23,671 bases of DNA, taken from positions 1-23,671 of the IMG/VR virus record IMGVR_UViG_3300032331_001329; one strand, written 5' to 3'. Every line of letters begins with the position of its first letter. Position 1 is the first letter of the stretch. Positions 1 through 23,671 of this stretch are shown here, one piece after another. The notes under the pieces were generated by a model. It ran no database searches, was not told the origin of the DNA, and saw nothing but the letters and a program-made list of their open reading frames with translations. This stretch comes from a virus. A program made the position numbers and the translations under genes.

Positions 1-135
1 ACATCAACAAGCGATACCCTTGCACTAGCAAATACTGCTTTAGTTGGTAATAGAACATTGGCAGCAAATGGTGTTGCTCAATTATATAAGATTGCGGCAA
101 CAAAATGGTTTATTACTGGTGTGGGCGTAACTTAA
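1..135 (+). CDS. C-terminal end of a fibre-like structural protein (partial)
   Basis: Only the last 44 residues are inside the window; the reading frame is open from base 1 to the TAA at 133-135. The tail (QLYKIAATKWFITGVGVT) lines up with the C-terminus of the next gene (TLLNVSANTWFISGTAIS), so the two are paralogous neighbours. The pattern fits the short beta-rich ends of phage tail-fibre or virion-surface proteins. Assignment rests on paralogy and context only. Confidence 0.7.
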   Translation, partial: TSTSDTLALANTALVGNRTLAANGVAQLYKIAATKWFITGVGVT

Positions 136-146
136 TTGGAAAATAA

Positions 147-596
147 ATGGCAAAATTAAAAGTATCAGAATTAACATCGGCAACACAAGTTAATACTAAC
201 GATATACTGTATATCGTTCAAAATAATGTAAGCAAACAAACAACCGTTTCCACATTCAGAGCAAACACTTTAGGTTCGCCACAAACAGCAAAAACAACAA
301 GTTATTCTGTAGTATCTACAGATCAGGATAAACACATATACTTTACAAATTCTGGAGATGTTGTCTTAAACATTCCAAATAATAATGAAATTAGTTGGCC
401 GGTTGGAACAACAATTCAAGTTATTGTAAAATCAACAAATTCTGCAAATGTTATTGTTACACCAAACACCAATGTATCTTTATACTTGGCGGGAAATTCA
501 ACACCCTCATCTAGAAAAATAGCAACCTACGGCATGGCAACATTGCTAAATGTTTCTGCAAATACTTGGTTTATCAGCGGAACTGCAATTTCTTAA
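147..596 (+). CDS. Probable tail-fibre-associated / virion surface protein
   Basis: The protein has 149 residues. The N-terminus (MAKLKVSELTSATQVNTND) followed by DILYIVQ and a Lys/Thr-rich stretch resembles the N-terminal module found on many phage tail-fibre proteins, where a short 'KVSEL..A..V...D' segment precedes the fibre. The remainder is rich in Thr, Ser, Asn and Val with alternating polar and hydrophobic residues, as expected for a beta-structured virion protein. Its C-terminal 20 residues are paralogous to the protein ending at 135. It starts 11 bases after that stop, behind a weak TTGGAAAA ribosome-binding stretch, and is followed 13 bases later by a glycine-rich adhesin. A structural role is inferred from context; the precise virion component is unknown. 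Confidence 0.6.
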   Translation: MAKLKVSELTSATQVNTNDILYIVQNNVSKQTTVSTFRANTLGSPQTAKTTSYSVVSTDQDKHIYFTNSGDVVLNIPNNNEISWPVGTTIQVIVKSTNSANVIVTPNTNVSLYLAGNSTPSSRKIATYGMATLLNVSANTWFISGTAIS

Positions 597-609
597 TTCC
601 TAATATATT

Positions 610-2220
610 ATGCCTACCTCAATTACAAAGGCAAATTTGAAAGGTCAATTTCGTATTGACGTAAGCCCCCAACCATTTGTTTTGCCTGCATTACCTGCAT
701 TTACAACTACGGTTGCATCGGCAGACTTTATTCTAACTTCGGCAGGAAGTTATTATGGTTATATACCTGCAGGAGTATTTAGTATTTCCGGAGTAGCCAT
801 TGGAGGCGGTGGCGGCAGAGGTACTCCGTATGGTGCCGGTGGGGGAGGTGGTCTTACTCATGGATCAAATATAGCAGTTTATCCAGGAAACACTTTTTCT
901 ATAATTGCGGGTTCCGGAGGCGTGAGCGGAACCGGCGGCACATCTTCCGTTTCTTGGTCTCACCAGGGGGGTGCATCAATTGTGGCAACAGGCGGCAGCG
1001 CAGTAAGCGGAACCAATAACTCTACAGGAACTGGGACTTTAGGCGGTGCCGGCAGTTTCTCCACTTCTGGTACTTTTTCAGGAAGAAGTACCGGTACAAA
1101 TGGTGGAAACGGACATGGAGGATTTGCGCAAAGATATAATGCAAGTGGCAATTTTTATTATGGAGGCGCGGGCGGCGGCGGCGGCGGCGGTGGTTATTAT
1201 TATGTAAATAATGGGGCGTATCCTTATCATGCAGTTGGTGCAGAATATGGAGATGCTTCTACAAAGGCAGGTGGAAGTATAGGATGGGGCGGCGGACAGG
1301 GCGGCTTGATGGATCGTGGCGGCGGATCAAGTTTATATGGTGCCGGTAGTCAAGTTTATTCCTTAAATGCTGGCAACTCCTCGTCAAGCGGTGTTCAGGC
1401 AAGACCAGGAGATTCTTTTGGTGACGGCAATGGCGCGGGCGGTGGAGGTTCCAGTAGCGGTACCGCAGGCGGCGCGCGAATATTATGGCCAGGTTCATCT
1501 TATTATTTTTGGGATGGAGCATCAACTTTTCCATCGCGGCCATATTTGGGAAGTCAAGTATTCTGGGCGCCAAATTCTCCAAGAGATATGCCGGGTATAG
1601 TTGCTTGGTATGACGAAAATTCTGTCTCAATTGATTTAAATAAATGGTACGACAGAATGTCCAACAAGGGAGCAGCAGATCTTGTAAACTGTACTCTAAA
1701 TTTATCTAACGGCATTAATGGCGCTACTCAAACATTTTATGCCGTGACTGGCGGACCAACATCTTCAATTACTTGGCCTGCAGATTTATTCCCATCATCT
1801 GCAAATTACCCTCCATATGGTGGTAGATATACAATATTCCATGTGACAAGGTATGCGGGTTCAAATAAACAAAGAATATATTCAACCACTGGTACAGAAG
1901 ATTGGTATTCTGGGCATTACGGTGGCAATACTGGAAAATTTAAACATGGCGCCAATTTAACTGTATCTACATCTTTTAATTATGGAACTACTTGGTTTGA
2001 AACCACCGATCAATTAAACATTGGACGAACAAATGGCGTTACAAGAGAAACAGGAGCTGGTCTCACAGTTTATCCTTCACAATTAGCCATAAATAAATAT
2101 GGATCAGAACAAAGCGATTTTCAAACTGCGTGTTTAGTTGTATGTAGCGGGGCAATGCCAAATGTATATTATGAAACACTTGAAACTTGGTTAAGAAATA
2201 ATTACGGAATAACAACATAA
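610..2220 (+). CDS. Glycine-rich tail adhesin with lectin-like C-terminal domain
   Basis: The protein has 536 residues in three parts. Residues 1-60 are a short leader. Roughly residues 60-290 are dominated by poly-Gly runs (GGGGG blocks with Ala, Ser and Asn), like the polyglycine-sheet domains of T4-like receptor-binding adhesins. From about residue 325 comes a region beginning 'PGIVAWYDENSVS..LNKWYDRMSNKG', a signature often seen at the start of LamG/concanavalin-like lectin domains on phage fibres, ending 'YYETLETWLRNNYGI'. The likely role is host-surface recognition at the tail. It lies among fibre-like genes and just before a conserved phage gene at 2225. The DNA is locally GC-rich because of the Gly codons, which creates several long but spurious minus-strand frames. 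Receptor and exact fibre position cannot be read from sequence. Confidence 0.7.
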   Translation: MPTSITKANLKGQFRIDVSPQPFVLPALPAFTTTVASADFILTSAGSYYGYIPAGVFSISGVAIGGGGGRGTPYGAGGGGGLTHGSNIAVYPGNTFSIIAGSGGVSGTGGTSSVSWSHQGGASIVATGGSAVSGTNNSTGTGTLGGAGSFSTSGTFSGRSTGTNGGNGHGGFAQRYNASGNFYYGGAGGGGGGGGYYYVNNGAYPYHAVGAEYGDASTKAGGSIGWGGGQGGLMDRGGGSSLYGAGSQVYSLNAGNSSSSGVQARPGDSFGDGNGAGGGGSSSGTAGGARILWPGSSYYFWDGASTFPSRPYLGSQVFWAPNSPRDMPGIVAWYDENSVSIDLNKWYDRMSNKGAADLVNCTLNLSNGINGATQTFYAVTGGPTSSITWPADLFPSSANYPPYGGRYTIFHVTRYAGSNKQRIYSTTGTEDWYSGHYGGNTGKFKHGANLTVSTSFNYGTTWFETTDQLNIGRTNGVTRETGAGLTVYPSQLAINKYGSEQSDFQTACLVVCSGAMPNVYYETLETWLRNNYGITT

Positions 2221-2224
2221 TATA

Positions 2225-2614
2225 ATGAAATTTGAATTGACCGAAGAAAATTTTATAATGTATGCCATGAAGCACTATGATAATCCATATTGCAAGGGAA
2301 TGGCAGAATTCTTAGATGATATAAAAAGATTTAAGTATATTAAACGTCTTTTAGGCAAATACCTTAGTGGTAAAGAACTTAAAGAACGTTTAATAATAAA
2401 TCATATAATAATTCTTAATAATTTATTTGGTGTTGAAGCAGCAACAAAGATGTTATTTTTTAGAATAGATCAAAAATATTGGCCCCAACTAAAGACATTT
2501 TTAGTATTTTTAAATTATATGCCGGAAAAAATAATTATATCTGAGGAATCTCCTATATTTGGTTCGGAGATACCATTAGATCCCAAAATAATAGAAATTT
2601 TAAGAAAAGTATAA
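2225..2614 (+). CDS. Conserved T4-like phage protein of unknown function
   Basis: This 129-residue protein is mostly helical. The central segment 'KERLIINHIIILNNLFGVEAATKMLFFRI' followed by 'LKTFLVFLNYMPE' looks like a family I associate with unnamed small proteins of marine T4-like phages, placed next to tail or structural genes (possibly DUF7207; that name is from memory). There is no signal peptide and no clear membrane span. It starts 4 bases after the adhesin stop and ends 1 base before the next ATG, so it is probably translated as part of the same late operon. The function is not known. Confidence 0.65.
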   Translation: MKFELTEENFIMYAMKHYDNPYCKGMAEFLDDIKRFKYIKRLLGKYLSGKELKERLIINHIIILNNLFGVEAATKMLFFRIDQKYWPQLKTFLVFLNYMPEKIIISEESPIFGSEIPLDPKIIEILRKV

Positions 2615-2615
2615 A

Positions 2616-3170
2616 ATGGGAAAATTTGTAGATTCAGTAATAACGTATAGAATTCTTCGTCTTTTAACAACGCCTTTTGAAAAAACAGATGCCTTTAAAT
2701 TGGGCATTATTGATAAAAAAGGCAACGAACTTAAAAAGATGAGTGAGTTGAATACAGTTGACGAAAGAGATGCCTATACTCTGTTACATCGTTTAGTATT
2801 TCGTTTAAAGAAAATTATCAACAAAGTTCCAATCGCGAATAAAAATTTAGCATCACTTGCAGCAGCGTATGCGTTAATTAAAGAAGGCTTGGACAATAAT
2901 TACGAGCCAGTTGATCTAGAATTTCAGTATATAAATAAAGTAAGTTCTGAATTAAATTCGGAGCTAGCGATAGTTGAAGAGTTTTTAAATGGAAATAAGA
3001 TGTTTACATTTAAGCAGTTTTCAGAAGATGGCGCAGCAGTAGGTGCAGTTGCAGCAAATAATGCCGCAGCAACACCGGGGATTGCAGGATTACCTCCAGA
3101 CCAACCCCCAATTAGCAAAAAGCGTCAGAAACAATGGGTTGACAAAAATAGTATATTTAGGAGAAAATGA
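2616..3170 (+). CDS. Conserved phage protein of unknown function (putative virion-associated)
   Basis: This 184-residue protein has a helical N-terminal part. The start 'GKFVDSVITYRILRLLTTPF' is followed by 'AFKLGIIDKKGN' and later 'AYTLLHRLVFRLKKII'. After about residue 130 it changes to an Ala/Gly/Pro-rich low-complexity linker (residues ~137-167) and a basic end 'KKRQKQWVDKNSIFRRK'. Similar proteins occur in marine T4-like phages without a named role; a virion function is inferred from the neighbouring fibre genes. The stop codon overlaps the ATG of the next gene (ATGA), implying coupled translation. Confidence 0.6.
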   Translation: MGKFVDSVITYRILRLLTTPFEKTDAFKLGIIDKKGNELKKMSELNTVDERDAYTLLHRLVFRLKKIINKVPIANKNLASLAAAYALIKEGLDNNYEPVDLEFQYINKVSSELNSELAIVEEFLNGNKMFTFKQFSEDGAAVGAVAANNAAATPGIAGLPPDQPPISKKRQKQWVDKNSIFRRK

Positions 3171-3553
3171 TGGAAGCTTTAATTTTTATTGTATTAGTAT
3201 TAGTTGGTGTATGTGCTTATGTCTATTTAAAGAATAGTAAAGACAACGAACCCGTTCAGGAAGTAAAACCAGAAAACGTTGCACCTGTAGCAACTGGTTC
3301 AATTTCTCTTGCGCCACCACCTTACCCTGCATTGACACCACCTTACCCTGCATTGACTGCAAAAGAAGCAGTTGCAATTACAATTGCAAAGGTTGCAGAA
3401 TCTAAACAAGAAACAGTAGTTGCAGAAACTCCTATTGCTATTGAAACTCCAGTTGTTGCTACAGTTGCAGAGGAAACTCCTGCACCAAAAGTACCAGCAA
3501 AAAGAGGACCGGCGCCAAAATCTACCACAACAAAAACAAAAAAGAAAAAGTAA
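3167..3553 (+). CDS. Small membrane-anchored Pro/Ala/Lys-rich protein
   Basis: The protein has 128 residues. Residues 2-20 (EALIFIVLVLVGVCAYVYL) form one hydrophobic span. After this comes a disordered-looking region of Val, Pro, Ala, Thr and Glu, then a strongly basic tail (KRGPAPKSTTTKTKKKK). A heptapeptide, PPYPALT, is repeated in tandem near residues 50-63. The start is one of two adjacent ATG codons (3167 or 3170) behind TAGGAGA, a good ribosome-binding site. The topology suggests an inner-membrane anchor with a long extension and cationic end. No family was recognised. Confidence 0.6.
   Translation: MMEALIFIVLVLVGVCAYVYLKNSKDNEPVQEVKPENVAPVATGSISLAPPPYPALTPPYPALTAKEAVAITIAKVAESKQETVVAETPIAIETPVVATVAEETPAPKVPAKRGPAPKSTTTKTKKKK
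3317..3357 (+). repeat. 21-bp tandem repeat inside a coding region
   Basis: Two copies of a 20-base unit beginning CCACCTTACCCTGCATTGAC (3317-3336 and 3338-3357) lie at a 21-bp period and encode the doubled PPYPALT peptide. The copies are identical, so the duplication is recent or under conversion. Confidence 0.9.
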
Positions 3554-3559
3554 TGCAAA

Positions 3560-3802
3560 ATGGAAATGATCGATACTCAAGCGAGGCTTGCCGTCATGGA
3601 AAATGAAGTTAAAAATATTTGCGAAGAATTGAAAGAACTTCGGGTAGAACAAAAAGATCATCATAATTTGATGATGGCAAAATTATCCAAAATGGATGAA
3701 CGTATTGCCATTATTGAAAGATGGAGATGGATGCTTTTGGGCGGAGCCCTTGTTACTGGATATTTTTTTGCTCATGTACAATTAGGCAAATTTTTCGCTT
3801 GA
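3560..3802 (+). CDS. Small coiled-coil protein with C-terminal membrane anchor
   Basis: The protein has 80 residues. Residues 5-53 show heptad-like hydrophobic spacing with many Glu and Lys (coiled coil). Residues ~56-76 (WMLLGGALVTGYFFAHVQ) form a single membrane span, giving a tail-anchored layout. This topology is seen in small holin-like or other unnamed phage membrane proteins, but no diagnostic motif allows a function. The start at 3560 has a poor ribosome-binding site; the in-frame ATG at 3566 is an alternative. It is the last gene before the hairpin preceding the primase. Confidence 0.55.
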   Translation: MEMIDTQARLAVMENEVKNICEELKELRVEQKDHHNLMMAKLSKMDERIAIIERWRWMLLGGALVTGYFFAHVQLGKFFA

Positions 3803-3826
3803 TTTTTAATCATTTCTATATTATAA

Positions 3827-3850
3827 TTAAGGCTCTTAGTGGAGCCTTAA
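3827..3850 (+). promoter_or_regulatory. Hairpin that contains the primase ribosome-binding site (or a terminator)
   Basis: A perfect 9-bp stem, TTAAGGCTC (3827-3835) and GAGCCTTAA (3842-3850), encloses the loop TTAGTG. The only Shine-Dalgarno-like sequence for the TTG start at 3852 is GGAG at 3841-3844, which lies at the loop edge and in the 3' arm. The hairpin could therefore mask translation initiation. It could also act as a weak terminator for the upstream late block, but the following bases (CTTGTCTTTATT) are not a clean T-run. Confidence 0.6.
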
Positions 3851-3851
3851 C

Positions 3852-4868
3852 TTGTCTTTATTCCTCGATTTAAAATATCTAAAATTAATCAGCAATAGAT
3901 TGCCATTGTTCAAACAAAAGAACAATCATGTCTATAACTGCAGGTGCATCCTGTGTGGCGATTCTTCTTCAAAGAAAACCAAAACACGCGGATATTTCTA
4001 TGCCATAAAAAACGACTTATTTTATAAGTGTCATAACTGTGATGCGTCAATGCACTTTGGTTCATTTCTAAAGCAACTTGATGCGATGCAGTATAATCAG
4101 TATACACTTGAACGATATAATGAAGGCTTACCATTATCTAAACCTCATCAAAAGATTGAGGATAAGTTTAAAATGGCACAACCTGTATTTGAACAAAAAA
4201 ATATTCTAGATGAACTATTAGATCGTCTAGATAAATTACCAGAAGATAATGAGGCAGTTCAATTTTGTTTGAAGCGAAAGATTCCAAAAGAAACTTTTAA
4301 TCGTTTATATTTTATTGATGATATTCGAAAAATTGAACAGCTATCTGATAAGTACAAAAACACGCTAAAAACATCTGAACCCAGATTAGTCATTCCTTTC
4401 TATGACCAAGATGGATTATTAGTAGGGGTAACTTGTAGAGCACTGAGAAATGAATCTTTAAGATATGTTACCATTAAAATTAATGATGAGAAGCCATTCA
4501 TCTTTGGACTTGATTTTATTGATAAAAAGAAAAAAGTATATGTAACCGAAGGACCTATTGATAGTTTGTTTATTCCAAATTGTATTGCAGTTGCAGGTAC
4601 TGCATTTGGTAAGTTGGATAGTATTGGGATTCCAAAAGAAAATCTAGTTGTCATCTTTGATAATCAACCAAGGAACAAAGAAGTTTGTAAGATCATTGAC
4701 AAAGCGATCAATAACAATTATAATACTGTTATATGGCCTCAGACTTTAGAAGAAAAAGATATCAATGATATTGTCTTAACGGGTAAAGATCCGTTTAAGA
4801 TGATTACAAAGAACATATATAATGGTCTAGAAGCAAAAATGAAATTCGTATCATGGAAAAGGTGTTAA
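3852..4868 (+). CDS. 61: DNA primase, T4 gp61 type
   Basis: This 338-residue protein (T4 gp61 is of similar length) synthesises RNA primers for lagging-strand replication, working with the gp41-type helicase. An N-terminal zinc-binding module has CILC at residues 32-35 and CHNC at 60-63, with the conserved 'CGDSS...RGYFY' between them. A TOPRIM-type catalytic core follows: 'VYVTEGPIDSLF' (acidic Glu), 'VVIFDNQPRNKE' (acidic Asp) and 'EEKDINDIV'. The start is TTG at 3852, chosen because 'SLFLDLKYL' aligns with the gp61 N-terminus and an in-frame TAG lies just upstream. The ribosome-binding GGAG is buried in a hairpin, suggesting low or controlled expression. The stop abuts the thyX ATG. Confidence 0.93.
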   Translation: MSLFLDLKYLKLISNRLPLFKQKNNHVYNCRCILCGDSSSKKTKTRGYFYAIKNDLFYKCHNCDASMHFGSFLKQLDAMQYNQYTLERYNEGLPLSKPHQKIEDKFKMAQPVFEQKNILDELLDRLDKLPEDNEAVQFCLKRKIPKETFNRLYFIDDIRKIEQLSDKYKNTLKTSEPRLVIPFYDQDGLLVGVTCRALRNESLRYVTIKINDEKPFIFGLDFIDKKKKVYVTEGPIDSLFIPNCIAVAGTAFGKLDSIGIPKENLVVIFDNQPRNKEVCKIIDKAINNNYNTVIWPQTLEEKDINDIVLTGKDPFKMITKNIYNGLEAKMKFVSWKRC

Positions 4869-5543
4869 ATGAAAGTTAAATTAATCTCAAATTCTAAGCC
4901 ATCAAGAGAACTAGCGGCAGATGGAATTTATGAAGTTGAGGATTTGGTATCATTCTGTGCTAGGGTATCAAATCCATCCAATCAATATAATTTGGAAACT
5001 GCAGAAAAACTAATTAAATATTTAATTAAGCATCAGCATTGGTCTCCGTTAGAGATGGTTAGTGTATGTTTAGAAATTACTACAACTAGAGATATTGCTC
5101 GACAGATTTTACGTCATCGTAGTTTTTCTTTTCAAGAATTTAGTCAGCGTTATGCAGATCCAACTAAAGAATTAGATTTTGAGATAAGAGAAACAAGATT
5201 GCAGGATACAAGCAATCGTCAGAATTCTATTGAATCTACTGATAGAGAATTAAATAGAATTTGGCAGGATAAACAAAGAAAAATTATTGCATCTGCAAGA
5301 GATGCATATGATTGGGCAGTTTGTAATGGTATTGCAAAAGAACAAGCAAGGGCAATATTGCCTGAAGGATTGACGGTAAGTAGGCTCTATATGAATGGAA
5401 CCTTAAGATCATGGATCCACTATATAATGCTACGTGCTAGCAATGGCACACAAAAAGAACACGCAGAAATCGCACTAGCATGTGCAGAAGTAATCGCAGA
5501 TATTTTTCCGTTGACGAAGGAACTTGTAAATGAACAGCTATGA
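4869..5543 (+). CDS. thyX: Flavin-dependent thymidylate synthase ThyX
   Basis: This 224-residue enzyme converts dUMP to dTMP using methylene-tetrahydrofolate, FAD and NADPH. The ThyX signature RHR-X7-S is present as RHRSFSFQEFS near residues 82-92, followed by QRY. The substrate-binding region 'LPEGLTVSRLYMNGTLRSWIHYIMLR' near residues 174-199 carries the conserved Asn and Arg positions. 'HQHWSPLEM' corresponds to the FAD-binding His-Ser-Glu segment. The length is typical for the family. The ATG follows the primase stop directly, with AAAAGG 6 bases upstream. It overlaps the next gene by 14 bases, and together with dCMP deaminase it forms the dTTP route of the phage. Confidence 0.95.
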   Translation: MKVKLISNSKPSRELAADGIYEVEDLVSFCARVSNPSNQYNLETAEKLIKYLIKHQHWSPLEMVSVCLEITTTRDIARQILRHRSFSFQEFSQRYADPTKELDFEIRETRLQDTSNRQNSIESTDRELNRIWQDKQRKIIASARDAYDWAVCNGIAKEQARAILPEGLTVSRLYMNGTLRSWIHYIMLRASNGTQKEHAEIALACAEVIADIFPLTKELVNEQL

Positions 5544-5907
5544 TGACGTTAAAACCTTTATGCTTGCAGGCGAGCAAAAAGTTTACAACAATCCAGAACT
5601 CAACAATGAAAGACAATCTCAGGCAGAGTTATACTTGCGCTTGGTAACTGAAGAATACAACGAGCTAAAAGAAGCATTTCAAAATAATGATCTTATTGAA
5701 ATTGCAGACGCGTGTGCAGATTTAAAATGGGTAATCGAAGGACTTGAACATTCATTAGGAATTCCACAACAATCAGTTTGGGATGAAGTGTCTAGATCAA
5801 ATATGTCTAAGATGGTTGACGGCAAACTAATTAAAAGAGCAGATGGTAAGGTGTTAAAACCTGATACGTTTGTACAACCAAATATCAAAAAAGCTATGGG
5901 GGTTTAG
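5530..5907 (+). CDS. MazG-like nucleotide pyrophosphohydrolase
   Basis: The protein has 125 residues of the all-alpha NTP-pyrophosphatase superfamily (MazG / HisE / dUTPase-like). The metal-binding acidic pattern is visible as 'TEEYNELKEA' followed by 'EIADACADLKWVIEG'. The C-terminal 'SNMSKMVDGKLIKRADGK' segment is typical of the phage members. The expected reaction is hydrolysis of a (d)NTP to the monophosphate plus pyrophosphate, which could feed dUMP to ThyX or remove unwanted nucleotides. The exact substrate cannot be told; some phage relatives act in 2-aminoadenine pathways, but the companion synthetase is not in this window. The start at 5530 overlaps thyX, with AAGGAA 8 bases upstream. 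Confidence 0.85.
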   Translation: MNSYDDVKTFMLAGEQKVYNNPELNNERQSQAELYLRLVTEEYNELKEAFQNNDLIEIADACADLKWVIEGLEHSLGIPQQSVWDEVSRSNMSKMVDGKLIKRADGKVLKPDTFVQPNIKKAMGV

Positions 5908-6630
5908 ATGTGGGTATTAAATTTTTTACCTGATTGGATATTTCACGCCATTCTAATATTCGGTATATTTGGATTCATGAGTACATTCCTACTCAAAGTT
6001 ATTCCATTTTTTAGAATGTATGAACTACCAATTCAAATATTTTCAATTTTAGTAATTGCAATTGGAGTTTGGTTTGAAGGTGCAATGAGTAATCAGGCAG
6101 AATGGGAAACCAAAGTATTAGAGATGGAAATGAAGGCTGCTACTGCTGAAGTAAAATCTGCAGAGACTAATGTTGAAATCGTTACACAGTTTGTAGAAAA
6201 AACAAAAGTTGTTCGCGAAAAAGGAAAGACTATTATTGATTATGTAGATAGAGAAGTTGTTAAGGATAAAGAAGTAATTAAGTTTGTTGAAAATTGTCCA
6301 ATACCTATCATAATTATAGATGCCCATAATGCAGGCGCAATGAATAAACCAGTTGAAATTAAAGAACCAGAAAAGAAAGAACAAGTTATAGTACCAGAAA
6401 CAAAAGTAGAAGCCCCAGTTAAAAATACGGAGCCCGAAAAAATAATGGCAAAAGTTTTAGCTTGGTCAAACATTAGACCAAATAAAGATACTACAAGCGA
6501 AAAGATAGAAAAACTATCGCCTGGATATATGGTTGAAGTTATAAAGATAGACGAAAACTATGTTTTTGTTAAAGGTAAGAAAGAAGGCTGGGTAGGTAAA
6601 GAATTTATTAGTATAGAGAAGAAAGGATAA
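5908..6630 (+). CDS. Inner-membrane spanin-like protein with C-terminal SH3-like domain
   Basis: The protein has 240 residues. Two hydrophobic segments (about 10-30 and 38-57) are followed by a charged helical/coiled-coil region (62-128), a Pro/Glu/Lys linker (145-178) and a C-terminal bacterial-SH3-like domain (about 179-237: 'AKVLAWSNIRPNKDTTSEKI...L.PGYMVEV...GWVGKEFI'). A membrane anchor plus periplasmic coiled coil, followed 3 bases later by a small lipoprotein gene, is the inner/outer spanin pair that disrupts the outer membrane at lysis. The SH3-like domain is an addition to the usual i-spanin plan and could bind peptidoglycan. It starts immediately after the MazG stop. The spanin role is inferred from topology and neighbour, as spanins diverge strongly in sequence. 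Confidence 0.7.
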   Translation: MWVLNFLPDWIFHAILIFGIFGFMSTFLLKVIPFFRMYELPIQIFSILVIAIGVWFEGAMSNQAEWETKVLEMEMKAATAEVKSAETNVEIVTQFVEKTKVVREKGKTIIDYVDREVVKDKEVIKFVENCPIPIIIIDAHNAGAMNKPVEIKEPEKKEQVIVPETKVEAPVKNTEPEKIMAKVLAWSNIRPNKDTTSEKIEKLSPGYMVEVIKIDENYVFVKGKKEGWVGKEFISIEKKG

Positions 6631-6633
6631 ACA

Positions 6634-6903
6634 ATGAAATATCTATTAATTTGTTTAACACTATTTCTTGTAGGTTGTGCCTCAACAACTGTACCGGTGG
6701 TTGTAAAATTCCCAGAAGCACCGGAAATAATGATGGAAAAATGCCCTGCATTAAAAACAATTGAGGGGGAGAAAATTAGTATAGTTGATTATACTAAAAC
6801 AGTAATAGCAAACTATACACTACATTATGAGTGCGTGACAAAACACGATGCTTGGATTGAATGGTATAATAAACAAAAAGCTATATTCGAAGAAATAAAA
6901 TAA
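6634..6903 (+). CDS. Outer-membrane lipoprotein, o-spanin-like
   Basis: The 89-residue precursor has a short basic/hydrophobic signal (residues 2-14) and a lipobox LVGC ending at Cys15, the predicted lipidation site for signal peptidase II. The mature part is about 75 residues, containing 'VKFPEAPEIMMEKCPALKTI' and a helical end. Its position 3 bases behind a membrane-anchored coiled-coil protein matches the separate (non-embedded) i-spanin/o-spanin arrangement in Gram-negative phages. Two further Cys residues (in 'EKCPAL' and 'YECVTK') could form disulphides. Lipoprotein status is directly visible; the lysis function is inferred. Confidence 0.75.
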   Translation: MKYLLICLTLFLVGCASTTVPVVVKFPEAPEIMMEKCPALKTIEGEKISIVDYTKTVIANYTLHYECVTKHDAWIEWYNKQKAIFEEIK

Positions 6904-6922
6904 CAACGGAGTAAGTAAAAAT

Positions 6923-8743
6923 ATGTCGCAAGAAATTGTACATGGTATTAATGTAGATTATTCAAAGGATAGTTTATTTGATGAATTGGGAATTAAAAGA
7001 TTAAAAGAAAGTTACATGAAAGATGACGAAAAATCTCCTCAGGAAAGATTTGCATTTGTATCTTCATCGTTTGGAAGTAATGCTGCTCACGCTCAAAGAT
7101 TATATGATTACTCTTCTAAGCATTGGCTGTCTTATTCCACTCCCATTCTTTCTTTTGGTCGTAGTAAGCGTGGGCTCCCTATTTCATGTTTTCTACCATA
7201 TCTTGATGATTCTGCCGAGGGCTTGGTTAATACATTATCGGAAGTAAATTGGCTCAGCATGCTGGGCGGAGGAGTTGGTCTTGGTATTGGCATTCGTTCT
7301 TCTGATGATAAATCTGTTGGTGTCATGCCTCATCTTCGCACATATGACGCATCCAGCCTCGCGTATAGACAAGGTCGGACTCGCCGCGGTAGTTATGCTG
7401 CATACCTTAACATTTCTCATCCTGATATTCTAATGTTCTTGGATATGCGAAAGCCAACAGGCGATCCAAATATGCGAGCACTGAACCTACATCATGGAAT
7501 TAATATCACCGATGATTTTATGCACATAATTGAGAGGTGCATGATTGATCCTACTGCAAATGATGATTGGGAATTAAAAGATCCACATGATGGCGCTGTT
7601 CGTGAAGTTATGTCGGCAAAAGAATTGTGGCAACGTATTCTTGAAATGCGTATGCAGACAGGCGAACCATATCTACATTTTATTGATACCAGCAATCGTA
7701 TGATGCCGGAGTTTCAAAAGAAACTTGGATTAAGTATTAGACAAAGCAATTTATGTTCTGAAATTATCTTACCCACAGATAAAGAAAGAACCGCGGTATG
7801 TTGTTTATCATCTTTAAACCTGGAGTACTATGATGATTGGAAAGAGGATCCTAATTTCCTTAGTGATGTTGCTGAAATGCTGGATAATGTTCTGGAGTAT
7901 TTTATTTCTAATGCGCCTTCCGCCATACAACGTGCAAGGTATTCTGCCAGTCGTGAGCGCAGCATTGGCATCGGTGCTTTGGGTTGGCATGCTTATTTAC
8001 AACGACATAATCTGCCGTGGGAATCGGCAATGAGTGTGAGTGCAAACCATAGAATTTTTAAACATATTCGTGAAGGATTAGATGATGCAAATCTCAAACT
8101 GGGAAAAGAAAGAGGCGAGGCTCCTGATGCTGCAGGTACAGGTAAGCGTTTTAGCCATATGCTTGCCGTTGCACCCAATGCATCAAGCTCAATTATCATG
8201 GGAAATACTAGTCCCTCTATTGAGCCATTGCGGGCTAATGCTTATAGACAGGATACGTTATCAGGTTCTTCTTTAAATAAGAACAAATGGCTTGATAAAG
8301 TTATTACAAAACATTTAGAACTTGATGGCGGCACCTGGACACCACAAGGTGAAGAACTGTATCAACAAGTTTGGTCTTCAATTATTGCCAATGATGGCAG
8401 TGTTCAACACTTAACATGGATGGATGATTGGACTAAAGATGTATTTAAGACATCTATGGAAATTGACCAACGATGGGTTGTGCAGCATGCGTCAGATCGT
8501 CAACAATATATTGACCAAGCACAATCAGTTAATCTATTCTTTAGACCAGATAGCAATGTAATGTATATTCACGCAGTCCACTTCCAAGCATGGAAACAAG
8601 GATTGAAAACACTTTACTATTGCCGCTCTGAGAAGATTGGTAAAGCGGATAAAGTGTCTAAGAGAATTGAAAGAAAAGTGATGGAAGAATTAGATATGAA
8701 AACTTTAGCTTCGGAAGAAGTCTGTTTAGCTTGTGAGGGATAA
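6923..8743 (+). CDS. nrdA: Ribonucleoside-diphosphate reductase, class I large (alpha) subunit
   Basis: This 606-residue enzyme reduces ribonucleotides to deoxyribonucleotides with NrdB. Catalytic residues can be placed against E. coli NrdA: Cys89 (PISC) and Cys293 (AVC) form the redox pair; Asn276, Cys278 and Glu280 (NLCSE) form the radical site; Tyr565-Tyr566 (TLYYC) belong to the radical-transfer path; and Cys601/Cys604 (CLAC) at the C-terminus are the shuttle thiols reduced by thioredoxin. The protein is about 150 residues shorter than E. coli NrdA, and the missing part is the N-terminal ATP-cone, so dATP feedback inhibition is probably absent. The start at 6923 has GGAG upstream. It is followed directly by thioredoxin and nrdB. 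Confidence 0.97.
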   Translation: MSQEIVHGINVDYSKDSLFDELGIKRLKESYMKDDEKSPQERFAFVSSSFGSNAAHAQRLYDYSSKHWLSYSTPILSFGRSKRGLPISCFLPYLDDSAEGLVNTLSEVNWLSMLGGGVGLGIGIRSSDDKSVGVMPHLRTYDASSLAYRQGRTRRGSYAAYLNISHPDILMFLDMRKPTGDPNMRALNLHHGINITDDFMHIIERCMIDPTANDDWELKDPHDGAVREVMSAKELWQRILEMRMQTGEPYLHFIDTSNRMMPEFQKKLGLSIRQSNLCSEIILPTDKERTAVCCLSSLNLEYYDDWKEDPNFLSDVAEMLDNVLEYFISNAPSAIQRARYSASRERSIGIGALGWHAYLQRHNLPWESAMSVSANHRIFKHIREGLDDANLKLGKERGEAPDAAGTGKRFSHMLAVAPNASSSIIMGNTSPSIEPLRANAYRQDTLSGSSLNKNKWLDKVITKHLELDGGTWTPQGEELYQQVWSSIIANDGSVQHLTWMDDWTKDVFKTSMEIDQRWVVQHASDRQQYIDQAQSVNLFFRPDSNVMYIHAVHFQAWKQGLKTLYYCRSEKIGKADKVSKRIERKVMEELDMKTLASEEVCLACEG

Positions 8744-8744
8744 T

Positions 8745-8993
8745 ATGAAGATTTATAGATTTACCGCATCATGGTGCCAGCCATGCAAAGCAATGGCAAA
8801 GATATTGGAAGGTGCAAACACTGAAGGCATTCCAATTGAAGTAGTTGATATTGATGTCCATCCAGAAGTTGCAGCAACGTACCGAGTACGTAGTGTACCT
8901 ACATTAGTAATGTTAGATGAAAATGGAAAAACATTAAAAACAATGGTAGGTGTAAGATCCGAATCAATTCTAAAGGAGTGGTTGAATGATTAA
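8745..8993 (+). CDS. Thioredoxin/glutaredoxin-like reductant
   Basis: This 82-residue redox protein has the active site WCQPC (Cys12/Cys15) after 'YRFTASWC', and a later 'RSVPTLVM' segment with the conserved cis-Pro of the thioredoxin fold. It probably re-reduces the C-terminal CxxC of the adjacent NrdA. The ATG at 8745 lies 1 base after the nrdA stop and is preferred over an upstream in-frame GTG at 8733, because GAGGGA is well placed and residues before Met do not fit the fold. It is shorter than E. coli thioredoxin (about 108), as is common for phage versions. It overlaps nrdB by 8 bases. Confidence 0.9.
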   Translation: MKIYRFTASWCQPCKAMAKILEGANTEGIPIEVVDIDVHPEVAATYRVRSVPTLVMLDENGKTLKTMVGVRSESILKEWLND

Positions 8994-9972
8994 GAAAACT
9001 TCTAGTAGATTGACTGACGAAAGACAATCGTTTAAACCTTTTAATTATCCATGGGCATATGATGCTTGGTTGAAGCATGAGCAATCTCACTGGCTTCATA
9101 CAGAAGTACCTATGTTGGAAGATGTTAAGGATTGGAAAAACAAACTAAACGATTCCGAGAAACATTTCTTAACTAACATTTTCCGTTTCTTTACTCAAGG
9201 TGATATTGATGTTGCTGGTGGTTATGTAAACAATTACTTACCATACTTCCCACAACCTGAAGTACGAATGATGCTATTAGGATTTGCTGCAAGAGAAGCA
9301 TTGCACATTGCAGCATATTCGCATCTTATTGAATCCCTTGGTATGCCTGAAAGCACATATAATGAGTTTATGGAATATCAGGAAATGAAGGACAAGCATG
9401 AGTATGTTATGGACATATCTCAGAAAAATTCAACAAAAGAAAATACAGCAACACACATCGCAGTATTTTCAGCATTTACTGAAGGTATGCAATTGTTTAG
9501 TTCTTTCATTATGTTATTGAACTTCCCTCGTAATGGAAACATGAAAGGTATGGGACAAATTGTTACTTGGTCTATTGTAGATGAAACAATGCACGCCGAG
9601 AACATGATTAAGCTGTTTAGAACATACATCGAAGAGAATAAAGAAATTTGGAACGATGATCTAAAAGGTAGAATTTATTCTATTGCAGAAAAGATGGTTG
9701 AGCTAGAAGATAAGTTTATTGATTTGGCATTTAGCATGGGTGAAATGAAAAATCTTACATCTGAAGAAGTTAAAAAGTATATTCGGTATATTGCTGATCG
9801 TAGATTAATTTCATTGGGTCTAAAAGGCATCTTTAAAGTTAAACGCAACCCATTACCCTGGGTTGAGGAAATGATTAATGCTCCCACTCATACTAATTTC
9901 TTTGAGCAACGTGTTACTGATTATGCCAAAGGATCATTGTCTGGTTCATGGGAAGAGGTCTGGGCAAAATGA
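8986..9972 (+). CDS. nrdB: Ribonucleoside-diphosphate reductase, class I small (beta) subunit
   Basis: This 328-residue protein carries the diiron-tyrosyl radical cofactor for NrdA. The ligand set is intact: an early Asp (Asp73 or Asp75), Glu104 and His107 (REALHIAAY), Glu166 (FTEGMQL), and Glu200/His203 (DETMHAEN). The radical tyrosine is Tyr111, at the usual E-x2-H-x3-Y spacing, so this looks like a conventional tyrosyl-radical class Ia/b enzyme rather than a Tyr-less variant. The C-terminus ends in 'GSWEEVWAK', corresponding to the tail that docks on NrdA. The start ATG at 8986 overlaps the thioredoxin gene and follows an AAGGAG motif. The stop overlaps the next ATG. Confidence 0.97.
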   Translation: MIKKTSSRLTDERQSFKPFNYPWAYDAWLKHEQSHWLHTEVPMLEDVKDWKNKLNDSEKHFLTNIFRFFTQGDIDVAGGYVNNYLPYFPQPEVRMMLLGFAAREALHIAAYSHLIESLGMPESTYNEFMEYQEMKDKHEYVMDISQKNSTKENTATHIAVFSAFTEGMQLFSSFIMLLNFPRNGNMKGMGQIVTWSIVDETMHAENMIKLFRTYIEENKEIWNDDLKGRIYSIAEKMVELEDKFIDLAFSMGEMKNLTSEEVKKYIRYIADRRLISLGLKGIFKVKRNPLPWVEEMINAPTHTNFFEQRVTDYAKGSLSGSWEEVWAK

Positions 9973-10145
9973 GCAATGAAAAGGTGATATCGTTCGTAGA
10001 CAAAAGACGAGCAATTTGTAATGAATGTGAATTTAAAATAAAAGTTATTGGCGCAGATGTTTGTTCAAAATGCGGATGTGCTATATGGGGTAAGGTGAGA
10101 TTGAGTGGACAGAAATGCCCAGAAGGTAAATGGAATGCCGAATAA
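9969..10145 (+). CDS. Small zinc-ribbon-like protein
   Basis: This 58-residue protein has Cys pairs consistent with one zinc site (CNEC near residues 18-21 and CSKC near 33-36), plus CGC and a further Cys in 'GQKCPEGKW'. The ATG at 9969 overlaps the nrdB stop (ATGA), and the stop lies 8 bases inside the dCMP deaminase gene, so it is translationally coupled between two nucleotide-metabolism enzymes. The Cys pattern and conserved 'WGKVRLSGQKCPEGKW' end recall short zinc-binding proteins common in T4-like phages. A partner or DNA-binding role cannot be deduced. Confidence 0.75.
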   Translation: MSNEKVISFVDKRRAICNECEFKIKVIGADVCSKCGCAIWGKVRLSGQKCPEGKWNAE

Positions 10146-10647
10146 ATTTGATGATGCCCATATGAAGGTTGCAGAGACTTATGCCAAGTTATCTTCTGCA
10201 ACTAGATTAAAGGTTGGTTCTATTATTGTTAAAGATGATAGGATTATAAGTATCGGATATAATGGTACTCCTGCTGGTTGGGATAACGATTGCGAAAACA
10301 AAGAATGGTGTAGTGCCGGCGGCTGGCTGAGTCCTGAAGAAATTGTAGAAGGTTGGCCCTACGAAGGCTCTTATCTAGATGCCGCCGGCAATACAATGCA
10401 AGGTCGATATCGTTTAAAAACTAAACCAGAAGTTATTCATGCAGAAATGAATGCTATTGGTAAACTTGCTAAGTCTGCAGAATCGGGTAAAAATGCAACC
10501 ATGTATATAACTCATGCACCATGCTTTGAATGTGCAAAGCTTATACATATTGCAGGTATTAAAAAAGTATTCTATCGAGAACAGTATAGAAATACTGAAG
10601 GTTTAGAATTTTTAGATAAGTGTAATATTGAAGTGGAGAAGATATGA
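10135..10647 (+). CDS. cd: dCMP deaminase
   Basis: This 170-residue zinc enzyme converts dCMP to dUMP, the substrate of ThyX encoded upstream. The zinc/catalytic motif is His102-Ala-Glu104 (IHAEMNA), with Cys130 and Cys133 (APCFEC) as the other ligands. The substrate-side segment 'GYNGTPAGWDNDCE' and the inserted region 'WCSAGGWLSPEE' match the phage/T4 dCMP deaminase layout. I start the protein at ATG 10135, with AGAAGG 8 bases upstream, rather than at 10105, because 'KFDDAHMKVAETYAKLSSATR' begins the conserved domain and the upstream residues lie within the preceding gene. The stop overlaps the next ATG. Confidence 0.93.
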   Translation: MPNKFDDAHMKVAETYAKLSSATRLKVGSIIVKDDRIISIGYNGTPAGWDNDCENKEWCSAGGWLSPEEIVEGWPYEGSYLDAAGNTMQGRYRLKTKPEVIHAEMNAIGKLAKSAESGKNATMYITHAPCFECAKLIHIAGIKKVFYREQYRNTEGLEFLDKCNIEVEKI

Positions 10648-11144
10648 GAACAGAAAATTTGAGAATTGGTTTTGTTGCTTCAACCTTTGATTTGTTCCAT
10701 GCAGGACATGTCATTATGTTGGAAGAAGCAAAAAGACAATGCGATTATTTAATCGCAGCAATACAACTTGATCCTACATTGGATCGTCCTACAAAGAATA
10801 AACCTGTCCAGTCTATTATTGAAAGACAGATTCAAGTTTCAGCATGCAAACACGTTGATGAAATTATTGTTTATTCAACAGAAAAAGAACTCGAAGATAT
10901 TTTAATGTCATTACCAATAGACGTTAGAATACTAGGCGAGGAATATAAAGACAGAGAATTTACGGGCAAAGACATTTGCATTAAACGTAAAATCGACCTA
11001 TACTACAATAAAAGAGACCACTTCTTTAGCTCGTCTGACCTACGTCTAAGAGTTTACGAAGCAGAATCAAAGAAAAGAGGAGAATCAGATATATGTCAAA
11101 AAGTAGTCACGAATGCGTCGAATGTGACGCAGTCTTCAAGATAA
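10644..11144 (+). CDS. Cytidylyltransferase-like nucleotidyltransferase
   Basis: The protein has 166 residues of the HIGH-type nucleotidyltransferase superfamily (glycerol-3-phosphate cytidylyltransferase / RfaE-like). The N-terminal 'GFVASTFDLFHAGHVIMLEEAK' holds the HxGH motif (His19-His22). The distal 'FFSSSDLRLRVY' (Ser129-131, Arg134) corresponds to the ISSTxxR-type motif that closes the active site. It would transfer a nucleotidyl group to a phosphorylated or phosphate-containing small molecule, but the acceptor is unknown. Possibilities include polyol phosphate, NMN or a sugar phosphate. It starts within the dCMP deaminase stop (ATGA) behind GGAG, and its last 52 bases overlap a small zinc-ribbon gene in another frame. 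Confidence 0.85.
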   Translation: MRTENLRIGFVASTFDLFHAGHVIMLEEAKRQCDYLIAAIQLDPTLDRPTKNKPVQSIIERQIQVSACKHVDEIIVYSTEKELEDILMSLPIDVRILGEEYKDREFTGKDICIKRKIDLYYNKRDHFFSSSDLRLRVYEAESKKRGESDICQKVVTNASNVTQSSR

Positions 11145-11248
11145 GCCATCAACTAGATGAAACTTACTATGAGGTAACAAACTGTCCATTCTGCGGAGCA
11201 GAAATAGAACATGATGACCAGGACGATGACGACGAAGAATTGTCCTAA
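11093..11248 (+). CDS. 51-residue zinc-ribbon protein with acidic tail
   Basis: The translation contains CVEC (residues 8-11) and CPFC (31-34), the two knuckles of a rubredoxin-like zinc ribbon, followed by a tail of Glu and Asp residues (HDDQDDDDEEL). The ATG at 11093 has AGAGGAGAA upstream and lies inside the end of the cytidylyltransferase gene. The stop is TAA at 11246-11248. This architecture recurs in T4-like phages. Function is unknown; it may be a small regulator or protein adaptor. Confidence 0.75.
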   Translation: MSKSSHECVECDAVFKISHQLDETYYEVTNCPFCGAEIEHDDQDDDDEELS

Positions 11249-11564
11249 ATGTGGTATTGAACATAAAAAGCCCGGGAAATTCTGCTCCCGGGCTTGTGCT
11301 AATTCCAGGGAATGGAAAGATGAGCATAAACAGTTATTCTCTGAACGTCAAGCAGCCTATATGGCAAGAGAAGAATCTGAAGAACATAGAGCAAAGAAAT
11401 CTATTCAAACCAAAATGCTTGTCAAGGCAGGCATTATGGGTACAGGAGAAGCAACAGAGGATCCTGAAGATGTAATGACAAATCCAGATGATTACTTTTT
11501 TGTACCTCCAAGAGACGAGGGGGATAACTTTTCCGACGGAAATGATTATTGGGAGACTGTATAA
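11211..11564 (+). CDS. Zinc-finger protein of unknown function
   Basis: The protein has up to 117 residues (112 if started at ATG 11226). A single N-terminal zinc finger reads CPKCG-x4-KPGKFCSRACANSREW, a pattern common near the ends of phage HNH-type or DNA-associated proteins. The remainder is acidic and helical ('EESEEHRAKKSIQ'), ending with 'DDYFFVPPRDEGDNFSDGNDYW'. No nuclease motif was found in it. It overlaps the preceding zinc-ribbon gene by 23-38 bases. Three candidate ATGs (11211, 11214, 11226) precede the finger and the choice is uncertain. Its stop TAA is embedded in a TATAAATA late-promoter octamer. Confidence 0.65.
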   Translation: MMTRTMTTKNCPKCGIEHKKPGKFCSRACANSREWKDEHKQLFSERQAAYMAREESEEHRAKKSIQTKMLVKAGIMGTGEATEDPEDVMTNPDDYFFVPPRDEGDNFSDGNDYWETV

Positions 11565-11567
11565 ATA
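11560..11567 (+). promoter_or_regulatory. T4-type late promoter (TATAAATA)
   Basis: The octamer TATAAATA exactly matches the T4 late promoter -10 consensus recognised by the gp55-type sigma factor. It spans the stop codon of the upstream gene and lies 23 bases before the ATG at 11591, leaving a predicted leader of about 15-18 nt. It is the only perfect copy placed directly in front of a gene in this window. Confidence 0.6.
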
Positions 11568-11590
11568 CTAATTTAATATTGGTATTTTCG

Positions 11591-11989
11591 ATGTGGTTAT
11601 ACAAGAATACAGAGTTAGAAGTAGTTCCAGATGACGCATATGGTTATGTTTACATAATCACTAATACTATTACTAACCGCAGATATATTGGCAAGAAGTT
11701 ATTTTGGTTTCGTAAAACTAAAGTAGTCAAAGGTAAAAAGAAAAGATTAAAGGTAGAGTCGGATTGGAAAGACTATTGGTCTTCATCTGATGAACTTAAA
11801 GCCGATGTATTAAAACTTGGCGTAAAGAATTTTATCAGAGAGATATTGCACATATGTCCAAATAAAGGATTATGCAATTATCTAGAGGCAAGAGAACAAA
11901 TGGATAGACGAGTGTTGGAATCAGAAGATTATTATAATGGCCAAATACAGTGCAGAGTCCATAAAACCCATATAAGACAATTGAAATGA
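11591..11989 (+). CDS. GIY-YIG-type endonuclease (Seg-like, putative homing or free-standing)
   Basis: The protein has 132 residues from ATG 11591. The N-terminal 'YGYVYIITNTITNRRYIGKKLFW' fits the GIY-YIG core (here VYI...YIG). A basic segment with 'ESDWKDYWSSSDEL' follows, then 'KGLCNYLEAREQM', whose Glu is a candidate metal ligand, and 'DYYNGQIQCRVHK'. This pattern is shared by putative free-standing endonucleases of T4-like phages related to Seg/I-Tev enzymes. The ATG at 11591 is preferred over 11549, as the earlier start lies upstream of the late promoter. Ribosome binding is weak. The stop overlaps the next ATG. Homing activity is a guess; it may instead be a repair or DNA-degrading nuclease. 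Confidence 0.7.
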   Translation: MWLYKNTELEVVPDDAYGYVYIITNTITNRRYIGKKLFWFRKTKVVKGKKKRLKVESDWKDYWSSSDELKADVLKLGVKNFIREILHICPNKGLCNYLEAREQMDRRVLESEDYYNGQIQCRVHKTHIRQLK

Positions 11990-12636
11990 AAAAGACAATT
12001 GCTATTTTTGTAAAACATCCGGAATGCTCATTGGATTCCGCAAATGGAATAAAAACAGCATTGTCTTCAGAATATAATATTAAGACATTCTCAGTTAACG
12101 ATATCAAACCTAGTTTGTTTAAGGGTTTAGATGTTATTGCTTTCCCTGGTGGTATAGGTGACGCAGACAAATACTACAACTTTGTTGGGCGCAGGGCAGG
12201 CAATATGATTGAAGATTTTATAAACGATGGTGGACATTATCTTGGTATCTGTATGGGTGCTTATTGGGCAGGCCATCACTATTTAGATATATTAGATGGC
12301 GTTAAGTGCGAGCAATATATCAAAAGAAAAACTAGCGATATAAAACGTAGTTACAGTACAATTGCAACTATAGATTGGAATGGCAAAACTGAAGATATGT
12401 TCTTCTATGATGGTTGTGCATTAATTGGCGATGAACGAAAATTTAAAACTATTGCTCGTTATTCAAATGGCGATCCAATGGCAATAATTCAAAATAGAAT
12501 CGGTATCATAGGTTGCCACCCTGAGAGTACTAAGCACTGGTATGAAAAGCCCTACGATTACATTAATAAATATTGGCACAATGGGTCACATCACAATCTA
12601 TTACTAGATTTTACTAATACACTTACACAAAAATGA
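11986..12636 (+). CDS. Class I glutamine amidotransferase-like protein (BPL_N type)
   Basis: This 216-residue protein has the fold and triad of the class I amidotransferase superfamily. 'DVIAFPGGIGDADKYY' is followed by the nucleophile elbow 'YLGICMGAYWAG' (Cys89), and by 'GCHPES' (His178, Glu180). The combination of FPGG-GDA and GICMGAYWAG is closest to the biotin-protein-ligase N-terminal-type domain rather than to GuaA or PyrG. The triad looks intact, so ammonia release from glutamine or a related hydrolysis is possible, but no synthetase partner is adjacent. It overlaps its neighbours by 4 bases on both sides (ATGA junctions). The role in the phage is unknown. Confidence 0.75.
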   Translation: MKKTIAIFVKHPECSLDSANGIKTALSSEYNIKTFSVNDIKPSLFKGLDVIAFPGGIGDADKYYNFVGRRAGNMIEDFINDGGHYLGICMGAYWAGHHYLDILDGVKCEQYIKRKTSDIKRSYSTIATIDWNGKTEDMFFYDGCALIGDERKFKTIARYSNGDPMAIIQNRIGIIGCHPESTKHWYEKPYDYINKYWHNGSHHNLLLDFTNTLTQK

Positions 12637-13904
12637 TAATTACTAACGGAATTATTTTAAATCAGGGCATAACATTTATTCCCGAGCCGCCTGCAGTTTT
12701 CGGTGGTATCATAGTTTCTGCCAAAATCTATTCTACGTTCAATGGTGGACTACGTTCAGCAAATTATATTGTTCAATATAGTGATGATAACAGTACTTGG
12801 ACAACTGCTTTTGGCGGAGTCATGAGTAATAATTCTAGTTACGGTGAACAACTTGGTACAGTAACAACTGGTGGCTCAGGTACCGTTGGAAATGGCAGTT
12901 ATGGAAGTCACCTCTATTGGAGATACGTTGAAGGATCAGCGGTAGTCTCGCACCATCCGAGGACTTCTCGTATTACATTGATTAGTTCAACAGGTGTATC
13001 TTATAATCTTATAGTATATGTAGCAGATAATACTTCTGATTCCGGCGAATACGAAATTGGTACTGTTACTGGTACACCATTTCCTACTCCTACTGTTGAA
13101 TACTTAGTAGTAGGAGGCGGTGGAGGAGGTGGTGGTCGTCATGGAGGTGGCGGTGGCGCCGGCGGATATAGAACAGCAAGTGGGCTTGCGGTATCAGTCG
13201 GAACATATGCTGTAACAGTTGGTGCAGGTGGAACAGGATTTCTCAATAATGATCTCGGAGTTGCTGCTAACGGTACATCTGGTAACAACTCTGTATTCAG
13301 TTCTATAACCAGTGCAGGTGGTGGTGGCGGTGGTGGCGCTTCGTCTGGCTTGGCTATTGCAGGCGGCTCTGGTGGCGGCGGTCAATATGGCGGTTCTGGG
13401 GCGGCTGGAAATACACCATCAACTTCACCAAGTCAAGGAAATAGCGGCGGCTCAGCATCAACAACAGCCGATGCTTATCCTGGAGGTGGTGGTGGTGGAG
13501 CTTCTGCCGCAGGAGCTTCGTTTTCAGGCTCCACTGCGGGTAATGGCGGCGCTGGATCATCATCATCTATATCTGGCACGGCAACAATTTATTCTGGAGG
13601 TGGTGGTGGTGGCAGTTATATCAATGGGACACCAGGTTCTGGCGGTTTAGGCGGTGGTGGCAATGGTTCTGGTACAGGAACAAAAGGTGGAAATGGCACT
13701 GCAAACTTAGGCGGCGGAGGTGGAGGTGGCGGAAATACTGATGCACCTAATGCCGGTGGTGGTAATGGCGGTTCTGGTATTGTTATTATACGTTATTCAG
13801 ACGCCTATTCAGCAGCATCAGCAACTACTGGATCACCAAACGTAATAGTTGCAGGCGGATATAGAATATATAACTGGACCAGTTCTGGTTCAATAACTTT
13901 CTAA
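12633..13904 (+). CDS. Second glycine-rich adhesin / tail-tip protein
   Basis: The 423-residue protein begins 'NGIILNQGITFIPEPP' and has an N-terminal beta module with 'ANYIVQYSDDNSTWTTAF' and 'YWRYVEGS', resembling discoidin (F5/8C)-like carbohydrate-binding domains. From residue ~150 it enters a long glycine-rich domain, 'VEYLVVGGGGGGG' through many GGGGG/GGNGG blocks, closing with 'GIVIIRYSDAY' and 'YRIYNWTSSGSITF', a common ending of phage glycine-rich fibre domains. The role is probably receptor binding. It lies far from the first fibre cluster (610-2220) and shares the polyglycine design but little else. It starts inside the amidotransferase stop (ATGA) without a clear ribosome-binding site, so coupling is likely. 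Confidence 0.7.
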   Translation: MIITNGIILNQGITFIPEPPAVFGGIIVSAKIYSTFNGGLRSANYIVQYSDDNSTWTTAFGGVMSNNSSYGEQLGTVTTGGSGTVGNGSYGSHLYWRYVEGSAVVSHHPRTSRITLISSTGVSYNLIVYVADNTSDSGEYEIGTVTGTPFPTPTVEYLVVGGGGGGGGRHGGGGGAGGYRTASGLAVSVGTYAVTVGAGGTGFLNNDLGVAANGTSGNNSVFSSITSAGGGGGGGASSGLAIAGGSGGGGQYGGSGAAGNTPSTSPSQGNSGGSASTTADAYPGGGGGGASAAGASFSGSTAGNGGAGSSSSISGTATIYSGGGGGGSYINGTPGSGGLGGGGNGSGTGTKGGNGTANLGGGGGGGGNTDAPNAGGGNGGSGIVIIRYSDAYSAASATTGSPNVIVAGGYRIYNWTSSGSITF

Positions 13905-13939
13905 TATCATGCAAAATTATAACAGATTCGGAATTTAAA

Positions 13940-14260
13940 ATGAATATATTTGAAATAATATTAGCAATTGCGGTGTTCATTCTTTTAGTGAACTATATAT
14001 CAACTACACGTAGAAGAATGATGTTTATGTATAAAATGCATGAGGCGATGGAGGAAGCCCAAGACCATATTAAATTATGTTTTATAGAAAAGCACGGAGA
14101 TGTGCTTTACCTATGGTCTAAAGATGGGAATGTCTTTATTACTCAAGGGAAAACACTAGAAGAAATTCAAGCGAATTGTCTAGCATATTTCCCAAAAGAA
14201 AAGTTTATTGTTGAAGACTCACAGAACTTACTTGTATCCAAACCATTACAAACGACATAA
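13940..14260 (+). CDS. Small membrane-anchored phage protein
   Basis: The protein has 106 residues with one N-terminal membrane span (residues 2-20, NIFEIILAIAVFILLVNYI), followed by a positively charged stretch (TTRRR) and a soluble cytoplasmic domain ('GDVLYLWSKDGNVFITQGKTLEEIQANCLAYFP'). The positive residues after the span predict the soluble part lies inside the cell. Unknown function; similar membrane-tethered proteins are common in T4-like phages. It is last in the plus-strand block and ends at a hairpin facing the convergent minus-strand genes. Confidence 0.65.
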   Translation: MNIFEIILAIAVFILLVNYISTTRRRMMFMYKMHEAMEEAQDHIKLCFIEKHGDVLYLWSKDGNVFITQGKTLEEIQANCLAYFPKEKFIVEDSQNLLVSKPLQTT

Positions 14261-14266
14261 TGCAAA

Positions 14267-14300
14267 CTACCAGGAATGGTAGGACGGCTTTTAATGTTTT
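14267..14300. terminator. Hairpin between convergent operons (probable bidirectional terminator)
   Basis: A perfect 6-bp stem, CTACCA (14267-14272) and TGGTAG (14277-14282), has a GGAA loop. It is followed on the plus strand by the T-rich CTTTTAATGTTTT (14288-14300) and on the minus strand by TTTG. It separates the plus gene ending at 14260 from the minus gene ending at 14303. Confidence 0.5.
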
Positions 14301-14302
14301 AA

Positions 14303-14818
14303 TCATATGAATATTTTTGGTTCTAAAGAACCAATTACCTTATCTAAATTGTCAATTGTATCCATTATGTAACCTTTATGCATGATGGCAATTCCCTTGC
14401 CCTTTTCATGCCAGTCGACAATATTCGAATGCTTGTCGTCAATTAAAATATCTCCGGGTCGGCACCATTTCCATTTATCTGAACTGTATGGTCCAAAGTT
14501 TACTTGAAACCCAGGAAAATGTTTAGCAACCCACTCTCGTTTATCCTCCATAGCATATGGAACGGAATCTTTTCTTGGTATTGCTGTTAAGAACTCTACC
14601 TTATACTTAGGTGTAATTCCTTTACAATATCCGACCAAAGTAGTAGCACCTTCCATTAATGGAAGATTGTAATATAGTTTATACTCTGCTGCTATCGTTT
14701 TCCATTCTTCAGGCGATATACTTCGGTCAGTCCAAAGTACTCTCCTACCTAGAAGTTTACTAACGTGTTCACTGAAGCCTGCAACAACTTCGTCTAAGTC
14801 AATATAAATGGTATTCAT
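14303..14818 (-). CDS. 5'(3')-deoxyribonucleotidase (HAD family)
   Basis: The protein has 171 residues. The catalytic HAD motif is 'IYIDLDEVVAGF' (Asp7 nucleophile, Asp9 acid/base). A late 'RPGDILIDDKHSNIVDWHEKG' supplies the metal-binding acidic pair typical of NT5C-type phosphatases, with 'EFLTAIPR' as the Ser/Thr motif. It would dephosphorylate (deoxy)nucleoside monophosphates, balancing the dNMP pool produced by phage-driven host DNA degradation. It is the promoter-distal gene of the minus-strand block, overlapping its upstream neighbour by 4 bases. Confidence 0.85.
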   Translation of the reverse strand: MNTIYIDLDEVVAGFSEHVSKLLGRRVLWTDRSISPEEWKTIAAEYKLYYNLPLMEGATTLVGYCKGITPKYKVEFLTAIPRKDSVPYAMEDKREWVAKHFPGFQVNFGPYSSDKWKWCRPGDILIDDKHSNIVDWHEKGKGIAIMHKGYIMDTIDNLDKVIGSLEPKIFI

Positions 14819-15090
14819 ATCATTGTTCTTACAATTCTTATTTTATCATCTGGTACAATACAAACTCTTGCTATAATTTCTGTATATAAAGTATTTGGAT
14901 CATCTCTTAAATTAATCTCAATCAAATTATTATCCAACATATAAAGAGCAATTTGGTTCGCAATATTTTGTTTTATAGCTGTTTTTAAAAAAGAATCACT
15001 ATCTGCTCTAGCAACCGTGTGTTGAGAAATTGATTCCCTGTAAACAACAAGTTTGCCTCCAATTGGAATGTCTACTGTTTTTATATTCAT
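14815..15090 (-). CDS. Small phage protein of unknown function
   Basis: This 91-residue protein starts 'MNIKTVDIPIGGKLVVYRE'. A mixed alpha/beta pattern includes 'TAIKQNIANQIALYMLDNNLIEI' in the middle and a beta-rich C-terminus 'ARVCIVPDDKIRIVRTMI'. No motif was recognised. It overlaps the nucleotidase start by 4 bases (ATGA) and follows the stop of the 51-residue gene upstream by 1 base, so it sits in one continuous message. Confidence 0.7.
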   Translation of the reverse strand: MNIKTVDIPIGGKLVVYRESISQHTVARADSDSFLKTAIKQNIANQIALYMLDNNLIEINLRDDPNTLYTEIIARVCIVPDDKIRIVRTMI

Positions 15091-15091
15091 A

Positions 15092-15247
15092 TCAATTCAA
15101 TGGATCATTGGCATGATAATACATAAACAACTTTAGACAATAATCGAATTGCATTGGATTATGCACAGGCGAGGGCATCCTATCGCCAAAGATTTCCTTC
15201 ATCTTTTTAGCAATCAATTGTAAATGTTCATCTGATATATTATCCAT
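15092..15247 (-). CDS. 51-residue phage protein of unknown function
   Basis: The minus-strand translation begins 'MDNISDEHLQLIAKKMKEIF' and ends 'FDYCLKLFMYYHANDPLN'. It fills exactly the space between its neighbours, overlapping the upstream stop by 8 bases and ending 1 base before the next ATG, which supports it as a real gene. Helical, no recognised domain. Upstream GGG/AGAATAAATGG context gives only a weak ribosome-binding site, so coupling is likely. Confidence 0.65.
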   Translation of the reverse strand: MDNISDEHLQLIAKKMKEIFGDRMPSPVHNPMQFDYCLKLFMYYHANDPLN

Positions 15248-15461
15248 TTATTCTCATTATTTTGTTATATTTTTTTCTACTCTCTTCTATATTAAAAGAA
15301 GGTTCTACATTGCTTATTTCTTTTAGCAAAGGATGCAGTAATTTGGCATTCAATCTTTTAGACATTGACTCCATAACAACATTTGCATCTTTACCTGCTC
15401 TAATTTCTTTTAGAGCTCTATTCAATTCGGCAGATCGTACTTGATCTGCCCAGTCATTCAT
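15240..15461 (-). CDS. Small helical protein with HemA C-terminal-like motif
   Basis: This 73-residue protein contains 'VVMESMSKRLNAKLLHPLLKEI', which resembles the 'RLTNKLLHAPT' segment of the dimerisation domain at the C-terminus of glutamyl-tRNA reductase (HemA). The preceding 'ELNRALKEIRAGKD' also fits that helical domain. No catalytic or NADPH-binding part is present, so it cannot be the enzyme. At best it is a stand-alone dimerisation-like module, and short phage proteins of this kind are sometimes labelled glutamyl-tRNA reductase. It overlaps both neighbours slightly (coupled translation). Confidence 0.65.
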   Translation of the reverse strand: MNDWADQVRSAELNRALKEIRAGKDANVVMESMSKRLNAKLLHPLLKEISNVEPSFNIEESRKKYNKIMRING

Positions 15462-15661
15462 TTAAAGTAACGATTAATGGTCAGTAGCTTTGCTTCGCAT
15501 TGAGCCATTGATTCTAATTCTTTATTGAATGCCCCCATAATATCTGAAGAAGCATTTCCTAATGGATGACTAATTACAATCTCGGCGTTGATCCTATGAC
15601 TTTCCAATTCAGCCTCAAGTTTACGTTTTGTTGCGGCAATGATTTCATTTCTAAATTCCAT
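15458..15661 (-). CDS. Small helical phage protein
   Basis: The 67-residue, mainly helical protein begins 'MEFRNEIIAATKRKLEAELE' and contains 'HRINAEIVISHPLG', ending 'CEAKLLTINRYFK'. It resembles a common unnamed family of small early proteins in T4-like phages. Its stop overlaps the next ATG by 4 bases. No function can be suggested. Confidence 0.65.
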   Translation of the reverse strand: MEFRNEIIAATKRKLEAELESHRINAEIVISHPLGNASSDIMGAFNKELESMAQCEAKLLTINRYFK

Positions 15662-15668
15662 AATGTTC

Positions 15669-15917
15669 CTAATATTCTTCTAATCGACGTTTGATATCTT
15701 TGTGTTTAACTACGATAATGTTTCTAATGACATCATCGATTTTTATAGGTAGATCAAGATGGATTGTTACCTCGGGCCCATCAGTCTCATTGACAAGCCG
15801 ATCATTGCCTACACTGCCGATGAAAGGTATCTTGTTATAATAACCAAATACCCTATCACCTAAATCATATTTGTGCTTGTAGGCCTTGGCTTCAAAATAA
15901 TTAGTCTGCCAACCCAT
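15669..15917 (-). CDS. Small phage protein of unknown function, beta-rich
   Basis: The protein has 82 residues. The region 'DLGDRVFGYYNKIPFIGSVG' followed by 'VNETDGPEVTIHLDLPIK' has the strand-turn-strand spacing of a small beta-barrel, and ends 'IIVVKHKDIKRRLEEY'. Short phage proteins with this pattern are widespread but unnamed, to my knowledge. It overlaps the upstream gene by 17 bases in another frame. Confidence 0.65.
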   Translation of the reverse strand: MGWQTNYFEAKAYKHKYDLGDRVFGYYNKIPFIGSVGNDRLVNETDGPEVTIHLDLPIKIDDVIRNIIVVKHKDIKRRLEEY

Positions 15918-16416
15918 CTTTGTCTTTCATGTTCTCGATTGCTTCTTTCAAAGCTATCTCAACAAATTCATTAAATGTAACATCTAACAAATGAGCAGCC
16001 TTCATCATTTGAAGTAGTTCGTCGCTAGGAATATTAATATTCATTAGTACTCGTGTATCATAATCAAAACCATGAATAATAGCATGTGCTTTTTCTGCAA
16101 AGTCGCTGTATAAATCTAAGTCAACGTATTTTACATCATCATACGCAGCATCTTCAATGCCTCGAATTTCGCATTCTTTAAAGTATGCATCTTTGTAGGT
16201 TTCATTAAAGAAACGATATGAACGATTATTGACCAAATCATGCGCTTCTAAGACAAACACTGTTTGATCTTCAGTATCATAAGTGGCGCAAATTTCGTAT
16301 TCTTCGTAATGTCCGCTGGTTATCTGATAAGCATTGTCGCCAAAGCAACGCCACATATATTTGGAACCTTCTCCAATTTTATATTCAACCAATTCAAAAT
16401 AATCTTGTAATTTCAT
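15901..16416 (-). CDS. Phage protein with ribbon-helix-helix-like C-terminus
   Basis: The protein has 171 residues. The first ~120 are acidic, with many Tyr and Asp, and match nothing I know. The last ~45 residues form a strand (VLMNINIP), then helix 'SDELLQMMKAAHLLD' and helix 'FNEFVEIALKEAIENMK'. This strand-helix-helix order and spacing is typical of ribbon-helix-helix (Arc/MetJ) DNA-binding domains or antitoxins. DNA binding is therefore an inference. The start overlaps the upstream stop by 4 bases. Confidence 0.65.
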   Translation of the reverse strand: MKLQDYFELVEYKIGEGSKYMWRCFGDNAYQITSGHYEEYEICATYDTEDQTVFVLEAHDLVNNRSYRFFNETYKDAYFKECEIRGIEDAAYDDVKYVDLDLYSDFAEKAHAIIHGFDYDTRVLMNINIPSDELLQMMKAAHLLDVTFNEFVEIALKEAIENMKDKDGLAD

Positions 16417-16664
16417 AAATTTATTTCCTCGTCTATAATTTCCGCATCTTCCAATTTAACTATGTTAAGAAATCCTGCCGGCTCCCTGCTCATGTAGCAA
16501 TCAGAATATTCTCTGATATAAGGAACTGTCTGCCCTACAAGATTATTATACCACATTAAAGAATCAGAACATTTAAGAATCTTTAATGATCTTTTAATTT
16601 CTGGTAGTTTAAGATCATTAGAGACCCTATCCGCAATTTGAGACTTACGCCAGCCTTGTGCCAT
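16413..16664 (-). CDS. Conserved small phage protein (unknown function)
   Basis: The protein has 83 residues from ATG 16664. It begins 'MAQGWRKSQIADRVSND' and contains the conserved-looking block 'CSDSLMWYNNLVGQTVPYIRE' followed by 'YMSREPAGFLNIVKLEDAEII', a pattern shared by small T4-like phage proteins with an SH3-like beta core. The N-terminal 'WRKSQIADRVSND' could be a helix-turn-helix start, but this is weak. An upstream in-frame start at 16724 is rejected because it adds hydrophobic residues inside the preceding gene. There is no strong ribosome-binding site; coupling to the upstream gene 4 bases away is likely. Confidence 0.65.
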   Translation of the reverse strand: MAQGWRKSQIADRVSNDLKLPEIKRSLKILKCSDSLMWYNNLVGQTVPYIREYSDCYMSREPAGFLNIVKLEDAEIIDEEINL

Positions 16665-16668
16665 AATA

Positions 16669-16899
16669 TTAAAAATTAAAAAGACGTTTTTTATTTTCGC
16701 CATTAAGAGTAGAAACGACCTCACTAATAGATTCGGTCACTTCCCATGTTCCGTGCGGAGGACAAAAGATGAAAGTGCGATTTTCTTTCACCTCATCTAC
16801 AGTAACCTCGGCCATATGAATTGTTGCAATTAAATCTGAATTAATTGCAATTTTGTTTCCGCGATGCGCTGCGGTTGCGTTTGTCAAAGTAATATACAT
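16669..16899 (-). CDS. FlbD-like small phage protein
   Basis: The 76-residue protein from ATG 16899 reads 'MYITLTNATAAHRGNKIAIN' then 'DLIATIHMAEVTVDEVKENR', 'GTWEVTESISEVVSTLNG'. The layout (short strand, 'I.L....G....I..DLI..I' and 'V.ES..EV') matches the FlbD-type beta fold often found in phages. Cell FlbD is a flagellar regulator, but the phage role is unknown. An upstream in-frame Met at 16989 was rejected as it lies deep in the preceding gene. GGGGATAAG lies in front of ATG 16899. Confidence 0.65.
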   Translation of the reverse strand: MYITLTNATAAHRGNKIAINSDLIATIHMAEVTVDEVKENRTFIFCPPHGTWEVTESISEVVSTLNGENKKRLFNF

Positions 16900-16900
16900 C

Positions 16901-17248
16901 TTATCCCCATGTTCTATGTTTTTCTGCAATGTGTTCCCATCCGTCGTATTCCTCAATTTGCCATTCTGCGTCGTCGGGTATTTCCACAACTTTTAATTCG
17001 GCAAAATCGCCGAAGGCCTTGTCTCCCATCTCCTCAACAACCTGTACTAGATATTTGTCATCACGTTCAAGGTTGCCCTCATAGAAGAAGTTATCATTAT
17101 CTACACGATCTTCTTTATAGAATTCTGTAGTACCATACTTACCTGTATGTTTAACAAGATTAAGACCAGCAAGCTCACCATAACGCATTACGCCATCATC
17201 TGATAGACCAAATCCGCCATGGCATTTATTTATAACAATTTTTTTCAT
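16901..17248 (-). CDS. Conserved phage protein of unknown function
   Basis: The protein has 115 residues. It begins 'MKKIVINKCHGGFGLSDDG' and ends 'VEIPDDAEWQIEEYDGWEHI' followed by AEKHRTWG. This N-terminal GGFGLS and C-terminal 'EWxIEEYDGxExIxExHRTW' pairing is a very common unnamed phage family. It contains 'RDDKYLVQVVEEMGDKAFG' in between. The ATG overlaps the upstream stop by 4 bases. The TATAAATA-like octamer inside its codons 5-8 is probably accidental. Confidence 0.75.
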   Translation of the reverse strand: MKKIVINKCHGGFGLSDDGVMRYGELAGLNLVKHTGKYGTTEFYKEDRVDNDNFFYEGNLERDDKYLVQVVEEMGDKAFGDFAELKVVEIPDDAEWQIEEYDGWEHIAEKHRTWG

Positions 17249-17463
17249 ACTATTTTTCCTAATACTGTATAGATTAGTTTGTCCAACTCTGTTTGGTAAT
17301 CGTTGTTGCCCATTCGACGCTTCAACCAGATTTTTTCTACAAGATCTTTAGTATTGGATTCATTATTTAATGCGGATGATCCACGGCGTTCCAATTCTTC
17401 AATCAGGTCTTCTGTTTCAAAGTCTCTAAGGTCTACATCTACTTCAGCAGTAACATACGCCAT
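17245..17463 (-). CDS. Small acidic phage protein
   Basis: This 72-residue protein contains 'VDVDLRDFETEDLIEELERR', a motif found in many short phage proteins, then a helical C-terminus 'LVEKIWLKRRMGNNDY...LDKLIYTVLGKIV'. Function unknown. It overlaps its downstream neighbour by 4 bases and its first base is the last base of the upstream stop, so translation is coupled in both directions. Confidence 0.7.
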   Translation of the reverse strand: MAYVTAEVDVDLRDFETEDLIEELERRGSSALNNESNTKDLVEKIWLKRRMGNNDYQTELDKLIYTVLGKIV

Positions 17464-17648
17464 TATACAATCTCCTCAACGATTCCAAGAATTTCTGCTA
17501 GTATTAGCAACCATCCAGTGAGAACGAATGCTCCCATAATAAGAGCAGCCCCTGCTCCAATTCGGATAGCGCTCTTCATAATGCTGACATAGAAATGTCC
17601 GCGACTGGTATCTTTTGGTTGTATTTCAATCTTATCAAAGTCAATCAT
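17463..17648 (-). CDS. Small single-span membrane protein
   Basis: The protein has 61 residues. Residues ~24-56 (MKSAIRIGAGAALIMGAFVLTG and on) are hydrophobic, giving one long or two short membrane segments after a charged N-terminus 'MIDFDKIEIQPKDTSRGHFY'. It ends 'LGIVEEIV'. No family recognised; likely an early inner-membrane protein. Confidence 0.65.
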   Translation of the reverse strand: MIDFDKIEIQPKDTSRGHFYVSIMKSAIRIGAGAALIMGAFVLTGWLLILAEILGIVEEIV

Positions 17649-17818
17649 AGCATTTGCCTATTTAGTTTGGATTCAAGAAATGCAATGCGACGTTCAACTG
17701 AAGCATTGCCGTCTTCGTCAAGTTCTCCTCGGATCTCGCATAAATGAATTAGTTCATTCATAATAGATTCGTTAGTTTCGTCTACTTCGCGTAGCTCTGT
17801 CTGTTTATTTGGTTTCAT
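17645..17818 (-). CDS. Small acidic helical phage protein
   Basis: The 57-residue protein reads 'MKPNKQTELREVDETNESIM' then 'NELIHLCEIRGELDEDGNAS' and 'VERRIAFLESKLNRQML'. The RRIAFLESKL end looks like a short coiled coil. Two adjacent ATGs (17821 and 17818) follow GGAG; I choose 17818 for spacing (6 bases). A TTG at 17830 is also in frame but overlaps the ribosome-binding site. The gene overlaps the end of the upstream gene by 14 bases and the next start by 4. Confidence 0.6.
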   Translation of the reverse strand: MKPNKQTELREVDETNESIMNELIHLCEIRGELDEDGNASVERRIAFLESKLNRQML

Positions 17819-18215
17819 CATTTTCTCCAATAGTAATGATTACACTTTTAACACTATCATATCGAAAGCTGCGCCATTCATTAATTTCTAAATCGTATAC
17901 TGCAAGTACATCTTCATTCACTTGACGATTTGATTTGGATTCTTTAACTGGTTGAGCAGGTATAAATTCTTTACTAGTGGTGCAGTTCATTTTACGAATG
18001 CTACCATCTTTCTTAACGAATTCTACAACTGCCGGTGCTAGATTTAGGACATCCTTTATCCAATTCTTATATAAAGTATAATCTTCTTCGCTCAAAGTAT
18101 TTGCAAAAGTATTTTCGCTAGACACTTCATACTCCACCGATTCTTTTTCTCCTGGCATAGTAGGATTTATTTTTTGCTGAAATTTAACTACGCCAGATTC
18201 TTTTCTTTTATTCAA
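17805..18215 (-). CDS. Sm/SH3-like beta-barrel phage protein (WYL_2-type)
   Basis: The protein has 136 residues. The C-terminal half 'VVEFVKKDGSIRKMNCTTSKEF' ... 'DVLAVYDLEINEWRSFRYDS' fits the phage family I know as DUF2693/WYL_2, a small Sm-like SH3 beta-barrel with the hallmark 'V.F.KKDG..R.M.CT' and 'W.SFR.DS'. These may bind nucleic acid or ligands, but the function is not established. The start is TTG at 18215, with GGAG 7 bases before it. A second in-frame Met only occurs after residue 19, so TTG is the better start. It overlaps the 43-residue gene upstream by 8 bases. Confidence 0.7.
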   Translation of the reverse strand: MNKRKESGVVKFQQKINPTMPGEKESVEYEVSSENTFANTLSEEDYTLYKNWIKDVLNLAPAVVEFVKKDGSIRKMNCTTSKEFIPAQPVKESKSNRQVNEDVLAVYDLEINEWRSFRYDSVKSVIITIGENDETK

Positions 18216-18339
18216 AATAATTCTCCGTTAGCAATGTAAAGCAACCAGTCCATTCGCGATAACGATGTTGGTATGCAAGGGGCAGTATCTGATCTTTACC
18301 ATGGACTGCTCGAATAACACAAATCATAGAATACTCCAT
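18208..18339 (-). CDS. 43-residue leader-proximal peptide of the minus-strand block
   Basis: The minus-strand frame reads 'MEYSMICVIRAVHGKDQILP' then 'LAYQHRYREWTGCFTLLTEN' and YFE. It begins about 13 nt after the predicted start of transcription and overlaps the TTG start of the next gene by 8 bases, carrying that gene's ribosome-binding site (GGAG) in its own last codons. No domain is recognised. Its own ribosome-binding site is poor. It is either a true tiny gene or a leader peptide for the operon. Confidence 0.55.
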   Translation of the reverse strand: MEYSMICVIRAVHGKDQILPLAYQHRYREWTGCFTLLTENYFE

Positions 18340-18358
18340 TTTGCTGTTCTATCCCTCT

Positions 18359-18387
18359 ATTATAGCACCTTTAGACTTCGGCGTCAA
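18359..18387 (-). promoter_or_regulatory. Strong sigma70 promoter for the minus-strand block
   Basis: On the minus strand, -35 TTGACG (18387-18382) and -10 TATAAT (18364-18359) are separated by a 17-bp spacer ending AAAGGTGC (extended -10 TGC). An A-tract and TGC precede the -35 box. Transcription should start near 18352 and read the fifteen minus-strand genes down to 14303. It is one of four matching promoters in the window. Confidence 0.85.
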
Positions 18388-18398
18388 GCATTTTTTTA

Positions 18399-18423
18399 AG
18401 ACCCGTTTGTCCATATGGGTACT
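18399..18423. other. Hairpin shared by the divergent promoters
   Basis: AGACCC (18399-18404) pairs with GGGT-A-CT (18417-18423; one bulged A) around a 12-base loop. It lies midway between the divergent promoters at 18359-18387 and 18433-18461, about 10 bases upstream of each -35 box. The same hairpin-then-promoter order is seen at 18778 and 21003. The stem is weaker than at 21003. Confidence 0.4.
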
Positions 18424-18432
18424 AAAAAGTGC

Positions 18433-18461
18433 TTGACAAGTTGACCAAAAGGTGCTATAAT
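18433..18461 (+). promoter_or_regulatory. Perfect sigma70 promoter
   Basis: A perfect TTGACA (18433-18438), 17-bp spacer ending AAAGGTGC and perfect TATAAT (18456-18461) with extended -10 TGC. An A-tract (AAAAAG) precedes it. Only six bases separate the -10 box from the ATG at 18468, so the expected transcript begins at or next to the start codon. Confidence 0.92.
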
Positions 18462-18467
18462 AACGAC

Positions 18468-18773
18468 ATGATGAGAAAGAAACGTTCTGACCGAAAGCAC
18501 ATTGTTTACAGTATCACGAATGCTGTTACTGGTGATTTCTACATTGGCATCACGCAGGGATCTCGAAAGAAAGATCTGCGTGTTCGTATATTGAAGCACA
18601 TTCAACGAGCTCGTACCGAGAATCGTTCTTGGGCGCTATGCGAAGCAATCCGAAAGTTTGGACCCGAGTCATTTCTAGCACAAGAGCTAGCAATTGTTCG
18701 TGGTAAGACACCTGCTCATAATTTAGAGCGAGCGCTGATTGCTGAGTATGCGCCAGCTTTGAATACACAGTAA
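18468..18773 (+). CDS. GIY-YIG endonuclease
   Basis: The protein has 101 residues from ATG 18468 (100 if started at the adjacent ATG 18471). It is a compact GIY-YIG nuclease domain: 'HIVYSITNAVTGDFYIGITQ' supplies the two core strands, 'RVRILKHIQRA' a catalytic-helix Arg/His region, and 'AHNLERALIAEYAPALNT' the metal-binding Glu and terminal Asn. No separate DNA-binding domain follows, so this resembles small phage GIY-YIG nucleases, which may be homing, repair or anti-competitor enzymes. It sits alone between a strong promoter and a small hairpin. No Shine-Dalgarno is available on the predicted mRNA. Confidence 0.85.
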   Translation: MMRKKRSDRKHIVYSITNAVTGDFYIGITQGSRKKDLRVRILKHIQRARTENRSWALCEAIRKFGPESFLAQELAIVRGKTPAHNLERALIAEYAPALNTQ

Positions 18774-18777
18774 CCAT

Positions 18778-18795
18778 AGACTCTAAAGGGTCTTT
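18778..18795 (+). terminator. Short hairpin with T-run after the GIY-YIG gene
   Basis: AGACTC (18778-18783) and GGGTCT (18788-18793; one G-T pair) form a 6-bp stem with a TAAA loop, followed by TT. It begins 4 bases after the stop codon of the nuclease gene and ends 2 bases before the TGC of the next promoter. It is probably a weak terminator. Confidence 0.45.
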
Positions 18796-18797
18796 GC

Positions 18798-18826
18798 TTG
18801 ACAGACACATCAAAATGTGCTATAAT
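18798..18826 (+). promoter_or_regulatory. Perfect sigma70 promoter
   Basis: TTGACA (18798-18803), 17-bp spacer ending AAATGTGC, and TATAAT (18821-18826) with extended -10 TGC. Transcription should begin near 18833, giving a leader of about 22 nt before ATG 18855. The spacer end is shared with the other three promoters except one base. Confidence 0.92.
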
Positions 18827-18854
18827 AGAGACTTAATTAATTAGAAAGCGTATT

Positions 18855-19106
18855 ATGCGTAGAAAAGAAATTATCAAAGGCCTAAAGAACTCTACTCGAA
18901 TTCGAGTGTTTCTTGATGGCGTTGGTCTTTATATGAGCATCAGCGATACTGAGAAGTGTTTCGCTACGAGCTCGCATAGAGTGGCGACACAAGTTGCTCT
19001 GCAACAACTTGTCAAAGATAATTGTAATGGCATTGGCACTACAGTTAAAGTTTATGATAATAAACTGCAATCTCAATCAATTCATGTACAGGTAGATTTA
19101 ATATAG
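18855..19106 (+). CDS. Small phage protein of unknown function
   Basis: The 83-residue protein begins 'MRRKEIIKGLKNSTRIRVFL' and contains 'DGVGLYMSISDTEKCFATSS' and a C-terminal 'TVKVYDNKLQSQSIHVQVDL'. It is basic at the start and beta-rich later; no family was recognised. It is the first gene of the second early cassette, 22 nt behind the predicted transcription start, with an AGAAAG ribosome-binding stretch. Confidence 0.7.
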   Translation: MRRKEIIKGLKNSTRIRVFLDGVGLYMSISDTEKCFATSSHRVATQVALQQLVKDNCNGIGTTVKVYDNKLQSQSIHVQVDLI

Positions 19107-19107
19107 A

Positions 19108-19740
19108 ATGAGTATATATCAAACAATTACTAATAAAACAATAGAAAAAACTTTTGTAACAAATCAATATTCATATTTTAATGATGTCTTTACTAAAGAT
19201 GAACTTAAAAAAATTATTGAAATCTCTACTAAAATTCCATTAGTGGATGGTTTAAGTGTTGATGGTAATAGTGGTCCTAGAGTGAGTAAAATAAATCACC
19301 AAGTATTAAATGAAAGTAATAAATGGATTTTTGATAGACTCAATCAACTTATTATGCAATGTAATTGGGAATTTTTTAACTACGATTTAACTGGATATGA
19401 ATATTATCAATATGCAGAATATCATGCAGAAGATACCGGCCATTATGACTATCATGTGGATATTATGTTTAGTGGTGATAATTTACGAGGAAGTGCTGTA
19501 GATTTTGAAACTAGAAAATTATCTGTAACACTTTTGTTAAATGAGCCTGGAGTTGATTTTGAGGGCGGAGAATTTTATACGAAGACGTATGGTAGTGATG
19601 GTGAGATTCCTTCTGGAATCGAATTAAAATCAGGAACAGCAATTTTATTTCCATCTTGGTTGATGCATAAGGTTGCTCCTGTTACTAAAGGAATTCGCAA
19701 GTCTTTAGTTGTTTGGGTGACAGGACCAAAATTTAGATAA
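19108..19740 (+). CDS. 2-oxoglutarate/Fe(II)-dependent dioxygenase (prolyl 4-hydroxylase-like)
   Basis: The protein has 210 residues. The iron site is His116-x-Asp118 ('HYDYHVDIMF') and His187 ('FPSWLMHKVAPVTKG'). Arg197 ('GIRKSLVVWV') is placed to bind the 2-oxoglutarate carboxylate. 'KLSVTLLLNEPGVDFEGGEF' is the typical double-stranded beta-helix core strand and Gly-Gly turn of PKHD-type hydroxylases. The substrate could be a protein residue or a nucleobase; nothing in the sequence decides. Such oxygenases are frequent in marine T4-like phages. It starts 1 base after the preceding stop in the same transcription unit. Confidence 0.88.
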   Translation: MSIYQTITNKTIEKTFVTNQYSYFNDVFTKDELKKIIEISTKIPLVDGLSVDGNSGPRVSKINHQVLNESNKWIFDRLNQLIMQCNWEFFNYDLTGYEYYQYAEYHAEDTGHYDYHVDIMFSGDNLRGSAVDFETRKLSVTLLLNEPGVDFEGGEFYTKTYGSDGEIPSGIELKSGTAILFPSWLMHKVAPVTKGIRKSLVVWVTGPKFR

Positions 19741-19781
19741 TTGATTATTTTTGCAATTTAACTTATAGAGGTATATTTAAT

Positions 19782-20027
19782 ATGACAAATACAGATTACA
19801 ATCTCGACGAATTCGTTAACAATAGCGGAACTAATGTCGACTTTACTAAGTATGAAGATGACGCAAGCACAATTGATATGTTTGAGCGTCTTCCAGCAAT
19901 GTTCGCAGCAAAATTCAAATGGGACACTTTGAATGAATCTGCAGACCCAGTATTGGTATGGGAGCTTGATGGGCAACCCGTAGCATGGTACGATTGCGAA
20001 ATGTTCGTTGGATATATAAAAGCATAG
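19782..20027 (+). CDS. Acidic small phage protein of unknown function
   Basis: This 81-residue, strongly acidic protein begins 'MTNTDYNLDEFVNNSGTNVD' and ends 'VLVWELDGQPVAWYDCEMFV' then GYIKA. The C-terminal half looks like a small beta sheet. No recognised family. GAGGT lies 9 bases upstream. A weak sigma70-like pair (TTGATT at 19741, TATAGA at 19764, 17-bp spacing) lies just in front, so it may have its own minor promoter. Confidence 0.65.
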   Translation: MTNTDYNLDEFVNNSGTNVDFTKYEDDASTIDMFERLPAMFAAKFKWDTLNESADPVLVWELDGQPVAWYDCEMFVGYIKA

Positions 20028-20035
20028 TAACTAAA

Positions 20036-20111
20036 ATTCCGTATTTTAAGGGTACTAACCTATTGATTTTAATGCGGAATCTGACACGCGAAATCGTAAA
20101 GTACCCTTAAA
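20036..20111 (+). other. Interleaved inverted repeats in the phosphoesterase 5' region
   Basis: Arm A ATTCCGTATT (20036-20045) pairs with AATGCGGAAT (20071-20080; one G-T). Arm B TTAAGGGTACT (20046-20056) pairs with AGTACCCTTAA (20100-20110). The order A-B-A'-B' is that of a pseudoknot or of two alternative folds. A TACCCTT copy at 20141-20147, just before ATG 20152, could compete for arm B. The 124-base gap (20028-20151) contains no gene. Confidence 0.5.
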
Positions 20112-20151
20112 TAGACGTTTTACTTAACAATATACCTATATACCCTTTTCA

Positions 20152-21000
20152 ATGAAAATAGCACTTGCCAGCGATTTACACTTAGAATTTCAAGATATCA
20201 ACATTCAAAATACAGAGAATGCTGATGTCCTAATACTATCCGGTGATATCCTTGTTGCCGAGGACCTGCACAACCATTCTGAAGAAAAGGTAAAAATTGC
20301 TGTCATGATTGATAGCTTGAGCCGTAGACAAGACACGGCACTACGTTTCCGTGACTTTATGAAACGCTGTAGCTTTCAATTCCCGCATGTTGTGGTAATT
20401 GCAGGTAATCACGAATTTTATCATGGTAATTGGAAAGCCAGTATCCAGTACCTGCGTGATGAATATAGTAAGTTTCCAAACATCTATTTCCTTGAGCAAG
20501 AACTTAAGGTCATTGATGATGTAACCTTCATTGGTGCCACATTGTGGACTGACTGCAATAAAGGCGACCCACTTACACTACACTCATTGGGTGATATGAT
20601 GAATGACTTTAGAATCATTCGCAATGATGAACTTGGATTTACTAAGTTGCGTCCTGCTCATACAGCACAACGCCATCAACAAACCATTAGTTATTTTAAA
20701 TCTGTATTAGCTGACAGAAAAGATAATAAGGTTGTTGTGGTCGGACATCATGCACCAAGTACTTTAAGTATTCACGATAGGTATAAGCATCCAGTTCATT
20801 CATTAATGAATGGTGGATACCATAGTGATCTGAGTGATTTTATTTTAGATCATCCGCAGATTAAACTCTGGACCCACGGACATATGCATGATCCTAGTGA
20901 TTATATGATTGGAGATACTCGTGTAGTTTGTAACCCGCGTGGATATGCTGGACACGATGAACAAGCTGACGTGTTTGAATTGAAATTCCTAGAGGTCTGA
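20152..21000 (+). CDS. Calcineurin-like metallophosphoesterase
   Basis: The protein has 282 residues with all metallophosphoesterase motifs in order: Asp8-x-His10 (ASDLHLEF), Gly31-Asp32 (LSGDIL), Gly-Asn86-His87-Glu88 (AGNHEFYHG), Gly-His199-His200 (VVGHHAP) and Gly-His244-x-His246 (THGHMHDP). The dimetal site is therefore complete. It could hydrolyse phosphodiesters or phosphomonoesters of nucleotides, nucleic acids or a signalling molecule. No extra domain gives specificity. There is no Shine-Dalgarno in front of the ATG (the preceding bases are TATACCCTTTTCA), so initiation may depend on the structured leader. A strong hairpin terminator follows 2 bases after its stop codon. Confidence 0.9.
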   Translation: MKIALASDLHLEFQDINIQNTENADVLILSGDILVAEDLHNHSEEKVKIAVMIDSLSRRQDTALRFRDFMKRCSFQFPHVVVIAGNHEFYHGNWKASIQYLRDEYSKFPNIYFLEQELKVIDDVTFIGATLWTDCNKGDPLTLHSLGDMMNDFRIIRNDELGFTKLRPAHTAQRHQQTISYFKSVLADRKDNKVVVVGHHAPSTLSIHDRYKHPVHSLMNGGYHSDLSDFILDHPQIKLWTHGHMHDPSDYMIGDTRVVCNPRGYAGHDEQADVFELKFLEV

Positions 21001-21002
21001 CC

Positions 21003-21031
21003 AAGTACCCGACTCTTTTGCTCGGGTACTT
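21003..21031 (+). terminator. Strong hairpin terminator
   Basis: A perfect 10-bp stem, AAGTACCCGA (21003-21012) and TCGGGTACTT (21022-21031), has a 9-base loop CTCTTTTGC. It follows the phosphoesterase stop by 2 bases, continues with ACTTTG, and lies 9 bases before the next -35 box. The downstream T-run is short. Confidence 0.65.
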
Positions 21032-21040
21032 ACTTTGTGC

Positions 21041-21069
21041 TTGACAAGGCAACCGAAAGGTGCTATAAT
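21041..21069 (+). promoter_or_regulatory. Perfect sigma70 promoter
   Basis: TTGACA (21041-21046), 17-bp spacer ending GAAAGGTGC, and TATAAT (21064-21069) with extended -10 TGC. It drives the final cluster of small genes; predicted start near 21076, with a leader of about 21 nt containing AAGGAA before ATG 21097. Confidence 0.93.
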
Positions 21070-21096
21070 AGAAGCATAAACAGTAAGGAACCCCAA

Positions 21097-21405
21097 ATGT
21101 CTAAGCTCTTAATTACTACTCAGATTCACGAAAACTATGGTGCCCATGATTGGGACGGCGAAGGCGAGTGTCCTCAGTATTGGAAAGCCAAGGGCGGCAA
21201 CGATTATGTCGTTAAGAAGTTCAAAGGCGATGCTACTATGGCTGTCATGAGTCTACGATCACAGATTGAGTGCGACAACGATCACTTCCGCGAATCTATT
21301 ATTGATTGGAAAATCGTGTCTGACGACTATCTCACAGAGTTTGAGAAAGATCAACTCGGCTATATGGGCAAGATTCAGTATGGCCCTAAAGAACTCGTGT
21401 GGTAA
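21097..21405 (+). CDS. Conserved phage protein of unknown function
   Basis: The 102-residue protein from ATG 21097 reads 'MSKLLITTQIHENYGAHDWD' followed by 'GEGECPQYWKAKGGNDYVVK' and a helical part ending 'YGPKELVW'. The start is decided by AAGGAA about 6 bases upstream on the leader; a longer frame from 21037 begins upstream of the promoter -35 and is excluded. The 'ITTQIHENYGAHDW' opening recurs in phage proteins but I know of no function. First gene of the cassette. Confidence 0.75.
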   Translation: MSKLLITTQIHENYGAHDWDGEGECPQYWKAKGGNDYVVKKFKGDATMAVMSLRSQIECDNDHFRESIIDWKIVSDDYLTEFEKDQLGYMGKIQYGPKELVW

Positions 21406-21413
21406 TATATAAT

Positions 21414-21584
21414 ATGTCTTATACAGTATTTAAACATTCCAAAGAATTCGGACCTCGGAAGGGCCTTGAAGGTCCCTTCCACTATCGTAATGGTAGAGTT
21501 CTTTATTATGATCCGAAAGAAGGAAAGTATTATGATCCACTAACGGATTTTTACGTCGAGTACGACGAGGTTAAGGAGCTATAA
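21414..21584 (+). CDS. Small phage protein (unknown)
   Basis: The 56-residue protein reads 'MSYTVFKHSKEFGPRKGLEG' then 'PFHYRNGRVLYYDPKEGKYY' and ends 'FYVEYDEVKEL'. Aromatic-rich with Tyr-Asp-Pro repeats; no family recognised. The ATG at 21414 is chosen over 21399, which lies inside the previous gene. The stop TAA overlaps the next ATG (TAATG). Confidence 0.6.
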   Translation: MSYTVFKHSKEFGPRKGLEGPFHYRNGRVLYYDPKEGKYYDPLTDFYVEYDEVKEL

Positions 21585-21736
21585 TGTACGTAGTTTGTCG
21601 AGAGTGTGGAGGAACACATGAACCCAATGTCATTAAAACACTTAATGTCGAAGAGGATTCTGACGGCCGTGATGTACTGGAATATATTTGCCCAGTCACG
21701 GAAGAACCGACGAAAAGTCTTATTTTCGGCAGCTAG
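21584..21736 (+). CDS. 50-residue protein with CxxC motif
   Basis: The frame reads 'MYVVCRECGGTHEPNVIKTL', then 'NVEEDSDGRDVLEYICPVTE'. CREC (residues 5-8) plus one later Cys (36) suggests a partial zinc ribbon. AAGGAG lies 5 bases upstream of the ATG, which shares its A with the preceding stop. It is a good small gene by spacing and ribosome-binding site; function unknown. Confidence 0.65.
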   Translation: MYVVCRECGGTHEPNVIKTLNVEEDSDGRDVLEYICPVTEEPTKSLIFGS

Positions 21737-21863
21737 TATAATTTCAGAAGAAAAGCTTGCTGGATTTTTTATACTGTCTTTTATACTATGTGTGATAGTA
21801 AATGTCATAATACTATTTGCTTTAGATTATTTACTAGTAAGTAAAGTAATAGGAATAATATGA
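21672..21863 (+). CDS. Small membrane protein, start uncertain
   Basis: The frame ends 'LAGFFILSFILCVIVNVIIL' then FALDYLLVSKVIGII, a clear membrane span. The N-terminal part overlaps the CxxC gene in another frame, and no ATG, GTG or TTG lies in frame after that gene's end at 21736. I give ATG 21672 (63 residues); 21645 and 21606 are possible. No start has a convincing ribosome-binding site. The 4-base overlap with the next ATG supports the C-terminal end. Confidence 0.45.
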   Translation: MYWNIFAQSRKNRRKVLFSAASIISEEKLAGFFILSFILCVIVNVIILFALDYLLVSKVIGII

Positions 21864-21985
21864 AAAGCATTTTAGTAAATGCAGTCAGGGAAATGCTGGA
21901 TCGTCATTGGAACGTCTATGATATTGCAGCAAAACTTAATTTAGATGTAAACCTGGTTCAGCAAATAATTGACCTATTAACATGA
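21860..21985 (+). CDS. 41-residue helix-turn-helix-like peptide
   Basis: The frame reads 'MKSILVNAVREMLDRHWNVY' then 'DIAAKLNLDVNLVQQIIDLL' and a final T. The 'VYDIAAKLNLDVNLVQQIIDLL' portion has the helix-turn-helix spacing of small DNA-binding domains. AGGAATA lies just upstream. It overlaps both neighbours by 4 bases. DNA binding is inferred only from the pattern. Confidence 0.6.
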   Translation: MKSILVNAVREMLDRHWNVYDIAAKLNLDVNLVQQIIDLLT

Positions 21986-22197
21986 ATAAGAAAATTGAAA
22001 ATATTGCAAGACAATCTGGGTTTGATTGGGCATTGAATAAGAAAACACTATTCGGTCAAAATACAGATGCGGATAATCTGAATGTTTTTGCAAAAGGCAT
22101 TATAAAAGAATGTGCTATTGCGGTTGCAAATGCGAATAATCCACTTGGACGCAGTATTGATAAACTATTTGAAATGCACTTTGAAAGAAAATTATGA
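21982..22197 (+). CDS. Small phage protein of the 'FA.....KECA' family
   Basis: The protein has 71 residues: 'MNKKIENIARQSGFDWALNK' ... 'LNVFAKGIIKECAIAVANAN' ... 'KLFEMHFERKL'. The 'FA.xII(K/R)ECA' helix followed by a terminal HF is shared with the protein at 22664-22852, so the two are paralogues of a common small early family in T4-like phages. ATGA overlaps at both ends. Function unknown. Confidence 0.7.
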   Translation: MNKKIENIARQSGFDWALNKKTLFGQNTDADNLNVFAKGIIKECAIAVANANNPLGRSIDKLFEMHFERKL

Positions 22198-22454
22198 CAG
22201 ATAAAGAATTACCAGTAAAAACAAAGCAGGTAGTACAATACGTTGGTAACGCAACTGTCTATCTTTGGCCTTGGACAAAGGAAGAGGTATATGTTGCCCG
22301 TTTACCTTTGGCATTAAATCATCCTAAACTTGGACGATGTTATGATGTTCGAACATCTCGAATTCTTAAACAACCGGATGAGTCTGGTCGATTTGAAACC
22401 CTTAATACAATATATGAAAAAGTAGAAAGTGAAGATAATTATGCAAATGAATGA
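22194..22454 (+). CDS. Phage protein of unknown function
   Basis: The 86-residue protein contains 'TKQVVQYVGNATVYLWPWTK' and 'HPKLGRCYDVRTSRILKQPD'. Beta-rich central part, acidic end. No recognised family. It overlaps the preceding stop by 4 bases and extends 14 bases into the next gene. Confidence 0.65.
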   Translation: MTDKELPVKTKQVVQYVGNATVYLWPWTKEEVYVARLPLALNHPKLGRCYDVRTSRILKQPDESGRFETLNTIYEKVESEDNYANE

Positions 22455-22686
22455 ATATGTAAAAGAACTCGAGGCTCAAGTTGATCCAACCTTTGTCGAG
22501 AAGATTAAAGATTGGCCAGCAGAAACAAAACTCTATATGTACTTGCACAATATTCAATTGGCAATGATGAAGGAGTTTAAAGACAATCAAGTTGTATATC
22601 CTAAAATGTCCGCTAAAGATTTTTCTAAAATAAAATGGAATATGCCAAAAATTGAGATGCTCAATGGTGAATATAAAATTAGTTGA
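22441..22686 (+). CDS. Phage protein of unknown function
   Basis: The 81-residue helical protein begins 'MQMNEYVKELEAQVDPTFVE' and continues 'KIKDWPAETKLYMYLHNIQL'. Two ATGs (22441, 22447) are possible; GTGAAG lies 6 bases before the first. It overlaps neighbouring genes at both ends. No family was recognised. Confidence 0.6.
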   Translation: MQMNEYVKELEAQVDPTFVEKIKDWPAETKLYMYLHNIQLAMMKEFKDNQVVYPKMSAKDFSKIKWNMPKIEMLNGEYKIS

Positions 22687-22852
22687 TAAACTCTATAAGA
22701 TTGCAATGGTTCAGGATAATATAGAATCTGAACGAGATATTATACACGCATTCGCCGAGTTGATTGTGCGGGAATGTGCTGAAGTTGTTTATTCCCGTTC
22801 AGGTCATGCTACCCCTCAAGATTTGTATGAACATTTCGGAGTTAAAGAATGA
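22664..22852 (+). CDS. Small phage protein, paralogue of 21982-22197
   Basis: The 62-residue protein reads 'MVNIKLVDKLYKIAMVQDNI' and then 'HAFAELIVRECAEVVYSRSG', ending 'LYEHFGVKE'. The FAELIVRECAE helix and terminal HFGV(K/E)E are a common T4-like phage pattern. The in-frame TTG at 22652 is a less likely start. Its last codons encode the ribosome-binding site of the next gene (GGAG, 8 bases before ATG). Confidence 0.7.
   Translation: MVNIKLVDKLYKIAMVQDNIESERDIIHAFAELIVRECAEVVYSRSGHATPQDLYEHFGVKE
22833..22852 (+). repeat. Gene-junction repeat, copy 1
   Basis: The 20-base ATTTCGGAGTTAAAGAATGA encodes the end of one protein (FGVKE, stop) and supplies GGAG plus the ATG of the next. Copy 2 at 22955-22974 matches at 18 of 20 positions. 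Confidence 0.85.
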
Positions 22853-22974
22853 TGCCATGGTATAAGAAATTATTGCTTATGATTATAGCACCGTTTATTA
22901 TTGGTGCTTGGTGTATTATGAATCCACGCAAAGTTTGGGAACAGGCTAAGAAAGATTTTGGAGTTGAAGAATGA
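22849..22974 (+). CDS. 41-residue membrane peptide
   Basis: The frame reads 'MMPWYKKLLLMIIAPFIIGA' then 'WCIMNPRKVWEQAKKDFGVE' and E. Residues 7-24 form one membrane span. It starts in the ATGA junction of the preceding gene with GGAG 8 bases upstream; a second ATG follows at 22852. The FGVEE end repeats the preceding protein's end because both derive from the same junction sequence. Confidence 0.65.
   Translation: MMPWYKKLLLMIIAPFIIGAWCIMNPRKVWEQAKKDFGVEE
22955..22974 (+). repeat. Gene-junction repeat, copy 2
   Basis: ATTTTGGAGTTGAAGAATGA matches 18 of 20 bases of copy 1 and plays the same double role (encoded FGVEE end and ribosome-binding site plus ATG for the next gene). Confidence 0.85.
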
Positions 22975-23072
22975 ACGAACGAATTCGAGAACTTTGGACA
23001 CAGGTTGAAGAAGAAATTAAAGCAGAGTATGTATTCAGTCCAACAAAGGAATATCCAAATGAGAATATCTGA
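22971..23072 (+). CDS. 33-residue peptide, possibly a truncated family member
   Basis: The frame reads 'MNERIRELWTQVEEEIKAEY' then VFSPTKEYPNENI. The MNERIREL opening is typical of the small family that usually continues to FAELIVRECA, but here it stops early, so it may be a remnant. It has an excellent ribosome-binding site (GGAG, 8 bases). It overlaps the next gene by 14 bases. Confidence 0.5.
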   Translation: MNERIRELWTQVEEEIKAEYVFSPTKEYPNENI

Positions 23073-23250
23073 AGCACAATCAGCGCAATTAAAAATTCAT
23101 AAAGAAGTTACTCGAACAGAACGAATTTACCGAGAACATTTGCATGATCAGCAATTAGAAAAAATTAAAAAGATTGATACTGAAGAAAAAAGAATTGAAG
23201 CAAATCGGCGTATGAATCGCGCTGGTCAAAATGTAGATAGGATGGCATAA
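23059..23250 (+). CDS. Small charged coiled-coil phage protein
   Basis: The 63-residue protein from ATG 23059 reads 'MRISEAQSAQLKIHKEVTRT' and 'ERIYREHLHDQQLEKIKKID', then an Arg/Asn-rich end. It is almost entirely predicted helix with many Lys, Glu and Arg (coiled coil). AAAGGA lies 8 bases upstream and decides the start over 23005. Its TAA overlaps the next ATG (TAATG). Unknown function. Confidence 0.65.
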   Translation: MRISEAQSAQLKIHKEVTRTERIYREHLHDQQLEKIKKIDTEEKRIEANRRMNRAGQNVDRMA

Positions 23251-23411
23251 TGAAAAAAGCTATTGCAATAATGATAACGCTAATATCTGCATATGAAATG
23301 TATGCCCATTGGGACAATGTATTATTTGATGCATGGTTTTTTGCGTTTATTGGTTGGTTGAATATTATTTTCTACGAAATAGACGAGGAAAAAAGAAATG
23401 ACCGTTCATAA
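23250..23411 (+). CDS. 53-residue membrane protein
   Basis: The frame reads 'MKKAIAIMITLISAYEMYAH' then 'WDNVLFDAWFFAFIGWLNII' and a charged end. Two hydrophobic segments (3-18 and about 27-42) flank 'EMYAHWDN', so it is probably a two-span inner-membrane protein; the first segment could also be a signal peptide. TAATG coupling to the previous gene. Unknown function. Confidence 0.65.
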   Translation: MKKAIAIMITLISAYEMYAHWDNVLFDAWFFAFIGWLNIIFYEIDEEKRNDRS

Positions 23412-23671
23412 TTTTATATGGATTGTTTCTGGCAATCGTCAAGAATTTGAAAGTTACGTTAGACGAAAAGAAAAACTAGGACTCAATATTGAGAATTATA
23501 AGTTTGTGTATACTGCAGATCAATTTAGAGGTTTAGATGATATTAAAGGTTTCTATATTGGAAGCTATAAATCAAGACCGGATATTGATGATATTAAAAT
23601 GGCAATTGCTGTGACAAAATCTCAAAAAGTTCTTAAAGAGGCTAACTTTTTAATACAATCGTCTCCAACAT
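23398..23671 (+). CDS. Phage protein of unknown function (partial, runs off the window)
   Basis: The first 91 codons are visible: 'MTVHNFIWIVSGNRQEFESY' ... 'YKFVYTADQFRGLDDIKGFY' ... 'DIDDIKMAIAVTKSQKVLKE'. The IWIVSGN and FVYTAD strands with interspersed helices suggest an alpha/beta Rossmann-like fold. No family was recognised. It starts inside the preceding gene (14-base overlap). Confidence 0.65.
   Translation, partial: MTVHNFIWIVSGNRQEFESYVRRKEKLGLNIENYKFVYTADQFRGLDDIKGFYIGSYKSRPDIDDIKMAIAVTKSQKVLKEANFLIQSSPT

What the first reader, a model, noticed from the sequence alone, without database searches (positions are those of the whole stretch)
18359..21069. Four near-identical strong promoters, each behind a hairpin: PeSL-like mobile early cassettes
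The promoters at 18359-18387 (minus), 18433-18461, 18798-18826 and 21041-21069 share TGCTTGACR, a 17-bp spacer ending AAAGGTGC (AAATGTGC in one), and TATAAT. Conservation extends into the spacer, where a generic sigma70 promoter would not need it. A hairpin lies upstream of each -35 box, its near arm beginning GGGT (GGGTACT or GGGTCT). Established knowledge: promoter-early stem-loop (PeSL) elements in T4-type phages act as recombination points for shuffling early genes. Inference: this phage uses the same device with its own sequence version, including a divergent pair sharing one hairpin.
Basis: partly seen in the sequence, partly recalled or inferred. Interest (0 to 1): 0.72.

Follow-up and report, generated by a model that had tools for sequence, protein, structure and literature searches.

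The report
Hairpin-promoter cassettes that shuffle phage genes
An uncultivated T4-like phage carries many copies of a short unit (a DNA hairpin followed by a very strong host-type promoter) in front of its small accessory genes, and comparing related phages shows genes being swapped, lost and in one case flipped around at these units, much like a device known from a few laboratory T4-type phages.

Summary
Confirmed: four exact TGCTTGACR-N17-TATAAT promoters lie where stated (0 expected by chance), each just behind a hairpin; two diverge from one shared hairpin. In related phage contigs the same unit recurs up to 12 times in one roughly 12-kb region of small genes. There the hairpin is specific to this promoter class: 23/23 versus 1/30 other TTGAC/TATAAT sites. 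A relative with about 85% DNA identity carries T4 gp23, so the phage is T4-type.

Gene neighbours change at the units: the GIY-YIG gene with its promoter and shared hairpin is inverted between the window and all five relatives, both ends lying inside inverted promoter units; other genes come and go at hairpin bases. But many breakpoints lie elsewhere and the statistical enrichment is weak. The hairpins have poorer T-runs than those of RB49, so terminator function, a defining part of promoter-early stem-loops (PeSLs), is doubtful for most.

Best reading: a PeSL-type cassette system of an uncultivated T4-type lineage, with its own sequence and two twists: a divergent, inversion-prone pair, and a leaderless GIY-YIG endonuclease gene that in many phages sits between two such promoters. 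New variant of a known kind; early timing and termination untested.

The parts
18359..18390 (-). Strong extended sigma70-type promoter (TGCTTGACG-N17-TATAAT) reading left, into a 43-codon ORF (MEYSMICVIRAVHGK...) and the WYL_2-like gene
18401..18420 (.). Hairpin shared by the divergent promoters (ACCCGT-TTGTCCAT-ATGGGT); hybrid of a GTACCC/GGGTAC arm and a GACCC/GGGTC arm
18430..18461 (+). Strong extended promoter driving the GIY-YIG gene; -10 ends 6 nt before the ATG (leaderless)
18468..18773 (+). Small GIY-YIG endonuclease-like gene (101 aa); inverted together with its promoter and hairpin relative to five related phage contigs
18778..18793 (+). Hairpin AGACTC-TAAA-GGGTCT directly after the GIY-YIG stop codon
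18795..18826 (+). Strong extended promoter (variant spacer ending AAATGTGC) for gene 18855-19106; right end of the inverted segment
18855..19106 (+). Small gene of unknown function (83 aa), first gene behind the third cassette
21003..21031 (+). Perfect 10-bp hairpin AAGTACCCGA-CTCTTTTGC-TCGGGTACTT, starting 2 nt after the stop of the metallophosphoesterase gene; one stem pair is C-G here and T-A in relatives
21038..21069 (+). Strong extended promoter for gene 21097-21405
21070..21096 (+). Conserved leader with ribosome-binding site (AGAAGCATAAACAGTAAGGAAC), the downstream end of the cassette
21097..21405 (+). Small gene of unknown function (102 aa) behind the fourth cassette; present behind the orthologous cassette in all relatives that reach this far

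Best explanation
The four sites are copies of one composite regulatory cassette of a T4-type phage: a hairpin, then a few nucleotides later a near-consensus extended sigma70 promoter (TGCTTGACR, 17-nt spacer ending AAAGGTGC, TATAAT), then a short conserved leader, usually with a ribosome-binding site. Each copy lets unmodified host RNA polymerase transcribe one or a few small accessory genes, presumably immediately after infection (inferred). Because the copies are alike over about 90-100 bp, homologous recombination between them can exchange, delete or (between inverted copies) flip the genes in between. This works like the PeSL cassettes of RB49 and other T4-type phages. Shown by sequence: cassette, copy number, hairpin specificity, partner switching, inversion. 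Inferred: early timing and the recombination mechanism. Doubtful for most copies: that the hairpin is an efficient terminator.
For: Four exact copies, 0 expected. Eleven viral contigs with the strict core; 10-12 copies clustered in G003 and G004. Hairpin in 23/23 copies of this promoter class vs 1/30 other TTGAC/TATAAT sites in the same genomes, and 16-24% of random 45-mers. Stem kept through a C-G to T-A change on both sides in orthologues. Inversion of window 18354-18843 relative to all five relatives, both ends in inverted cassettes. Same gene with different upstream partner at the cassette: 18798, 21041, and G003 53720 vs G004 112120; same upstream part with different downstream gene: G004 102240, window 18387. 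Cassette absent from bacterial genomes apart from 3 unrelated MAG hits. T4 gp23 in G003, E 2.6e-144. RB49 scanned the same way shows the same order, stem-loop then TTGACA.
Against: Most synteny breakpoints between these genomes lie outside cassettes; enrichment p = 0.07, 0.29 and 0.02, and the comparisons are not independent. The oxygenase and the extra gene in G004 are not bounded by two cassettes. T-runs after the hairpins are short (0-6 T of 8, mostly 1-4, versus 5-7 in RB49) and the terminator scan calls none of the window hairpins. The divergent hairpin cannot terminate either neighbouring gene. No transcription data.
Confidence: 0.72

Rival explanations
1. Ordinary strong phage early promoters with incidental terminators: similarity among copies reflects selection for host polymerase binding and shared ancestry by gene duplication, and gene-content differences arise by illegitimate recombination anywhere in a dispensable region. 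The cassettes are not recombination points.
For: Most breakpoints lie outside cassettes. First half of the spacer is near background within the window. T4 early promoters also carry extra consensus beyond the sigma70 boxes (PMC2988021). The metallophosphoesterase loss in G003/G008 has only short microhomology at its left end.
Against: The inversion has both ends in inverted cassettes, and partners switch at several other cassettes. Spacer and leader similarity exceed what sigma70 needs.
Confidence: 0.2
2. The mobility belongs to the GIY-YIG gene: a small endonuclease gene that carries its own promoter moves by homing or end repair, and the inversion is an independent re-insertion in the other orientation.
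For: 75 viral loci carry relatives of the gene in differing neighbourhoods. In 32 of 37 non-redundant loci a near-consensus promoter stands directly upstream, its -10 box ending 5-7 nt before the ATG in nearly all. The two promoters that flank it are more alike (10.9 of 17) than its promoters are to others of the same locus (7.8) or of other loci (6.9).
Against: DNA identity of the inverted segment (about 86%) equals that of the flanks, which fits inversion in place rather than a new arrival. Partner switching also occurs at cassettes without this gene. The protein is 101 aa with no recognised DNA-targeting domain.
Confidence: 0.12
3. The hairpins are DNA structures that matter in themselves (cruciform, replication-fork stalling or protein binding), not terminators; the divergent pair keeps one although no gene reads into it.
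For: The divergent hairpin is kept in the window and all five relatives; weak T-runs; a hairpin loop is inverted between G003 49542 and G004 106500; deletion and replacement ends fall at hairpin bases.
Against: Most hairpins lie directly after a stop codon on the transcribed strand, the place of a terminator; some have 4-6 T of 8. No DNA-level test was possible.
Confidence: 0.2

Closest known systems
PeSL (promoter-early stem-loop) elements of T4-type phages RB49/phi1, T4/PST, KVP40/nt-1 (Arbiol et al. 2010, 10.1093/gbe/evq006; Comeau et al. 2014, 10.1093/gbe/evu129; originals not held, known from memory and from the account in PMC4503421)
   Same: Stem-loop immediately upstream of a strong sigma70-like early promoter; many copies in regions of small non-essential genes; relatives differ by gene gain, loss and replacement at these points; T4-type phage.
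   Different: Own sequence (ACCC/GGGT arms, TGCTTGACR...AAAGGTGC). T-runs poor, so termination doubtful. A divergent pair shares one hairpin and is flipped between relatives. Hybrid hairpins with unlike arms.
T4 early promoters (Pe)
   Same: Combined UP/-35/TGn/-10 consensus with extra conserved positions, made for unmodified host polymerase (PMC2988021).
   Different: Different extra consensus; here each is coupled to a hairpin and a conserved leader.
Free-standing GIY-YIG endonuclease genes of T4-type phages (seg type)
   Same: GIY-YIG domain (PF01541, E 2.9e-5) in a mobile neighbourhood.
   Different: Only about 100 aa with no DNA-binding domain recognised; leaderless strong promoter; no match in 50,697 named phage records.

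Membership tests
PeSL | Strong sigma70-like promoter | tested here: met
   11-12 of 12 hexamer matches with TGn
PeSL | Stem-loop directly adjacent, upstream of the promoter | tested here: met
   23/23 versus 1/30 in other promoters; same order found in RB49
PeSL | Stem-loop is an effective transcription terminator | tested here: inconclusive
   No terminator call on the window hairpins; short T-runs compared with RB49; no assay possible
PeSL | Multiple copies in a hyperplastic region of small genes | tested here: met
   4 in the window; about 10 in G003 and 12 in G004 in one region
PeSL | Carried by a T4-type phage | tested here: met
   gp23 in G003, E 2.6e-144; nearest named gp23 from Methylophilales phage Melnitz, 67%. 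Tested on a relative, because the window is a 23.7-kb fragment
PeSL | Serves as the point of gene shuffling between relatives | tested here: inconclusive
   Inversion and partner switching at cassettes, but weak overall breakpoint enrichment
PeSL | Promoter active early in infection | not testable with these tools
   No culture or transcript data
PeSL | Mini-circles from recombination between cassettes | not testable with these tools
   Needs reads or particles

The most novel reading that the evidence does not exclude
The small leaderless GIY-YIG endonuclease is the engine of cassette shuffling: expressed first, it nicks or cuts at or near the shared hairpin-promoter units, so that repair between copies swaps, deletes or flips the genes between them. 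That would be a self-contained, nuclease-driven gene-cassette system spread across many uncultivated phages.
Probability: 0.08. Interest if true: 0.78.

Novelty: new variant of a known kind. Interest (0 to 1): 0.46.

Why it matters
PeSL shuffling was proposed from a few pairs of cultured phages. Here the same architecture appears in uncultivated T4-type phages, with enough related contigs to see partner switching, an inversion and hybrid hairpins. It suggests that hairpin-promoter cassettes are a general way for large phages to trade accessory genes without losing early expression, and it gives a defined locus where this can be tested.

Tried and rejected
A simple explanation of the odd AAATGTGC copy (18798) as half of the relatives' leftward promoter: spacer identity is a tie by eye (about 12 of 18 to either parent), so not claimed. 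Universal cassette-bounded indels: rejected, since the oxygenase (19108-19740), the extra gene of G004 and several other differences are not bounded by cassettes. Melnitz, the nearest named phage by gp23, was scanned for the same unit: it has TTGAC/TATAAT promoters but not this cassette sequence. Host promoter origin: rejected, because the core pattern is nearly absent from bacterial genomes. A terminator-only reading of all hairpins: rejected for the divergent pair. The PeSL papers themselves were not in the library. One search gave nothing because of a wrong pattern and was redone; one search stopped before its RB49 part, which was redone.

Full report
OBSERVATION. The pattern TGCTTGACR-N15-19-TATAAT occurs four times in 23,671 bases and never in 100 dinucleotide-preserving shuffles; they are the four best sigma70-like sites of the region and all have TGn. 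Each has a hairpin just upstream: 18401-18420 (shared by the divergent pair), 18778-18793, and 21003-21031, the last a perfect 10-bp stem. Taken alone the 18798 hairpin is weak (z -1.1).

SPREAD. The strict core TGCTTGACR-N9-11-AAAGGTGCTATAAT hits 15 stretches in 11 of 2.9 million viral contigs, and only three unrelated Clostridia MAG contigs among 84,980 prokaryote genomes. Five contigs (G003, G004, G007, G008, G010) are close relatives: about 80-90% DNA identity over most of the window where they overlap it. In G003 and G004 the unit recurs about 10-12 times in one roughly 12-kb region of small genes. Aligned copies in G004 show a unit of about 90-100 bp: hairpin with ACCC/GGGT core, TGCTTGACR, spacer ending CCAAAAGGTGC, TATAAT, then AGAGGCATAAACAGYAA, often with a ribosome-binding site.

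HAIRPIN SPECIFICITY. The same genomes hold other TTGAC/TATAAT sites (mostly GATGTTATAAT or CTGTTATAAT type, or chance sites inside genes). Upstream hairpins with at least three G-C pairs occur in 23 of 23 copies of the present class and 1 of 30 of the others (Fisher p 4e-14; orthologous copies in G003 and G004 are counted separately, so the p-value is optimistic); random 45-mers give 16-24%. The hairpin letters vary while pairing is kept: the 21041 orthologues change C-G to T-A on both sides. Several hairpins are hybrids, with a GTACCC-type left arm and a GGGTCT-type right arm, leaving only a 4-bp core.

WHAT KIND OF PHAGE. G003 (202 kb) carries T4 gp23 (PF07068, E 2.6e-144), closest among named phages to Methylophilales phage Melnitz (67%), then Pelagibacter and Synechococcus T4-type phages. 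The window is therefore very probably a fragment of a T4-type phage genome (inference through G003). The host is unknown.

SHUFFLING. (1) Window 18354-18843 aligns in inverted orientation in all five relatives. There the order is X(-) <-P1- GIY(-) <-P2-hairpin-P3-> Y(+); in the window it is X(-) <-P-hairpin-P-> GIY(+) P-> Y(+). Both ends lie in cassettes that are inverted relative to each other, the layout expected for recombination between inverted repeats. More distant phages (L094-L099, where GIY is 67-69% identical) have GIY and Y collinear as in the window, so the flipped state of the relatives is probably derived (inference). (2) The gene behind 21041 has the metallophosphoesterase upstream in the window, G004 and G007 but not in G003 or G008, and the right end of that change lies at the hairpin base. 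(3) G003 53720 and G004 112120 have the same downstream gene but different upstream genes, the change starting at the hairpin base. (4) The upstream half of P3 is joined to three different downstream genes in three genomes. Against this, many other breakpoints are outside cassettes, and overall enrichment is marginal (p 0.07, 0.29, 0.02 for three overlapping comparisons).

SPACERS. Over 39 dereplicated phage contigs, spacers are more alike within a contig than between contigs (6.71 vs 5.51 of 17; permutation mean 5.53, sd 0.09), also in the first 9 nt (3.13 vs 2.64 of 9). This fits homogenisation by recombination or shared descent of cassettes within a phage, and exceeds what polymerase binding requires; the effect is modest.

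TERMINATION. RB49 scanned with the same script shows classic PeSLs: long G-C stems with 5-7 T in the next 8 nt, then TTGACA. In the present group the stems are shorter and the following 8 nt hold 0-6 T, mostly 1-4; the terminator scan calls none of the window hairpins. The divergent hairpin lies between two outward promoters, where no annotated gene reads into it. Terminator function is therefore open: plausible for 21003-21031 and its orthologues, unlikely for the divergent hairpin.

MECHANISM. Best-supported view: each cassette gives its gene immediate strong transcription by host polymerase, and its repetition makes it a site for homologous recombination, so genes can be exchanged while expression is preserved. 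Promoter function rests on sequence (high confidence), recombination on comparative genomics (moderate), timing on analogy with T4-type phages.

THE GIY-YIG PASSENGER. The 101-aa GIY-YIG gene has 75 relatives in viral contigs and none in named phages. In 32 of 37 non-redundant loci a near-consensus promoter stands upstream, its -10 box ending 5-7 nt before the ATG in nearly all, so the mRNA would be leaderless; in 20 of 37 another promoter follows the stop codon. In 14 loci compared, these two promoters are more alike (10.9 of 17 spacer positions) than GIY promoters are to others of the same locus (7.8) or to other loci (6.9). The gene thus commonly sits between direct repeats of the local promoter, as expected if it entered by a crossover at a cassette or if it provokes recombination there; the present data do not separate these.

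KNOWN OR NEW. The architecture is that of PeSLs. Membership is met for promoter, position of the stem-loop, copy number and phage type; inconclusive for termination and for shuffling; untestable for timing and circles. I file it as a new variant that works like a PeSL.

Noticed in passing
18468-18773 and L085-L159: Small GIY-YIG gene with a leaderless promoter (ATG 6 nt after the -10 box) in most of 37 non-redundant viral loci; absent from named phages.
   Followed up: partly
19087-19783: 2OG-Fe(II) oxygenase gene 19108-19740 is present only in the window and is bounded by an imperfect 18-nt direct repeat (19087-19104 / 19766-19783), suggesting insertion by recombination at a short repeat.
   Followed up: partly
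L053:9505-9530 vs L067:6465-6490 (G003 49542, G004 106500): Orthologous hairpins have the inner loop inverted (TCTTTTG vs CAAAAGA) between the same arms CCCGAG...CTCGGG.
   Followed up: no
20048-20109: Widely spaced inverted repeat AAGGGTACT...AGTACCCTT with the same letters as the cassette hairpins, upstream of the metallophosphoesterase gene and without a promoter.
   Followed up: no
L161, L163, L165, L169: Other large phage contigs carry 13-18 different TTGAC/TATAAT promoters within 12 kb, many with a short palindrome inside the spacer (GGTTGGTAAAACC).
   Followed up: no
11549-11989: SegE-like GIY-YIG endonuclease gene (PF19835, E 3e-36).
   Followed up: no
13709-13910: The 3' end of the glycine-rich gene 12633-13904 recurs about ten times in G003 and G004 at 69-79% identity, probably a shared tail-protein C-terminus.
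   Followed up: no
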